Shown one piece after another: positions 1-64,000 of a DNA stretch of 64,000 bases (position 1 is its first letter; the number at the start of each line of letters is the position of its first letter). The notes under the pieces were generated by a model. That model was given only the letters and a program-made list of their open reading frames with translations, was not told where the DNA came from and did no database searches. This DNA comes from an uncultured Clostridia bacterium (GTDB lineage Bacteria; Bacillota; Clostridia; Christensenellales; DTU072). The stretch lies in assembly GCA_944363505.1 (NCBI GenBank), contig CALVUD010000003.1, forward strand, positions 69,783-133,782, written 5' to 3'. Both the position numbers and the translations under genes were made by a program.

Positions 1-1212
1 GTGGAATTTATACAAAAGACTCCCTATTTCGGACTGGAATGCGCCGATATACCCACGGACTTCAGGGAGGGCGACGTATTCGGCACCGTCAAGGTTATCG
101 GCAAGGACCTCGACGAGGAGTATTTCGCAGAGATAGAGAAGATACTGCTTTCTCCCGAGATCGTGGCGGAACGCGGCAAAGACATTAAACTCGTTTATAC
201 TCCCGTGCACGGCGCGGGTTATATGCCCGTTACGACGATGTTCGCTCGCCTCGGCATACAGGCAAACGTCGTGGCGGAGCAGGTTGCGCCCGATCCCGAT
301 TTTTCGACCGTCAAAGTTCCCAACCCCGAGAACAAGGAAACGCTGTCGATGGGCATAGAGCTCGGCAAAAAGATAGGCGCGGACGTCGTGCTCGGGACCG
401 ATCCCGATTCCGACAGACTGGGCGTGGCGCTCAGGCTCGACGACGGCGAATACGTTCCTCTTACGGGCAATCAGATCGGCGTGTTGCTGATGGATTACAT
501 CATCGCCAGAAAGGCGGAAACGGGCGCGCTGAAGCCCAACGCCGCGGTTGTAAAGACCATCGTTACGACCACGCTCGCGGACAGGATATGTCAAAAGCGC
601 GGAGTTACCGCGTTCAACGTGCTGACGGGCTTCAAATTCATAGGCGAAAAGATAAAGGAATGGGAGACTTCGGGCGAATACGAATACATATTCGGGTTCG
701 AGGAATCCTTCGGCTCTCTCGCCGGCACATACGCGCGCGATAAAGACGCCGTCGCGGCGGCGGTACTCTTTGCCGAAATGATGCTGTACCTGGAATCGAG
801 ATCCTCCGGAGTTTACAAGCGGCTGAAGGAACTGTATTCCGAATTCGGTTACTACGTCGAAAAGAACGCTTCGGTAGAGTACGGCGGTCTGGACGCGATG
901 CGCGACATGGCGGCGGTCATGGAGAAGCTGCGCGGAATAAAAGTCGAATCGATAGGCGGCGAAAAGGTGTTGTGCGTAAAGGATTATTTAAGCGGAAAAA
1001 CGCTGTCCGCCGACGGCACGGAGGGGGTTACCGGTCTTCCCGTGTCGGACGTGATGTACTATCGGCTCCCCGACGAGCAGTTCGTCGTGTTCCGTCCCAG
1101 CGGAACCGAACCCAAACTGAAGATATATACTTTGGTATTCGATAAAAACGACGCGGCGGCAAACGCGAAAGCCGAAAGAATAATGAAAGCGGCAAAGGAG
1201 CTTTTGAAGTGA
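1..1212 (+). CDS. Phospho-sugar mutase (phosphoglucomutase/phosphomannomutase family), C-terminal part
   Basis: The reading frame is open at the left window edge, so the N-terminus with the phosphoserine loop lies outside. The visible 403 residues carry three hallmark sites of the alpha-D-phosphohexomutase superfamily: the metal-binding loop GTDPDSDRLG near residue 131, the sugar-binding loop GFEESFG near residue 236, and the phosphate-binding loop RPSGTEPKLK near residue 364. The family interconverts hexose 1- and 6-phosphates in the cytoplasm, feeding nucleotide-sugar synthesis; a galU gene lies about 25 kb downstream. The whole protein is probably around 570 residues, like firmicute PgcA-type enzymes. 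Glucose versus mannose specificity cannot be read from this fragment. The stop overlaps the GTG start of the next gene, so the two are probably translationally coupled. Confidence 0.9.
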   Translation: MEFIQKTPYFGLECADIPTDFREGDVFGTVKVIGKDLDEEYFAEIEKILLSPEIVAERGKDIKLVYTPVHGAGYMPVTTMFARLGIQANVVAEQVAPDPDFSTVKVPNPENKETLSMGIELGKKIGADVVLGTDPDSDRLGVALRLDDGEYVPLTGNQIGVLLMDYIIARKAETGALKPNAAVVKTIVTTTLADRICQKRGVTAFNVLTGFKFIGEKIKEWETSGEYEYIFGFEESFGSLAGTYARDKDAVAAAVLFAEMMLYLESRSSGVYKRLKELYSEFGYYVEKNASVEYGGLDAMRDMAAVMEKLRGIKVESIGGEKVLCVKDYLSGKTLSADGTEGVTGLPVSDVMYYRLPDEQFVVFRPSGTEPKLKIYTLVFDKNDAAANAKAERIMKAAKELLK

Positions 1213-1478
1213 AAGCCTTTTTAACGGTCATAGGAACGGACAAAGTGGGCATAATCGCCGCGGTCAGCACGCTGCTTGCCGCGAACGGCGTCAACATAGA
1301 GGACATCAGCCAGACCATCATGCAGGGGACGTTTACCATGGTCATGGCTGTGGATCTGTCTGGAGCGAAAACCGATTTCAGCGCGCTCAAAAGCGCGCTG
1401 AACGCATGCGCCGACGAACTCGGCGTGGAAATATCGCTAAGGCACTCCGACATCTTTAACGCGATGCACAAGATATAA
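1209..1478 (+). CDS. ACT domain protein, UPF0237 family
   Basis: An 89-residue protein that is a single ACT domain. It opens with an ACT-type strand and loop ([21 protein letters not shown]) followed by [11 protein letters not shown], typical of small-molecule-sensing ACT modules. It starts with GTG at 1209, overlapping the upstream TGA, and its own TAA overlaps the next ATG (TAATG). UPF0237 proteins are widely encoded immediately before UPF0210 proteins, exactly as here, which suggests that the ACT protein senses a ligand and controls or binds the UPF0210 partner. Ligand and function are not established. Confidence is high for the family, low for the role. Confidence 0.9.
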
Positions 1479-2836
1479 TGAAAATGCTGAACCGTTCCGA
1501 AATTCTGGAAACGATAAAAATGATTTCCCAACACCACCTGGACATCAGGACGGTAACAATGGGGCTTAACCTTGTCGACTGCATAACCGATTCCGCTTCG
1601 CGCACCTCGGATAAAGTATACGACAAGATCTGTTCGAACGCCGAAAAACTCGTTCCCGTCGCGGAGGAGATAGCGTCGATGTACGGGATCCCGATCGTGA
1701 ACAAGCGCGTTTCGGTAACCCCTGTCAGCATTGTGGGCGCCGCTTCCGGCGGTTTTTTGGAAATCGCGCAGGCGATGGACCGCGCCGCCCGCGATATAGG
1801 CATAGACTTTATCGGCGGTTATACGGCTCTGGTGCAAAAGGGAGCGTCCGCGCGAGAAAAAGAGTTTATGGACACCATTCCCGAGGCGCTCGCGTCGACG
1901 GACAAGGTATGTTCCTCGCTAAACGTTGCCTCCACCCGCGCGGGTATAAACATGGACGCGGTAAGGCGCGCGGGCAGACTGATAAAAGAAGCGGCGTATC
2001 TGACGCGCGACAGGGACGGTATAGCGGCGGCAAAATTCGTGGCGTTCGCCAACGCCGTCGAGGACAACCCGTTCATGGCGGGCGCTTTTCACGGCGCGGG
2101 CGAAGCGGACAAGGTTATAAACGTAGGCGTGTCGGGTCCGGGCGTCGTCAAGACGGCGTTGGAAACGATCCCCGACGGCGACCTTTCCGAGGTCGGAGAA
2201 ACGATAAAACGCACCGCTTTCAAAATAACTCGCGTGGGACAGCTGGTCGCAAAAAAGGCGGCGGAGATGCTGGGCGCCTCTTTCGGCATAGTAGACTTGT
2301 CGCTTGCTCCGACGCCCGCAGTGGGAGATTCTGTGGCGGCGATACTCGAGGAGATAGGTCTTGAACAGGTGGGCGCGCACGGTACGACGGCGGCGCTGAT
2401 GATGCTGAACGACGCCGTGAAAAAAGGCGGCATAATGGCTTCGCAGCACGTCGGCGGACTTTCGGGCGCGTTTATTCCCGTGTCCGAGGACGCGGGCATG
2501 ATAGCGGCGGCGGCTTTAGGTTCGCTGTCCGTAGAAAAGCTCGAGGCGATGACCGCCGTCTGCAGCGTGGGTCTCGACATGATAGCCGTTCCCGGGGACA
2601 CTCCCGAGGAGATAATCTCCGCGGTGATCGCCGACGAGGCGGCGATAGGGGTCGCGAACAACAAGACGACCGCCGTCAGGCTGATACCCGTGTACGGGAA
2701 GGGAGTGGGCGACGTCGCCGAATTCGGCGGATTGCTGGGTTCCGCGCCAATTATGCGGTTAAACACGCTCAGCCCGCTCAGGATGATTTCCAGAGGCGGC
2801 AGGGTGGCGGCTCCCGTTCACGCGAACAAGAACTGA
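1478..2836 (+). CDS. UPF0210 / DUF711 protein (PFL-like fold)
   Basis: A 452-residue protein that I recognise as DUF711/UPF0210, a family known structurally to share the ten-stranded barrel of pyruvate formate lyase-type enzymes but without an assigned reaction. Matching segments include the N-terminal [13 protein letters not shown] region, a glycine-rich [16 protein letters not shown] stretch and the C-terminal [17 protein letters not shown] region. It looks cytoplasmic, with no signal peptide or membrane span. Its ATG overlaps the stop of the ACT-domain gene, so the pair should be made in fixed ratio. No terminator is visible directly behind it. The function is unknown. Confidence 0.9.
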
Positions 2837-2945
2837 GACAAAACCGCGCGGATAAAATTTTCCTTGCCAAACCTCCCGCGGGTATGGTATCTTGTAAGTA
2901 CGATAAAGAATAAAATATGCTCGAAGCATATCCGGAGGGTAAGAA

Positions 2946-3410
2946 ATGAAGTGTTTGTTAAAAACGATAATATCGCTGGTGGTCATAGTTGCCATCGCCG
3001 CCGTGCTGCTGTATTTTTGGGGTATTCCCACTCTGCTCGCCGAGGACAAGGCTGCCGATCATCTCGAGAAAAAAGACTATAACGTAACTGTGGCTTCGGA
3101 AGCCGAATGCGGTGCGATGTCGCTGTTGACGGACTATGAGATCGAAGGATACATCTCTGCCGAAAAGGACAACGACATGGTTTCGATATGGTATCTGAAG
3201 GATTCTTCCGACGCCAAGAAGTGCAAGAAGGAACAGGAAGAAGCCGTTCAGGAAATCTACGACGCGATGGCGGACGCGGTGGAGATCATCAGTCCGAGCA
3301 AAGCCGAGAGTCTGCGCGAAGAAGCCAAGGAGATCAAGACCGTGCGTTTCGGAAAGATCGTGATACAGGGCAACGTCCGCGGCATCGTTGCGGCGATAGC
3401 GGGACTGTAA
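2946..3410 (+). CDS. Small membrane-anchored protein of unknown function
   Basis: A 154-residue protein. Residues about 7-27 form one hydrophobic helix after a short basic start (MKCLLK), followed by a charged extracytoplasmic domain rich in Glu, Lys and Asp with no recognisable motif. There is no lipobox. The start at 2946 is supported by a good ribosome site (GGAGGGT, ending six bases before the ATG). A strong hairpin terminator follows. I do not recognise the family. The topology suggests a small cell-surface or membrane accessory protein. Confidence 0.7.
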   Translation: MKCLLKTIISLVVIVAIAAVLLYFWGIPTLLAEDKAADHLEKKDYNVTVASEAECGAMSLLTDYEIEGYISAEKDNDMVSIWYLKDSSDAKKCKKEQEEAVQEIYDAMADAVEIISPSKAESLREEAKEIKTVRFGKIVIQGNVRGIVAAIAGL

Positions 3411-3427
3411 AACCGTCTCACATATCG

Positions 3428-3460
3428 AGGCAAGGCGTTTCGCCTTGCCTTTTTTATTTT
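3428..3460 (+). terminator. Rho-independent terminator
   Basis: A perfect 10-base stem AGGCAAGGCG / CGCCTTGCCT with a TTT loop is followed by a T-rich tract. It ends the transcript carrying the 2946 gene. Confidence 0.9.
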
Positions 3461-3523
3461 TACGTAGCCGCGCAAAATAAAAACGACGGCAATATTTACG
3501 TCGGCAAACGGAGGCGTTCGACC

Positions 3524-3552
3524 TTGCCCGAAAAAAATATATATAGTATAAT
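3524..3552 (+). promoter_or_regulatory. Promoter giving a leaderless transcript of the 3560 lipoprotein gene
   Basis: A -35 box TTGCCC (3524-3529), 17-base spacer and a perfect -10 TATAAT (3547-3552). The ATG at 3560 lies 7 bases after the -10 box, so the predicted transcript begins at or within a base of the start codon. There is no space for a ribosome binding site. Confidence 0.7.
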
Positions 3553-3559
3553 ATAAATT

Positions 3560-4489
3560 ATGAAAAAACTTCTCGCGCTTATTTTGATTGTCGGATTGTC
3601 GCTTTCGTTCGCGCTGTGCGCGTGTACCGACGACGCCGACCCCGCAAACGAACTTCCTTTGCCGGACGATCCCGATACTTCGGACGACGTTGCCGGGGAC
3701 GAACCGCCGTACCTGATCGTAACGGAAGGAGAGCGGCGCTATCTGATCATGGGAGCGTACTTTACCACAAGCGTAGGGGAAGACATGAACCGCGTGTTGT
3801 CGAACCTTGTCGCGGACGGATTGATAGATGTAAACGGCGGGATATGCGAATACGCGGGCGAACGCTATGCGGTCATGGACGTAGGCGAGGAAGCCGCCGG
3901 ACGGAAGCTGTCCACGGGAGAGGTCTTGGAAAAGGGCGAAAAGGCGTTTTTCAAACAAACGGAATTGAAGTGGGAGATAATAGGCGAGGACGAAAGCGGC
4001 TACGTCGCGGTTTCGTCCGAAATCGTCGCGTTTACGGAATTTAACGAAGCAGGCTCCTTTTCTTCGACGACAGGGTTACTGCATAACGGAAAAGAAGCGA
4101 ACGACTATGCCGCGTCCGCGTTAAAGGCTTTCGTCGAGGAAGAATTTAAAAACGCCGTTTTCGGCGCGGACGAGCTGAAATGGACGGATTCCGTTTCCAC
4201 GTTGTCGATTGACGAGCTGTATGACTATTCTATGGCATATCCGTCGGACGGCATATATGCGGGAATGGTGCGCGCCGTAAAGCCGACCGACTACGTTTTG
4301 GCTGCGGGCGAGCGCGTTCTTCAAACGGAAGCGGGGTATTTCGCTTCGTGGTGGTTAAGGGACGCGGGATCCCATGCCGCCGAAGCGCGCATCGTGGGCG
4401 CGGGCGGAAAATTTGCGGAGGAGCGCTCCGTAACGGTTGCCGAAAGAAACGGCGTCCGACCGGTCGTCAGGGTAAAGAAGGGGGCGTAG
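3560..4489 (+). CDS. Lipoprotein with a DUF6273-like C-terminal domain
   Basis: A 309-residue protein with a basic N-terminus, a hydrophobic core and the lipobox LCAC (lipidated Cys22), then an acidic Asp/Pro linker to about residue 48. The C-terminal half contains ASWWLRDAGSHAA and ends NGVRPVVRVK, the pattern of DUF6273 domains (WLRSPG ... GVRPALW), which occur in surface proteins of gut Firmicutes and whose function is unknown. The start follows the -10 box so closely that the message should be leaderless. The stop codon directly abuts the ATG of addB, so this promoter probably also drives addBA. Nothing in the protein explains a link to DNA repair. Confidence 0.75.
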   Translation: MKKLLALILIVGLSLSFALCACTDDADPANELPLPDDPDTSDDVAGDEPPYLIVTEGERRYLIMGAYFTTSVGEDMNRVLSNLVADGLIDVNGGICEYAGERYAVMDVGEEAAGRKLSTGEVLEKGEKAFFKQTELKWEIIGEDESGYVAVSSEIVAFTEFNEAGSFSSTTGLLHNGKEANDYAASALKAFVEEEFKNAVFGADELKWTDSVSTLSIDELYDYSMAYPSDGIYAGMVRAVKPTDYVLAAGERVLQTEAGYFASWWLRDAGSHAAEARIVGAGGKFAEERSVTVAERNGVRPVVRVKKGA

Positions 4490-7400
4490 ATGCTGAAATT
4501 AATTTACTCCAATACCGTGAACGGCGCCGCGGACGCGGTGCTTGCGGAGCTGAAAAAGGCGTCGGGGCGTTCGATAGTGCTGGTTCCCGATTCGTATACC
4601 CTCGGCGCGGAAAAGCTGGTCATGGAGTATACCGGGCTGAAAGCCACCCTTGACATCGAAGTGACCGGCATAATGAGGCTCGCCACCAAGGAAACGGGTA
4701 AAAGCGTGCTCAGCAAAGAGGGCGCCGTGCTGGTGATGAAGAAAGTCATCAACGCGCACCTAAACGAACTGAGGCATTACGGCAGGGTAGCGCGCGCCGC
4801 GGGGTTCGCGCGCGAGATTTTCGCGGCGATAACCTCCATGCGCATGAACGGCGTTACCCCCGAACGCCTGGAAAAGGCTTCGGAAGAACTGCCCGACGGC
4901 GCCACCAAACGCAAAAACCGCGATCTGATAATCCTGTACCGCGGCTATCTGGAGGCGTTGGAAAGAGACGGCTGGGACGGCACGATGCGCGCGGAGCGTT
5001 TCGCCGCCGAGATCAAAGACAATCCGCGGTTCAGAGGGATAAATGTTTTCGCGTTCGGATTCGATTCGCTTTCGGGGATACAGATAAAGATACTGACCGA
5101 ACTTGCGGCGGCGGGAACGCTGACGGCGGGACTTGTATACGCGCCGAGGGACGCTAACGCGGAGCTGATGCCCGCAGATTCCGTCAGGCGGCTTCTCGCC
5201 GCGGCGTCGGAGAGGGGAGTGGAGATCCGAAAACCCGTCACCGCATACGAAAAGATCGCGGAGCCTTTCGCTTCGATCGCGTCGACGCTCTTTTCGGGCG
5301 CGGACGGTTTTGTCAAGGACCCCGGCGGCGCCGTAACCTTGTTCGGCGAAGCGAATATTTTCGAGGAATTCAACGCCGTCGCGCGCGAGATAACCAGACT
5401 GGTGCGCCGCGAGGGCTACAGATACAAAGACATCGCCGTGGTAGACGCGGAGCCCGAACACGCCAAACAGTTGAAAGAAGTGTTTACCCGCTACGGCGTT
5501 CCGCACTACATAGATCTCAGATACCCGCTCCGCGACACGCTTCCCGCCCGATATATCGAGGCGGCGACGGACGCGGCGTTATTCAACATGCGCCGCGACA
5601 AAGTTTTAAGGTTATTGAAACATCCTTTGTTCGAGTGGGACGAAACCGAAAAATTCGAATTCGAAAACTACGCGCTCGCGACAAACAAGGACTTCGGCGC
5701 GTTCGGCGAACCGTTTACGGGCGAGGGATCAAGGTTCGAACCGCTCCGCTCGGCGCTTGAAAGAGTGATAAAACCTTTTTTGCAAAAGGGCTTGAACGCC
5801 GCCGGTTTCGCGGCGGCGGCAAAAAGACTAATCAGCGGCGAAGCCTACGAAAAAAACGTCAAGCTTTGTTTGGAAGGAGTCGACGAAAATCTGGCGACGT
5901 CTAACGCCAGGGCGGGGGAAAAGGTCGCGGGCTTATTGGACGAATACGTCCGCCTTACGGGAGAGGAGAGCGAAACGCTCGAGGGATTCAGGCAAAGTTT
6001 CGACGCCGCCGTCGCCGCCGAAGAACTGGCGCTGATACCGCGCGCAGCAGACTCCGTGTTCGTGGGCAAACTGAGAACGGGCTTTATATATCGAACACGC
6101 GCGCTATTTATATTGGGCGCGACCCAGAACGCGTTTCCGCCGAAGCACGACTTTTTGTCGATAATATCGGCTTCGGACGCCGCTCGTCTGGAGGAGGCGG
6201 GGGTCAGATTGTACCCCACGCCTTACGACTCCATGCGCGAGGAACAGTTCGCCGTACGCGATCTCATTACCAAAACCGAGAAACTTTATATAGGCTACCC
6301 GATGTCCTCGGCTACGGGCGCGAACAAACCTTCGGGAGTCATACTCGAACTGAAAGAGCGGCTGAATAAACCCGTCGTCAGGCTGTCCGAAAGCTTTTCT
6401 CCCGCGTCCGTAAAAGACATAAAGACCCTGGAAGACTTTACCGTTACCCCCGAAAACGCGGTTTTCGGTTACCTTATGAACAAAGACGCGTTGCCCGAAA
6501 GGGCAAAAGAAGCTATCGAAAGGGCGCTCGGCGACGAGGCGTGGCGACTGAATGCAAACGAAAGCGCCGTTTCGGAGGACGTCCCGATGGCGAATACGCT
6601 CGGCGAAAAAGGGAATTACCGCACGTCCGTAAGCCGCATAGAAACCTTTTATAATTGTCCGTATTCGCACTATCTCAAATACGGTCTTAGACTGAAAGAG
6701 CGCGAGGAGGGCAAGCTGAAGCCTTTGGACGTGGGATTGATCTCTCACCGCGTCATGGAAAGATATTTCGGCAAATTCAAGGGCAGATTCCACGCTACTC
6801 CGCGCGAAACTCTGGACGCGGCGGCAAAACAGATAGCGGCGGAGGAGATCGCCGGCGAAACGCGTTTCAAGAACGCGCGGGCGTATACGGCGGCGTTAAA
6901 AAATCTGGAGAACTCGCTGGTATACGTTACGGGCAGACTGACGGACAATCTGTTGAAGGGCGTATACGAACCTTTCAGGACCGAGCTTGATTTCGGGCAG
7001 GCGGGGACAAAGCCCGTCAGGATAGAAGTTTCTTTCGGGGCGGTGGACATGACCGGGAAAATAGACCGCGTGGACGTAACCGAAAAAGAGGACGCAACCG
7101 ACAAAAGGGTCGCGGTGTTCGATTATAAGACGGGCGCCGCGTGCGGCGCTCCCGCGGAAATATATTTCGGCAAAAAGCTACAGCTCGCAATCTACCTGAA
7201 AGCGGCGGCAAAGACGTATTCGCTGGAGCCGGCCGCGGCGTTCTACGTTCCCGTCCGCGACGGATACACCGCCGCGGGCAAGGATTTTTCGTATAAAGGA
7301 TTCATGCTCGGAGACGCCGTCGCGGTTACGGAATTCGACCGCGGCGTCGCCGCGGGAGAGCCCGGCGCCGCAGGCTTTTTGCCCGTCAAGGTCAAAACCG

Positions 7401-7666
7401 CCGCGGACGGGGAGATAAAGGTGTCGGGTTCGGGTTCGGCGCTCGGCGCGAAACAGATATCCGAAACCCTCGAATACGCGGAAAAGGTCGCCGCCGCGGC
7501 GCTGGAGGACGTATATCGCGGCACCGTCGCAAGAAAGCCGCTGAAAGGCGGCTGCGAGAGGTGCGTTTACCGCGAAGTGTGCGCGGGGCGGATAGAATAC
7601 GAGCGCGCATATTCCAAAGACGTTACGCCTTACGGCGCGGCGCCGTCTGTTTCGGAGGACGAGTGA
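4490..7666 (+). CDS. addB: ATP-dependent helicase/nuclease subunit B
   Basis: A 1058-residue AddB/RexB-type subunit of the AddAB recombination complex, which resects double-strand breaks for RecA loading. The C-terminal half carries the RecB-family nuclease: GKIDRVDV and VFDYKTG supply the acidic and Lys catalytic residues. The four Fe-S ligands are visible as Cys723 (in NCPYSHY) and Cys1022, 1025 and 1031 (GCERCVYREVC). The N-terminus (MLKLIYSNTVNGAADAVL) lacks the Walker A glycine-rich loop found in Bacillus-type AddB, so this subunit probably does not bind ATP. It starts immediately after the previous stop, with an AAGAAGGGGG ribosome site in that gene, and its TGA overlaps the addA ATG. 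Confidence 0.95.
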   Translation: MLKLIYSNTVNGAADAVLAELKKASGRSIVLVPDSYTLGAEKLVMEYTGLKATLDIEVTGIMRLATKETGKSVLSKEGAVLVMKKVINAHLNELRHYGRVARAAGFAREIFAAITSMRMNGVTPERLEKASEELPDGATKRKNRDLIILYRGYLEALERDGWDGTMRAERFAAEIKDNPRFRGINVFAFGFDSLSGIQIKILTELAAAGTLTAGLVYAPRDANAELMPADSVRRLLAAASERGVEIRKPVTAYEKIAEPFASIASTLFSGADGFVKDPGGAVTLFGEANIFEEFNAVAREITRLVRREGYRYKDIAVVDAEPEHAKQLKEVFTRYGVPHYIDLRYPLRDTLPARYIEAATDAALFNMRRDKVLRLLKHPLFEWDETEKFEFENYALATNKDFGAFGEPFTGEGSRFEPLRSALERVIKPFLQKGLNAAGFAAAAKRLISGEAYEKNVKLCLEGVDENLATSNARAGEKVAGLLDEYVRLTGEESETLEGFRQSFDAAVAAEELALIPRAADSVFVGKLRTGFIYRTRALFILGATQNAFPPKHDFLSIISASDAARLEEAGVRLYPTPYDSMREEQFAVRDLITKTEKLYIGYPMSSATGANKPSGVILELKERLNKPVVRLSESFSPASVKDIKTLEDFTVTPENAVFGYLMNKDALPERAKEAIERALGDEAWRLNANESAVSEDVPMANTLGEKGNYRTSVSRIETFYNCPYSHYLKYGLRLKEREEGKLKPLDVGLISHRVMERYFGKFKGRFHATPRETLDAAAKQIAAEEIAGETRFKNARAYTAALKNLENSLVYVTGRLTDNLLKGVYEPFRTELDFGQAGTKPVRIEVSFGAVDMTGKIDRVDVTEKEDATDKRVAVFDYKTGAACGAPAEIYFGKKLQLAIYLKAAAKTYSLEPAAAFYVPVRDGYTAAGKDFSYKGFMLGDAVAVTEFDRGVAAGEPGAAGFLPVKVKTAADGEIKVSGSGSALGAKQISETLEYAEKVAAAALEDVYRGTVARKPLKGGCERCVYREVCAGRIEYERAYSKDVTPYGAAPSVSEDE

Positions 7667-10600
7667 TGCCGGATCTGGATTGGAAAAAAAGCGGTCAGGA
7701 CAAAGCGCTCGAGTTTACGGGCGCGAACATGTTGGTTTCGGCGTCGGCGGGTTCGGGGAAAACGACGGTGATGGTCGAAAAGATCAGACGCTATCTCGCC
7801 GCGGGCGGCTCGCTGACGAGGCTGGTTGTGGTAACGTTCACGCGCGCATCCGCCGACGACATGAAGGAAAAAATCGAAACGGAGCTGAAAGAACTGCTGC
7901 GCACCACAAAAGACGCGCGATATAAAGCCGAACTGCGCGCTCTGCCGATTTCCTATATAGGCACGGTGGATTCGCTTTGCGCGAACATCTACCGGAACTA
8001 TTTCGAGGACACCGGCGGTCCGCCCTCCTTCAGAGTATTGGAAACCGACGAATCGCGCGAACTGCTTCGGGAGGCGGCGAGCGAGGTGTTGGAGGAAAAG
8101 CTTTCCGAAGAGGACGCCGCGTTCGAAAAGTTTTTGTCGTACTGCGCGCCCGTCGAGACCGAGGAGGGGTTCTTCAAGGCGGTTGAAGGGGTGTTCAGGT
8201 ATCTGGACACCAGGAGCGACCCCGAAGAATTTTTCGCCGTAACGCGCAAAATCGCGGAATCGGATTTCGACGACAATCCCGCGGTAAAATATCTGCAAGA
8301 GGTTTCCGGGGAAAAATTCAGAGCGTTCGTTAACGACTCCGACTATTTCCTTTCGCTGGCGGAGGACGCGCCGCCCGGGCGCGCGGCAAAGCTGAAAGGA
8401 ACGGTTTCGGACATGCGCCGGGATTTTTCCGCGATACTCGCGGGAAAGGATCCGAAAGGTTTTTACGAGGCGTTGAAAAACGCCGGCGAATATAAAAAAC
8501 CGGGAGCGCATCCCTCTTACGAAGGCGCCGCCCGCGAGGCGTTCATAAGCGTTGCGGACTTCATAGACGAAGGAAACAAGGCGTTAAAGGAAGCCAAAGC
8601 GCGTTTTTCGGATTACGAAACCGATAAAATAACGGAAAAAGAGGCGTCGGCGGCGGTCGAAACGGTACTGGACGCGGTGCACCGCGTCTCGGTCAGGTAC
8701 TCCGAGCTTAAGGCAAAAGCCAACGCGTTCGACTTTTCCGACGTGGAAAGGCTGGCGCTCAAAATCCTTTCCGAGAACGGCCGCGCGGAGGAGTTCAGGG
8801 CGCGCACGGATTACGTTTTCTTCGACGAATATCAGGACGTCAACCCGTTACAGGAAGCGATAATATCGCTGATCTCGAAAGACAACCTCTTCATGGTGGG
8901 CGACGTCAAGCAGTCGATATACCGCTTCAGACATTCGGAGCCGAAACTGTTTCTGAAGCGCTACCGCGAATACGGCGGCGGGCACGGCGGCAGCAATGTC
9001 CCGCTCAACATGAATTTCCGATCTTCCCAGCCCATACTCGATTTTTCCGACCGCATTTTCTCGAAGATCATGACTCCGCGTTTCGGCGGCGTGGACTATT
9101 CGGGCTCCTCGCGCTTCAATAAAGCGGGGCTGGACGTCGAGACTTCCGGGTTCGTCCCCGTTAGGGCGGTGTTTTTCCCGAAGCCCGATCCACCCGTATA
9201 CGAATTTCCCGAAGTTTATTCGCTCGGCGCCGCGCCGAAGGCGGCGCCCGAAAGAGACGCGGAAGCGGAGTTCGTCGCGGACGACGTGTTGCGTTCCGTA
9301 GCCAACGACCTTATCCCGGTAAAAGGCGGCGGAGTCAGAAAAATGCGCTATTCCGACATCGCGGTGCTGGCGCGCGACTCCAAAACCGCCAAACGCTTCA
9401 TTCGGGAATTCGCCGCCCGCGGGATCCCTTGCGATTCCAACGTGTCGGGGCAGTTGTTCGACAAAAGCGATATCGACAAACTGACCGCGTTTTTGAGGCT
9501 TATCGATAACCCTTTACAGGACTTTCCGCTTGCGGCGGCAATGCTTTCCGAGGGCGGAGTCTTCGACGAAAAGGAGCTTTACGATCTTTCGGCGGCGGGA
9601 GAGGGGGAAAGCTTTTACGAAAGGATATATTCTTCCCGGGCGGACGGCGCCGCGGGCGGGAAGCTGAAAGAATTTCTCGCCGCGATCGCCCGTTACCGCA
9701 AGCTCGCGCCCCTCACCGACGTCGTGCAGCTTATCGGAACGATAGCCGCCGAACGCGGTTTTCTGACGGCGATGGCGTCGGAACCCGAACGTCTCGACGC
9801 ATACAACGCGTACCTGAAGTTTATTTCCGAAAGGGAATGTTCCGCGTCCGTTACGGCGTTTTTGAAATGGCGCGCGGGCGAGGACGCCGTTCCCGAAGGG
9901 GGCGGCACGGGTACGGGCGTATCGGTAATGACGATGCACCGCTCCAAAGGGCTGGAATTTCCGTCGGTATACGTCGTCGGCGCGGGGAACGCGACGGGGT
10001 CGCGAATATCTTCCGCGGTCGCGGTCGCCGATCCCGAATTCGGACTGGGGCTGAAAGCCTACGACGAGGAAAGCCGCAGTTCCAAAAAACCGCTGACCCG
10101 TCTGGCGATAGAACTGAAAAACGCATTCGAGGAAAAGCAGGAAGAAGCGCGTCTGGCTTACGTAGCGCTGACCAGGGCGCGTTACAGGCTGAGGGTCACG
10201 GGCACGGCGCCCGCGTCCGAAAAGATCGCGCGCGTTCCCGAGAACGCCTCCTCTCTCAGGGAATGGATGCTGATGGCGGCCGAGGACGACCCCGTGCTCT
10301 CCGCAAAAATAGAAACGGGAGAGCTTCCCCGTGAAAAAAGCGCGCCCGCGGCGGCGGCGCGAAGCGACTACGACGGGGGAGAGATACGCTTTTTCGAATA
10401 TCCGTTCGCCGCGTCGACCGCGGTATCCAACAAATATACCGTAACGTCGTTAAACGAGTACGATCCGGCGCGATCCGACGACGATTCCGGCGAGTATACT
10501 CCGGTTTTGGGTGCCCGCGGGACCGAAACGGGGAATATATATCACCGCATAATGGAAAGGATGGACTTTTCCGACCGCGGAGAGGAGGGCGTCGGGAACC

Positions 10601-10992
10601 TGCTCGCCAAGCTGGCAAGCGAGGGCGAAAACGTTGAATCGGTGGACGTAAAACAACTTGTAAAAACGCTGTCGCTTCCGCTGTTCGACTATGCGGCGGC
10701 GAACAAGACGCTGAGGGAGCAGCCTTTTATGTACTACGTGCCCGCGAACGAAGTTCTCCCGACCGACGCGCGGGACAAGGTGCTGGTACAGGGGGTCATG
10801 GATCTGGTGATCCTCGGCGAAAAGACGCTGCTGGTCGATTACAAGGTTTCGGGAGCCGACGAAAAAACGCTGAAAGAGCGCTATTCCGCACAGCTCGAGC
10901 TTTACGCGGCCGCGCTCGGCGAAGCGACGGGAAAATATCCCGACAAGAAGCTGATAGTCGTCCTGAACCGCGCGCTCGTACTGGAAATTTAA
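7666..10992 (+). CDS. addA: ATP-dependent helicase/nuclease subunit A
   Basis: An 1108-residue UvrD-like helicase plus nuclease. I place the start at the ATG of the TGATG overlap with addB, giving the expected N-terminus with a Q motif (SGQDKALEF) and Walker A SASAGSGKTT (Lys32). Further motifs follow in order: DEYQD (about 387), GDVKQSIYRFR, NFRSSQPILDF, MTMHRSKGLEFPSVYV and YVALTRARYRL (about 832). The C-terminal RecB-type nuclease motif GVMDLVIL...LLVDYK begins near residue 1044. With AddB it forms the break-processing enzyme that recognises Chi-type sites. Length and motif order match full-length AddA. A hairpin terminator follows. Confidence 0.96.
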   Translation: MPDLDWKKSGQDKALEFTGANMLVSASAGSGKTTVMVEKIRRYLAAGGSLTRLVVVTFTRASADDMKEKIETELKELLRTTKDARYKAELRALPISYIGTVDSLCANIYRNYFEDTGGPPSFRVLETDESRELLREAASEVLEEKLSEEDAAFEKFLSYCAPVETEEGFFKAVEGVFRYLDTRSDPEEFFAVTRKIAESDFDDNPAVKYLQEVSGEKFRAFVNDSDYFLSLAEDAPPGRAAKLKGTVSDMRRDFSAILAGKDPKGFYEALKNAGEYKKPGAHPSYEGAAREAFISVADFIDEGNKALKEAKARFSDYETDKITEKEASAAVETVLDAVHRVSVRYSELKAKANAFDFSDVERLALKILSENGRAEEFRARTDYVFFDEYQDVNPLQEAIISLISKDNLFMVGDVKQSIYRFRHSEPKLFLKRYREYGGGHGGSNVPLNMNFRSSQPILDFSDRIFSKIMTPRFGGVDYSGSSRFNKAGLDVETSGFVPVRAVFFPKPDPPVYEFPEVYSLGAAPKAAPERDAEAEFVADDVLRSVANDLIPVKGGGVRKMRYSDIAVLARDSKTAKRFIREFAARGIPCDSNVSGQLFDKSDIDKLTAFLRLIDNPLQDFPLAAAMLSEGGVFDEKELYDLSAAGEGESFYERIYSSRADGAAGGKLKEFLAAIARYRKLAPLTDVVQLIGTIAAERGFLTAMASEPERLDAYNAYLKFISERECSASVTAFLKWRAGEDAVPEGGGTGTGVSVMTMHRSKGLEFPSVYVVGAGNATGSRISSAVAVADPEFGLGLKAYDEESRSSKKPLTRLAIELKNAFEEKQEEARLAYVALTRARYRLRVTGTAPASEKIARVPENASSLREWMLMAAEDDPVLSAKIETGELPREKSAPAAAARSDYDGGEIRFFEYPFAASTAVSNKYTVTSLNEYDPARSDDDSGEYTPVLGARGTETGNIYHRIMERMDFSDRGEEGVGNLLAKLASEGENVESVDVKQLVKTLSLPLFDYAAANKTLREQPFMYYVPANEVLPTDARDKVLVQGVMDLVILGEKTLLVDYKVSGADEKTLKERYSAQLELYAAALGEATGKYPDKKLIVVLNRALVLEI

Positions 10993-11043
10993 GGAAATAC
11001 GTTCCTGGAAACGGCTTAAAAAAGCCCCGAAACGCGCATACGG

Positions 11044-11075
11044 GCGCGCTCGGTCAACGTGAGCGCGCTTTTAAT
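11044..11075 (+). terminator. Terminator after addBA
   Basis: An 8-base stem GCGCGCTC / GAGCGCGC with a 9-base loop is followed by TTTTAATTATTT. It closes the lipoprotein-addB-addA transcription unit. Confidence 0.75.
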
Positions 11076-11097
11076 TATTTATTTTATAAAAAAGGGG

Positions 11098-11126
11098 TTG
11101 CAAAAACGTTCGAAAGCATATATAAT
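11098..11126 (+). promoter_or_regulatory. Promoter of the PE-repeat membrane protein
   Basis: TTGCAA (11098-11103), 17-base spacer, TATAAT (11121-11126). A leader of about 26 bases with an AGGAG ribosome site precedes the ATG at 11159. Confidence 0.8.
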
Positions 11127-11158
11127 AAACTTATAACTTTGTGATTAGGAGTCAGGGT

Positions 11159-12334
11159 ATGGAATTATTCGACAAAATACAGGAATTTCTTACCGGCACC
11201 GCCGACATTTTCAAAGTCGGCGCCGAATGGAGTCCCGCGATTTTCGTCGCGCTTATCGCGTCTGTAGTGATACTCGTCGCGTTCTTTATCGCTTTGGGTA
11301 TCCGTTCTTCCTCCAAGGGCAACAAATTCAGGAAGCACCTCGAGGACAGCGCCGCTTATATCGACAAGACCGGCGAGATCGACGTCGATAACGTCGACGG
11401 ACTCAATTCCTATATCCAGGACGAAAAGATGGCAAAATCCGTCCAAAAGGGTTGGGGCACGTTCATGGATCAGCAGACGGGCTATCCTTCGGATTATATT
11501 TCCGAAGCCGAGACCTTCGGCGACAGAAAGACCAATCCCGACTACAAGGGCGGCACGGGCTTTTTCAAGACGGTATCCGCAATCGTTTTGATACTTGCTG
11601 CGGCGCTTGCGGCGATAGGCAATATCGACGCGGTCCGCGGTCAGGATCTCGGCGGCGCGTCGGGAGTATTGGCGGCATTCGAAATCATTCTTCCCGCCGT
11701 GGTGGCGATAGCGTTGCCGCTCCTGATTTTCGTGATAGCGCGCGCCATACTTGCGGGCGCCAATTCCTCGCTCCTCAAAAAGACCAAGGCGGCGTTCGGC
11801 GCATTTACCGACGCGCTTGACGCCAACGTGATCATCTTCCGCGAACCCGAGGACGAATTCATTTCCGAGAATATCGAGGAAATCAACGCCGCCATCGACG
11901 ACATCATCGCGGGCAAACTCGGAGACTCCGAGATCCTCGAGATCGTTACCGCTCCCGCGGTCGAGGACGCCGAGGAAGTCGAGGAAGCTCCCGCCCCCGA
12001 ACCGCTCCCCGAACCCGAGCGCGAAGAGGCTGCCGCCGACGTCGCTCCCGAGCCGGAACCCGAGCCCGAACCCGAGCCCGAGCCGGAACCCGAACCCTCT
12101 GCGGACGACGAAGCGCTGAGAATACGGCGTCAGAGCGTACTGCTCGAAATAATCAAACTTTGCAACCGCATGACCGAGGACCCGAACGTAACGCCCAAAC
12201 AGCTGGAGGACGTGGCAAACTTCTTGGGTTCGGCGCTGGAAAGCTACGACTTTACCGAAAGCGAGAGGGAACTGCTCGACCAGGGCATCTTTATCCTGTG
12301 GATGAAGCTGCGTGAGATGGCGGGACTTGTATAA
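11159..12334 (+). CDS. Three-span membrane protein with a Glu-Pro repeat linker
   Basis: A 391-residue protein. The start ATG at 11159 has an AGGAG ribosome site. Predicted membrane spans lie near residues 28-50, 137-157 and 178-203. The region between spans one and two (about 85 residues) and the C-terminal third are hydrophilic. Residues about 280-320 are a Pro/Glu-rich spacer with an uninterrupted EP dipeptide run, followed by a helical C-terminal domain of about 70 residues (LLEIIKLCNRMTEDPNVTPKQLEDVANFL). Arrangement and spacing faintly recall MotA/ExbB-type proteins, but I see no diagnostic motif. The extended PE spacer suggests a domain held at a distance from the membrane. Function unknown. 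Confidence 0.7.
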   Translation: MELFDKIQEFLTGTADIFKVGAEWSPAIFVALIASVVILVAFFIALGIRSSSKGNKFRKHLEDSAAYIDKTGEIDVDNVDGLNSYIQDEKMAKSVQKGWGTFMDQQTGYPSDYISEAETFGDRKTNPDYKGGTGFFKTVSAIVLILAAALAAIGNIDAVRGQDLGGASGVLAAFEIILPAVVAIALPLLIFVIARAILAGANSSLLKKTKAAFGAFTDALDANVIIFREPEDEFISENIEEINAAIDDIIAGKLGDSEILEIVTAPAVEDAEEVEEAPAPEPLPEPEREEAAADVAPEPEPEPEPEPEPEPEPSADDEALRIRRQSVLLEIIKLCNRMTEDPNVTPKQLEDVANFLGSALESYDFTESERELLDQGIFILWMKLREMAGLV

Positions 12335-12421
12335 AAAGAGATTGACTGAAAAGGAAAAGGACATGGAAGACCCTTACGGTAACTGTAGAAAACAGAATAC
12401 GCTTAGAGTCAGCTGAGCCAT

Positions 12422-12491
12422 ATTGCCGCCCGCGTGGCGGCAATCCCCACGTATTTCCCGAGGGGCGCGGCTTGGCGCCCCTCGTTTTTTT
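12422..12491 (+). terminator. Tandem hairpins, the second a terminator, just upstream of corA
   Basis: First hairpin: ATTGCCGCC / GGCGGCAAT (12422-12430 and 12436-12444), perfect 9-base stem. Second: CGAGGGGCGC / GCGCCCCTCG (12459-12468 and 12475-12484), perfect 10-base stem followed by seven T. It may simply end the upstream transcript. Because it sits only 16 bases before the corA start it could also act as an attenuator. No known magnesium riboswitch core is recognisable in the preceding 90 bases. Confidence 0.8.
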
Positions 12492-12506
12492 CGAAGGAGG
12501 TACGAT

Positions 12507-13469
12507 GTGATTCAGATTTTTAACACGGTGGATAAAAGCCTGGAGGAAGAATTCGTTGATTTTACCGGCGGAATTTCCCTTCGCAACAAATGGCTGCATC
12601 TGGAAAATCCAACCGACCGCGAAATAGAGCTTATAGAGCGTCTGACGGGCGTCGACGGCGACATGATCAAAGCCGCGTTGGACGAAGAGGAGCGCGCCCG
12701 TATCGAAGCCGACGAAGGCGATAAGCTGGTGCTTTTCGACATACCGACGATAGAGGAGGAAGAAAACTATTATTCCTACTCGACGATGCCTTTGGGCGTG
12801 ATCATCACGGACATGTGCATGATCACCGTTTGTCTGAAAGAAAACTCGATCATCTCCAACTTCGTGAACAACCGCGTCAAAAAACTGGAAACGGCGAGGA
12901 GAACGAATTTTCTGTATCAGCTGTTGTATCATACCCACGTCAAATTCCTGCAGTATCTGAGACAGATCGACCGCTCGTCCCAGCGCATACAGACCGAGCT
13001 TCACCGCTCCACGAAGAACAAGGAACTCATTCAGCTGCTCGACCTCGAGAATTCGCTGGTATACTTTTCGACGTCGCTCAGGGCGAACGCGCTGATCATC
13101 GAAAAACTGGGAAGGCTGATCCCGCCGCGGAACGAGGACGACGAGGCGCTTCTGGAAGACGTCGGCATAGAGAACAGACAGGCGCTGGACATGTGTAACA
13201 TTTACAGAGACATACTCTCGGGCACCATGGACGCCTACGCTTCGATAATATCCAACAACCAGAACCTGATAATGAAATTATTGACGGTGGCGACCGTGAT
13301 AATTTCGATACCGACTCTGGTGGCGTCGTTCTGGGGAATGAACACGGGAGTGCCGTTCCAGAACGAACCCTGGGGATTCTATGTCGTACTGGGCGTCAGC
13401 GCTATCGCGGCGGCGGTGGCGAGTTACTTCTTGCTGCGCAGCAAAAAGGAAAAGAAAAAGAAAAAATGA
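12507..13469 (+). CDS. corA: CorA-family divalent cation transporter
   Basis: A 320-residue protein read from GTG at 12507, which has an ideal ribosome site (GGAGGT, 5-base spacing); the ATG two bases earlier runs into a stop. The N-terminal cytoplasmic domain is followed by a long helical stretch (about 125-255) and two C-terminal membrane spans. The GMN signature at the end of the first span (ASFWGMNTG) is the ion-selectivity element of CorA magnesium/cobalt channels. The C-terminus is strongly basic (KKEKKKKK), as expected for a cytoplasmic tail. It belongs to the short firmicute CorA-like group whose transported ion is not always magnesium. Confidence 0.92.
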   Translation: MIQIFNTVDKSLEEEFVDFTGGISLRNKWLHLENPTDREIELIERLTGVDGDMIKAALDEEERARIEADEGDKLVLFDIPTIEEEENYYSYSTMPLGVIITDMCMITVCLKENSIISNFVNNRVKKLETARRTNFLYQLLYHTHVKFLQYLRQIDRSSQRIQTELHRSTKNKELIQLLDLENSLVYFSTSLRANALIIEKLGRLIPPRNEDDEALLEDVGIENRQALDMCNIYRDILSGTMDAYASIISNNQNLIMKLLTVATVIISIPTLVASFWGMNTGVPFQNEPWGFYVVLGVSAIAAAVASYFLLRSKKEKKKKK

Positions 13470-13502
13470 CGCTCCGCGCCGACAGGCGAAAGCCCTTTGC
13501 CG

Positions 13503-13536
13503 CGGGAGAAACCCCGAGGAGTTTCTTCCGTTTTTT
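13503..13536 (+). terminator. Terminator after corA
   Basis: A 10-base stem CGGGAGAAAC / GTTTCTTCCG (one G-T pair), 8-base loop, followed by six T. Confidence 0.85.
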
Positions 13537-13560
13537 ACTAAAATACGCTTCCGGGCGCTA

Positions 13561-13590
13561 TTGACAAAAAGTTTAAAGTTATAATATAAT
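13561..13590 (+). promoter_or_regulatory. Promoter of the metallophosphoesterase gene
   Basis: TTGACA at 13561-13566 and TATAAT at 13585-13590 (18-base spacer), followed by a leader with GAGAGGAGG before the ATG at 13622. A second overlapping TATAAT at 13580 has too short a spacer. Confidence 0.8.
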
Positions 13591-13621
13591 TATCAAGAAA
13601 AAAACGAGAGAGGAGGCAAAA

Positions 13622-14797
13622 ATGGCACTGGAAAGGAAAAGGCGCGCCCGTCTTGCTTGGAAAATAGTCGGGATAATATTTGCCCTGATCATAGCCGCGT
13701 TCGTCGTGATTTTCGCGGTGGGCATGATAGGTTACGAGGTCAATATGGGCAAGGTCGAAAAGACCGAATACCTCGGCAGCGATTACGCGCCCGAGATGGT
13801 GGACGGGACGTGGACTTTCTCGGTTCCCGAGGGGGAGGACTTCCGCGTTTTACAGATTACCGACGTGCATCTCGGCGGCGGCGCGTTTTCCATAGGGAAA
13901 GACGCTTCCGCTCTCGAGGCGGTGGAAACGCTGATACGCCGCACGCAGCCGGATTTCGTCGTGTTCACCGGCGATATGGTTTATCCCGTACCTCCGCAAT
14001 CGGGTTCTTTCAACAACATCAGGGAAACCGCGCTTTTGACTACGCTTATGGAAAAACTGGGCGTGTATTACGGCATATGTCTCGGCAACCACGACACCGA
14101 GCCGTACAGTTTCTATAACCGCGATCAACTGTACGAGTTTTACGCCGAGCAAAAATATTGTGTTGTGGACAGGGCGGAAGGCGTCGACGACATAAATTAC
14201 GCCGTCAATATCCGCGACCTGGAGACGGGAAGAATCCGCCACACGCTTTATCTGATGGATACCCACGACTACGTCGGCGATCAGCTGATAAACATCATGA
14301 GCAACTATGACGGTCTGCACGTTAACCAGATCGAATGGTACCGCTCCGAAGTCGCCAGGATGAACGGCATAAACGCCGCGCTCGGCTTCGACGGGATCGT
14401 GCCGTCCTCTTTGTACATTCATATCCCGCTCGGAGAATATAAGACCGCCATCAACGAATACCGCGCCAATTGTTTCCGCGACACCGAAAACGTCAAACAC
14501 ATATTCGGCGAAATCGGCGAAAATCCCTGTCCCTCCGACGTCGAGGACGACATGTTCGAAACCATTTTGGAGCTTAACAGCACGAAGTGGGTATTCTGCG
14601 GGCACGACCACGTCAACAACGTCAGCCTCGAATATAAGGGCGTGAGACTGACTTACGGAATGAGTATAGATTATCTGGCATATATCGGGATAGCGAAAGA
14701 GGAAATCCAGCGCGGAGCGACGATTATCGACGTCATGCGCGACGGAACGCTTTCGATAGCGCCCACGCGACTGAACGAGGATCTGTTCAAGGAATAA
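13622..14797 (+). CDS. Membrane-anchored calcineurin-like metallophosphoesterase
   Basis: A 391-residue protein with a basic start (LERKRRARLAWK) and one membrane span at about 14-39, so the catalytic domain should face outward. The phosphoesterase motifs appear in order: ITDVHLG (D-x-H), FTGDMVY (GD), LGNHDTE (GNHD), HIPL and FCGHDHVNN (GHDH), supplying the di-metal ligands. Substrates of this family range from phosphodiesters to phosphoproteins, and this one cannot be assigned. It stands alone between its own promoter and terminator. Confidence 0.88.
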   Translation: MALERKRRARLAWKIVGIIFALIIAAFVVIFAVGMIGYEVNMGKVEKTEYLGSDYAPEMVDGTWTFSVPEGEDFRVLQITDVHLGGGAFSIGKDASALEAVETLIRRTQPDFVVFTGDMVYPVPPQSGSFNNIRETALLTTLMEKLGVYYGICLGNHDTEPYSFYNRDQLYEFYAEQKYCVVDRAEGVDDINYAVNIRDLETGRIRHTLYLMDTHDYVGDQLINIMSNYDGLHVNQIEWYRSEVARMNGINAALGFDGIVPSSLYIHIPLGEYKTAINEYRANCFRDTENVKHIFGEIGENPCPSDVEDDMFETILELNSTKWVFCGHDHVNNVSLEYKGVRLTYGMSIDYLAYIGIAKEEIQRGATIIDVMRDGTLSIAPTRLNEDLFKE

Positions 14798-14825
14798 ATT
14801 CCCAAACAAACGTTTAACGTTTTGA

Positions 14826-14853
14826 AGCGGCGTCTTGCAAAGCGCCGCTTTTT
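14826..14853 (+). terminator. Terminator after the metallophosphoesterase
   Basis: Stem AGCGGCG / CGCCGCT with a further CTT / AAG extension inside the loop, followed by TTTTT. It lies directly against the -35 box of the next promoter. Confidence 0.75.
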
Positions 14854-14855
14854 CT

Positions 14856-14884
14856 TTGCAATTTTCGCGTCGCGGGTGTAAAAT
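14856..14884 (+). promoter_or_regulatory. Promoter giving a leaderless transcript of the DMT transporter
   Basis: TTGCAA (14856-14861), 17-base spacer, TAAAAT (14879-14884), then only 6 bases to the ATG at 14891. The start codon itself coincides with the expected transcription start. Confidence 0.7.
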
Positions 14885-14890
14885 CGACGT

Positions 14891-15871
14891 ATGTCTTTGA
14901 CACGGGAAAGCAAAAGGGGAATCGCCGCGAAGTTTATGCTGCTCGTTACGGCGGCAATATGGGGAAGCGCGTTTATAGTGCTGAAAGACGCCATAGACGG
15001 ACTGCCCGTTTTTTTCGTACTCGCGTTCAGGTTCCTTACGGGAGGCGCGCTGCTTGCCGCGGTGTTTTTCCGCTCTTTTAAGAACATCTGTCCGAAAGTT
15101 GTTTTAAAAGGCTCGGTGACGGGTGCCGTAGTCGCGGCGGCCTATGCCGTTCAGACTATCGGATTAAAACACACCACCCCCGGCATGAACGCTTTCCTGA
15201 CGGCGGTTTACTGTGTCATAACTCCGTTCATGACTTGGGCGGTTACGCGCAAACGCCCGTCCGTATTCCGTTTCGCGGCGGCATCGGTATGCTTTGCGGG
15301 CATAGGGCTTTTGTCGGTATCGGGCGGCGGCGGATTTACGTTTATGGGCGAAGGCATGACCCTTATTTCGGGAGTGTTTTTTGCTGCTCAGATCGTTTTG
15401 ATAGACGCGCTCGCAAAGGACGAAGATCCGATGCAGTTCACCGTGTGGGAGCTGTTGTCCTGCGGCATGATATTGCTGGTCGTTTACCTCGCCGCACAGC
15501 TTGACGAGCCTTTGAATATAGACGGAGCGGAATGGGGACGGCTGATATACCTCGGGGCGGTGGCGACCGCGCTCGCGCTGGCTTTGATGACTATGGGGGT
15601 CCGATACGCTTCTCCCGTCGCGGGCGCCCTGATAATGAGTCTGGAATCGGTGTTCGGCGTGGCGTTTTCGCTGCTGTTCGGTTACGAAAGAATCAGCGTG
15701 AAAAGCGCTTTCGGATTTTTGCTGATATTCCTCGCGGTGGCGTTGGGAGAGGGCGGTCCGGCTCTGTTGAAATATCTGAAAAACAAAATAATTTCCAAAC
15801 GAAAATGCACGGAAAAGGTTTCCGAAACGTCGAACACGGAAGCCTTAAAAGAGGATAATCCCGATTCATAA
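14891..15871 (+). CDS. EamA/DMT-family transporter
   Basis: A 326-residue integral membrane protein with about ten hydrophobic helices and the duplicated EamA organisation: first repeat starting LLVTAAIWGSAFIVLKDAI, second starting near residue 155 (MTLISGVFFAAQIVLIDAL). A Glu is conserved in the last repeat (MSLESVFGVAFSLLFGYE). The drug/metabolite transporter superfamily exports amino acids, metabolites or drugs; the substrate cannot be read here. The C-terminal 35 residues are hydrophilic and cytoplasmic. The start is fixed by the promoter geometry: no ribosome site exists and the ATG is 6 bases from the -10 box. Confidence 0.88.
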   Translation: MSLTRESKRGIAAKFMLLVTAAIWGSAFIVLKDAIDGLPVFFVLAFRFLTGGALLAAVFFRSFKNICPKVVLKGSVTGAVVAAAYAVQTIGLKHTTPGMNAFLTAVYCVITPFMTWAVTRKRPSVFRFAAASVCFAGIGLLSVSGGGGFTFMGEGMTLISGVFFAAQIVLIDALAKDEDPMQFTVWELLSCGMILLVVYLAAQLDEPLNIDGAEWGRLIYLGAVATALALALMTMGVRYASPVAGALIMSLESVFGVAFSLLFGYERISVKSAFGFLLIFLAVALGEGGPALLKYLKNKIISKRKCTEKVSETSNTEALKEDNPDS

Positions 15872-15894
15872 TTTTTCTTCGGATCAGGATTTTT
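15857..15894 (+). terminator. Weak terminator overlapping the end of the DMT transporter gene
   Basis: AATCC-C-GATT pairs with GATC-A-GGATT (one mismatch, one G-T pair) around a 15-base loop, followed by TTTT. It includes the last codons of the gene. Moderate support only. Confidence 0.4.
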
Positions 15895-15951
15895 CGTGCT
15901 GCGTGCGCGTGCTCGCGCCTTTATGGGGGCGCCGAAGCGATTTTTGACCTC

Positions 15952-15980
15952 TTGATTCCGCCGCGCCCGGCGGTTATAAT
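15952..15980 (+). promoter_or_regulatory. Promoter of the iron alcohol dehydrogenase
   Basis: TTGATT (15952-15957), 17-base spacer, TATAAT (15975-15980). The leader of about 45 bases carries a short GCCG / CGGC hairpin and ends with a CGGAGGT ribosome site before the ATG at 16032. Confidence 0.8.
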
Positions 15981-16031
15981 AAAAGAAGCCGCTTTTCGGC
16001 GGACGCTAAAATATAAACGGAGGTAATCTGA

Positions 16032-17180
16032 ATGGCTAACAGAATAGTATTAAACGAACAGTCGTATCACGGCTTCGGTTCCAGAGAAGTACTGAAAGAG
16101 CTTTTAAGTAAACGCGGATATAAAAAGGCGTTCGTGTGTTCCGACCGCGCCACCTGTGACGTGGGCGTTACCGCAAAAGTTACGGACGTGCTCGACGCCG
16201 CGGGATTTCCTTACGAAGTATACACGGGCATCGTGCCCAATCCTACGATAGAAAACGTGCTCGACGGCGTCAAAGCGTTCGAAACTTCGGGCGCGGATTG
16301 TCTGCTGGCCGTGGGCGGCGGTTCGTCGATCGACACCGCAAAGGCGATAGGCATAATTGCCGCAAACCCCGAATTCGGCGACGTCAGGAGCCTCGAGGGC
16401 GCGGCGGACACACCCAATCCCTCCGTGCCGCTGATAGCGCTTCCGACTACGGCGGGCACCGCGGCGGAGGTTACCATCAATTACGTCATAACCGACGTCG
16501 AGAAAAAGAGAAAATTCGTGTGCGTCGATCCGCACGACATTCCCGTGGTGGCGATAATCGACTCCGAACTGATGTCCACGATGCCCAAGGGACTGACGGC
16601 ATCGACGGGCATGGACGCGCTGACTCACGCGATCGAAGGATACATCACCAAGGGCGCGTGGGAGATGACGGACATGTTCCACCTGAAAGCGATAGAGATC
16701 ATTTCGCGCAGCCTCCGCGGCGCCGTCAACGGCGAAAAAGAGGGCAGGGAAGGCATGGCGCTCGGGCAGTATATCGCGGGCATGGGCTTTTCCAACGTCG
16801 GATTGGGAATTGTCCATTCGATGGCGCACGCTCTCGGCGCGGTGTACAACACCCCTCACGGCGTGGCAAACGCGATACTCCTCCCGACCGTCATGGAGTA
16901 CAACGCCGACGCCACGGGCGACAAATATCGCTATATCGCCAAAGCCATGGGCGTGCATGGAACAAAAAACATGAGTGCGGACGAATACAGGAAAGCCGCC
17001 GTGGACGCCGTCAGGAAACTGGCGGTAGACGTGGGTATCCCGCAATCTCTGAAAGATATAGTCAAACGCGAAGACATAGACTTCCTTGCCGAATCGGCAA
17101 TGGCGGACGCGTGCCGTCCCGGCAATCCCAAGGATCCGACAAAAGAAGATATCGCGGCGCTTTACGAAAAGTTGCTCTGA
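16032..17180 (+). CDS. fucO: Iron-containing alcohol dehydrogenase, lactaldehyde reductase-like
   Basis: A 382-residue group III alcohol dehydrogenase. The NAD-binding signature GGGSSIDTAKA lies near residue 97. The iron ligands are the Asp and His of GMDALTHAIEGY and the His residues of HSMAHALG and NTPHGVANA, the classic pattern. The best resemblance is to FucO, which reduces lactaldehyde to 1,2-propanediol during anaerobic fucose or rhamnose use, but butanol- and ethanol-type enzymes share all these motifs. No fucose or rhamnose genes are adjacent, so the substrate is inferred only from overall similarity. It is a single-gene unit with its own promoter and terminator. Confidence 0.85.
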   Translation: MANRIVLNEQSYHGFGSREVLKELLSKRGYKKAFVCSDRATCDVGVTAKVTDVLDAAGFPYEVYTGIVPNPTIENVLDGVKAFETSGADCLLAVGGGSSIDTAKAIGIIAANPEFGDVRSLEGAADTPNPSVPLIALPTTAGTAAEVTINYVITDVEKKRKFVCVDPHDIPVVAIIDSELMSTMPKGLTASTGMDALTHAIEGYITKGAWEMTDMFHLKAIEIISRSLRGAVNGEKEGREGMALGQYIAGMGFSNVGLGIVHSMAHALGAVYNTPHGVANAILLPTVMEYNADATGDKYRYIAKAMGVHGTKNMSADEYRKAAVDAVRKLAVDVGIPQSLKDIVKREDIDFLAESAMADACRPGNPKDPTKEDIAALYEKLL

Positions 17181-17197
17181 TAAATTATCCGTTTTTT

Positions 17198-17228
17198 GCC
17201 GCGGCGCTCGCCGCGGCTTTTTTGTTTT
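17198..17228 (+). terminator. Terminator after fucO
   Basis: Stem GCCGCGG / CCGCGGC with loop CGCTCG, followed by TTTTTTGTTTT. Confidence 0.85.
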
Positions 17229-17295
17229 GCGAGGTTTTCGGGAAAAACGTATCGGACCAGGAAAAAACGTCAATAATCGGCGCGGAGGTAAACGT

Positions 17296-18018
17296 ATGAA
17301 TATCATCGAAAAATATCTGACTCCGAAGACCGACAAGATCCTGCGGTACGTGGTCGCTCCGCTGATATTGGTCGCCGTGGTAGGTCTGATACTTATCGGG
17401 CTGAACGGCTTTTCGACCGAAACGGAAGCGGAGGCGGCGACGCTGAAAATGGGATCCAGCGGCGACGCGGTCAGGGAGCTTCAGACCAGACTAAAGAACT
17501 GGGGGTACTATACGGGGTCGGTAGACGGCATTTTCGGCAGCCAGACCTATGCGGCGGTCAAGTATTTCCAACGCGTCAACGGGTTGCAGGTGGACGGCAT
17601 CGTGGGCAGCAAGACGGCGGCGGCGGTAGGCATATCGCTCGGCTCGTCCTCGGGCTCGTCCTATTCGTCGTCGGACGAATATCTTCTGGCGAGACTGGTA
17701 TACGCGGAGGCGCGAGGGGAACCGTATGTAGGGCAAGTCGCGGTTGCGGCAGTCGTTTTGAACAGGGTTCGCTCCTCGTCTTTTCCGAACACCATAGCGG
17801 GGGTCATATATCAGCCCTGGGCGTTCTCGGTCGTCAACGACGGCCAGATAAATCTGAGTCCCAATCAGACGGCAATAAACGCGGCGCGGGACGCGATGAA
17901 CGGATGGGATCCGACATACGGATGTCTTTATTACTATAACCCCGCGACGGCGACGAACAGCTGGATAAAGCAAAAGCCTATACATCTTACGATAGGCGCG
18001 CACGTGTTCTGCGCGTAA
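17296..18018 (+). CDS. sleB: Spore cortex-lytic enzyme SleB
   Basis: A 240-residue protein. The ATG at 17296 has a GGAGGT site and gives a basic/hydrophobic N-terminal segment (span about 18-39) ending in an AEA-type cleavage region. Residues about 45-105 form a PG_binding_1 domain (MGSSGDAVRELQTRLKNWGYY ... GIVGSKTAAAVG), then a Ser-rich linker, then the Hydrolase_2 cortex-lytic domain (LLARLVYAEARGEP with the catalytic Glu; VLNRVRS; PWAFS). SleB is a lytic transglycosylase that degrades spore cortex muramic-delta-lactam peptidoglycan on germination. It is followed 10 bases later by ypeB, its required partner. I see no convincing sigma-G promoter upstream. Confidence 0.93.
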   Translation: MNIIEKYLTPKTDKILRYVVAPLILVAVVGLILIGLNGFSTETEAEAATLKMGSSGDAVRELQTRLKNWGYYTGSVDGIFGSQTYAAVKYFQRVNGLQVDGIVGSKTAAAVGISLGSSSGSSYSSSDEYLLARLVYAEARGEPYVGQVAVAAVVLNRVRSSSFPNTIAGVIYQPWAFSVVNDGQINLSPNQTAINAARDAMNGWDPTYGCLYYYNPATATNSWIKQKPIHLTIGAHVFCA

Positions 18019-18028
18019 AGGAGGCGAT

Positions 18029-19327
18029 ATGAAAAAAGAACTCAAAATGCGTGCGATACATCTTACCGTCGCGTTGATACTGACCGCGGCGCTCGCGGTA
18101 TCGCTGGGAGTATTCTGGGAAAGGCAAAACGGCTATGCCGCCGAGATAGGAGCGCTTTACGACGCCGCTTACTATTCGGCGGTGGACAACCTCGGCGACA
18201 TCGAAAACAAGCTGAAAAAACTGGAGGTAGCTTCCTCGACCGAGGTTCAGCGCGAACTGCTCGAGGGCGTATATACCGGCGCCGAAGTTACGGTGGGACA
18301 TCTTGCGACGCTGTCGGGTAAAAACGACGAGATCGAACCTGCGCTGAAATTCGTGAACCAGCTGGGCGATTACGCATATTATCTCGGACGCAAGGCTGCC
18401 GCGGAAGGCCTCAGCGACGAGGAAAAAGGAAAGCTGAAAGAGCTTTCCGCCATAGTGTCGGAATTGAACGAAGCGTTCCTTTCCGCGGGCGAAGAAGTGG
18501 CGTCCGGCGGGAATATCTATGACGCGCTCGGCGACGGAGTAACCGCGCTGAACGGTATTCACGACCTGATAGGCGCAAACAACGTCGAATACCCCGAACT
18601 TATCTACGACGGACCGTTCTCGGACGGCCTCAGCGACAGGGAAACCAAGTTCCTCGACGGCAAAGAAGCGGTGAGCGCGGAAAAAGCCGCCGAGATAGCC
18701 GAAAGCAAATTCGGCGGAGAATTCGAATATGCGGGCGAAAGCACCTTCGGCATAGACACGTATCTGTTCGTTTCGGGAGATAGGAGCGTGCAGATAACCC
18801 GGACGGGCGGTATCGTCGCGCAATACACGGACGCGTCCCTTCCCGCCGGCGGGGAAACAAAGAAAACGGACGAGATCCTGGCCTCCGCGACCGAGTTTCT
18901 GCGCTCTCTGGGTTACGACTCGATGAAAGCCGTTTGGATATCCGAACAAAGCGATACGGTATATCTTAACTTCGCATACACGACCGACGACGTGGTATAT
19001 TATCCGGACCTCGTCAAGGTAAAGGTTGCGCGGGACACGGCGGCTGTTCTCGGTATGGAAGCCATGAATTATATCTATAATCATACCGATCGCGGCGAAC
19101 TCGTTTTCGGGGAAACGGACGGTTTCGTATTGCCCGAAGGATTCGAAAGGAAGAGCCTTGTCAAATGTCTGATCCCCACCGATTGGAATACCGAGCGTGC
19201 CGCATACGAGATAAGCGGCGAATACGACGGCGGCACGTATTACGTGTATTTCGACGCGGCGACGGGGGAAGAGATCAAGATAATGCGCGTCATAAAAGAC
19301 GGCAACGAGGGTAATTTGATAGTATAG
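18029..19327 (+). CDS. ypeB: Spore germination protein YpeB
   Basis: A 432-residue protein with a single N-terminal membrane span (about 10-27), a helical middle region and two C-terminal PepSY-like regions. The family signature YPELIYDGPFSD (about residue 188) followed by AEKAAEIAESKFGG is clearly present. In Bacillus YpeB is needed for SleB incorporation and stability in the spore inner membrane, and the two are encoded together as here (GGAGG site, 10-base gap). Length is close to the usual 450. This pair is the best evidence in the window that the organism forms spores. Confidence 0.93.
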   Translation: MKKELKMRAIHLTVALILTAALAVSLGVFWERQNGYAAEIGALYDAAYYSAVDNLGDIENKLKKLEVASSTEVQRELLEGVYTGAEVTVGHLATLSGKNDEIEPALKFVNQLGDYAYYLGRKAAAEGLSDEEKGKLKELSAIVSELNEAFLSAGEEVASGGNIYDALGDGVTALNGIHDLIGANNVEYPELIYDGPFSDGLSDRETKFLDGKEAVSAEKAAEIAESKFGGEFEYAGESTFGIDTYLFVSGDRSVQITRTGGIVAQYTDASLPAGGETKKTDEILASATEFLRSLGYDSMKAVWISEQSDTVYLNFAYTTDDVVYYPDLVKVKVARDTAAVLGMEAMNYIYNHTDRGELVFGETDGFVLPEGFERKSLVKCLIPTDWNTERAAYEISGEYDGGTYYVYFDAATGEEIKIMRVIKDGNEGNLIV

Positions 19328-19341
19328 TTTGGCGGGATGGA

Positions 19342-19371
19342 TTGACTTCGGGCGCGTGTATCGTCTATAAT
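19342..19371 (+). promoter_or_regulatory. Promoter giving a near-leaderless transcript of the 19381 lipoprotein
   Basis: TTGACT (19342-19347), 18-base spacer, TATAAT (19366-19371). The ATG at 19381 is 9 bases after the -10 box, leaving a leader of about 3 bases. An apparent upstream TTG start is in fact the -35 box. Confidence 0.7.
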
Positions 19372-19380
19372 AGGCATACT

Positions 19381-20274
19381 ATGAAGAACGGAGCGTCCAA
19401 AATGCGTAAACTGTTGATCGTACTGGTCGTGGCGATACTTGCCGCGGGAGCGGCTCTCGCCACGGCTTCGTGTTCGAACAAAGCCGCCGTACCCGGAGCC
19501 GTATGGGCGAACGAGGAAGTGGCGGAATATCAGATAATCCGCGATAACGTCGTCGTCGGCGCTATGGTGATAAGGATGGAAAGACTGCCCGCCGGCAGCG
19601 AAGTTACCCTTAACGCGACGGGAGAGACTTATTCCATCGGTTCCAGCGCGCACGGCACCAGGGTAACCGTAACGGCTTCCGATTCCGCCGATCCCGACAA
19701 CGTGTGGCTGTATGCCGAAAGCATCATGGACAGATTCACGTCCGTGGCGAGCTATCGCAAAATGAATTACGGCGGCGAAAATTACGAACTGAAAGCGCAT
19801 TTCAGCGGGAAATACTATTATTACACGTTGAACGGCGGCAAAGAAGAACGTATCCGCGTGGGCAAATCCGGCTTCCTCGACAGGGAGCATATGTTCACGA
19901 TAGTGCGTTGCTACGATATAGAAGCGGGCTATTCGGGTTCTTACAAGATAGCCGATCCGTTCTCGGGCGAAGCGGTTAAGATCAGCGTCGCGGCTGCGGG
20001 CGAAGTGGCGTTTTCCAATCCCGTAGAAGTCGTCGATTTCGCCGGAAATTCCGAAACGCGCGCCACGACTCTTTGCACCGCGGTTACCTTCTCCAGGACG
20101 GAAACGCCACAAGGCAAACCCGTTACCGTGCTTTATTCCAAGGCGGACGGTCTGGAGGCGAAGGGCGATCCCGCGTCCTCGGACGCCGCCGGCGGAACCA
20201 GTTCCGTCAGGGTTCCCGTGCAGATAATCGAGAACGACGTTACTTACAATCTGGTCAGAATATCGGCAAAATAA
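19381..20274 (+). CDS. Lipoprotein of unknown function
   Basis: A 297-residue protein from the ATG at 19381, chosen because the promoter leaves no room for an earlier start; an ATG at residue 8 is the alternative. The signal peptide (MRKLLIVLVVAILAAGAAL) ends in lipobox TASC with lipidated Cys31. The rest is predicted to be mostly beta strand, with tyrosine-rich segments (KYYYYTLNGG) and no catalytic motif I recognise. It sits 53 bases after ypeB with no terminator in between, so read-through from the spore operon is possible, but its own vegetative promoter is strong. No function can be assigned. Confidence 0.75.
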   Translation: MKNGASKMRKLLIVLVVAILAAGAALATASCSNKAAVPGAVWANEEVAEYQIIRDNVVVGAMVIRMERLPAGSEVTLNATGETYSIGSSAHGTRVTVTASDSADPDNVWLYAESIMDRFTSVASYRKMNYGGENYELKAHFSGKYYYYTLNGGKEERIRVGKSGFLDREHMFTIVRCYDIEAGYSGSYKIADPFSGEAVKISVAAAGEVAFSNPVEVVDFAGNSETRATTLCTAVTFSRTETPQGKPVTVLYSKADGLEAKGDPASSDAAGGTSSVRVPVQIIENDVTYNLVRISAK

Positions 20275-20291
20275 AATTCGGCAAATGCCCG

Positions 20292-20318
20292 CGGGAGCCG
20301 AAAGGCCCCCGTTTTTTT
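20292..20318 (+). terminator. Terminator after the 19381 lipoprotein
   Basis: Stem CGGGAGCC / GGCCCCCG (one A-C mismatch), loop GAAA, followed by seven T. Confidence 0.8.
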
Positions 20319-20333
20319 GCGCAAAAATCGATA

Positions 20334-20368
20334 ATTTGCGTGAAAAATTCCTAAAACCGCACGCAAAT
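20334..20368. repeat. Inverted repeat ATTTGCGTG-N17-CACGCAAAT
   Basis: Perfect 9-base arms with a 17-base spacer, in the intergenic region about 70 bases upstream of the -35 box of the zinc-ribbon gene. It is not followed by a T-tract, so it is not a terminator. It may be a remote operator or a read-through RNA hairpin. Confidence 0.5.
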
Positions 20369-20433
20369 AACGGGTGCCGATACGGCGCTTGGAGATCGCG
20401 AGTTCAAAATATAATTTTTTTTATCGAAAACTA

Positions 20434-20462
20434 TTTACAAATACCCGCATACTCAATATAAT
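20434..20462 (+). promoter_or_regulatory. Promoter of the acidic zinc-ribbon gene
   Basis: TTTACA (20434-20439), 17-base spacer, TATAAT (20457-20462). A leader of about 38 bases ends with AAAGGAG before the ATG at 20507. Confidence 0.8.
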
Positions 20463-20506
20463 ATAGCCACTTGAATATATTGCCCGCGAGGGCAAAGGAG
20501 AAAGTA

Positions 20507-20998
20507 ATGCCGAAATTCAAAAAATGTCCCAGGTGCGAAATAAACTATATCCCGGAGGACAAGGAATATTGCCCCATATGCGAAAGGGAAATGCGCGGTA
20601 TCGTGGACGCGATCCCCGATGACGACGAGGATTACGAAGAGGGGCTTTGCCCGCGTTGCCACACCAATTATGTGGCGGAAGGCGAGAAATACTGCGAACA
20701 GTGCCTCAGCGAGATGCAGGCGAAGGACGATAACTTTACCGACGAATTCGACGACGAGGAACCCGAAACCTCTATCGACGACGAGACTCTGGACGACGCG
20801 GATCTTCTGGACGACGAAGATCTGGAAAGTCTCGGTCAGCTTGCCGAAGAGGAATCGGAGTGGGACGAAGAAGAGGAAGAGTATCCCGACTATATCGAGG
20901 ACGACGATTTCGATTATCCCGACGTGGACGAAGCAGACGACGTCGACGACGAGGAGGACGACGAGGAGGACGAATTCCCCGACGACGAAGAACCGTAA
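20507..20998 (+). CDS. Double zinc-ribbon protein with a strongly acidic tail
   Basis: A 163-residue protein. Two treble-clef-type zinc sites are visible: CPRCEINYIPEDKEYCPIC near residue 7 and CPRCHTNYVAEGEKYCEQC near residue 48, each CPxC-x11-CxxC. From about residue 72 onward the protein is almost entirely Asp and Glu, with long runs in the last 40 residues, giving an extreme negative charge. The start at 20507 follows an AAAGGAG site. Acidic tails with zinc ribbons can mimic nucleic acid or bind basic proteins, but no function is established for this one. It is monocistronic, with its own promoter and terminator. Confidence 0.85.
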   Translation: MPKFKKCPRCEINYIPEDKEYCPICEREMRGIVDAIPDDDEDYEEGLCPRCHTNYVAEGEKYCEQCLSEMQAKDDNFTDEFDDEEPETSIDDETLDDADLLDDEDLESLGQLAEEESEWDEEEEEYPDYIEDDDFDYPDVDEADDVDDEEDDEEDEFPDDEEP

Positions 20999-21022
20999 TC
21001 GGATTTGTGAACGATAATCGTT

Positions 21023-21050
21023 AAAACGGCGCGGAAAGCGCCGTTTTTTT
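21023..21050 (+). terminator. Terminator after the zinc-ribbon gene
   Basis: Perfect 8-base stem AACGGCGC / GCGCCGTT, loop GGAAA, followed by a run of T. Confidence 0.9.
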
Positions 21051-21078
21051 GTATCCGTGCGACCCGTATTTTAAAAGG

Positions 21079-21107
21079 TTTACACTTTCGGACAAATATA
21101 GTATAAT
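21079..21107 (+). promoter_or_regulatory. Promoter of the glycosyltransferase operon
   Basis: TTTACA (21079-21084), 17-base spacer, TATAAT (21102-21107), with a leader of about 65 bases before the ATG at 21180. Confidence 0.8.
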
Positions 21108-21179
21108 ATATTTTACGGGGGAAGCTTAAATACAAGGCTTTTCTCGGCTTATACGAAAGACGAACGGGGATCCGACGGA

Positions 21180-21821
21180 ATGTACATAAAAATCAAAGGC
21201 GCGCTGGACAGGATTTTGGCGGCACTCGGACTGATAATACTGGCTATTCCGCTGCTGACGGTAGCGGTATGCGTCAGGCTGCAAAGCAAAGGTCCCGCCG
21301 TTTTCAGACAGGTCCGCACGGGGCTAAACGGCAAAGAATTCCGCGTGTACAAATTCAGGACGATGAAAGCCACGGACGTGCCGTTTGACATAGAACATCC
21401 GGTGATAGACGACGACAACGCCGAACTCACCGCCATCGGCAGAATTCTCAGAAAAACGAAGATAGACGAATTTCCCCAGCTTATCAACGTGTTGCGCGGG
21501 GAAATGAGCCTGATCGGTCCGCGCCCCTTCATGCCCGTGTATTACGAGCGCTACGAAGAATGGGAAAAGGAGCGCCTCTGCGTAAAGCCCGGACTCAGCG
21601 GACCTGCCCAGGTCAACGGGAACGGGTATCTGACAAACGAGGAAAGAAGCTATTACGATATTGTTTACGCGAGAAACGTTTCTTTTCGGACGGACGTCAA
21701 AATAATGTTTAAAACGGTCGGGGTTTTGCTTCTCGGCGAAAAAAGGTTCCTGAGAGGGGTTCCCGCCGCGGAAATCGAAAAAATCAAGAACGCGGCGGTC
21801 GCCGCGGAGGAAGAAAGTTGA
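21180..21821 (+). CDS. Undecaprenyl-phosphate sugar-1-phosphate transferase (initiating glycosyltransferase)
   Basis: A 213-residue short-form bacterial sugar transferase. One N-terminal hydrophobic re-entrant segment (about 12-33) is followed by the catalytic domain with VFRQVRTG, YKFRTM, KIDEFPQLINVLRGEMSLIGPRP and KPGLSGPAQVNG, all family signatures. The enzyme transfers a sugar phosphate from a UDP-sugar to undecaprenyl phosphate on the inner face of the membrane, starting a polysaccharide repeat. Donor specificity is not readable. It heads a three-gene operon: its TGA overlaps the TTG start of the next glycosyltransferase. Confidence 0.9.
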   Translation: MYIKIKGALDRILAALGLIILAIPLLTVAVCVRLQSKGPAVFRQVRTGLNGKEFRVYKFRTMKATDVPFDIEHPVIDDDNAELTAIGRILRKTKIDEFPQLINVLRGEMSLIGPRPFMPVYYERYEEWEKERLCVKPGLSGPAQVNGNGYLTNEERSYYDIVYARNVSFRTDVKIMFKTVGVLLLGEKRFLRGVPAAEIEKIKNAAVAAEEES

Positions 21822-22942
21822 CTGCCGGCGCGTACGGTAACGGCGCCGTAAGGGTCGCCGAGGTTCTGGGCTATACGGAAACGGGCGGCGTGATGAGCTG
21901 GTTGATGAATTATTACCGCCGTATCGACCGGAGCAAGATCGACGTCGATTTTTATATGTATTCCCCGTCGCCTTACGACGGCGAGATCCGCGCTTCGGGC
22001 GGCAGGGTTTTTTATTATCCCCGCGTAACGAACGTTTTGGGCGCGTACCGCACGCTTAAAAGGGCGTTTAAGGAAAACGTCTACGACGCCGTGCACGTTC
22101 ATATGACGACGCTTTCGTTCGTGGCGCTGTGCGCGGCGAGGAGCGCTTCCGTCGGGCGCCGGATATGCCACGCGCACTCCACCGCCAACCGCGGCGAAGG
22201 CTGGAAATGGGCGGTGAAAACGCTGATACGTCCGTTAAACGGGCTTTTTGCGACGGAGCTTGCGGGCTGCAGCGAGGAAAGTATCCGTTGGTTGTACGGC
22301 GAAAAAAAGGCAAAAAGCGCTATACTGATACATAACGCCGTTGATTTGTCCAGGTTTTTGCCCGAGGCGCCCGAGGTGGCGGCTGCCGATTACGCCGCGG
22401 GCGAAAAGATCAAAACGATCGGGTTCATAGGAAGATTCGAACGGCAGAAAAACGTCGGCTTCCTGATAGACGTGTTTAAAAGAATTACCGAAAAACGCGG
22501 CGACGTCAGATTGCTCCTTGCGGGCGCGGGTTCCGAGGAGAGCGCGCTAAAAGAAAAGGTCGCCAAGCTCGGACTCGGTTCGGCGGTCAGCTTTTGCGCA
22601 TGGAGCGGAAACGTCGAAAAGTATTATTCCGCGATAGACGCGCTGGCGCTGCCGTCGTTGTTCGAGGGCTTGCCTTTGGTTGCGGTGGAGGCGCAGGCGG
22701 CAGGTATTCCGTGCGTGTTGTCCGAAAACGTTACCTCGGAGGCGGCGGTTACCGACAACTGCGTTTTCGCGCCGTTAAACGACGTCGCGGCTTGGGCGGA
22801 AGCGTTGGAAAGGGCGTTGGACGCGGGGCGCGACTTCGCCGAAGCGCTGAAGCTGAAAGGCGGCGACTACGATATAGAGGCGGAGGCGGACAAACTCGAA
22901 AAATACTATCTGTACGGAGCAAAGGGAAATGGCCGAAAGTAA
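21818..22942 (+). CDS. Glycosyltransferase family 4 protein (EpsF-like)
   Basis: A 374-residue GT-B glycosyltransferase. It starts with TTG at 21818 inside a GGAGG-supported TTGA overlap with the previous gene. The N-terminal domain has the acceptor-side GGVMSWLMNYYRRID and the family element HAHSTANRGEG. The C-terminal domain carries KTIGFIGRFERQKNV, LLAGAGSEE and the EGLPLVAVEAQAAGIPCV region with the E-x7-E motif that holds the nucleotide sugar. It is a cytoplasmic, retaining enzyme adding a sugar to the lipid-linked intermediate made by the preceding transferase. The closest general resemblance is to exopolysaccharide EpsF-type enzymes. Confidence 0.88.
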   Translation: MTAGAYGNGAVRVAEVLGYTETGGVMSWLMNYYRRIDRSKIDVDFYMYSPSPYDGEIRASGGRVFYYPRVTNVLGAYRTLKRAFKENVYDAVHVHMTTLSFVALCAARSASVGRRICHAHSTANRGEGWKWAVKTLIRPLNGLFATELAGCSEESIRWLYGEKKAKSAILIHNAVDLSRFLPEAPEVAAADYAAGEKIKTIGFIGRFERQKNVGFLIDVFKRITEKRGDVRLLLAGAGSEESALKEKVAKLGLGSAVSFCAWSGNVEKYYSAIDALALPSLFEGLPLVAVEAQAAGIPCVLSENVTSEAAVTDNCVFAPLNDVAAWAEALERALDAGRDFAEALKLKGGDYDIEAEADKLEKYYLYGAKGNGRK

Positions 22943-23828
22943 GAACGAATTTGCCGCCTATACCGTTTTTCACCGCGCTTCCGATCTGACGCGGATCGAG
23001 GGTCTGACGCCCGTCGCGGCAGGCTCGCGCGGCGGCGAATATCCCGCTGAATGTCTCGACGACGGCAAGGGAGAAAGCATTTCCCGGCTGAACGACTCCC
23101 TAAACGAGATGACCGCCGTATATTGGCTTTGGAAGCATTACGAAGAACTGGGGAATCCCGAGCATATCTTGGTTTCTCAGTACAGGAGGATGTTCGTTTT
23201 CGACGGGGACGAAAATTATTACGAGGTTTCGGAAATCGGAGAAAAGGAACTCGGAATGCTGAAAAAGGATGCCGAAAAGCTCGGAAATATGTTCGGCAAA
23301 TATGATTTTTTAGCGCCGTATCCGCTGAAGTGCGCAAGCGTCGAAAAGCAATATTCATTGTCCCACGATACAAACGACGTCCGACTGGCGCTCGAAATAA
23401 TCGCAAAGCGGACGCCGGAATATCTTGAGGCGGCAAAGGCGTATTTTGCGGGCGACAGATGTTACCTATACAATATGTTCGTTTTCTGCCGCGAAGATTT
23501 TTTCAGGTATGCGGAATGGATTTTCGGCATACTCTCGGAGTTTGTCAAACGCCGTAAAGGAACGGGCAGAACGTATATTTCGGAAAGGCTGACGGGGGCG
23601 TTTTTTAACGTGTTGATACTCGAGGGAAAGAAGATCGGGCATTTGCCCGTCATGTTCGTTACGGGGCGAAAACCCGGGCTAAAGGAAAGCGTGCGCGAGG
23701 GCGTAAAAGCGCTGAAAGAAAAGAAGGGGATCAAAGCGGTGCTTAAACCGATCGCGTTCCGGTTAATTCCTCCGCGGCTATGGCTGAAACGTAAAAGAAG
23801 GCTGTTTTTCGACGCGGAAGAAGTGTGA
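22929..23828 (+). CDS. DUF4422 family protein, probable glycosyltransferase
   Basis: A 299-residue protein overlapping the previous gene by 14 bases; AAAGGG provides the ribosome site. The segment SISRLNDSLNEMTAVYWLWKHY ... VSQYRRMF corresponds to the DUF4422 core (N-x-x-x-x-E-x-T-x-x-Y-W-x-W-K ... YRR), a family found in capsule and exopolysaccharide loci and regarded as glycosyltransferases. The last 60 residues are basic, consistent with lying on the membrane. Its place as third gene after an initiating transferase and a GT4 enzyme fits repeat-unit assembly. The sugar added is unknown. Confidence 0.8.
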   Translation: MAESKNEFAAYTVFHRASDLTRIEGLTPVAAGSRGGEYPAECLDDGKGESISRLNDSLNEMTAVYWLWKHYEELGNPEHILVSQYRRMFVFDGDENYYEVSEIGEKELGMLKKDAEKLGNMFGKYDFLAPYPLKCASVEKQYSLSHDTNDVRLALEIIAKRTPEYLEAAKAYFAGDRCYLYNMFVFCREDFFRYAEWIFGILSEFVKRRKGTGRTYISERLTGAFFNVLILEGKKIGHLPVMFVTGRKPGLKESVREGVKALKEKKGIKAVLKPIAFRLIPPRLWLKRKRRLFFDAEEV

Positions 23829-23835
23829 TATCGCG

Positions 23836-23857
23836 CCGCCCCCGGGCGGTTTATTTT
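23836..23857 (+). terminator. Terminator of the glycosyltransferase operon
   Basis: Stem CCGCC / GGCGG with loop CCCG, followed by TTTATTTTT. It lies between convergent genes and overlaps the last codons of the opposing ABC gene. Confidence 0.65.
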
Positions 23858-24660
23858 TGCGTTTTGATGCCCAGTTTTTCGCAATCCGCGACGTAGGCTT
23901 TCGCCACTTCTTTCACGTCGCCCTGCATTTTGATCGAGCCGTTTTCCAGATATACCGCCTTTTGACAAAGCGTCATGATCTGGCTCATGCTGTGAGAAAC
24001 GACGATGAAAGTCGTGCCGCCGCGTTTCAGTTCGTCTATTTTGGCGGCGCACTTGTTACGGAAGGGGATGTCGCCGACCCCCAGGACCTCGTCTATCAGC
24101 ATGAGGTCGGGATTGACGTCCACGGCGATAGCGAAACCCAGCCGCGAGATCATGCCCGACGAATAATTTTTCAAAGGCGCGTTGATAAAATCTTCGAGCT
24201 CGGAAAAAGCGACGATGCTATCGTATTTTTTCTGCATTTCCCGGTGGGAAAAGCCCATCATTGCGCCGTTCAGGAAGATGTTTTCCTTGCCCGAAGCGTT
24301 CATGTCGAAACCGGCGCCCAGTTTCAGCAGGGGCACGACGTTGCCTTTTGTCAGCACAAAACCGTCCGTAGGCGTTATGATACCCGCGATTATTTTAAGG
24401 AGCGTCGATTTGCCCGCGCCGTTTCTGCCTATCAAAGCCAGGCTTTCGCCGCGCGACACGCTGAACTCCACGTTTTTCAGCACGTCGAACTTTTTGTATT
24501 TGATTTTGCGTTTAATGAGTTTTATTGCAAATTCTTTTATATTGTCGATACGCTCGGAGGGCATCTTGAACTGCATGCAGACGTTTTTGGCGTCCACCAG
24601 CAGATCGGGATCTTTGCGGAAATTGTCAGCAGCAACGGCGTAAAGCGAATTTTTTGCCAT
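23851..24660 (-). CDS. Polysaccharide ABC exporter, ATP-binding subunit (Wzt/TagH type)
   Basis: A 269-residue ATPase. An N-terminal extension of about 60 residues (DAKNVCMQFKMPSERIDNIKEF) typical of this exporter group precedes Walker A GRNGAGKST, then the signature NYSSGMISRLGFAIA, Walker B LMLIDEVLGVGD and the His switch VVSHS. It ends soon after the nucleotide domain, with no long carbohydrate-binding C-terminal domain, like TagH or homopolymer-type Wzt. It powers export of an undecaprenyl-linked glycan. It lies 11 bases after the permease gene with an AGGAGG site, so they form one operon on the minus strand. Confidence 0.92.
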   Translation of the reverse strand: MAKNSLYAVAADNFRKDPDLLVDAKNVCMQFKMPSERIDNIKEFAIKLIKRKIKYKKFDVLKNVEFSVSRGESLALIGRNGAGKSTLLKIIAGIITPTDGFVLTKGNVVPLLKLGAGFDMNASGKENIFLNGAMMGFSHREMQKKYDSIVAFSELEDFINAPLKNYSSGMISRLGFAIAVDVNPDLMLIDEVLGVGDIPFRNKCAAKIDELKRGGTTFIVVSHSMSQIMTLCQKAVYLENGSIKMQGDVKEVAKAYVADCEKLGIKTQK

Positions 24661-24671
24661 GTCCGCGCCTC

Positions 24672-25505
24672 CTAAATATGCAAGATGAATTTATTGCGCG
24701 ACAGTCTGAATATCAGCCAGCCTATCGCGAAAACGCCCGCTCCCACGCCGTAAACGATGAGATGTTCCCGCCAGTCGGGAATCACGCCCGAAATGATGTT
24801 GCGGAAATAGTTTAAGTAATGCAACAGCGGATTCAGTTGCATGATTTCGTTTGCCGTTTCGCTAAGTTTCAACGAGGAAAGCGAATAGAATATCGGCGTC
24901 AGGTACATCCACAGCCGCAGTATCACCGAGTAAATATGCTTTATGTCGCGGAAACGCACGTAAAGGGTACATAAAAAATAGGAAACGCCCGCCGTGAACA
25001 GAAGCATTGCGGGAAGCCAGGGCACCAGTATCATCAGCATCGACCAGTGGAAAGTAACGCCGTTCGGAATACGTATCAGCATTACGGCGACCAAAGCTAT
25101 CAGCGAGAACAAGAAGTTCACGCACGCCGAGAAGATCTGGGACAGGGGAAATACCGAAAAAGGTACTTTCGTTTTATACAACAGGTCGTAATTGTTGACG
25201 ATACACGTCATCGCGTTGGAGGACGCCGCCGAAAACAGCGTAAACACAATGTTTCCAGAAAGCACGTATACGGGATAATCCATTTCGATTCCCGCTCTGC
25301 CGAAGATGCTCGAAAACACGAAAGCCATGACCAGCATGTTCAGCAGCGGATTTAGCACCGTCCACAAAATCCCGAGGACGGAGCGGCGGTATTGGTTTTT
25401 TACGTTTTTGACCACCAGCGAGGAAAGCGTTATGGCGCCTTTGCGCCAACCCGCGAAAACGGGTTGAAGTTTTTCCCCGAGGGCTGTTGACGGGAATTTT
25501 TTCAT
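24672..25505 (-). CDS. Polysaccharide ABC exporter, membrane subunit (Wzm/TagG type)
   Basis: A 277-residue six-helix ABC-2 type permease. The segment VVKNVKNQYRRSVLGILWTVLNPLLNM is the diagnostic cytoplasmic helix of Wzm/TagG-like exporters, and LRLWMYLTPIFYSLSSL ... LNPLLHYLNYFRNII is the matching C-terminal region. With the ATPase encoded next it exports a lipid-linked polysaccharide or teichoic-acid-like chain. I set the start at the ATG at 25505 because the -10 box lies only 7 bases upstream; an in-frame earlier start would lie inside the -35 box. It is therefore a probable leaderless message. Confidence 0.9.
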   Translation of the reverse strand: MKKFPSTALGEKLQPVFAGWRKGAITLSSLVVKNVKNQYRRSVLGILWTVLNPLLNMLVMAFVFSSIFGRAGIEMDYPVYVLSGNIVFTLFSAASSNAMTCIVNNYDLLYKTKVPFSVFPLSQIFSACVNFLFSLIALVAVMLIRIPNGVTFHWSMLMILVPWLPAMLLFTAGVSYFLCTLYVRFRDIKHIYSVILRLWMYLTPIFYSLSSLKLSETANEIMQLNPLLHYLNYFRNIISGVIPDWREHLIVYGVGAGVFAIGWLIFRLSRNKFILHI

Positions 25506-25512
25506 TTGAATA

Positions 25513-25541
25513 ATCTTACCACTATCGACGCGATAAGTCAA
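25513..25541 (-). promoter_or_regulatory. Promoter giving a leaderless transcript of the exporter operon
   Basis: On the minus strand: TTGACT (25536-25541), 17-base spacer, TAAGAT (25513-25518), then 7 bases to the ATG at 25505. It lies between galU and the permease gene, so the exporter can be made independently of galU. Confidence 0.65.
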
Positions 25542-25556
25542 ACGACGCTCGCGCGG

Positions 25557-26417
25557 CTATTTCGGCAGCAGTTCCTTTACGTACTCCCTCAGATCGTCGT
25601 CGCGCAACGCGTACTCGACGTTGGCTTTCAGAAAGCCTTCGCGGCAACCCATATCGTAGCGCGTACCGTCGAAAGTATACGAATATACGGGCTTGTCCTT
25701 TGCCATCATGTCGATCGCGGAAGAGAGGAAATATTCGCCGTTAATGGTAGGCTTGACTTTGCGGATGTATTCGAAAATGTCGTAGGTCAGCACAAATCGT
25801 CCCAGACTGGTCAGCGTGGACACCAGGTCCGCGATGGCGGGCTTTTCCTGATAGCCGCCGATCAGCGTCAGCTTTCCGCGGCGCTCGAGAGGCAGCATCA
25901 CGCCGTATTTTACCGCCTGTTCCGGCGGAATGTCCTGAACGCCGACGACGGTGGTGCCCGTTTCGTAACAGGCTTCCATCAACTGGCGCGTTACCGTTTT
26001 TTCGGGATTGTACATCACGTCGTCGGGGAACAGGAGCGCGAAGGGCTCGCCCGAAGCGAATTCCTTGCACAAATCGACGGCATATGCCGTTCCGCGCATT
26101 TCGGGCTGGCGCACATAATTTATGCGCACTTTGTCCTGATAAGCGTTGATTTTTTTCAGATAATTTTCCTTGCCCGTATGTTTAAGCGAGGCTTCTATTT
26201 CGGGTGCCCGGTCAAAGTAATCGGCTATCATCGATTTGCCGCGCGAAACGACGATACATATTTCGGTAATACCGCTTTCGACGCACTCCTCGACGACGTA
26301 ATCTATGGCGGGGCGGTCCAGTATGGGCAGCATTTCCTTTGCCACGGCTTTGGTTATCGGCAAATGTCTGGTGCCGAAACCCGCGGCAGGTATTACCGCT
26401 TTGGTTATTTTAAACAT
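25557..26417 (-). CDS. galU: UTP-glucose-1-phosphate uridylyltransferase
   Basis: A 286-residue nucleotidyltransferase. The N-terminal KAVIPAAGFGTRHLPITKAVAKEMLPILDRP is the GalU nucleotide-binding signature, followed by VEECVESGITEICIVVSRGKSMIADYFD and later FEYIRKVKPTINGEYFLSSAIDMM, also GalU-specific. It makes UDP-glucose in the cytoplasm for surface glycans and lipids. In context it supplies precursor for the neighbouring polysaccharide genes; UDP-galactose made from it by an epimerase (not seen here) would feed the divergent UDP-galactopyranose mutase. Length is normal. Confidence 0.95.
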   Translation of the reverse strand: MFKITKAVIPAAGFGTRHLPITKAVAKEMLPILDRPAIDYVVEECVESGITEICIVVSRGKSMIADYFDRAPEIEASLKHTGKENYLKKINAYQDKVRINYVRQPEMRGTAYAVDLCKEFASGEPFALLFPDDVMYNPEKTVTRQLMEACYETGTTVVGVQDIPPEQAVKYGVMLPLERRGKLTLIGGYQEKPAIADLVSTLTSLGRFVLTYDIFEYIRKVKPTINGEYFLSSAIDMMAKDKPVYSYTFDGTRYDMGCREGFLKANVEYALRDDDLREYVKELLPK

Positions 26418-26437
26418 CGCAAACCTCGTTTTTTTTT

Positions 26438-26466
26438 ATTATATAAAAAAATATCGGATTTTGCAA
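26438..26466 (-). promoter_or_regulatory. Promoter of galU
   Basis: On the minus strand: TTGCAA (26461-26466), 17-base spacer, TATAAT (26438-26443), leader with a GAGGT ribosome site. Its -35 box is only 26 bases from that of the divergent glf promoter. Confidence 0.8.
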
Positions 26467-26492
26467 CATATATTTATTGGGCGCGTATACGA

Positions 26493-26520
26493 TTGACCTT
26501 TCCGCGCTTTATGTTATAAT
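26493..26520 (+). promoter_or_regulatory. Promoter of glf
   Basis: TTGACC (26493-26498), 16-base spacer, TATAAT (26515-26520). The leader of about 38 bases carries AAAAGGA, spaced correctly only for the ATG at 26566. Confidence 0.8.
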
Positions 26521-26565
26521 AAAAATACCCATAAAACACATCTGTCGTACAAAAGGATGAACCCG

Positions 26566-27693
26566 ATGGAAGAAAAGAATTTTGAAAAAAACCGTTACGA
26601 TTATCTCGTCGTGGGCGCGGGATTGTTCGGCGCCGTATTCGCGAACCGCGCCGCCGCCGCGGGGAAAAGGGTGATGGTGATAGACAAACGTCCCTACGTC
26701 GGCGGCAACGTCTATACCCGCGAAGTCGAAGGCATAAACGTGCACGTTTACGGCGCGCACATTTTTCATACTTCCGACGAACGAGTATGGGAGTTCGTCA
26801 ACCGTTTCGCGCGTTTCAACGACTACGTCAACAGGGTGGTCGCGGACTATAACGGCGTCAGGTACAGCATGCCGTTCAATATGTACACGTTCGAAAAACT
26901 GTGGGGCGTAACCACCCCCGAAGCCGCCAAAGCCGTTATAGAATCTCAGATAAAGGAAGCGGGCATAGGCGAGATCACCAATCTCGAAGAACAGGCGATC
27001 AGCATGGTCGGAACGGACGTGTACCGCACGCTCGTCAAGGGCTATACCGAAAAGCAATGGGGACGCCCGGCGACCAAGCTGCCGCCTTCCATAATAAAAA
27101 GGCTGCCGCTCAGGTTTACCTACGACGACAACTATTTCAACGACAAATACCAGGGCATCCCGATAGGCGGATATACCGCGATGGTCGAAAAAATGCTGGA
27201 AGGAATCCCGGTCAGAACGGGTACGGAATACCGCGATTTCGTCTCCGGAACGGACGCCGGGTTCGGCAAGACAGTGTATACGGGAATGATCGACGAATTT
27301 TTCGGATTCAGTCTGGGAAAACTGGCGTACCGCAGTCTGCGCTTCGAAACCGAGGTTCTGGACAAACCCGATTTTCAGGGTAACGCCGTCGTGAACTATA
27401 CCTCTTTCGACGTTCCTTATACGCGCATAATCGAACACAAGTATTTCGAAAACGCCTCGTCGCCAAGGACGGTCATCAGCCGCGAATATCCCGACGCTTA
27501 CGAGGACGGCAAAGAAGCGTATTATACCGTAAACGACGAGGAAAACGCAGCGCTCTATAATAAATACAAGGAAACGGCACGCCGCCTCGCCCCCGACGTT
27601 ATTTTCGGCGGCAGGTTGGGAGAATACAAGTATTACGATATGGACAAGGTGATAGCCTCTGCGCTGGCGCTTGCCGACGAGGAACTGAAATAG
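26566..27693 (+). CDS. glf: UDP-galactopyranose mutase
   Basis: A 375-residue flavoenzyme. I prefer the ATG at 26566 because the ribosome site AAAAGGA abuts the ATG at 26557 and is correctly spaced only for the later one. The FAD site LVVGAGLFGAVFAN is at the N-terminus, followed by YVGGNVYTREVEGINVHVYGAHIFHT, the Glf signature, and later YTEKQWGRPATKLP and RTVISREYP. The enzyme converts UDP-galactopyranose to UDP-galactofuranose, so the surface glycan made by this locus probably contains galactofuranose. It needs reduced FAD. Confidence 0.96.
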   Translation: MEEKNFEKNRYDYLVVGAGLFGAVFANRAAAAGKRVMVIDKRPYVGGNVYTREVEGINVHVYGAHIFHTSDERVWEFVNRFARFNDYVNRVVADYNGVRYSMPFNMYTFEKLWGVTTPEAAKAVIESQIKEAGIGEITNLEEQAISMVGTDVYRTLVKGYTEKQWGRPATKLPPSIIKRLPLRFTYDDNYFNDKYQGIPIGGYTAMVEKMLEGIPVRTGTEYRDFVSGTDAGFGKTVYTGMIDEFFGFSLGKLAYRSLRFETEVLDKPDFQGNAVVNYTSFDVPYTRIIEHKYFENASSPRTVISREYPDAYEDGKEAYYTVNDEENAALYNKYKETARRLAPDVIFGGRLGEYKYYDMDKVIASALALADEELK

Positions 27694-27719
27694 AGCGGCA
27701 ACAACCTTTTCTCAAATAC

Positions 27720-27744
27720 GCCCGGAATTTCCCCGGGCTTTTTT
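27720..27744 (+). terminator. Terminator after glf
   Basis: Stem GCCCGG / CCGGGC with a 7-base loop, followed by six T. Confidence 0.8.
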
Positions 27745-27785
27745 GTGCGATAACGTCGCTGTTTTCGGCGATTTCGGCGGATAAA

Positions 27786-27840
27786 AAATTTTTCGACAAA
27801 AATTTCGTTTAAAAATTTATATAAATTGCTTGACAAATTC
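27786..27840. repeat. Phased AAATT(T) repeats upstream of the RHH-clpB promoter
   Basis: AAATTT or AAATT cores are centred near 27788, 27802, 27815, 27825 and 27837, about 10-14 bases apart. The last overlaps the -35 box. Such helically phased A/T tracts can be intrinsic bends, UP elements, or a string of half-sites for a ribbon-helix-helix protein such as the one encoded just downstream. Confidence 0.5.
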
Positions 27841-27858
27841 TCGCTTCGGATATATCTT
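27830..27858 (+). promoter_or_regulatory. Promoter of the RHH-clpB operon
   Basis: Perfect TTGACA (27830-27835), 17-base spacer, TATCTT (27853-27858). A leader of about 25 bases ends in AAGGAGG. No CIRCE element or CtsR heptad repeat was seen, although clpB genes are commonly controlled by these. Confidence 0.7.
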
Positions 27859-27889
27859 ATACTCGAAAAGAAAAGGAGGCGAACGCATC

Positions 27890-28543
27890 ATGAAAAAGAA
27901 CATGTACAGTCTGATGCTTTCGGAGGACGTCATTCGCGCGATCGACGAACTCGCCGCGGAGCAGGGGACGAACAGATCAAATCTGATAAACCAGATACTT
28001 GCCGAACACGTATCGCTCGTTACGCCCGAAAAGCACGTCGGACGGGTCTTCGACATGATATGCTCGCTGATGGACGGGCGCGGGAATTACCGCACTTACG
28101 CCGAGCCGAACAATCTGACGATGTCGATAAAGAGCGTATTGAAGTATCACTACCGTCCCACGATCCGATACGAAGTCGAAATGGCGCGGTCTTCGGACGA
28201 GGCGACGGGCCGGATAAAGATCAATTTCCGCACCACTTCGTCCGAGCTTATGATGGAGCTGACGAAATTTTTCAAACTCTGGATGCGGCTGGAGAGCGTC
28301 TATCTGATCCCCTGTTTCGGGTGTGCTCCCGAATACGCGGTGGAGCCGGGGCGTTTCCGTCGTACTTTCAGGATGTACGGAGACGGTCCGTTCACGGACG
28401 AAGAACTCAGCGACGCCATAGCGGCATACGTCGCGGCGTTCGACGAAATACTGAAAAAATACCTTGCGGGCGAATACGCCTCCGCCGAGGAAATAGAAAA
28501 CGAATATCTGAGGTATCTCAACAGCGGAGTCAGGCTGATATAA
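27890..28543 (+). CDS. Ribbon-helix-helix protein with an unrecognised C-terminal domain
   Basis: A 217-residue protein starting at the ATG with an AAGGAGG site. Residues 4-45 (MYSLMLSEDVIRAIDELAAEQGTNRSNLINQILAEH) match a CopG/MetJ-type ribbon-helix-helix DNA-binding unit: a short strand, then two helices with the conserved G-x-N/S-R-S turn. The remaining 170 residues form a separate mixed alpha/beta domain that I do not recognise. The gene has its own promoter and is followed 21 bases later by clpB, which suggests a regulator, perhaps autoregulatory, of the chaperone. This regulatory role is inference from gene order only. Confidence 0.75.
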   Translation: MKKNMYSLMLSEDVIRAIDELAAEQGTNRSNLINQILAEHVSLVTPEKHVGRVFDMICSLMDGRGNYRTYAEPNNLTMSIKSVLKYHYRPTIRYEVEMARSSDEATGRIKINFRTTSSELMMELTKFFKLWMRLESVYLIPCFGCAPEYAVEPGRFRRTFRMYGDGPFTDEELSDAIAAYVAAFDEILKKYLAGEYASAEEIENEYLRYLNSGVRLI

Positions 28544-28564
28544 CTTACAAGAGGAGGTGAGACC

Positions 28565-31162
28565 ATGAACGCTCAGAAATTTACGAAAAAGGCGCTCGAA
28601 GCACTTAATTCGGCGCAAAGCATAGCCATAGAAAATCAAAACATGCAGATAATGCCGGAGCATCTGTTATACGCTCTGTGCGACCAGGACGGCGGACTGA
28701 TCCCGGGACTTTTGAAGAAAGCGGGCGTCGATACCGACAAACTGATCGCAATGCTGGACGGCGAGATCTCCAAGATGCCCGCCGTCAGCGGATCGGGCAG
28801 GGAACCGGACAAAATCTACGTCGCGCCGCTCACCGACAAGATCCTGACGGACGCGGAGCGGCTTGCCGCCGCCCAGACCGACGAGTACGTTTCCGTGGAG
28901 CACATAATGCTGTCGATATTCGATCACGCCACGGACGGCATCAAATCGGTATTCCGCGCGCTGGGGATAACGAAAGCGGCGTTCACCGCCGAGCTTAAAA
29001 AGGTCAAGACGGACCGCGTAACCAGCGACGAACCCGAAAACGCATACGACGCGCTGTCGAAGTACGGTTTCGACCTCGTTCAGCGCGCGAAAGAACAAAA
29101 ACTCGATCCCGTCATCGGCAGGGATTCCGAGATAAGGAACGTGATCAGGATCCTTTCCAGAAAGACCAAGAACAACCCGGTGCTGATAGGCGAACCGGGC
29201 GTAGGCAAAACGGCGGTCGTGGAAGGGCTTGCCCAAAGGATAGTGCGCGGCGACGTGCCCGAGGGGCTTAAGGACAAGACGATCTTCGCGTTGGACATGG
29301 GCGCGCTGATAGCGGGCGCCAAATTCCGCGGGGAGTTCGAGGAAAGGTTGAAGGCGGTCCTGAACGACATCCGTAAAAGCGAGGGCAAAACGCTGTTGTT
29401 CATCGACGAACTGCATACGATAGTGGGCGCTGGCAAAAGCGACGGCGCCATGGACGCGGGCAACCTTTTAAAGCCGATGCTGGCGAGAGGCGAACTGCAC
29501 TGTATCGGCGCGACCACTTTGGACGAATACAGAAAGTATATAGAAAAAGACGCCGCGCTTGAGCGTCGTTTCCAGCCCGTTACCGTGGACGAACCGAGCG
29601 TCGAGGACACCGTATCCATACTGCGCGGACTGAAGGAAAGATACGAAGTGTATCACGGCGTACAGATCCACGATTCGGCGCTGATAGCGGCGGCGACGCT
29701 GTCGAACAGGTACATTTCCGACCGTTTCCTGCCCGACAAGGCGATAGACCTCGTGGACGAAGCTTCCGCGACGATCCGTACCGAGATCGATTCCATGCCT
29801 CAGGAAATGGACGACATAGCGAGAAGGATAATGCAGCTCGAGATCGAGGAAATGGCTCTGAATAAGGAAACGGACAACCTTTCCAAAGAGAGGCTCGGCG
29901 ATATCCGCAAGGAACTTGCCGAACAAAAGGACGCTTTCAACGAAATGAAAGTGCAATGGGAGCGCGAAAAGGAGAGTATTCATCTTGTCAGCGACCTGAA
30001 AGCGGAGATAGAGAAGAAAAACGGCGAGATCGAGGAAGCGCAGCGCGTGGGCGATTATGCCAAAGCCGCCGAACTCAAGTACAGCAAGCTGCCCGAACTC
30101 CAGAAAAAGCTGGAGGAAGCGGTAAAAGCGGGCGGCAAGAAACATTCGTTGCTTCGCGACACCGTAACCGAAGAGGAAATCGCGAGAGTTGTCTCGCGCT
30201 GGACGGGGATCCCGCTGAACAAGCTTATGGAAGGCGAACGCGAAAAGATACTGCACCTGGACGAAATCCTCCATAAGCGCGTTATAGGTCAGGACGAGGC
30301 GGTTACCAAGGTAACCGAGGCGATAATCCGCTCCCGCGCGGGGATCGCGGACCCGAACCGTCCGATAGGTTCGTTCATGTTCCTGGGTCCCACGGGCGTG
30401 GGCAAGACGGAACTTGCCAAGGCGCTTGCGGAGAGCCTGTTCGACGACGAGCACAACCTCGTCAGGATAGACATGACCGAGTATATGGAAAAATTCTCGG
30501 TATCCCGTCTTATCGGCGCGCCTCCCGGATACGTAGGATACGACGAGGGCGGACAGCTGACCGAGGCGGTGCGCAGAAAGCCGTATTCGGTGGTGCTGTT
30601 CGACGAGATAGAAAAGGCGCATCCGGACGTATTCAACATATTGCTCCAGGTGCTCGACGACGGCAGGATAACCGATTCGCAGGGCAGGACCGTAGACTTC
30701 AAAAACACGATCATTATCCTGACTTCCAACCTCGGTTCGCAGTATCTTATCGACGGCATAACCGCCGACGGCGAGATCTCGGACGAAGCCAAAGAGCAGG
30801 TCGGCGCGCTGCTGAAGGAAAACTTCCGTCCGGAGTTTCTGAACAGACTGGACGAGATAGTGTACTATAAACCGCTGACGCGCGACGACGTGGGCAAGAT
30901 CGCGGAACTGTTGCTGAAAGGACTGTCGAAACGCCTTGCCGAAAAACAGCTCGGGCTTGAGATCACGCCCGCGGCGAAACGGCTGATCGTCGAAAACGGC
31001 TACGATCCCGTCTACGGCGCGCGACCCTTGAAACGCTATCTGCAGAGCCGTATCGAAACGCTGATCGCGCGCACGATAATAGCCGAGGAACTCTCTCAGG
31101 GCGACGTCATCGAAGTGGGCGAGAAAAACGGCGACTTCGTCGTGGAGATAAAACGCAAATAA
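28565..31162 (+). CDS. clpB: ATP-dependent disaggregase ClpB
   Basis: An 865-residue AAA+ chaperone. Domains in order: Clp N-domain (about 1-150), first ATPase with Walker [14 protein letters not shown] (about 208), the long coiled-coil M-domain (about 400-520) that distinguishes ClpB from ClpA/C, and the second ATPase with [13 protein letters not shown] (about 607) and [21 protein letters not shown]. The C-terminal [12 protein letters not shown] sensor-2 region is present. It rescues aggregated proteins together with DnaK. No ClpP-binding tripeptide loop is apparent. It has a strong AGGAGGTGA site and is probably transcribed from the promoter before the RHH gene. Confidence 0.97.
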
Positions 31163-31166
31163 AAGT

Positions 31167-31192
31167 CGGAGGGGCTTCCCTCCGCCTTTTTT
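31167..31192 (+). terminator. Terminator after clpB
   Basis: Perfect 7-base stem CGGAGGG / CCCTCCG with loop GCTT, followed shortly by TTTTTT. Confidence 0.85.
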
Positions 31193-31195
31193 GCC

Positions 31196-31224
31196 TTGAC
31201 GGGAAGGGTAAAACGCGGTACAAT
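31196..31224 (+). promoter_or_regulatory. Promoter of the aldo/keto reductase
   Basis: TTGACG (31196-31201), 17-base spacer, TACAAT (31219-31224). The leader is long, about 94 bases, to the ATG at 31325, with GGACGGAGGCGGT as ribosome site. Confidence 0.7.
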
Positions 31225-31324
31225 TTAATCGGAAATAGCTCGGCGCGCCTTACGGGCGTGCCGTGTATTTCGAAAAAGGGTAACCTAAAACGCGAAAAAG
31301 GATGCCCGAACGGACGGAGGCGGT

Positions 31325-32434
31325 ATGGAAAAATTCGACGGGATCAAGAAACGTTTCGGCTTCGGATGTATGCGGCTGCCCACCAGGGCGGGGCTTATGG
31401 ACATCAAGCAGTTCAGCCGTATGACAGACCGGTTTTTAGAGGCCGGCTTCAATTATTTCGATACCGCGCGCGGGTATATGCTCGGCAGGAGCGAGGGCGC
31501 CGTCAGAAAGGCGCTGACTTCGAGGTATCCGAGAGACGCTTTCGTTTTGACGGATAAGTTATCCTCGCATTGCTTCAAAAAGGAATCCGACATTCCGAAA
31601 ATTCTGGAGGCGCAGTTGAAAGACTGCGGCGTGGACTATTTCGATTTTTACCTGATGCACGCTCAGGACAGGAAGCTTTACAAAAAGTACACCGAGCTGA
31701 ACGCCTACGAACAGGCGGCGCGCTTCAAGCGCGAAGGCAAGGTAAAACACGTCGGGCTGTCCTTTCACGACAACGCCGAAATTCTGGACAAAATACTTAC
31801 CGAGCACCCCGAGATCGAGATAGTGCAGATACAGTTCAACTACCTCGATTATTTCGACGAGTCGGTGGAGAGCAAAAAGTGCTATGACGTATGTATGAAG
31901 CACGACAAGCCCGTAATAGTCATGGAACCCGTAAAAGGCGGGCTGTTGGCAAAACTTCCCGAAGACGCCGCCGAAGTTTTCGCCGCGCTCGGCGACGCCT
32001 CTCCCGCAAGTTACGCGCTGCGATTCGCGGCGGGCTTCGAAGGCGTCAGAATGATTTTAAGCGGTATGTCGGACGAAAAAATGCTCGAGGAAAACATAGG
32101 GACAATGTCCGATCCGAAGCCGCTTTCGGCCGGGGAAGCCGAAGCCGTGGCGCGGGTCGGGGAAATACTTCGGGGAAAGGGCGATATCGCGTGTACGGCG
32201 TGCCGCTACTGTCTGGAGGGTTGTCCCAAGCATATCCCGATCCCCGATCTGTTTGCGTGTCTGAACGCAAAAAGGTCGCTCGGCGACAAAGGCGCGGATT
32301 GTTACTATGCCATACACACCGCCGAGGGCGGCAGGGCGAAAGAGTGTTTGGGTTGCGGCGCTTGCGAGAAAGTCTGTCCCCAGCACCTTGAAATCAGAAA
32401 ACTGTTAAAGGAAGTTTCCAAAGCCTTCGATTAA
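31325..32434 (+). CDS. Aldo/keto reductase with C-terminal 4Fe-4S sites
   Basis: A 369-residue protein. Residues 1-260 are an aldo/keto reductase barrel: FGFGCMRLP, NYFDTARGY (catalytic Asp/Tyr region), LMHAQD and KVKHVGLSFHD. The C-terminal 110 residues carry CTACRYCLEGCPKHIPIP and CLGCGACEKVCPQHLEIR, two CxxCxxCxxxCP cluster motifs. This fused architecture is widespread in anaerobes. It probably uses ferredoxin-type electrons along with or instead of NADPH, but the physiological substrate is unknown. It converges with a ferredoxin gene and shares its terminator. Confidence 0.9.
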   Translation: MEKFDGIKKRFGFGCMRLPTRAGLMDIKQFSRMTDRFLEAGFNYFDTARGYMLGRSEGAVRKALTSRYPRDAFVLTDKLSSHCFKKESDIPKILEAQLKDCGVDYFDFYLMHAQDRKLYKKYTELNAYEQAARFKREGKVKHVGLSFHDNAEILDKILTEHPEIEIVQIQFNYLDYFDESVESKKCYDVCMKHDKPVIVMEPVKGGLLAKLPEDAAEVFAALGDASPASYALRFAAGFEGVRMILSGMSDEKMLEENIGTMSDPKPLSAGEAEAVARVGEILRGKGDIACTACRYCLEGCPKHIPIPDLFACLNAKRSLGDKGADCYYAIHTAEGGRAKECLGCGACEKVCPQHLEIRKLLKEVSKAFD

Positions 32435-32437
32435 AAA

Positions 32438-32466
32438 CGAAAAAGCGCCGTCAAGGCGCTTTTTTA
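32438..32466. terminator. Bidirectional terminator between the aldo/keto reductase and ferredoxin genes
   Basis: Stem AAAAGCGCC / GGCGCTTTT with loop GTCAA. A-runs and T-runs on both flanks serve both converging genes. Confidence 0.9.
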
Positions 32467-32479
32467 ACGTTTCGCGCGC

Positions 32480-32860
32480 TTATTCCGCGTATTCTACCAT
32501 AACGGCCTGCGGCTTGCACTTTGCTGCGCAAACTCCGCAGCGTATACACGCGCTTTCGTCGATGCGGAAGGGGCTTTTTATAACGCCCGTGATCGCCGCG
32601 ACGGGACAGTTGCGGCTGCAAAGCGAGCAGCCTATACATTTCGACTCGTCGATACGGACGCGTTTTATCGCGCGGTGCCCGGGCGCGGGTGAGATACATA
32701 CCGCCGGACAGGTTTCGGCGCACTGCCCGCATCCCGCGCATTTTTCGCCGACGGCATAATAATGCCTGCCGTTTTCCTCTTGCTCGGTTATCGCGCCGAA
32801 CGGGCAGACGTATTCGCAATAGCCGCAGTCCACGCATTTTTCTTTGTCGATAAGGTACAT
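32480..32860 (-). CDS. Ferredoxin-type protein with four 4Fe-4S motifs
   Basis: A 126-residue protein made of four consecutive CxxCxxCxxxC motifs: CVDCGYCEYVCP, CAGCGQCAETCP, CIGCSLCSRNCP and CIRCGVCAAKCK. The first three are followed by the usual Pro; the fourth has Lys before Pro. It is therefore a double-length polyferredoxin, presumably a cytoplasmic electron carrier or the electron-transfer subunit of an unidentified oxidoreductase. The start is supported by GAGGA about 10 bases upstream. It may be co-transcribed with the glycoside hydrolase upstream on the same strand (gap 57 bases), though a hairpin lies in that gap. Confidence 0.9.
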   Translation of the reverse strand: MYLIDKEKCVDCGYCEYVCPFGAITEQEENGRHYYAVGEKCAGCGQCAETCPAVCISPAPGHRAIKRVRIDESKCIGCSLCSRNCPVAAITGVIKSPFRIDESACIRCGVCAAKCKPQAVMVEYAE

Positions 32861-32917
32861 TCCGCAATCCTCGCTTTTATCAAAAACCGATCCGCGTCGC
32901 CTAAAAGGCGGGGCGGG

Positions 32918-34675
32918 TTACAGCTTCAGTTTCGCGTTCAGTTTTTTAAGCCTTTCGGGGTCGAGCTTTAATATCTTTCTGTCATAGGTGTACAGGCCGT
33001 TGATCTCGTCCTCGACGTCCGAAAGCTGGGTGTATACCGTCGCGGAAAGCCCGTCGGGTATCAGCGGCAGTATCTGATGCTCGAACAGACGGTGGTAGGC
33101 GTTGTCGAAAGACACCGTATCCGCAAATTTTCTGTATCCGAACGACTTGGTTTTGTTAAAGACGTGTCCCTCTATCTTTACGGAGTAGCCGCCGAATTCG
33201 GAGAGTATCACTGTCCTGCCGAGCTTGTCGGGTTTAGGAATGGAAACGGGTTTGAAATAGATATGCAGGGAGCAAAAATCCCCGCCGCCCTGATCGTGCC
33301 AGCCGCTGGCGTGGTCCACGGGACGGGTGGGATCCAGAGCGCGCACGAAATCGGTGGCTTTCAGCGCGTCGAATTGTCCCCACGATTCGTTGAACGGCAC
33401 CCACAGTGCTATGGAAACGCAGTTATATAATCCCAAAACCGTTCTTTCGGTATCCGTATAATATTCTTTTCTGCCCTCCGCGTCCTGTCTGCCGAACAGC
33501 TTGTACTTGGAGTCGTCGGGCGGCAGATGCAAAAATCCTCTGATTCCGTTCAGCACGGTATTCGCGCCCATGCCGCCGTTGACCATGTCCTGCCACACCA
33601 GCATTCCCAGCCTGTCGCAGTGATAGTACCAGCGCATCGGCTCCAGTTTTATATGCTTTCTAAGCATGTTGAAGCCGAGCTTTTTCATCTCTGCAATGTC
33701 GAAGATCATCGCATCGTCGCTGGGCGGAGTATACAGCCCGTCGGGCCAGTAACCCTGGTCCAGAAGCCCGTTGTGGAAATAGGGTTTGTTATTCAGTTTA
33801 AGGCGCATCACGCCCGCGTCGTCCTTGCCCACCGAAAACTTGCGCATTCCGAAATAGGAAACGATGACGTCCTCGTTCACGACGACGACAAGGTCGTAAA
33901 GCGCGGGATTCTCGGGAGACCACAGTTCGTAGTTTTCGAATTTCAACGTGCATTTCCCGTTTATCAGACTGCCTTTCGCCATGACTTTGTCGCCCGCGTA
34001 AGCCACGGCTTCGCCCGAGGAATAGGGGGCGTTGGTCAGCACTCTGACCTCAAGAGAGTCGGAATCGATGTCCGGGGTCAGATACATTGCGGTAACGTAC
34101 ACGTCGGGCACGCTTTCCAGCCACACCGTCTGCCATATGCCCGATTGCGGAGTATAGAATATACCGCCGCGTTTTAATTTCTGTTTGCCTCTGGAGCCGG
34201 GAGCCGTGTCGGAGGGGTCGCTGACCTTGACGACCAGTTTGTTGTCGCCGTCTTTTAAAAAGTCGGTAATGTCCAGCGAGAAAGGATAGTAGCCGCCGCG
34301 GTGATATCCGACCTGTTTGTCGTTCAAATATACGGTGGCTTCGTAATCGACGGCGCCGAAGTTTAAAAGCACTCTGCCGCGGTTAAAGCCTTCCGGCAGA
34401 GAAAAGTATCTTTTGTAATAGAGGTATTCGCCCGGTTGGAGTATGCGTTCCACGCCGCTGAGTATCGATTCGGGCGAGAACGGCACCAGTATTTTCCCCG
34501 AATATACGGGGTTATCCAGGCGCATCGGGGTTATCGCGTAATCCCATTCGCCGTTGAGGTTCACATAGCTGTCGCGCCGCATCTGGGGGCGCGGATATTC
34601 CGGCAGCGGGCAGTTTACGTCCACGTTTTTTCCGAACTCTGTTATCAGTCTTTCGAATTCCTGTTTTTTCGCCAT
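32918..34675 (-). CDS. Glycoside hydrolase family 2 protein
   Basis: A 585-residue cytoplasmic enzyme. The start is set at the ATG at 34675, which has AAAGAGGTG upstream; an in-frame earlier ATG lies inside the operator-like repeat. The N-terminal jelly-roll sugar-binding domain contains LNGEWDYAI and VLLNFGAVDYEATVYLND; an Ig-like domain and a TIM barrel follow. The acid/base Glu is in VPFNESWGQFD (about residue 431) and the nucleophile Glu in ILSEFGGYS (about residue 491). Length matches compact beta-glucuronidase or beta-galactosidase-like members rather than LacZ. No signal peptide, so it acts on imported oligosaccharides. Substrate undetermined. Confidence 0.9.
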   Translation of the reverse strand: MAKKQEFERLITEFGKNVDVNCPLPEYPRPQMRRDSYVNLNGEWDYAITPMRLDNPVYSGKILVPFSPESILSGVERILQPGEYLYYKRYFSLPEGFNRGRVLLNFGAVDYEATVYLNDKQVGYHRGGYYPFSLDITDFLKDGDNKLVVKVSDPSDTAPGSRGKQKLKRGGIFYTPQSGIWQTVWLESVPDVYVTAMYLTPDIDSDSLEVRVLTNAPYSSGEAVAYAGDKVMAKGSLINGKCTLKFENYELWSPENPALYDLVVVVNEDVIVSYFGMRKFSVGKDDAGVMRLKLNNKPYFHNGLLDQGYWPDGLYTPPSDDAMIFDIAEMKKLGFNMLRKHIKLEPMRWYYHCDRLGMLVWQDMVNGGMGANTVLNGIRGFLHLPPDDSKYKLFGRQDAEGRKEYYTDTERTVLGLYNCVSIALWVPFNESWGQFDALKATDFVRALDPTRPVDHASGWHDQGGGDFCSLHIYFKPVSIPKPDKLGRTVILSEFGGYSVKIEGHVFNKTKSFGYRKFADTVSFDNAYHRLFEHQILPLIPDGLSATVYTQLSDVEDEINGLYTYDRKILKLDPERLKKLNAKLKL

Positions 34676-34697
34676 GGCATGCACCTCTTTAACGCAT

Positions 34698-34720
34698 TTG
34701 TTATACAAATAATATAACAA
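34698..34720. promoter_or_regulatory. Operator-like palindrome overlapping the -10 box of the GH2 gene
   Basis: Inverted repeat TTGTTATA-N7-TATAACAA, perfect 8-base arms, covering the -10 box. Its position fits repressor binding; no regulator gene is adjacent. Confidence 0.6.
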
Positions 34721-34739
34721 AAAAACGTGCGGAATGCAA
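34711..34739 (-). promoter_or_regulatory. Promoter of the GH2 gene
   Basis: On the minus strand: TTGCAT (34734-34739), 17-base spacer, TATATT (34711-34716). Confidence 0.7.
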
Positions 34740-34792
34740 GATTATAATTTTGCAAAAGCGGGTGCCGCCGCGACCGGGAAACGTCGCAAACG

Positions 34793-34816
34793 AAAACCGC
34801 GCCCCGTGAGGCGCGG
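34793..34816 (-). terminator. Terminator after the EEP phosphoesterase (glnN operon end)
   Basis: Read on the minus strand: CCGCGCC / GGCGCGG with a 6-base loop, followed by TTTT. Confidence 0.7.
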
Positions 34817-34837
34817 CAAAATGCGGAAACGGGTTTA

Positions 34838-35941
34838 TTATATTAGTCTGAATTCGAAACGCACGGGATTATGGTCGGAATAGGCAAAGTCGGTGTCGAT
34901 ATTCGCGATAGAAACGCTCTCGACGTTTGGGCTGACGATAAATCCGTCCAGCACCGTCAGATAGTTGACGCCTTTTTCGTATGGGATCTCCGCGGCGCGG
35001 CAGGTGCCTGTGATTTCCTTCGAAGCCACCACCCTGAAGCCGTCAGCGAGCATGTCGTCGGTAAGAGGATACGCCCAGTCGGGAGTTTGCTGCTCGGAGG
35101 GGAATGTGCCGAGACTGTCGGAGAGTTCGTGGTTGAAATCGCCGCCCACGACGACGTAATTCCCTTTGGCGTATTCGTCGGCGATGACCGAGTTCAGCAT
35201 GTTCAGTTGCGCTTCGCGTATCGTGCCGCCCTCGTCGTATGCGGACATGTGGCTGTTGATCAGCACCAGCTCCTTGCCTCCCGACACAGCTATGCGGTTT
35301 ACCTGAAAGCAACGGTCCAGATCGAAAAATTTCGCAAATCCGTCGTCCACGGGATAGCTTCTGCGCACCGATTCGGAAACCGTATAGCGCGAGTATGTGG
35401 CAATTCCCGCAGTGTTCTTGCCGTGAAAGTCGTTTAACGGATACATCAGAAAAGCCGAATGGAAATTGACCGCGAAACTGCGCTGATACCCTTCGCCGAG
35501 GGCGGCGGTCAGCATCTCGTATTCGTTCACGTTATAACTTCTGTCGCCGTCCGTATCCACTTCCTGCACAAAATAAAAATCGGCGTTTTGCGCTTTCAGG
35601 ACCCCCGAAGCGCCGTTTACGGCATACAAAACGTGGTCTTTGTCGATGGCTTTTCCGTATTTGCCGGAAACCTCGGTGCCGTCGGACATCACGCCCGAAT
35701 CCATGAAAAACGAATAGTCGGGAGTGTACGCGCCGAAGCCGATATTATAGGTTACGACGCTGTAGGTCGTTCCCGTTTCAAGCTCCGGATACAGGGCGGT
35801 GCCCTCGAGCGCAAGTTCGAGGTTGTCCTCTATCCTGTCGTATTCTGCCGCGACATAGACGACGTATCCCGCCGCCGCCAGCACTACGGCGGCAATCAGG
35901 GAGACAAGAATTATTGCGGTAATTTTAACGGCTTTTTTCAT
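34838..35941 (-). CDS. Membrane-anchored endonuclease/exonuclease/phosphatase (EEP) family protein
   Basis: A 367-residue protein with one N-terminal membrane span (about 7-30), so the enzyme domain should be outside the cell. EEP-fold motifs appear in order: VVTYNIGFGAY, FVQEVDTDG (metal-binding Glu), INSHMSAYD (His), GGDFNHEL (Asp/Asn) and YSDHNPVRFEF (catalytic Asp-His). Relatives include sphingomyelinases, inositol phosphatases and nucleases; motif content does not separate these. It begins two bases after the glnN stop, so it is very likely co-transcribed with glnN, an unexpected partner for nitrogen assimilation. Confidence 0.85.
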   Translation of the reverse strand: MKKAVKITAIILVSLIAAVVLAAAGYVVYVAAEYDRIEDNLELALEGTALYPELETGTTYSVVTYNIGFGAYTPDYSFFMDSGVMSDGTEVSGKYGKAIDKDHVLYAVNGASGVLKAQNADFYFVQEVDTDGDRSYNVNEYEMLTAALGEGYQRSFAVNFHSAFLMYPLNDFHGKNTAGIATYSRYTVSESVRRSYPVDDGFAKFFDLDRCFQVNRIAVSGGKELVLINSHMSAYDEGGTIREAQLNMLNSVIADEYAKGNYVVVGGDFNHELSDSLGTFPSEQQTPDWAYPLTDDMLADGFRVVASKEITGTCRAAEIPYEKGVNYLTVLDGFIVSPNVESVSIANIDTDFAYSDHNPVRFEFRLI

Positions 35942-35943
35942 AC

Positions 35944-38022
35944 TCAGTTGACGTCGAAAAGAATTTTGTCGTATGCGGGGAAGGGCCAGTAATCGGCGGC
36001 TACGGAAAGTTCGGCTTCGTCGGCGACCACTCTGAGGTCGCGCATCGCGCCGAGGACCTGTTCGGCGTACAGCCTGGCGGCGGCCTGACCGAAGCCTCTC
36101 GCATGTGCGGCAAAGAGCGCGTTTTCGAGGTTTTCGACGCGTTCTGAGCCGTCCCGGTAAAGTTTACAAAGATGTTCCAGATCCTTTTTCAGCGGAGATT
36201 CCGCTCCGGACGCGGCGATGTCCTTTCCCGCTGCGGCAAGCGCACCCGCGTACTTTGCTATGGCGGGCAGGATCTCCTGTCTTGCCATATCCAGCATCGT
36301 CAGCGCCTCTATTGACACCGTTTTGCAGTAGTTTTCCAGGTAAATTTCGCGGCGCGAATGCAGTTCGGAAGCCGTGAATATGCCGTGTCTGACGAACAGC
36401 CCTATATTTTTCTCGTCGGTCAGGTGCGGAAGCGCCTCGGCGGTGTTTTTATAGTTGGGCAGGCCGCGTTTTTCCGCCTCCGCTATCCAGTCTGAAGAAT
36501 AGTTGTTGCCGTTGAATATGACTTTTCCGTGTTCGGAAACGGTGTCGGAAATGAGCTTTTTGACGGCGGCGGAGATGTCGCGGCTGTTTTCTATTTCCTC
36601 GGCAAAGCCCTGCAACGCGTCGGCGACTATCGTGTTCAGGATAAGAGTGGGGTCGGAAACGGACATCGACGCGCCGGGCATGCGGAATTCGAATTTGTTG
36701 CCCGTGAACGCGAAAGGCGAGGTGCGGTTACGGTCGGAGGTGTCCTTTTCGAAGCGCGGCAGAATGTGTACTCCCGTTTCGATCTTTGCGCCGCCGACAG
36801 AAGCGTAGGGACGGTTTTCGGCGATGCATTTCAGCATCTCCGTCAGGTCGTCGCCCAGGAAAAGCGACACTATCGCAGGCGGCGCTTCGTGCCCGCCCAG
36901 GCGGTGGTCGTTACCGGCGCTCGCGATGCTGATGCGCATCAGGTCGCCGTATTCGTCCACGCCCTTGATGACCGCGGCGAGGAACAGCAAAAAGCGCGTG
37001 TTGGTATAAGGATTGGGACCGGGCGAAAGTAAATTCACGCCCGTATCCGTGGAAAGCGACCAGTTGTTGTGCTTTCCGGAGCCGCTGACTCCGGCGAAAG
37101 GCTTTTCGTGGAGCAGGCACACCAGCCCGTGTTTTGCCGCCACGCGTTTCATGACCTCCATCGTCAGCTGATTGTGGTCGGTGGCGATATTTGCCGTTTC
37201 GAATACGGGAGCGGACTCGTGCTGGGAGGGCGCCGTTTCGTTGTGTCTGGTCTTTGCGGGAACGCCCAGGCGCCACAGCTCCTCGTCGAGTTCGCGCATA
37301 TACGCGGCGACTCTCGGCTTGACGGGTCCGAAATAGTGGTCCTCGAGGTCCTGTCCTTTAGGCGGACGCGCGCCGAAAAGCGTTCTGCCGGTAAAGCGAA
37401 GATCCTTTCGTTTTTCGAAATCCTCTTTCGCGATCAGGAAATATTCCTGTTCGGCGCCCACGGTGGTATAGATCTTTTTGACGTCGGTTATCCCGAGCGC
37501 CTTCAACAGGCGTTTGGCTTCCTTGTCGATAGCTTCCATCGAGCGCAGGAGGGGCGTTTTTTTGTCGAGAGCCTCGCCGGTATACGAACAAAACGCCGTG
37601 GGTATGCACAATACGCCGTCCTTTATGAACGCGTAGGAGCTGGGATCCCAGTTTGTATAGCCGCGCGCCTCGAACGTCGCCCTCAGTCCGCCCGAAGGAA
37701 AACTCGAAGCGTCCGGTTCGCCCTTGATAAGTTCCTTACCGGAAAACTCGGTCAGCACGCCGCCGCCCGCGACGGGGGCGATGAAACCCTCGTGCTTTTC
37801 GGCGGTAACGCCCGTCATGGGCTGGAACCAGTGCGTGAAATGGGTGGCGCCTTTTTCCAGCGCCCAGTCTTTCATGGCGTTGGCTATCACGTCGGCGGCT
37901 TCCGGAGAAAGCTCTGCGTCCGTGTTCAGGCATCTGAGGTATTCCTCGTAGGTTTCGCGCGGGAGTCTCGACGCCATCACAGCGTCGTTGAAAACCAGTT
38001 GACCGAAAGTATCTTTTAACAT
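35944..38022 (-). CDS. glnN: Glutamine synthetase type III
   Basis: A 692-residue enzyme, the length typical of GSIII rather than the 450 residues of GlnA. The start at 38022 has a GGAGG site. The family segments THWFQPMTGVTAEKHEGF, the GSIII-specific FPSGGLRATFEARGYTNWDPSS, YFLIAKEDF (Glu ligand), GSGKHNNWSLST (ATP/His region) and NRTSPFAFTGNKFEFRMPG are all present. It condenses ammonia with glutamate in the cytoplasm. A leader of roughly 105 bases with hairpins, and a divergent ANTAR-type RNA-binding regulator 270 bases away, suggest control by transcription antitermination in response to nitrogen. It is followed by the EEP gene in the same operon. Confidence 0.95.
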   Translation of the reverse strand: MLKDTFGQLVFNDAVMASRLPRETYEEYLRCLNTDAELSPEAADVIANAMKDWALEKGATHFTHWFQPMTGVTAEKHEGFIAPVAGGGVLTEFSGKELIKGEPDASSFPSGGLRATFEARGYTNWDPSSYAFIKDGVLCIPTAFCSYTGEALDKKTPLLRSMEAIDKEAKRLLKALGITDVKKIYTTVGAEQEYFLIAKEDFEKRKDLRFTGRTLFGARPPKGQDLEDHYFGPVKPRVAAYMRELDEELWRLGVPAKTRHNETAPSQHESAPVFETANIATDHNQLTMEVMKRVAAKHGLVCLLHEKPFAGVSGSGKHNNWSLSTDTGVNLLSPGPNPYTNTRFLLFLAAVIKGVDEYGDLMRISIASAGNDHRLGGHEAPPAIVSLFLGDDLTEMLKCIAENRPYASVGGAKIETGVHILPRFEKDTSDRNRTSPFAFTGNKFEFRMPGASMSVSDPTLILNTIVADALQGFAEEIENSRDISAAVKKLISDTVSEHGKVIFNGNNYSSDWIAEAEKRGLPNYKNTAEALPHLTDEKNIGLFVRHGIFTASELHSRREIYLENYCKTVSIEALTMLDMARQEILPAIAKYAGALAAAGKDIAASGAESPLKKDLEHLCKLYRDGSERVENLENALFAAHARGFGQAAARLYAEQVLGAMRDLRVVADEAELSVAADYWPFPAYDKILFDVN

Positions 38023-38042
38023 AGATTCCTCCGAATAAGAAA

Positions 38043-38069
38043 GGGACGCCGTGTATCCGACCGCGTCCC
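38043..38069 (-). promoter_or_regulatory. glnN: Hairpin in the glnN leader
   Basis: On the minus strand: GGGACGC / GCGTCCC, perfect 7-base stem around a 13-base loop, just upstream of the ribosome site. It is a possible target of the divergent ANTAR protein, although I do not see the paired hexaloops expected of a canonical ANTAR site. Confidence 0.5.
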
Positions 38070-38134
38070 GTAGTTTCGAAAGTGCGTTTGTCGTGCCTTG
38101 CGGCTGCCTCCGTTTACGGGGGAGAACAACACAC

Positions 38135-38163
38135 AGTTTAGAGTATTTTATATATAATGTCAA
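38135..38163 (-). promoter_or_regulatory. Promoter of glnN
   Basis: On the minus strand: TTGACA (38158-38163), 17-base spacer, TAAACT (38135-38140). The transcript should have a leader of about 105 bases. Confidence 0.75.
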
Positions 38164-38229
38164 GCGTATTGAAAATTTCCGCTTCGGATAAACGGCGGAT
38201 TTAACCGCGGCGGAATTGGCTTTTCCGCG

Positions 38230-38259
38230 TTGACAAAGGGCGTTTGTTAGGTATATAGT
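38230..38259 (+). promoter_or_regulatory. Promoter of the ANTAR regulator
   Basis: TTGACA (38230-38235), 18-base spacer, TATAGT (38254-38259), with a GAGGT site before the ATG at 38293. Confidence 0.7.
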
Positions 38260-38292
38260 AGCAGACATATTTTTGTTGTTTACGAGGTAAAT

Positions 38293-38844
38293 ATGCCGGC
38301 GTTGGTCGTTGCAGGAAGTAAAGCCGAAGCCCTGACCGCTTTGACGGAAAAAGCGGGCTTATCGGTTACCCTTTCCGATTCGGCCGCCGACGCCGCCCGC
38401 CTCGTCTCCGAAAAAGATTTCGATTCGGTGATAATATCGGCGCCGTTGGCAGAAGGTTCCGCAGCGCAGCTCGCGGAGTACGTTTCGCATACCTCTAATG
38501 CGGCGGTCTTGTTGCTGGCGCCCGAGGGCGCCGTTTCCGGGAAAAGAGCGCGGGAATTGCAGGAGACGGGCGTGTTCGTTCTGGAAACGCCGTTGAAAAA
38601 GGAAGTTTTTCTTGCCGTTTTACGGGCGGCGACGGCCGGCGCGGGCAGATTCAGGCGCGAAAAAGCGGCGCTCGGTCTGAAACTCGAAGAAGCGCGCGCC
38701 GTCAGCAGGGCGAAAGCGCTTCTGATGAGTCAGCTGAACATGTCCGAAGCCGAGGCTCACAGATTTATCGAACGCGAGGCGATGAACGGACGCGTTACCA
38801 AAGCCGAGATCGCCGCGAGAATACTCAGGATATATCAGAATTAG
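38293..38844 (+). CDS. ANTAR-domain regulator with a degenerate receiver domain
   Basis: A 183-residue AmiR/NasT-type protein. Residues 1-115 look like a response-regulator receiver fold but lack the key residues: the acidic pair near the N-terminus is replaced (LVVAGSKAE) and the phospho-acceptor Asp position reads VIISAPLAEG. Residues about 125-180 are an ANTAR domain (AKALLMSQLNMSEAEAHRFIEREAMNGRVTKAEIAARIL), an RNA-binding three-helix unit that causes antitermination. ANTAR proteins beside glnN are a recurring arrangement in Clostridia. With no usable phosphorylation site, control must come through a ligand or partner protein. pyrG follows 20 bases downstream and may be co-transcribed. 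Confidence 0.88.
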   Translation: MPALVVAGSKAEALTALTEKAGLSVTLSDSAADAARLVSEKDFDSVIISAPLAEGSAAQLAEYVSHTSNAAVLLLAPEGAVSGKRARELQETGVFVLETPLKKEVFLAVLRAATAGAGRFRREKAALGLKLEEARAVSRAKALLMSQLNMSEAEAHRFIEREAMNGRVTKAEIAARILRIYQN

Positions 38845-38864
38845 GATAAATAAAGGAGAGAAAA

Positions 38865-40472
38865 ATGTCTAAGATCATCAAGTACGTTTTCGTAACGGGC
38901 GGCGTGGTGTCGGGGCTGGGGAAAGGCATAGTCATGGCGTCGCTTGGCAGACTGCTGAAAGCGCGCGGGCTGAAAATCGCCGCCCAGAAACTCGACCCGT
39001 ATATCAATATCGACCCGGGAACCATGAGCCCTTATCAGCACGGCGAAGTGTTCGTTACCGAGGACGGCGCCGAAACCGACCTCGATCTCGGGCATTACGA
39101 AAGATTCATCGACGAGGACCTGAACAAGTATTCCAACCTGACTACGGGAAAAGTGTTCTGGAACGTGCTGAACAAGGAGCGCGAAGGCAAATATCTCGGG
39201 CAGACCGTACAGACGATACCGCACATCACGGGAGAAATAAAGGACTTTATATATGCCGTGGGCGAAAAATCCGACGCCGACGTCGTGATGACCGAGATCG
39301 GCGGCACGATAGGCGACATAGAGTCCCAGCCCTTTATCGAGGCAATCCGCCAGGTCAGCCGCGAAAAGGGCAGGAACAACTGTCTGTTCATACACGTTAC
39401 GCTGGTGCCGTATATCGCAAGCTCCGGCGAGCAGAAGACCAAACCCTCCCAGCACTCCGTAAAGGAACTCAGGAGCATGGGGATCTCTCCCGACATCGTA
39501 GTTACGCGTTGCGACATGCCGCTTGACGAAGCCACGTGCCAGAAGCTTGCGCTGTTTTGCGACGTCAAACCCGATTGCGTCATAGAGAGCCTTACCGTCA
39601 AGAACATTTACGAAGCGCCGCTCATGCTTGAGAAAATGAATATGTCGGGTATAGTATGCCGAGAACTGGGATTATGGACCCCGAAGCCCGATTTGAGCGA
39701 ATGGGCGGAAATGTGTTTCAGGATCGAAAAAGCCGAAAAAGAGGTCGAGATCGCCCTGGTCGGCAAGTACGTCAAAATGTACGATGCGTATATGTCGATA
39801 GTCGAAGCGCTGCGCCACGGGGGCTTTGCCTCGGGCGCAAAGGTCAATATCCGCTGGGTCGAAGCCGAGGAAGTTACCGACGCTACGGCGGACAAACTTT
39901 TAGGCGGCGCGAAGGGCATTCTGGTGCCGGGAGGATTCGGCGACAGGGGGATAGAAGGCAAGATTGCCGCGGCGCGTTACGCCAGAAAGCACGATATTCC
40001 TTATCTCGGGATATGCCTCGGCATGCAGACTGCGGTCATCGAGTTCGCGCGCGACGAACTGGGGCTGAAACGCGCCAACTCTTCCGAGTTCGATCCCGAT
40101 TCCCCCGACAAGGTCATAGACCTGATGCCCGACCAGGTGGGCAATCTTCCCAAGGGCGGCACGATGCGCCTCGGCGCCTATCCGTGCAGGATAAAACGCG
40201 ACAGTCTGATGATGCGCCTGTACGGCAAAGAGGAGATAAGCGAACGCCACCGCCACCGTTACGAATTCAACAACGCGTATCGCGCGCGTTTCGAAGAAAA
40301 AGGCATGAGGATAGTAGGCACCTCGCCCGACGACAGGCTGGTCGAGGCGGTGGAAATACCCGCGCAGAAGTTTTTCGTGGGCGTACAGTTCCATCCCGAA
40401 CTCAAGAGCCGTCCCAACCGTGCGCATCCGCTGTTCCGCGGATTTATAGAGGCTGCTTTGGAAAAGGATTAA
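38865..40472 (+). CDS. pyrG: CTP synthase
   Basis: A 535-residue enzyme starting with an AAAGGAG site. The N-terminal synthetase domain has [17 protein letters not shown] (ATP/UTP site), [40 protein letters not shown] and GGTIGDIES. The C-terminal class I glutaminase domain has the nucleophile Cys in YLGICLGMQ and the His-Glu pair in [11 protein letters not shown]. It makes CTP from UTP and glutamine in the cytoplasm. Its position 20 bases after the ANTAR gene and opposite glnN groups a glutamine consumer with glutamine synthesis, although shared regulation is only inferred. Confidence 0.97.
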
Positions 40473-40530
40473 AACCGATATGCGCTCGCGCGGGCGCACG
40501 CAACGCGCGAAACCGGAATTTACGAACGTA

Positions 40531-40562
40531 AAAAAACCCCGTCTTTTCGGACGGGGTTTTTT
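40531..40562. terminator. Bidirectional terminator between pyrG and the pyruvate:ferredoxin oxidoreductase gene
   Basis: Stem CCCCGTC / GACGGGG with loop TTTTCG, flanked by A and T runs on both sides; perfect symmetry suits both convergent genes. Confidence 0.95.
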
Positions 40563-40579
40563 ATGCCCTGAGGGTCGGA

Positions 40580-44095
<3,516 letters not shown>

Positions 44096-44157
44096 TTAAC
44101 CTCCATACTCGGAATTTATTTTTGTCGTATGCATTGAATCATGCTTTATCAATGGGG

Positions 44158-44187
44158 ATTATACCCCAGTACGCGCGTACAAGTCAA
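44158..44187 (-). promoter_or_regulatory. Promoter of nifJ with a palindrome in the spacer
   Basis: On the minus strand: TTGACT (44182-44187), 18-base spacer, TATAAT (44158-44163). The spacer contains the perfect 12-base palindrome GTACGCGCGTAC (44169-44180), positioned like an operator. It does not match the Rex consensus. Confidence 0.75.
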
Positions 44188-44273
44188 ACATTTATTCCTT
44201 TTTTCCCGATATTTACCCGCACGCGCTCTCCGAAAAGGACGCCCGCGCGCGTTCCCGATGCGGAAGTTCGCTC

Positions 44274-44302
44274 TTTACAATCGGTTTTCGCCGTGCTAAA
44301 AT
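44274..44302 (+). promoter_or_regulatory. Promoter giving a leaderless transcript of the glycerol-type operon
   Basis: TTTACA (44274-44279), 17-base spacer, TAAAAT (44297-44302), then exactly 6 bases to the ATG at 44309. The geometry is identical to the DMT transporter promoter at 14856. Confidence 0.7.
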
Positions 44303-44308
44303 CTGTAT

Positions 44309-46018
44309 ATGACTTACGCCGAAAAAGTAAGCAAAATCCTTGCGAAGAAAGGTTACGTCGGCGTCCGGGCGGAGGACTTCGGCGGCGCGGTGCGTTTGTC
44401 GGGGGAGACGGATTCGTGGGAAGCCGCGTTGGAGGCGGGGCGTCTTGCCGTAAACAAAAAGCGTTCCCGCGGCGTCGTGAACGACATCGTGCCGAGAGAT
44501 TTTATCCCCGAGCCCGCGCGTATGCCCGGGATAACGGACAAGAGCCTTGACGGTTTCGAAACCGACGTTTTGGTAATAGGCGGCGGGATAGTCGGCGCCG
44601 CGATAGCGCGGGAGCTGACCCGATATGCCGTTAAGGTCGCCGTGGTCGAAAAAGAATACGACGTCGCCACCGCCCAGTCCGCGAGAAACGACGGAATGAT
44701 CCACGCGGGCATCGATTTGAAACCCGATTGCAAAAAAGTCAAATACAACGTACGCGGAAATAAAATGTACGACGCGCTGTCGCAAGAACTGGACGTTCCG
44801 ATAGAACGCCCCGGTCAGCTCGTGCTGTATACGGCGCGCTGGCAAAAATATCTGTTCCCGTTCATCAGACTGCGCGGCGCCCGAAACGGCATACCCGTTT
44901 ATCCCGTTTCGCCCGAGGGCGTAAAGGAGTACGTCCGCGAACCGGGACTGAATTACGGCGGCTTCATGTGTCCGTCGGCGGGAGTGGTCAGCCCGTATCT
45001 CATGACGATCGCGCTGATGGAGAACGCTGCGCATAACGGCGCGAAGATATTCGTCGACACCGCCGTCACGGGGATGGAACTGAAAGAGGGTAAAATAGTA
45101 TCCGTAGATACCAATCGCGGCACAATATATCCCAAAGTCGTCATCAACGCCGCGGGCGTGTTTTCCGATAAGATCGCCGAAATGGCGGGCGACAGACATT
45201 TCACCATACACCCCAGGCGCGGCGTCGAAGCGGTGCTGGACAAAAAGGCTTATCCCAAGGCGAAGTGCGTTGTGGGCAAGTTCGTCATCTCGGGCAGTTC
45301 GGGTTCGGGGCATACCAAAGGCGGCGGGGTCATAGTAACCATCGACCGAAACCTGTTGCTCGGACCGTCGGCAAGGGAGTGCGCGGAGCGCGAAAACGAG
45401 GCGACTACGAGGGAGGAACTCGACGAAGTGTTCGAAAAGCAGTCTCGGCTTGCGCCCGAAGTAAAGCGCTCGGACATTATAACGTATTTTGCGGGCACGA
45501 GGGCTGCGACCTACGAGGAGGATTTCGTCGTCGAAAAGAGCGAGGTGACATCGAATTTCATACAGGCGGCGGGGATACAATCGCCGGGCGTTACCGCCGC
45601 TCCCGCGATAGCCGAGGACGCGGCGCGCTGGGCGGTCCGGGAGGTCTTGGGCGAATTAAGGAAAAATCCCTCGTTCGACCCTTACAGGAAGGGGATACCC
45701 GTCGTCAGGGAGATGGATAAGGAGGCGCGCGCGAAGCTGATTGCCGAAAATCCCGATTTCGGCGAGATCGTGTGCCGTTGCGAGGAGATCAGCAAGGGCG
45801 AAATAATTGCCGCCTTGCGTACGCCGCTGAAAGTCGATTCCGTGGACGCCGTGAAAAGGCGGGTGCGCGCCGGGATGGGGCGTTGTCAGGGAGGTTTCTG
45901 CCAGCCGTCGGTGGTGAAGATAATATCCGAGGAGCTGGGCATCCCGCCCGAAAAGGTGGGTAAAAAAGGCGCGGGAAGCGAAGTCGCTCCCTATCCGAAA
46001 AAGGGAGGCGGCGTATGA
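44309..46018 (+). CDS. GlpA-like FAD-dependent dehydrogenase with N-terminal BON domain and C-terminal 2Fe-2S domain
   Basis: A 569-residue three-part protein. Residues about 5-60 resemble a BON domain (AVRLSGETDSWEAALEAGRLA ... RGVVNDI), a unit associated with phospholipid or membrane binding. Residues about 85-440 are a DAO-type FAD domain (VLVIGGGIVGAAIAREL; NDGMIHAGI; PHVVINAAG-like VVINAAGVFSDKIAEMAG), as in anaerobic glycerol-3-phosphate dehydrogenase GlpA. The C-terminal 80 residues are a Bfd-like [2Fe-2S] domain with Cys489, 491, 526 and 531 (VCRCEEIS ... GRCQGGFC). The expected reaction is oxidation of a glycerol-3-phosphate-type substrate to a keto product. The BON fusion is unusual. 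First gene of a tightly coupled operon; leaderless start. Confidence 0.85.
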   Translation: MTYAEKVSKILAKKGYVGVRAEDFGGAVRLSGETDSWEAALEAGRLAVNKKRSRGVVNDIVPRDFIPEPARMPGITDKSLDGFETDVLVIGGGIVGAAIARELTRYAVKVAVVEKEYDVATAQSARNDGMIHAGIDLKPDCKKVKYNVRGNKMYDALSQELDVPIERPGQLVLYTARWQKYLFPFIRLRGARNGIPVYPVSPEGVKEYVREPGLNYGGFMCPSAGVVSPYLMTIALMENAAHNGAKIFVDTAVTGMELKEGKIVSVDTNRGTIYPKVVINAAGVFSDKIAEMAGDRHFTIHPRRGVEAVLDKKAYPKAKCVVGKFVISGSSGSGHTKGGGVIVTIDRNLLLGPSARECAERENEATTREELDEVFEKQSRLAPEVKRSDIITYFAGTRAATYEEDFVVEKSEVTSNFIQAAGIQSPGVTAAPAIAEDAARWAVREVLGELRKNPSFDPYRKGIPVVREMDKEARAKLIAENPDFGEIVCRCEEISKGEIIAALRTPLKVDSVDAVKRRVRAGMGRCQGGFCQPSVVKIISEELGIPPEKVGKKGAGSEVAPYPKKGGGV

Positions 46019-47241
46019 ATTACGGTGTAATCGTCATCGGCGGGGGACCGGCGGGGTTAAAAGCCGCCTGCTCCGCCGCGGAAAAAGGGCTGAAAGTATT
46101 GATAATCGAGCGCGAAGCGCGTCTCGGCGGCATATTGAAACAGTGCGTACACGACGGGTTCGGCGTCATCCGTTTCGGCGAAAAGCTGACCGGTCCCGAA
46201 TACGCGTACAGGGACGTAAGCGAAGTCAAGCGTCTGGGGATAGAATATCTGACGGGGACCTTCGTAACGGACATATACGCCAAGGAGGGCGGCTACGTCG
46301 TGGAAACGACCTCCGCAAAAGGGTTAAGGAGCGATTTTTCCGAAAAAATAGTGCTTGCCACGGGCTGTCGCGAGAGGACGCCGCGGCAGGTAAACATTCA
46401 CGGCACGCGTCCTGCCGGCGTATTGACGGCGGGAGCTTGTCAGAATTTCGTCAACCTGAAAGGTTTGCTTCCCGGCAAACGCGTCGTTATACTCGGTTCG
46501 GGCGATATAGGGCTGATAATGGCGAGACGCCTGACCCTCGAGGGCGCTAAAGTTATAGGGGTATACGAGGCAAAACCCTCGCCCAGCGGACTTCAGAGAA
46601 ACATTCGGCAATGTCTCGACGATTTCGGGATACCGCTTCACCTGCAAACGACGGTTACCGACGTTTACGGACAAAAGCGCGTCGAGGCGGTCAGAGTATC
46701 CCGCGTGGACGAAGCGATGAATCCGGTCGGCGAAGGCGAGATCGTAGAGTGTGACCTTTTGGTGGTTTCGGTGGGGCTTATTCCCGAAAACGAACTTGCC
46801 GAAAAGCTGGGACTCACTCTCGATCCCGCGACGAAAGGGATCGCCGTCGATCAATACATGATGAGCGCCGAAAAAGAGGGCGTCTACGCGGTGGGCAACG
46901 CCTTGCACGTTCACGACCTCGTCGATTACGTCAGCGAGGGCGCGGCGCTGGCGGGAGAGGACGCCGCGCGCGACAGGAAAAGAAATCCGGTAAAAGTCGA
47001 CGTTTCGGGACCCGCATACGTCGTGCCGCAGTACATAGACGTATCCGCGATCGGCGAGAAGACGGTATTTTATCTGCGTTCGCCGCGGGAAATGGCGCGC
47101 GCTAAACTTATGCTGTACGCGGACGGCGAACTGGTCGCCGAAAAGCGTTTCAGAAACGTCAAACCTCCCGAAATGATCCGCGCCTCTTTCAAATTCACGG
47201 CGGAAGACTCTGTAACGCTAAGGCTGGAGGAGGACGTATGA
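46015..47241 (+). CDS. GlpB-like FAD/NAD(P)-dependent oxidoreductase
   Basis: A 408-residue two-dinucleotide-domain flavoprotein. The FAD site VIVIGGGPAGLKAA is at the N-terminus; a second Rossmann site VVILGSGDIGLIMAR lies near residue 163; YAVGNALHVHDLVDYVSEG is the C-terminal FAD contact. It resembles the subunit that accompanies GlpA-like dehydrogenases in anaerobes, presumably passing electrons from the dehydrogenase towards NAD(P) or the respiratory pool. ATGA overlaps at both ends (with the previous stop and with the next start) indicate translational coupling and a stable complex with its neighbours. Confidence 0.85.
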   Translation: MNYGVIVIGGGPAGLKAACSAAEKGLKVLIIEREARLGGILKQCVHDGFGVIRFGEKLTGPEYAYRDVSEVKRLGIEYLTGTFVTDIYAKEGGYVVETTSAKGLRSDFSEKIVLATGCRERTPRQVNIHGTRPAGVLTAGACQNFVNLKGLLPGKRVVILGSGDIGLIMARRLTLEGAKVIGVYEAKPSPSGLQRNIRQCLDDFGIPLHLQTTVTDVYGQKRVEAVRVSRVDEAMNPVGEGEIVECDLLVVSVGLIPENELAEKLGLTLDPATKGIAVDQYMMSAEKEGVYAVGNALHVHDLVDYVSEGAALAGEDAARDRKRNPVKVDVSGPAYVVPQYIDVSAIGEKTVFYLRSPREMARAKLMLYADGELVAEKRFRNVKPPEMIRASFKFTAEDSVTLRLEEDV

Positions 47242-47609
47242 ACGAAATAAAACTGACGTGCATAGTCTGTCCGAACGGTTGCGAACTGATCGTCGGAAAA
47301 AAGGAAGACGGCTCGCTGGAAGTCGCGGGAAATCTTTGTCCCAAAGGCGTCAAATTCGCCGCCGACGAACTCGAACGACCCGTCAGGACGTTCACGGGCA
47401 CCGCGGTAACGGTTTTCGAGGACTTTCCCGTGGCGCCGGTCAAGATAAACCGCGAAGTGCCCAGGGAACAGATCCCGAGCGTTGCGCGCTACGTCAATAC
47501 GCTGACGCTGACAAAGCGTTATGCGCCGGGCGATATCGTCGAAGAAAACGTATTGGGGCTGGGAGCGGATCTCGTCGCGACCGCCGATATGCGTCTGGAG
47601 GAATCATGA
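47238..47609 (+). CDS. DUF1667 protein, Cys-rich partner of GlpA/GlpB-like proteins
   Basis: A 123-residue protein. Its N-terminal CIVCPNGCELIV ... GNLCPKG supplies Cys8, 11, 15 and 34, a likely Fe-S or zinc site. This is the DUF1667 family, nearly always encoded right after GlpA- and GlpB-like genes in Firmicutes, and possibly a third subunit standing in for GlpC. The gene overlaps the preceding and following genes by four bases each. The biochemical role is unproven. Confidence 0.85.
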   Translation: MNEIKLTCIVCPNGCELIVGKKEDGSLEVAGNLCPKGVKFAADELERPVRTFTGTAVTVFEDFPVAPVKINREVPREQIPSVARYVNTLTLTKRYAPGDIVEENVLGLGADLVATADMRLEES

Positions 47610-49144
47610 AAATCATACTTTCGCTGGATTCGGGAACGCAGTCTACCAGAGCCATGCTGTTCGACGAGAAGGGCAATCTTTTGGATAAAGTCAAGGAAAC
47701 CTTCGAGCCGTATTTTTCTTTGCAGAAAGGTTACGCCGAACAGCACGCCGAATTGTACTGGGCAAAGATCTGTTCGGCGGTTCAGACGTTAAAATCCAGA
47801 AATTCCGAAATCTGGGATTCCGTTATCGGAGTTACGGTTACCGCAATGCGCGACGTCGGGATATGCGTGGATAAGGATATGAAGCCGCTGAGACCCGCGC
47901 TTTTATGGCTTGACCGACGCGAAGCCGAATTCGATTTCGACAAGCTGCCGCTGAAATCCAGGTTTTGTTTTTCGCTTGCGGGGATGCGCGACGCCGTCGA
48001 AAAACACGCCGGGGAATGTCGGTGCGTATGGATACAGCAAAACGAGCCGGAGATATGGAAAAAGACCGATAAATATTTTCAGTGTTCGACCTGGCTGAAT
48101 TATAAACTGACGGGCGTCGTCGCCGATTCGGTGGCGTCGATGATAGGGCATATCCCGTTCAACTACAAGAAAAAAAGGTGGATGAGCCGACGCAACATCC
48201 AGCGTCCCGTGTTCGGCGACTTCGGCGAAGACAGGCTTTTCCCGCTCGCGGAACCGGGCACCGTACTGGGCACGGTCAGCGAGGAAGCCTCGGCTCAGAC
48301 CGGGATCCCGGCGGGGCTGCCGGTGGTTGCTTCCGGCTCCGACAAAGGCTGTGAGACGGTGGGTACGGGAGCGATATACCCCGACGTCGCGTCCATATCT
48401 TTCGGCACGACCGCAACCGTTCAGCTGACGACCGACAAATACGTCGAACCCGAAAAATATCTGCCCGCATATCCTGCGGTATACCCTAAAAAATACAATC
48501 CCGAAACGATAGTTTACCGCGGCTACTGGATGCTGACCTGGTTTTTGAACGAATTCGCGAGGCGGCAGGGCGAGGAACTCACCGAAAAGGATTTCGACCG
48601 CATGTTGCCCACGGTGCCCGCGGGCTCGGACGGACTGACGGTGGAACCGTACTGGTCGCCTTCGCTGAAAAGGACGGAGGCGCTGGGCGCGATAGTCGGC
48701 TTCAGGGAGCGGCATACGGTATTCCACATTTACCGCGCCATAATCGAGGGGATCAATTTTGCGTTGATGGAAGGACTGAAAACGATGGAAAAACGCGCCA
48801 AAGTCAACGTAAAGAGGATAACGGTATCGGGCGGCGGCGCGCAGTCCGACGAAGTGTGCAAGATAACCGCCGACATGTTCGGCGTACCCGTGGTCAGGGT
48901 ACAGACCTACGAAACCAGCGGGCTGGGAGCGGCGATATGCGCGTTCGTGGGGCTTAAGGTGTATCCCGACTACGACGCCGCGATTTCCGCGATGGTCAGG
49001 ACGGCGCGCGTGTTCGAGCCGGATCCCGAGACTCATTACAAATACGAAACAATCTTCAAAAAGGTTTACTGTCCGGTTTACGCTCGGCTGAAACCGGTAT
49101 ACAAGCGCATAAAAAAACTGAAAAAAGGAGAAATCTATGTCTAA
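47606..49144 (+). CDS. FGGY-family carbohydrate kinase
   Basis: A 512-residue kinase. Its ATG lies in an ATGA overlap with a GGAGG site. The N-terminal phosphate loop ILSLDSGTQSTRAMLFD and the C-terminal GGGAQSDEVCKITADMFGVPV match the FGGY fold (glycerol, xylulose, ribulose kinases). It differs clearly from standard GlpK: the GTTSSR motif and the FBP loop are not seen, so a substrate other than free glycerol is plausible. In this operon it would phosphorylate a polyol or alkylglycerol before oxidation by the GlpA/B-like proteins. The C-terminal 25 residues are unusually basic (RLKPVYKRIKKLKKGE). Confidence 0.87.
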   Translation: MKIILSLDSGTQSTRAMLFDEKGNLLDKVKETFEPYFSLQKGYAEQHAELYWAKICSAVQTLKSRNSEIWDSVIGVTVTAMRDVGICVDKDMKPLRPALLWLDRREAEFDFDKLPLKSRFCFSLAGMRDAVEKHAGECRCVWIQQNEPEIWKKTDKYFQCSTWLNYKLTGVVADSVASMIGHIPFNYKKKRWMSRRNIQRPVFGDFGEDRLFPLAEPGTVLGTVSEEASAQTGIPAGLPVVASGSDKGCETVGTGAIYPDVASISFGTTATVQLTTDKYVEPEKYLPAYPAVYPKKYNPETIVYRGYWMLTWFLNEFARRQGEELTEKDFDRMLPTVPAGSDGLTVEPYWSPSLKRTEALGAIVGFRERHTVFHIYRAIIEGINFALMEGLKTMEKRAKVNVKRITVSGGGAQSDEVCKITADMFGVPVVRVQTYETSGLGAAICAFVGLKVYPDYDAAISAMVRTARVFEPDPETHYKYETIFKKVYCPVYARLKPVYKRIKKLKKGEIYV

Positions 49145-50912
49145 ACCGTACAAAGGCTTCCGCCCGCCGTGGATAGAAGAAAGGGCGCCCGAGGGTTCTT
49201 ACCGCGAAATTTTCAAATGGGGGCATCATACGGAAACCAAAGTGCCCAAGGAATCTCTTTACAAGATGATGAAAGAGATATTCAAAATGACGGACGACGA
49301 TTTCCGCGAGCCCAAGGAAACGGGATACGACAAAGTCGGTTTCGACGTGCCCGTCAAGCTTTCGGAGGAGGTCATTGCCGATCTGAAAGCGATAGCGGGC
49401 GATAAGAACGTGCGTACCGACGATTACGCGCGCTTGTCGGTGGCTTACGGCAAGACGATGCACGACCTTATGCGTCTCAGGAAAAAGGTCATAGAAAACA
49501 TTCCCGACGTCGTCGTGTATCCCGAAAACAAGGAACAGATCGAAAAAATAGTCGCATACGTTTCCGAACACAAGATACCGCTGTACGTTTACGGCGGCGG
49601 TTCCTCGGTTACGAGGGGCGTCGAGTGCGTCAAAGGCGGCGTTTCGCTGGATATGCGCCTGAATTTCAACAAAGTCATCGCGTTCAACGAGGTCAATCAG
49701 ACCATAACCGTGGAAGCGGGCATGTCGGGACCTCAGCTCGAGGAGCACCTGAACAACGCCGTCAAGGAGTTCGGCGCGAAACGCGCGTACACCTGCGGAC
49801 ATTTCCCGCAGTCGTTCGAATATTCGTCGGTGGGCGGCTGGACGGTGACCAGGGGCGCGGGGCAGAATTCCACTTATTACGGAAAAATCGAGCACATAGT
49901 CCTCGGACAGGAATACGCAACGCCCGTCGGCGTGATAAAGACGGACGATTACGCCGCAAAGGCGTGCGGACCCGACATCAATCAGATAATGATGGGTTCG
50001 GAGGGCGCCTTCGGCGTGTTGACCCACGTAACGCTCAGATTTTTCAGGTATATGCCGCAAAACCGCATAAAGTTCAGCTATCTGTTCAAGAGCTGGGCTG
50101 ACGCCCAGGCGGCGGCGAGGGAGATAATGCAGGGCGAATTCGGCATGCCCAGCGTATTCCGTCTGTCCGATCCCGAGGAAACCGAACTGATGCTGCGCCT
50201 TTACGGCGTGGACGAGATACCCGGCGCGCTGAAACTGTTCAACGCCCTGGGATACCCCCAGTTCGACATCAACAAGTCGCTGGAAGGCGAGATCAACGGC
50301 GAGGGCAAATGCCTGTTCCTCGGCTGGTCGGAGGGCGAGAGAGGTTTTGCCAGGAATCAGGCGAAACAGGTCAAAAAGATATGCCACGCTTACGGCGCGC
50401 TGGGACTGGGCTCTTTCCCCGTCAAGGGCTGGGAAAAGGGCAGGTTCAAAGACCCGTATCTCAGGGATTCGATGCAGGACTTCGGCATAATGACGGACAC
50501 TCTGGAGTGCACGGTCAACTGGGACAACATGGATTACGTCCATAAATTCGTCCGCGCGTATTGCAAATCGCGCCCGAACACGATATGCACCACGCACATG
50601 TCGCACGCCTACCCGCAGGGCGCGAACCTATATTTCATTTTTATAACAAAGATGAGCGAACTGGACGATTACCTGCAGTATCACCGCGGCATACTCGACC
50701 ATATCCAGGAGTCGGGCGCCGCGATCTCTCACCACCACGGTATCGGCAAGATGTTTGCCCCGTGGCTGGAAGGCTTCCTTGGAGGCAACCAAATGGATAT
50801 TTTAAGGTGCCTGAAACAGCATTTCGACCCCGACGACGTTATGAATCCCGGCGGCACGATAGCGGTGGATCTCGACGAGGACAAAAAGGTATTCAAGCGT
50901 CCGCGCTGGTAA
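49137..50912 (+). CDS. FAD-binding oxidase resembling alkyl-dihydroxyacetone-phosphate synthase
   Basis: A 591-residue VAO-family flavoenzyme overlapping the kinase gene by 8 bases (site AAAGGAG). The FAD_binding_4 domain runs from about 122 (PDVVVYPENKEQIEKIVAYV) with PP-loop YGGGSSVTRGVE and the CGHFPQSFEYSSVGGW stretch. Near the C-terminus SHHHGIGKMFAPWLEG contains the HHH triad and following G-x-G-K that mark alkyl-DHAP synthases; glycolate and D-lactate oxidases normally have a single His here. The N-terminal KWGHH also recalls AGPS. AGPS exchanges an acyl for an alkyl chain on DHAP without net redox. Whether this enzyme makes or breaks ether bonds is open. Confidence 0.82.
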   Translation: MSKPYKGFRPPWIEERAPEGSYREIFKWGHHTETKVPKESLYKMMKEIFKMTDDDFREPKETGYDKVGFDVPVKLSEEVIADLKAIAGDKNVRTDDYARLSVAYGKTMHDLMRLRKKVIENIPDVVVYPENKEQIEKIVAYVSEHKIPLYVYGGGSSVTRGVECVKGGVSLDMRLNFNKVIAFNEVNQTITVEAGMSGPQLEEHLNNAVKEFGAKRAYTCGHFPQSFEYSSVGGWTVTRGAGQNSTYYGKIEHIVLGQEYATPVGVIKTDDYAAKACGPDINQIMMGSEGAFGVLTHVTLRFFRYMPQNRIKFSYLFKSWADAQAAAREIMQGEFGMPSVFRLSDPEETELMLRLYGVDEIPGALKLFNALGYPQFDINKSLEGEINGEGKCLFLGWSEGERGFARNQAKQVKKICHAYGALGLGSFPVKGWEKGRFKDPYLRDSMQDFGIMTDTLECTVNWDNMDYVHKFVRAYCKSRPNTICTTHMSHAYPQGANLYFIFITKMSELDDYLQYHRGILDHIQESGAAISHHHGIGKMFAPWLEGFLGGNQMDILRCLKQHFDPDDVMNPGGTIAVDLDEDKKVFKRPRW

Positions 50913-50937
50913 ACGGACGACGGTGGAGGAGCGGTAA

Positions 50938-52293
50938 ATGAAAGCTGTAAAAATCATAGCGGTAGTGCTTGTGGCGGCGCTGATCGCCGCGGCGGGAGTG
51001 CTGATAGGCATCGATTACGCAAAAGACGACGGCGTAGCGCCGCTCGCGGATATCGTATCGTCGAATCTGATAGCCGAGGAATATCCCGACTACAAAAACG
51101 ACGTTTATCTGGAAAAGGGCGACGATCCCGACCTTAACGAACTGGGACTTTTCTGGTGCCGCGAAGTTTCTCCCGGCGTTATAGAGATGGTGCCCGCCGA
51201 CACCGCCGAGGGCGCGGCGTTGGTCGACCCTTCCAAACCTACCGTCATCAACGTTCACGGCATGATGACGGACGGATATTACAGGATCGAGGACTACGTC
51301 TTCAATAACGTTATCGGAAGTTCCGAGGAATTCGGCTATGACGGCGCCGTAGTGCCCTACGATACGCTTCAGACGCTGTGGATATGGCTGGACAAGGGCT
51401 GGAACGTAGGCGTCTACAACTGGCACCGCTTCGTTTCCGAAGGCGTGGATTTCGCGGCGATCGAAGCAAAGGTGTGGTCGACCGACGGTCCCGCAAACGT
51501 CAGATGGCGTTCCTCCGACGGAAAATACCACGACGATCCCGTCGAGTATTCGTTAGCCGAACTGTTCGTGGGCGACTATCTGCGCGCTCTCGAACTGCTC
51601 GACGACGATTTCGGCAAGGAAGAGATACGCTTTACCGCGCACTCCATGGGCGGCGAACTCGTTTCGGCGGCGGCGTTTTTGCTTTACGAGATATCCGAGG
51701 GCGAATCGGCTCAGATCTCGGCGGATAAACTTCCCGACCGAATGACCATGGACGACACCTTTTTCGGCGCGTATCTTCAGGTAGGAGACAATTTGTTCGA
51801 TATTTCCGCAAAGGGTCTCAGCGTCAGATGGACGGGTAAGGACATGCCCGACGACAGGACCGGCCGCGCCGTCATAGAGGCGATTCAATACCTGGCGCAA
51901 AAAGGCGTCGTAATCGAATATTATACGTATAATTCGAGTTTTCTGAACCTCGCGATCCCCGCCGAGGACAGGCAGATACTGCTGGACTCGAGCGTATATA
52001 TCCTCGCTGATCCGAATTACGTCAATCCCGACTACGGCGAATACAGTCTACTGACCGACGGACACGTCGCGCTGAGGAAATATTCTCAGTGCTCTATCTG
52101 CCGCGCCTATCCCGGAGGGGAAATGAGCGACGCCGAAAAAGTGGCGTATGCGAACGCTCTGCCCACCTCGGAGCTTAAAAAACTCGTGGGCAAGGCGTTC
52201 CTGATGACAGGCGGCGCCTCGACGCTGACGACGGCGGACGACGTTTTCGAAGAAATTTCGCACGCCGAAATAATGGAAAAAGCCAAGAAATAA
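50938..52293 (+). CDS. Membrane-anchored alpha/beta hydrolase, lipase-like
   Basis: A 451-residue protein with an N-terminal signal anchor (about 4-26) and a large extracytoplasmic domain. The oxyanion strand VINVHGMMTDGYY (about 98) and nucleophile elbow FTAHSMGGELVSAAA (about 225) identify an alpha/beta hydrolase; the general arrangement fits lipases and esterases. A CSICRAYPGG segment near residue 382 may form a disulfide. It follows the AGPS-like gene by 25 bases with a GGTGGAGGAG site, so it is probably in the same transcript and may release substrates for the upstream enzymes. The esterase role is inferred from the motif. Confidence 0.82.
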   Translation: MKAVKIIAVVLVAALIAAAGVLIGIDYAKDDGVAPLADIVSSNLIAEEYPDYKNDVYLEKGDDPDLNELGLFWCREVSPGVIEMVPADTAEGAALVDPSKPTVINVHGMMTDGYYRIEDYVFNNVIGSSEEFGYDGAVVPYDTLQTLWIWLDKGWNVGVYNWHRFVSEGVDFAAIEAKVWSTDGPANVRWRSSDGKYHDDPVEYSLAELFVGDYLRALELLDDDFGKEEIRFTAHSMGGELVSAAAFLLYEISEGESAQISADKLPDRMTMDDTFFGAYLQVGDNLFDISAKGLSVRWTGKDMPDDRTGRAVIEAIQYLAQKGVVIEYYTYNSSFLNLAIPAEDRQILLDSSVYILADPNYVNPDYGEYSLLTDGHVALRKYSQCSICRAYPGGEMSDAEKVAYANALPTSELKKLVGKAFLMTGGASTLTTADDVFEEISHAEIMEKAKK

Positions 52294-52300
52294 TAAGCCT

Positions 52301-52978
52301 GTGAGTCGTACTTTGATCGCGATAGGCGGCGGGGAACTGAAAAGCAAGTCAACCGTCGCCATAGACCGTTATATTGCTTCGCTCGTTAAAAAACGCGCCG
52401 CGCCAGCGCGCGGCACGGCGCTGTTTTTGGGTACAGCCAGCCACGATTCGCTGCCGTACTTCAATTCGTTCCGAAAAATTTACACTTCGCTTTTCGACAT
52501 AAAAGCGGAAGTAGCGCTTCTGACGAAAAAGGACGTGCCGATCGAGCACAATCTTCAAAAGATCGCCGCCGCGGATCTTATTTACGTCGGCGGCGGCGAC
52601 ACGTTGTTCATGCTGGACGTTTGGCGCGAAAAGGGGATTATCGAACCCGTACTCGAGGCGTATCGCAACGGCACGGTGCTGTCGGGGCTTTCCGCGGGCG
52701 CGATCTGCTGGTTCGAAAAGATGTATACCGATTCGGCGCGTATCGAGGGCGGGAAATTCGCCGTAAGGGACGGATTGGGGCTTATAAAGGGCATTATGAC
52801 GCCGCATTACGACGAAAGAAAGGAGTTCGACGAAGTGTCGGCGGGGTATCCCGGAAAACGCTACGCCGTCGAAAACGACGCCGCGGCGGTATTCGAGGAC
52901 GAAGAATTCGCTTTCGCCCTGGGCAGGGGAGTGTGCGTCGACGGCGTAACGGTGCCGTCGCGGGCATCCGAAGATTAA
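52301..52978 (+). CDS. Peptidase S51 family protein (dipeptidase E-like)
   Basis: A 225-residue class I glutaminase-like-fold serine hydrolase. It starts with GTG at 52301, 7 bases after the previous stop, with no obvious ribosome site, so translational coupling is likely. LIAIGGGEL at the N-terminus, LIYVGGGDTLFMLDVW, the nucleophile Ser in SGLSAGAICWFEK and the His of IMTPHYDER are the S51 signatures. The family hydrolyses Asp- or alpha-aspartyl dipeptides or related peptides in the cytoplasm. Its presence at the end of a lipid-type operon has no obvious explanation. Confidence 0.88.
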   Translation: MSRTLIAIGGGELKSKSTVAIDRYIASLVKKRAAPARGTALFLGTASHDSLPYFNSFRKIYTSLFDIKAEVALLTKKDVPIEHNLQKIAAADLIYVGGGDTLFMLDVWREKGIIEPVLEAYRNGTVLSGLSAGAICWFEKMYTDSARIEGGKFAVRDGLGLIKGIMTPHYDERKEFDEVSAGYPGKRYAVENDAAAVFEDEEFAFALGRGVCVDGVTVPSRASED

Positions 52979-53007
52979 AAAACCGTCGGGAAACCGACGG
53001 TTTTTTT
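52975..53007. terminator. Bidirectional terminator
   Basis: Stem CCGTCGG / CCGACGG with tetraloop GAAA, flanked by AAAAAA and TTTTTTT, ending the peptidase gene and the opposing lipoprotein gene. Confidence 0.95.
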
Positions 53008-53029
53008 ATCGCTCATAACGACTGGCGAA

Positions 53030-54454
53030 TTATTCGCCCGTAGCGACGGTAACTTTGTCGAAAGTGCAGTTTTCGCCCGCCGTTACGCCTCTCAAAACGG
53101 CTTCGCCGCCGATAGCGGTAAACGCCACGTTGTCAACGGTCATACCGCCCAGATCGTATTCTCCCGCTTTCAACACGAGCGTCATTCCCTCGTTTGCGGA
53201 AAATTCCAGAATCCCTTTCGCCTTGTCGGAATCGGATGCGTAACCGTAGATATACGGGCGCTCGAAGCCCAGCGCGTAATCGGAATAAATGAACTCGAAC
53301 TCGTCGTTTTCAAATACGTTAGAGGTCAGCAGTTCGTCGTAGTCGGGGGTGATCCTGACGGAAACGTCGCTGCCGGCGGTGTTGGTCGCACCGTAGGCGA
53401 ATTCGTAACCCGCCACGAACAGCACGGCGGCGGAACTCCATTGTTCGTTCTGATAGCCGTAGCCCGTGATTTTATTGTGCCTGATATTCAGCGCGGTGTC
53501 CGCGTCGGTGCCTGCGGAAAGCACGATGCCGTTCGCTATCGCGGCGGAGCCGTCTATGACGTCCGCGTCGGGAGCGGTCATGGTATTATGCTCCAGCGTA
53601 ACTTTGTTGGAAGCTACGGTAACCGCGTTTCTGTGCGCCGTAGTATCTTCTCCGGTTACCCAACCTTTATTTTTTATATTAAGTCCTCTGAGGGTAACCA
53701 GATCGGCGTCGACCAGGAAAGAGCCGTATATTTCGTTTTGATCCAGTCCTATGATGTTGACGGATTTTTTGACGTTATACAGCGTGTATCCGCCGTCGCG
53801 CTCCTTAGCTCCGAGGGTGCCGCTCACCACGATGAAATCGCCGTTTTCGGCTTCGGAGAGCGCCGAGGCGAGTTCGCCCGAATCGGTCGCGGTATAGTCG
53901 GGCGCCTTAACCGTTACGGGCACGGAAAGCTCCAGATTGCCGAAAGTAACCTTTACCGCGGTGGTTTCAGCGCCGAGCGCGGTTTCGGGATAGTCCACCG
54001 CCACGTCGGAAACGGAAGATCCGTCGGCGAAACGCGCCGTTACCACCATGCCTTCGGGACGGAATTTCTCACCCGACGCGTACACGGTTATTTCGGGCGC
54101 GGAACTCAGCTCCAGGCTCACGGGCGCGGCTTTTACCACGGTAACCGTGGTTTTCAGCGAAGCGCTCTTACCGCCCTCGGAATAGGTTACGGTGATCTCC
54201 TGTTCGCCCAAAACGTTTTTGTCGAAGCCGGAAATCATTTCCGCGGTAATGGGAACTTCTTTCACGTCGCCGTTTTTGTAAGTGACGGAAAGCGTTTTGC
54301 CGTCGAGGTCGATGTCCTGACCTTTGACGACGGGTCCCAGCGTTACTCCTTCGCCGAGGGCTATGCTTTCGACGTCCTTATTGTTACACGCCGAACTTAT
54401 CACCGCCACCGAAAGGACGGTTAAGATCAGCAGAAAAACCAAAGTTTTTTTCAT
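53030..54454 (-). CDS. Lipoprotein with two bacterial Ig-like domains and a beta-helix region
   Basis: A 474-residue protein. The signal peptide ends in lipobox SSAC (lipid Cys23). Residues about 30-110 and 112-188 are two repeats of a bacterial Ig-like fold (group 3-type: G-x-x-DLDGKTLSVTYKNGDVKEVPIT; EKFRPEGMVVTARFADGS). From about residue 195 a right-handed beta-helix is suggested by LYNVKKSVNIIGLDQNEIYGSF ... LVTLRGLNIKN ... KVTLEHNTM ... ALNIRHNKITGYG. Such lipoproteins bind or cleave polysaccharides at the cell surface; no catalytic residues are evident. An excellent AAAGGAGG site precedes the ATG. I see no clear promoter in the short upstream region. Confidence 0.8.
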   Translation of the reverse strand: MKKTLVFLLILTVLSVAVISSACNNKDVESIALGEGVTLGPVVKGQDIDLDGKTLSVTYKNGDVKEVPITAEMISGFDKNVLGEQEITVTYSEGGKSASLKTTVTVVKAAPVSLELSSAPEITVYASGEKFRPEGMVVTARFADGSSVSDVAVDYPETALGAETTAVKVTFGNLELSVPVTVKAPDYTATDSGELASALSEAENGDFIVVSGTLGAKERDGGYTLYNVKKSVNIIGLDQNEIYGSFLVDADLVTLRGLNIKNKGWVTGEDTTAHRNAVTVASNKVTLEHNTMTAPDADVIDGSAAIANGIVLSAGTDADTALNIRHNKITGYGYQNEQWSSAAVLFVAGYEFAYGATNTAGSDVSVRITPDYDELLTSNVFENDEFEFIYSDYALGFERPYIYGYASDSDKAKGILEFSANEGMTLVLKAGEYDLGGMTVDNVAFTAIGGEAVLRGVTAGENCTFDKVTVATGE

Positions 54455-54545
54455 ATTGCCTCCTTTATAGCTTTTTCGTTAGTTTGCATACGGGAGACGT
54501 TTTTATTCCGTACGGATGCGTCGGAAAAAAATTTGGTTCAAACGG

Positions 54546-54592
54546 TTGTATATATTTATTTAATATGTTAATATATAGTATATTTATATAAT
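54546..54592 (+). promoter_or_regulatory. AT-rich promoter region of gyrBA
   Basis: TTGTAT (54546-54551), 17-base spacer, TAATAT (54569-54574) is the best pair. TATAAT at 54587-54592 is an alternative -10 without a good -35. The surroundings are almost pure A/T, unlike the rest of the window. Confidence 0.5.
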
Positions 54593-54634
54593 TATATATA
54601 TGCGCGCGCATATACGCGTATCGGCGCATATACG
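54593..54634. repeat. Alternating pyrimidine-purine tract with palindrome and direct repeats upstream of gyrB
   Basis: 54593-54621 is a perfect 29-base alternation of pyrimidine and purine. It contains the 18-base palindrome TATATGCGCGCGCATATA (54597-54614). GCGCATATACG occurs twice, at 54606-54616 and 54624-54634, 18 bases apart. Such DNA readily forms Z-DNA or cruciforms under negative supercoiling. Confidence 0.8.
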
Positions 54635-54663
54635 GAAAAACAAATAAGGAACAGGAGCAAAAT

Positions 54664-56574
54664 ATGACCGAAAAATTGAACCACGGTTACGACGCCGGCG
54701 ACATTCAGGTACTGGAAGGTCTGGAACCCGTCAGAAAACGTCCGGGAATGTATATCGGCACGACCGACGTCAAGGGTCTCCACCATCTCGTTACCGAAGT
54801 CGTCGACAACTCGATAGACGAGGCTTTGGCGGGGTACTGCACACACATCGAAGTTACCGTTTTACCCGACGGCGCCTGCCGCGTCAGGGACAACGGCAGA
54901 GGAATCCCGACGGGTATCATTCCCAAAGAGGGCAAATCCGCGGTCGAGGTAGTTCTGACCAAGCTTCACGCGGGCGGCAAGTTCGGCTCGGGCGGATACA
55001 AGATCAGTGGCGGTCTGCACGGCGTGGGCGTGTCCTGCGTCAACGCGCTCAGCGAATGGCTGGAAGTACGCGTTTTCCAGAACGGCAAGATCTACAAGCA
55101 GGTCTTCAACCGCGGCGTGCCGCAGCGCGCGCTTCAGGTCGTGGGCGAAACCGAGGAGACGGGCACCGAAGTAACGTTCTTCCCCGACGACGAGATATTC
55201 GACTCCATAATCTTCCAGTACGATACGATGAAGCTGCGTCTGAGAGAGCTGGCGTATCTTAACAAGGGACTGAAGATCAGCCTCGAGGATAGGCGCGAGG
55301 GACTTGAACGTAAAGAAGTCTTCTGTTACGAGGGCGGTATCAAGCATTTCGTGGAGCAGATGAATATAGGAAAGGACGTCGTATTCCCCGACACGCTGTA
55401 TATCGAGGAGACGGTAGGCGACAACATCGTCGAAATAGCGATGCAGTACAATACCGGTTACGACGAAAAGATCTATACATACGCGAATAACATCAACACC
55501 GAAGAGGGCGGAATGCACCTCGAGGGCTTCAAATCCGCGTTGACAAAGGTATTGAACGACTACGGTCAGTCCTCCAAGACGCTGAAAGAAAACGAGAAGC
55601 TTTCGGGCGACGACGTCAGGGAAGGCCTGACGGCTGTCTTGAGCGTCAAGCTGCCCGAACCGCAGTTCGAAGGTCAGACCAAGACCAAGCTCGGCAACGC
55701 CGAAATGCGCGGCGTCGTCAGCCGCGTTTTACAGGCGAAACTGGGCGAATATCTCGAGGAAAATCCGAAGATAGGCAAGGAGCTTATCTCCAAAGCCATT
55801 ACCGCCCAGAGGGCGCGTGAGGCGGCGAGAAAGGCAAGGGAAAGTTTCCGCAAGGGAGTTATGGAAGGCACTTCGCTTCCCGGAAAGCTCGCCGACTGTT
55901 CCGACACCGACCCGATGAACTGCGAGATCTTCCTGGTCGAGGGCGACTCGGCGGGCGGCACCGCGATAAACGGCAGAGACCGTCAGATCCAGGCGATACT
56001 GCCGCTTAGGGGCAAGATCCTAAACGTCGAGAAGGCAAGGCTTCACCGCATACTCGACAACGAGGAGATCAAATCGATGATCAAGGCGTTCGGTTGCGGC
56101 TACAAGGACGACTTCGACATTTCCAAACGCCGTTACGACCGCATAATATGCATGACGGACGCGGACGTCGACGGCAGCCACATCAGGATACTGCTGCTTA
56201 CGTTCTTCTACAGATTCATGCGTCCCTTGGTCGAGGAAGGGCACGTTTATATCGCGCTTCCGCCGCTGTACAGAGTAACGCTTCCCAACAAGGAAGAGCA
56301 TTACTATTATTCCGACGTCGAGTTAAAGGAGTTCCAGGACGGTTATACGGGCGCTAAATACGACCTGCAAAGATACAAAGGCTTGGGCGAAATGAGCAAC
56401 ACCCAGCTGTACGAAACGACGATGAATCCCGAAACGCGCACGCTTTTGAAGGTTACGGTCGAGGACGCCGAAGCCGCGGATCAGATTTTCAGCATACTGA
56501 TGGGAGAAAACCCCGAACTCAGACGTTCGTTTATCGAACAGAACGCCGATTTGGTAAAGGAGCTTGACGTATAA
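54664..56574 (+). CDS. gyrB: DNA gyrase subunit B
   Basis: A 636-residue type II topoisomerase ATPase subunit. GHKL ATPase motifs: EVVDNSIDEALAGYC, VRDNGRGIPTG, KISGGLHGVGVSCVNALS. TOPRIM domain: EIFLVEGDSAGGTA and MTDADVDGSHIR. The C-terminal segment RYKGLGEMSNTQLYETTMNPETR is canonical. With GyrA it introduces negative supercoils. Length is that of gram-positive GyrB, without the proteobacterial insertion. The TAA stop overlaps the gyrA ATG, so the subunits are translationally coupled. A GGAACAGGAG site lies ahead of the ATG. Confidence 0.98.
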   Translation: MTEKLNHGYDAGDIQVLEGLEPVRKRPGMYIGTTDVKGLHHLVTEVVDNSIDEALAGYCTHIEVTVLPDGACRVRDNGRGIPTGIIPKEGKSAVEVVLTKLHAGGKFGSGGYKISGGLHGVGVSCVNALSEWLEVRVFQNGKIYKQVFNRGVPQRALQVVGETEETGTEVTFFPDDEIFDSIIFQYDTMKLRLRELAYLNKGLKISLEDRREGLERKEVFCYEGGIKHFVEQMNIGKDVVFPDTLYIEETVGDNIVEIAMQYNTGYDEKIYTYANNINTEEGGMHLEGFKSALTKVLNDYGQSSKTLKENEKLSGDDVREGLTAVLSVKLPEPQFEGQTKTKLGNAEMRGVVSRVLQAKLGEYLEENPKIGKELISKAITAQRAREAARKARESFRKGVMEGTSLPGKLADCSDTDPMNCEIFLVEGDSAGGTAINGRDRQIQAILPLRGKILNVEKARLHRILDNEEIKSMIKAFGCGYKDDFDISKRRYDRIICMTDADVDGSHIRILLLTFFYRFMRPLVEEGHVYIALPPLYRVTLPNKEEHYYYSDVELKEFQDGYTGAKYDLQRYKGLGEMSNTQLYETTMNPETRTLLKVTVEDAEAADQIFSILMGENPELRRSFIEQNADLVKELDV

Positions 56575-59195
56575 TGGCTAAAAACGGAAGACTCGATTTA
56601 AAAAACATAAAAGAAATACTCTCCAAAACGCGGGTTATCGAAACGCCGCTGCTGGACGAAATGTCAAAGTCGTTCATTTCTTACGCGATGGCGGTCAACG
56701 TATCGCGCGCCATTCCCGACGTAAGGGACGGTTTAAAGCCCGTTCACCGCAGGATCCTGTTCGCGATGAACGACCTCGGCAACACGTATAACCACCCCCA
56801 CAAAAAGTGCGCCAGGATCGTCGGTGAGGTTTTGGGTAAATATCATCCTCACGGCGACTCCTCCGTTTACGACGCGCTGGTCAGACTGGCGCAGGACTTC
56901 TCGATACGTTGTCCGCTGGTGGACGGACAGGGTAACTTCGGCTCCGTTGACGGACATCCCGCCGCGGCGCAGAGGTACACCGAAGCGCGTCTTTCCAAGA
57001 TAGCGGGCGAAATGCTCCGCGACCTGGACAAGGACACCGTCGATTTTTATCCGAACTTCGACGACACTCTGCTCCAGCCCACGGTTCTTCCCAGCCGCTT
57101 CCCCAACATTCTGGTAAACGGCTCCGAGGGTATCGCCGTAGGTATGGCGACGAGTATCCCTCCGCACAACCTCGGCGAGGTCATCGACGGCACGATAGCC
57201 GTTCTCGATAACCCCGATATCGACGTCGACGGTATCATGCAGTATATTCCCGCTCCCGACTATCCCACGGGCGCGCTGGTGCTGGGCAGAGCGGCGGTCA
57301 AGCAGGCTTACCGCACAGGAAAAGGCGGCGTCGTGATCCGCTCCAGATGCGAAATAGAGGAGATCGGCGGCAAAAACTGTATCGTCGTAACCGAGATCCC
57401 TTATCAGGTCAACAAAGCCGTGCTGATAAAGAGTATCGCCGATCAGGTCAAGGACAAAAAGATCGAGGGTATCGCGAACATACGCGAAGAATCCGACCGT
57501 TTCGGCATGCGCATAGTCATAGAGCTAAAGCGCGACGCCAGCCCTCAGGTGGTGCTCAACACCCTCTACAAGCAGACGAACCTGCAGGTTTCCACGGGCA
57601 TAACCTTCCTGGCGCTGTACAACGGACTGCCGCGCATAATGAACCTTAAAGAGATCCTCGTCGCTTATATCGAGCATCAGATAAGCGTTATCACCAGGCG
57701 CACGCAGTTCCTTTTGAACAAGGCGCTGGAGCGCGATCATCTGGTCAAGGGTCTCGTCATCGCCCAGGCGAACATCGACGAAGTCATCCGTATAATCCGC
57801 ACGTCGAAAGACAACACCGAATCCAAGCCGAGACTGATGGCGGCGTTCGAACTCAGCGAGAAACAGGCGATAGCCATTCTCGAAATGAAACTCGGCAGAC
57901 TGAACGCTCTCGAAGTCGAAAAGCTGAAGGAAGAACTGGCGGCACTCGAAGCTCAGATAGCCGAATACCGCGACATTTTGGCAAAACCCGAGCGCGTCAA
58001 ACAGATAATAAAAGACGAGCTTACCGAGATCAAGGAAAAATACAACGAGCCGCGCCGCTCCGAACTCAGCTACGACGCCGGCGAGATAGACATCGCAGAC
58101 CTTATCCCGAAAGAAGAGGTGGTCATCACCGCGACTTTCGGCGGATACGTCAAGCGTACTCCCGTGCACGAATACAAGGCGCAGAACCGCGGCGGCGTGG
58201 GCGTTACCGCACACAAGGCAAAGGACGAGGATTTCGTCGTCAAGATGTTCGTGTGCAATTCCCACGACGACCTGCTGTTCTTCTCGAACCGCGGCAAGGT
58301 TTACTGCCTGAAAGCGTACGAGGTTCCCGAAGCGGGACGCGCCGCAAAGGGCAGGGCGATGGTCAATCTGCTGCCTCTCGAGGACGGCGAAAAGATCACC
58401 GCTTACCTTTCCGCAAAGGATTACGACTCGGGTTACATGGTGATGGCTACCAGACAGGGTCTTATCAAAAAGTGCGACCTCGGCGAGTTCAGCCACATCC
58501 GTAAAAACGGAAAGATCGCGATAACTCTTTCCGAGGGCGACGAAATGCTGACCGCGGACATCACCACGGGCGACAACGAAATAATCATGGCGGGTTCGTC
58601 GGGCAAATGTATCCGCTTCCACGAATCCACCGTCAGAAAGACGGGCAGGGGTTCGATGGGCGTCAAGAGCATGCGTCTGGACGAAAACGAGTACATAGTC
58701 GACATGGACGTCATCCACAACCCCTCGGCGGAGGTCGTAACCGTCAGCGAACTGGGCTACGGCAAGCGTACCGACCTCGAAGAATACCGCGTCCAGGGCA
58801 GAGCGGGTAAAGGCATCAAAGCGGGCGTGTTCACTCCCGCGACGGGCGGACTGGCGGCGATGAAGCTTACCGATCTCAGCGAGGACATCATCATTATTTC
58901 CGATACGGGAGTCATGATCAGAACGCCCGTAAACGAGATCAGCAAGATAGGCAGGAACACCAAGGGCGTCATACTGATGCGCTTGAGAGACGGCGGCAAA
59001 GTAGCGGCGGTAAGTCTTGCTCCCGCCGAGGACGCCGAGCCTGAAACGAGCGATTCCGTCAACGCCGACAGCGCTGCGCAAGAGCCCGAAACCGTTCAAA
59101 ATACCGAAGAAACGGTATCCGAAAACATGTATTCGGCAACCGATACCGACGTTATCGAGGAAACCGAAGAACGGGATGATCCCGACGAGATCTAA
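56574..59195 (+). CDS. gyrA: DNA gyrase subunit A
   Basis: An 873-residue subunit. The quinolone-resistance region reads KYHPHGDSSVYDALVRLAQ, keeping Ser and Asp at the positions equivalent to E. coli 83 and 87, so no classical resistance substitution is present. The catalytic Tyr is in AQRYTEARL. The C-terminal pinwheel carries a GyrA-box-like QNRGGVG, variant from the QRRGGKG consensus, supporting gyrase rather than topoisomerase IV. The last 70 residues are an acidic, probably disordered tail rich in Glu, Asp and Thr. gyrB and gyrA are adjacent and overlap. Confidence 0.97.
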   Translation: MAKNGRLDLKNIKEILSKTRVIETPLLDEMSKSFISYAMAVNVSRAIPDVRDGLKPVHRRILFAMNDLGNTYNHPHKKCARIVGEVLGKYHPHGDSSVYDALVRLAQDFSIRCPLVDGQGNFGSVDGHPAAAQRYTEARLSKIAGEMLRDLDKDTVDFYPNFDDTLLQPTVLPSRFPNILVNGSEGIAVGMATSIPPHNLGEVIDGTIAVLDNPDIDVDGIMQYIPAPDYPTGALVLGRAAVKQAYRTGKGGVVIRSRCEIEEIGGKNCIVVTEIPYQVNKAVLIKSIADQVKDKKIEGIANIREESDRFGMRIVIELKRDASPQVVLNTLYKQTNLQVSTGITFLALYNGLPRIMNLKEILVAYIEHQISVITRRTQFLLNKALERDHLVKGLVIAQANIDEVIRIIRTSKDNTESKPRLMAAFELSEKQAIAILEMKLGRLNALEVEKLKEELAALEAQIAEYRDILAKPERVKQIIKDELTEIKEKYNEPRRSELSYDAGEIDIADLIPKEEVVITATFGGYVKRTPVHEYKAQNRGGVGVTAHKAKDEDFVVKMFVCNSHDDLLFFSNRGKVYCLKAYEVPEAGRAAKGRAMVNLLPLEDGEKITAYLSAKDYDSGYMVMATRQGLIKKCDLGEFSHIRKNGKIAITLSEGDEMLTADITTGDNEIIMAGSSGKCIRFHESTVRKTGRGSMGVKSMRLDENEYIVDMDVIHNPSAEVVTVSELGYGKRTDLEEYRVQGRAGKGIKAGVFTPATGGLAAMKLTDLSEDIIIISDTGVMIRTPVNEISKIGRNTKGVILMRLRDGGKVAAVSLAPAEDAEPETSDSVNADSAAQEPETVQNTEETVSENMYSATDTDVIEETEERDDPDEI

Positions 59196-59214
59196 TAGCG
59201 GCAGAGGAATCGAG

Positions 59215-60042
59215 ATGTTTATAGCAATCAACGGACAGCTCGGCAGCGGCAAATCCGAACTGTGTAAACGCTTGAAAGACGAGTACGGATTCGAAGTGTT
59301 TCACACGGGAAGGATCCAGCGTGAATTCGCCGCCGAGCTGGGTATCAGCACCCTTCAATTGAACGAGCTGTGCAAGCAGGATCATCACTACGACCGCATT
59401 ATCGACTCCAGACTCGTGGAGTATGCCGAATCGGTCAGAGGTACCGACGTCGTGTTCGATTCGCGAATGGCGTGGCATTTCGTCAAGGGCGCCTTCAAGG
59501 TCCATTTACTGGTTTCTCCCGATATCGCCGCGGACAGGGTCTATTTCAACCGCGTCGCGGAAGAGGAAAAGTATGCGTCCAAAGAGGAGGCGATGTTCAA
59601 CCTTATCGAACGTCGCCGCCTGGAAAACGAGCGCTACGAAATGCTGTATAAAGTGGAGATGTCGGATTACCGTAATTACGACCTTATCCTCGACACGTCC
59701 CTGCTCACGGTCAAGGAAGAACTCGATCTTATCGTCGGGGCGGCGCGCCGCTATGAGGCGAAGCGCTTCCCCGGGCAGGAGTTTTATTCCTCGCTTTTGG
59801 GAATTTATCCCACCGAGAGTCTGTTCAAATCCCCCGACGGCGAAGCCGAAGTCGTCAAAAAGGGGGATTTCCTTTATGCGGTATCGGGCTACAGAAAACT
59901 TCTGGACGCCGCGCACAGAGGGCTGAGAGTGGTGAACGTAAAATATGCGGGCGTCTCCGACTCGGTAAAAACCGACGCGGCGTTGATAAGCGAATGGGAA
60001 AGCGCCGCCGAGTTCAAATACGGTTTCGTGCCCGAAAGCTGA
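59215..60042 (+). CDS. Cytidylate-kinase-like P-loop protein with an extra C-terminal domain
   Basis: A 275-residue protein. The ATG at 59215 has a GAGGAA site. The N-terminus FIAINGQLGSGKSELCKRL is a Walker A loop, followed by FEVFHTGRIQREFAAELGIS and VVFDSRMAWHF, the layout of archaeal-type CMP kinases. Residues 1-180 would be a complete CMP kinase; the remaining 95 residues (from about FPGQEFYSSLL) form an additional domain I do not recognise. Its closeness to gyrA (20 bases) suggests co-transcription. Substrate CMP/dCMP is inferred from the fold only. Confidence 0.75.
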   Translation: MFIAINGQLGSGKSELCKRLKDEYGFEVFHTGRIQREFAAELGISTLQLNELCKQDHHYDRIIDSRLVEYAESVRGTDVVFDSRMAWHFVKGAFKVHLLVSPDIAADRVYFNRVAEEEKYASKEEAMFNLIERRRLENERYEMLYKVEMSDYRNYDLILDTSLLTVKEELDLIVGAARRYEAKRFPGQEFYSSLLGIYPTESLFKSPDGEAEVVKKGDFLYAVSGYRKLLDAAHRGLRVVNVKYAGVSDSVKTDAALISEWESAAEFKYGFVPES

Positions 60043-60068
60043 AAACATATCGGATTGACAGGAATAAT

Positions 60069-61283
60069 ATGTTCGGAAAGATGTTCGAAAAGTATGCGCG
60101 AGTGGTGCCCGAGGGACGGCGGCGCGCCGAGTTATACGGGAAATTCCGATTTAAAGTCGTTTCTTATCTGCTGATTGCGGCGGCGAGTATTGCTTTGATC
60201 GTCGAACTTGTGATAGCGGGGCTGGAGGAAGAGCCGACCAACGCCGTTTTGGCGATAGTGGGTGTGACCGTTTTCGCGTGGTGGGCTTTCGTGGCAATGG
60301 CGCTCGTCGGTTTCGTGCGTTTCCGCACTGCGTACAACCGCGCTTTGGCGGCTCCGCGCGAGGAAGGGGAGCCGGAAGAATATTCCGCATACCGTATGAA
60401 GCTCAGACAGGAGCGCAGGGCAGAACTGAAAGCCACGGGTTGGGCTCTGATCCTTGCGGCGGCGGGATTTATCGCGATGGTCGCGCTCACGATAGCCGAC
60501 TTTTCACTTAATCCCGAAAGCGAAGATCTGGGGCTTTTCTCTTATCTCGGTATAGGAGCGTTCGCCGTAGGGCTGGCGGTTTATCTGGTAACGGTAATTT
60601 CTTACAACAACAAAAAGGCGGCTTCGGGAGATAATCCGGTAGCCGTTGCCGCCGCCGAGCAACAGGCGATCGACGCCCGCGAGGGAAGAGCGGATGGTTA
60701 TTCGCTGAAAACCGATACTAACCTCGCCTCGTTCGACTATCTTTTCCCGACCGAGGAAAAACGTTTGAAGATCAAAAGCCTGAGAGAAAAACAGGTTAAA
60801 GCCGTAACCGCGGCGCTTATCGTATCGGTCGTCGCGGCGCTCGTCGTCGCGGTGATGTTTTTCTCGGACGTTTTCGGGAGAGATTTTTCCGGCTACGCCG
60901 TACCCGTCAGTATAGCGATGATCTCGGCATCCGTAATGACTGCGTCCCTGCCGTTCGGCGTAAAAATCAACGCCGTCGAACGGGAACAGAAAATACTTCT
61001 CGAATCGACGCCCGAATACGAATTGAACCTTGCCGTTTACCGCAAGTACGAAAGTTTTTCCAAGTTTAAAGGGAAAACGCTCATTTTTGCGTCGGTTGTT
61101 GCCTTGGCGTCGGGATTCGCGCTTGCCGCGCTGTTCCCCGACAAGTTGTGGTCCTTCGCCTCCGTTTTGGCGATTATCGTGGGACTGTTATTGAACAATC
61201 GTTTTGTCAAAACGCTCCGGAAAGAGGTGATCCCCCTGGAACGCGAAATAGACGAAAAGAAGTCGGAGAGCAAAACTCTATAA
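60069..61283 (+). CDS. Multispan membrane protein of unknown function
   Basis: A 404-residue protein from the ATG at 60069 (AGGA site). About eight membrane spans are visible in four pairs (near 32-52 and 60-82; 122-141 and 152-175; 240-262 and 268-288; 322-341 and 345-362). The charged loops between pairs are on the same side as the N-terminus. The arrangement hints at an internal duplication. No family motif was recognised. It lies 26 bases after the CMP-kinase-like gene and closes the gyrBA operon before a strong terminator. Confidence 0.7.
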   Translation: MFGKMFEKYARVVPEGRRRAELYGKFRFKVVSYLLIAAASIALIVELVIAGLEEEPTNAVLAIVGVTVFAWWAFVAMALVGFVRFRTAYNRALAAPREEGEPEEYSAYRMKLRQERRAELKATGWALILAAAGFIAMVALTIADFSLNPESEDLGLFSYLGIGAFAVGLAVYLVTVISYNNKKAASGDNPVAVAAAEQQAIDAREGRADGYSLKTDTNLASFDYLFPTEEKRLKIKSLREKQVKAVTAALIVSVVAALVVAVMFFSDVFGRDFSGYAVPVSIAMISASVMTASLPFGVKINAVEREQKILLESTPEYELNLAVYRKYESFSKFKGKTLIFASVVALASGFALAALFPDKLWSFASVLAIIVGLLLNNRFVKTLRKEVIPLEREIDEKKSESKTL

Positions 61284-61310
61284 AAAATCCGGACCGAGTC
61301 CGGATTTTTT
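61282..61310. terminator. Bidirectional terminator after the gyrBA unit
   Basis: Stem TCCGGAC / GTCCGGA with loop CGA, extended by AAAAAA and TTTTTT. It serves both the membrane-protein gene and the opposing dipeptidase gene. Confidence 0.92.
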
Positions 61311-61327
61311 ATTATCGTAAACGCCCG

Positions 61328-62620
61328 TCAGAAACACGTTTTATATATTGCCGCCTTATAGATTTTCATAAGCTTTTCAAACGTTTTCAGCGAAACGCGC
61401 TCGTTTGCGCGGTGAATATTGTCCTCGTCGTCCGGGAACACCGGTCCGAAAGCCACCGCCGCGGGGAGCGCCCGCGCGAACGTCGCGCCGCCTATGGATA
61501 CGGGCGCGGCATCCTCGCCCGTTACCTCGCGGTACGCTTCCGATAGCTTTACGACCAACGGGTGCTCTTTGGGGATCAGCAGGGGAGGGTGCGTGCCGCA
61601 TGCCTCGGCTTTGCCGCCCGTCAGCTTTTCCAGCGTTTCGAGTATCTTAGCGGTCGTAACACAGGCGGGATGACGAAAGTCCAGCGCCAGTTCCGCCGTG
61701 GCGCAGTCGGCTTTTACGGACACCACGCCCGTATTTACGCTCAGGTCGCCGTAATCGGGCTCGGAGCGCTTCAGCCCCATACCGCTTCCGTCGGGACAGC
61801 GCAGCATCTCGTAAAGTTTTTTTACTTCGGGCATAAATCCCGACAGATATTTCATCAGTTTCAGCGCGGCGTTGTCGCCCGCTTCCGGCGTCGAACCGTG
61901 CGCCGATAATCCGCAAGCCGTGAAAGCGTTGCCGCTTCGTTCGATCCCTTCGGGCACGGGCGGCGCAACGGCGGAAAACTTCTCCGAGATCACGGCTCGG
62001 GCGCGGTCGGGCACGATGTTCACGCGGCTTCCCGCTTCGAACGAAACGATCCCGTCGGGCTTCGGCAGCGATAAACCGACGTGAGAAACGGCTTTTTCGC
62101 AATATATGACGGGGAAATTGCCGTCGGGAGAAAAGCCGGTTGCGGGTACTTCCTCGCGTTCCAGATATTTTTCGATACATTTCCAGCCGCTTTCCTCGTT
62201 CAATCCGAATATGAACCGGATACGCGCGGCGGGTTTCAATCCTTCGTCGAGGAGTTCTCTCAGCGCGTACATGGCGGCTATCACGGGTCCCTTGTCGTCC
62301 AGGGCGCCGCGCCCCCACAGGTATCCTTCCCGGATTTCTCCGCCGAACGGCGGATATTTCCAACCGTCGCCTACGGGTACCACGTCCAGGTGCCCGAGTA
62401 TCCCGAACAGGGGTTTATCGGCTTCGCCCACTTCGGCGTATCCGTAATATCCGTCGCCCGAAAAGCTCTTGAAACCCAGCTTTTCTGCGGCGGACAGAGT
62501 AAGATCCAATGCCGCCAGCGTTTGCTTGCCGAAAGGCGCTCCGGGTTCGGGAGAACCCTGTACCGATGGGATCTTTATAAGTTCCGACAACGTTTTCAAT
62601 GCTTCGTTCAGTCTTGACAT
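61328..62620 (-). CDS. M20-family dipeptidase (PepV-like)
   Basis: A 430-residue zinc peptidase. Metal and catalytic residues are visible in order: GHLDVVPVG (His and Asp), GRGALDDKGP (bridging Asp), FGLNEESGWKCIEKYL (catalytic Glu pair), FSPDGNFPVIYCEK and, near the C-terminus, DNIHRANERV (His ligand). The double-domain arrangement and the SPDGNFPVIYCEKA segment mark the Sapep/PepV group, which cleaves dipeptides with an unblocked N-terminus. It acts in the cytoplasm in amino-acid salvage. It has its own promoter and shares a terminator with the gyrBA unit. Confidence 0.92.
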   Translation of the reverse strand: MSRLNEALKTLSELIKIPSVQGSPEPGAPFGKQTLAALDLTLSAAEKLGFKSFSGDGYYGYAEVGEADKPLFGILGHLDVVPVGDGWKYPPFGGEIREGYLWGRGALDDKGPVIAAMYALRELLDEGLKPAARIRFIFGLNEESGWKCIEKYLEREEVPATGFSPDGNFPVIYCEKAVSHVGLSLPKPDGIVSFEAGSRVNIVPDRARAVISEKFSAVAPPVPEGIERSGNAFTACGLSAHGSTPEAGDNAALKLMKYLSGFMPEVKKLYEMLRCPDGSGMGLKRSEPDYGDLSVNTGVVSVKADCATAELALDFRHPACVTTAKILETLEKLTGGKAEACGTHPPLLIPKEHPLVVKLSEAYREVTGEDAAPVSIGGATFARALPAAVAFGPVFPDDEDNIHRANERVSLKTFEKLMKIYKAAIYKTCF

Positions 62621-62652
62621 ACCGTCTCCGATTTTAGTCTTAATACATATTC

Positions 62653-62682
62653 ATTATACTACCTTTCCTGTAAAAGGTGCAA
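62653..62682 (-). promoter_or_regulatory. Promoter of the M20 dipeptidase
   Basis: On the minus strand: TTGCAC (62677-62682), 18-base spacer, TATAAT (62653-62658). Confidence 0.65.
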
Positions 62683-62723
62683 AAATTTCGAGCCCCGAAA
62701 CGTATTGTCGGAAAGGCTCTTTA

Positions 62724-62752
62724 TTGACTTTACGGCGCGCGTGCGTTAAAAT
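62724..62752 (+). promoter_or_regulatory. Promoter of the DUF5058 gene
   Basis: TTGACT (62724-62729), 17-base spacer, TAAAAT (62747-62752), then a leader of about 25 bases with GGAGG before the ATG at 62784. Confidence 0.75.
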
Positions 62753-62783
62753 GTTATTATTCAGACTCGGAGGAATCAGGCTT

Positions 62784-63521
62784 ATGGTAGACAGCCCCGT
62801 AATTATTTTCGTTATCGGCGCTATTATCGCGGCGGTCATCATTTTGATGTCGCTGGTCTTTCTGTTCAAAGCCGTCAGGCGTGCGAAAGCCATCGGCATG
62901 GACAAAAAAGTAGTTACCGAAACAATCAGAAACAGCGCGATATTCTCGATCGTGCCCTCGATCCCGATAGTGATAGGTGTCGGGATAATGATGCAGTTTC
63001 TGGGTCTTGCGATCCCGTGGATACGCCTGACGGTCATCGGCGCGCTTCAGTACGAAATGCTGGCTATGAACCAGGCGGGAGTCGCCGCCGGCGTAGGCGA
63101 CGCGGTGGCGATCGCAACCGCAGTGGTCATCATGACGATAGCAATCCTGACGGGACCGTTGTTCAACGCGATCTTCTATAAAAAGTATCAGAACAAACTT
63201 TACGACCTTCAGAAGAAGAACGAGCGCAAGATGAACGCGATAACGGGAGCGATGCTCGCGGGCATGCTCAGCGGTATAATGAGCGCTATAATCGTGGGCG
63301 CGTGTTTCACTATCGGCAATCCTCCCGAAGCGGACGCGAGCGGAGTGGTTACATACGGCGAGATCACGCTGATAACTCTGGCGTCGAGCGTGGTGCTGAC
63401 CGCTATATGCGGCGCGATAATGATATTCGGCAAACAGAAATGGATGGAATCTTACGCTTTGCCGATCTCGATTCTCGGTTCGTTGGCGATAGCGTTCGCG
63501 TTCGTACCGATTTTTGCATAA
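62784..63521 (+). CDS. DUF5058 family membrane protein
   Basis: A 245-residue integral membrane protein with about six spans. The segment RAKAIGMDKKVVTETIRNSAIFSIVPSIPIVIG is the conserved start of DUF5058 proteins, whose function is unknown. The ATG at 62784 has a GGAGG site 10 bases away; a long in-frame upstream extension has no ribosome site and crosses the promoter. It is followed 10 bases downstream by a second membrane-protein gene, and such pairs are likely subunits of one transporter. Confidence 0.82.
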   Translation: MVDSPVIIFVIGAIIAAVIILMSLVFLFKAVRRAKAIGMDKKVVTETIRNSAIFSIVPSIPIVIGVGIMMQFLGLAIPWIRLTVIGALQYEMLAMNQAGVAAGVGDAVAIATAVVIMTIAILTGPLFNAIFYKKYQNKLYDLQKKNERKMNAITGAMLAGMLSGIMSAIIVGACFTIGNPPEADASGVVTYGEITLITLASSVVLTAICGAIMIFGKQKWMESYALPISILGSLAIAFAFVPIFA

Positions 63522-63531
63522 GAGGTGACGC

Positions 63532-64000
63532 ATGGATAACAATTTCGAAAAAGATAGCATAAACGCAACCGAACCCGTTTCAAACGCGGAACCCGTCGAA
63601 AACGTCGGGGCGGCGGTCGAAGGACCCGCGCCGAAGGGCTTCAAGGCAGGATTCAAGTCGCTCTTTACGACGGCAAGTACCCGCGAAGGGCATATCGGGC
63701 AGATGCACACCATCGGCAGGATATTTACCTGGTTTGCGCTGGGACTGATATGTCTCGTGCCGATTCTTTACTGCGTCGCCGAAGGCGTGACTCCCGATTG
63801 GTCGGTACTCGGCAAATCCGTGCCGTTCATGGCGGGATATTGGGCGATAGGGCTTATCGAAGCCATCAGCTACGCGCCGCTTCTCGGAACGGGCGGACAG
63901 TACCTTTCCTTTATCACGGGCAACATCGCCAACCTCAAGCTTCCTTGCTCGCTGAACGCGCAGAACATCGCCAAGGTCAAACAGGGCAGCGAAGAACAGG
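63532..64000 (+). CDS. Membrane protein partner of DUF5058, cut by the window end
   Basis: The frame is open from an ATG at 63532 (site AGAGGTGA) to the window end, 156 residues visible. The first 50 residues are hydrophilic and rich in Glu, Asn and Pro (cytoplasmic), then a span near 68-88 (FTWFALGLICLVPILYCVA) and a second hydrophobic stretch around 105-125. The segment YLSFITGNIANLKLPCSLNAQNIAK resembles proteins encoded next to DUF5058 genes. The 3-prime end is missing. Function unknown, probably a transporter subunit. Confidence 0.75.
   Translation, partial: MDNNFEKDSINATEPVSNAEPVENVGAAVEGPAPKGFKAGFKSLFTTASTREGHIGQMHTIGRIFTWFALGLICLVPILYCVAEGVTPDWSVLGKSVPFMAGYWAIGLIEAISYAPLLGTGGQYLSFITGNIANLKLPCSLNAQNIAKVKQGSEEQ

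Follow-up and report, generated by a model that had tools for sequence, protein, structure and literature searches.

The window, a stretch of 64,000 nucleotides from an uncultured Clostridia bacterium (Christensenellales; DTU072; assembly GCA_944363505.1, contig CALVUD010000003.1, positions 69,783–133,782, forward strand), belongs to a genome of 1.87 Mb in 12 contigs and carries a two-gene operon on its forward strand, each gene being present in that genome as a single copy. The first gene (27890–28543, ATG at 27890 and stop codon at 28541–28543) is preceded by the Shine-Dalgarno sequence AAAGGAGG at 27872–27879 and encodes a 217-residue regulator of the CopG-type ribbon-helix-helix (RHH) class. 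The second, clpB (28565–31162), encodes a disaggregase, which is matched over its full length by the ClpB equivalog TIGR03346 of NCBIfam (1327 bits, cut-off 1232). The gap of 21 bp between them has space for the clpB ribosome-binding site only, and the preliminary description was right to place the RHH gene directly 5′ of clpB in one operon. Directly 3′ of the operon, at 31325–32431, lies a gene for an aldo/keto reductase with a C-terminal ferredoxin-type 4Fe-4S domain, which is not a conserved neighbour.

By sequence match the RHH protein is a member of the RHH_1/CopG superfamily: the Pfam profile RHH_1 (PF01402) covers residues 10–41 (E 2.7e-5, 24.4 bits against a cut-off of 20.5) and is found in 47 of 49 relatives of the protein (E≤0.1). 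The CopG structures 1b01/1ea4 are matched weakly in a profile search (E 0.021), PHROGs returns weak CopG-type matches and PADLOC no match. Conservation peaks in residues 1–10, where eight of ten positions are invariant in an alignment of 49 sequences that omits one locus with an in-frame stop (L055). The AlphaFold2 model of the whole protein as a monomer has a pLDDT of 85, with residues 1–8 below 50.

The rest of the protein, from about residue 44 to residue 217 (28019–28540, forward strand), forms a C-terminal domain that is proposed as the sensor. The domain is conserved among relatives and is predicted by AlphaFold2 to run in the order helix, four strands, helix, two strands, two helices; modelled alone, it reaches a mean pLDDT of 90 and a pTM of 0.89. 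It had been called unrecognised, at 170 residues, and no significant Pfam match contradicts this, the best (STK_08120-like, E 0.049) lying below the cut-off; that identity was dropped, as the weak match occurs in one of 49 relatives. Structural searches of two AlphaFold2 models with Foldseek and VIA-align 2 give no confident match either. The best Foldseek match is ribosome recycling factor (E 0.028, TM-score 0.2), and InvB, DR_1245, YbjN, CapZ and Atg10 all score Z 5–8, the background level stated for the tool. A type III secretion chaperone/YbjN-like fold would be tempting for a sensor of unfolded protein; since its Z values are those of an actin-capping protein and Atg10, no fold is claimed for the domain.

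The aligned upstream regions of relatives contain a conserved interrupted palindrome before the RHH gene (rhh), AAATTTGT-N7-TTTATATAAA-N7-ACAAATTT, which we infer from its conservation to be an operator. In the window the putative operator spans 27800–27841 on the forward strand, with the left arm AAATTTCGT at 27800–27808, the core TTTATATAAA at 27816–27825 and the right arm ACAAATTCT at 27833–27841, and it is the sole match in the source genome at ≤3 mismatches. Among 73 distinct upstream sequences the left-arm G is conserved in 97% and the mirrored right-arm C in 100%, the core is nearly invariant, and the complementarity of mirrored positions is highest about the core centre (0.68, compared with ≤0.45 for the other centres tested); identical operator sequences are counted once here, and the profile omits three loci (L041, L066 and L068) in which the core is cut off, shifted or displaced. 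The assignment as an operator is well supported by this pattern. In L068 an intact operator lies ∼350 bp further upstream of rhh, the intervening stretch (∼4649–5000) looking like an insertion, and the same ∼350-bp gap between operator and RHH gene is seen in L147. The operator may be in tandem at four other loci (L054, L067, L072 and L080), where another TTTATATAAA-like core precedes the usual one by ∼20 bases.

The right arm overlaps the −35 box TTGACA (27830–27835, forward strand), which stands 4 bp past the operator core in nearly all relatives. A probable −10 box, TATCTT, follows after a 17-bp spacer (27853–27858, forward strand) in the columns where relatives have TATAAT, and is tentative because it has four of the six consensus bases; most relatives have near-consensus −35 and −10 boxes before rhh. 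TTGACA is extended by AATTT at 38 of 45 rhh promoters, compared with 2 of 27 other promoter-like sites at the same loci. An array of AAATT cores had been noticed in this region, and its number and spacing stand: five cores lie at 27786, 27800, 27813, 27823 and 27835, at spacings of 14, 13, 10 and 12. No second place in the window reaches this count, and among 5000 dinucleotide-shuffled versions of the 65-base segment 35 do. The first core (27786) does not belong with the others, being outside the conserved element; the remaining four, from 27800 onward, sit on the palindrome.

The preliminary description had named a lack of conservation of the gene pair as a point against it, and the opposite is seen: the pair is kept wherever enough sequence is available. 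Among 80 loci, 20 from 40 family genomes (the RHH protein being present in 20 of the 40) and 60 from a scan of the genome collection, clpB lies directly 3′ of the RHH gene in 78, and the two exceptions (L020 and L053) stop at a contig edge. The same holds for 57 of 59 further rows, a set that partly overlaps the first, where again both exceptions (L176 and L178) stop at a contig edge; the adjacency check covered 43 of the 46 RHH-positive genomes of the order that lie outside the family (all but G477, G496 and G528). The flanking glf and aldo/keto reductase genes are conserved in none of the 32 loci with full flanks. In the family genomes (n=38) clpB is present in all 19 that have the RHH gene and absent from 15 of the 19 that do not. 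The linkage to clpB is thus well supported across these sequences. The distribution of the protein is patchy, with occurrences in 63 of 396 order genomes and in 4 of 398 from a phylum-wide sample; relatives in the collection include Candidatus Borkfalkia, Candidatus Limadaptatus and uncultured Clostridia.

The phage and plasmid collections yield one RHH record each. Subdoligranulum variabile OY725857.1 encodes an RHH protein of 36% identity, and a phage-labelled fragment of 4.4 kb encodes one of 43% identity; in both, clpB comes next and rhh is preceded by the operator, and as both lie outside every model they serve as an independent check. The phage-labelled record MT839315.1 (L394; Bacteriophage sp.), which contains rhh together with the beginning of clpB, probably stems from a bacterium. 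One genome (G527; L173 and L174) has two RHH genes, each with its own clpB, and another (G601; L175 and L176) has two at contig ends, which may be one locus assembled twice.

The putative operator also follows the RHH gene from genome to genome. A sequence-only search model of 57 operators, from an alignment that omits L041, L066, L068 and, on the same grounds, L079, gives matches at the E≤1e-3 level for 18 of 19 RHH-positive and 0 of 19 RHH-negative family genomes (n=38); its sensitivity within the family is partly built in, because family operators resemble the training set, whereas the absence from RHH-negative genomes is not. A wider scan covered 80 genomes, namely all 50 further RHH-positive genomes and 30 of the RHH-negative genomes of the order. 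Here 17 of 50 against 0 of 30 have sites at E≤1e-5, and 27 of 50 against 3 of 30 at E≤1e-3, a less clean separation than in the family, with 13 of the 50 RHH-positive genomes giving no match at E≤0.02. Several of the RHH-positive lineages without a match have, judged by eye, a changed core in the same place, for example TTATTAATAA, and in most such lineages residue 5 of the RHH protein is isoleucine, again by eye, in a comparison of loci other than L235 and L236. Residue 5 lies on a strand which we take, from alignment with CopG, to face the DNA. The association of isoleucine with a changed core is only suggestive, because these lineages are related.

In some relatives the same operator is found at other chaperone promoters. 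The 16 sites in RHH-positive genomes at E≤0.01 that are not at the rhh promoter itself include nine before hsp20 (three), htpG (two, in two genomes), hrcA (three) and groESL (one, in one genome); the other seven have no chaperone or hrcA gene downstream. Pfam confirms the identity of ten proteins encoded behind these sites. RHH-negative genomes have 14 sites at this threshold, and among the six examined one precedes a chaperone gene or hrcA (hrcA in G469); that match is weak, its full-length score being 12.6, and it was set aside. The six comprise 4 of the 11 RHH-negative sites of the 80-genome scan and those of the family scan outside G021.

Scoring of promoters genome by genome covers hrcA and hsp20. 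Full scores of at least 20 are reached at 6 of 68 hrcA promoters in RHH-positive genomes and 0 of 44 in RHH-negative ones, and grpE and dnaK lie downstream of hrcA in both operons read further. A rank test of the hrcA promoter scores finds no overall shift between the two groups (p 0.66), and hrcA was dropped as a general target, the six RHH-positive promoters alone standing out. Among hsp20 promoters, 3 of 9 in RHH-positive genomes score ∼40 and none of 14 in RHH-negative genomes does, the best there scoring 3.2. The Fisher p values of 0.08 (hrcA) and 0.05 (hsp20) are unadjusted for kinship, and neither 2×2 table is strong alone; hrcA and hsp20 are targets in a minority of RHH-positive genomes. 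Each of the three hsp20 sites has a CIRCE beside it, as do two of those before hrcA. At these promoters the operator overlaps the core promoter, throughout at clpB and in some relatives at hsp20, htpG, hrcA and groESL, and its place before the latter four gives a tie to heat shock that is independent of clpB. The gene pair, the operator, its co-occurrence with the RHH gene and this extended set of promoters are all read from the sequences themselves.

As had been stated before, the operon has neither a CIRCE nor a CtsR site: the window contains no CIRCE at ≤4 mismatches, and the single match to a CtsR-like site, at 50359, is distant from the operon. CtsR, which represses clp genes of Gram-positive bacteria (PMC3472708), is unrelated to the RHH system in both protein and operator, and its profile (PF05848) is missing from all 38 family genomes searched. 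HrcA is likewise a heat-shock repressor of chaperone promoters with an unrelated protein and operator, and is found too, in 34 of the 38. None of 136 RHH-clpB promoters has a CIRCE at ≤4 mismatches. Among relatives without the RHH gene, two (G006, L099; G009, L183) have a CIRCE directly before clpB, and in a third (G005) neither CIRCE nor operator is seen there; in G001 the available sequence does not reach the start of clpB. The RHH protein therefore seems to replace HrcA at clpB, and within one genus the two seem able to stand in for each other in regulating clpB.

Pfam finds no HrcA, CtsR or MerR domain in the RHH protein. HspR resembles it as a repressor of chaperone genes with clpB among its targets, which in Streptomyces are clpB and the dnaK operon, hspR itself lying inside the latter. 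HspR differs in having a MerR fold and another operator (HAIR), whereas here the fold is RHH and the partner gene clpB. The repressors CopG, Arc, MetJ and NikR share the RHH domain, short repeats near the −35 box and autoregulation, and in NikR the RHH domain is joined to a C-terminal sensor; the present protein differs in that its C-terminal domain has no significant match in Pfam and its target is a chaperone operon. PMC7464140 names HrcA, HspR and CtsR as prominent heat-shock repressors, and describes HspR and HrcA of Campylobacter as sharing promoters and binding cooperatively. Titles and abstract openings in the literature searched describe no RHH regulator of clpB or chaperone genes, which is no proof of novelty because most subscription papers lie outside that scope; PMC3933415 and PMC2965109 contain both terms, but in separate places.

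It is very probable that the RHH protein controls the rhh-clpB operon through the palindromic element. The element is AT-rich and abuts the −35 box, and as the search model includes TTGACA, strong promoters score partly through promoter strength; together with the three RHH-negative genomes that have matches at E≤1e-3, this would fit a strong promoter (UP element plus −35 box) or the site of another factor, unbound by the RHH protein. Such a reading is very unlikely, given that the symmetry of the element extends from its palindromic core to either side, that its right-arm extension is rare at other promoter-like sites (2 of 27), that RHH-negative hsp20 promoters are without it (0 of 14) while most retain TTGACA and CIRCE, and that lineages with a changed core tend, by eye, to isoleucine on the strand predicted to face the DNA. 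Weak NCBIfam matches to MazE, BrnA and VapB, all far below cut-off, might suggest an antitoxin-like gene that stands beside clpB by chance. This can hardly be the case and is already contradicted by the strict linkage, the partner being clpB and no toxin gene wherever enough sequence is available; the C-terminal domain is moreover conserved and confidently predicted to fold.

If the protein does act at this site, the sign and the cue of its action have to be considered. Some RHH proteins activate, and here the left arm and core are placed 5′ of the −35 box, both points in favour of an activator of clpB; the right arm, however, covers the −35 box, and no activator is needed where the −35 and −10 boxes are near-consensus, as in most relatives, which makes activation quite improbable. 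Autoregulation of the operon through the operator in answer to a metabolite, bile or redox cue at the C-terminal domain, rather than heat, would agree with the lack of a recognised fold in that domain and with the source genome, where the only site is at clpB and the hsp20 and hrcA promoters carry CIRCE. It is an unlikely alternative when set against the relatives, in which the operator precedes hsp20, htpG, hrcA-grpE-dnaK and groESL, genes whose common theme is proteotoxic stress.

In many gut Clostridia this small DNA-binding protein is encoded immediately ahead of clpB; its gene travels with clpB and with a conserved site that in some relatives is also found before other heat-shock genes, and the system is therefore probably an undescribed heat-shock switch, the protein being a likely autoregulatory heat-shock repressor of the rhh-clpB operon from an undescribed family. 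The proposal that it might regulate clpB in heat shock thus gains support from the conserved pair, from the operator that tracks the RHH gene and from the sites at chaperone promoters. We infer that RHH dimers, as oligomers, would bind the AAATTTGT-N7-TTTATATAAA-N7-ACAAATTT element over the −35 box and exclude RNA polymerase, repressing rather than activating. Under protein-damaging stress the C-terminal domain would release the DNA or be titrated, the simplest cause being that ClpB or unfolded protein binds to it, and clpB and its regulator would then be made until ClpB catches up. Titration loops have been proposed for HspR with DnaK and for HrcA with GroEL. A corresponding loop through ClpB is the simplest idea because the partner is always ClpB, and feedback from ClpB or unfolded protein is a possible, still tentative, account of the input. 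In the source genome the RHH protein would govern clpB alone; in some relatives it may also control hsp20, htpG, hrcA-grpE-dnaK or groESL, often on CIRCE-bearing promoters.

Clostridia without CtsR need some control of clpB, and the literature searched offers no regulator for these lineages. Beside HrcA, CtsR and HspR there may be a further repressor architecture, in which an RHH protein encoded with ClpB reads protein damage directly, as unfolded protein or ClpB, through its C-terminal domain, and in which hsp20, htpG, dnaK-operon and groESL promoters have repeatedly gained its operator next to CIRCE, with one to several targets depending on the lineage. A repressor that travels with ClpB and has a defined 40-bp operator makes clpB control directly testable, and the operator is a sequence marker for predicting heat-shock genes in many uncultured gut bacteria. 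If the model is true, it is the demand for disaggregase, not that for DnaK or GroEL, that would be wired into transcription in these organisms.
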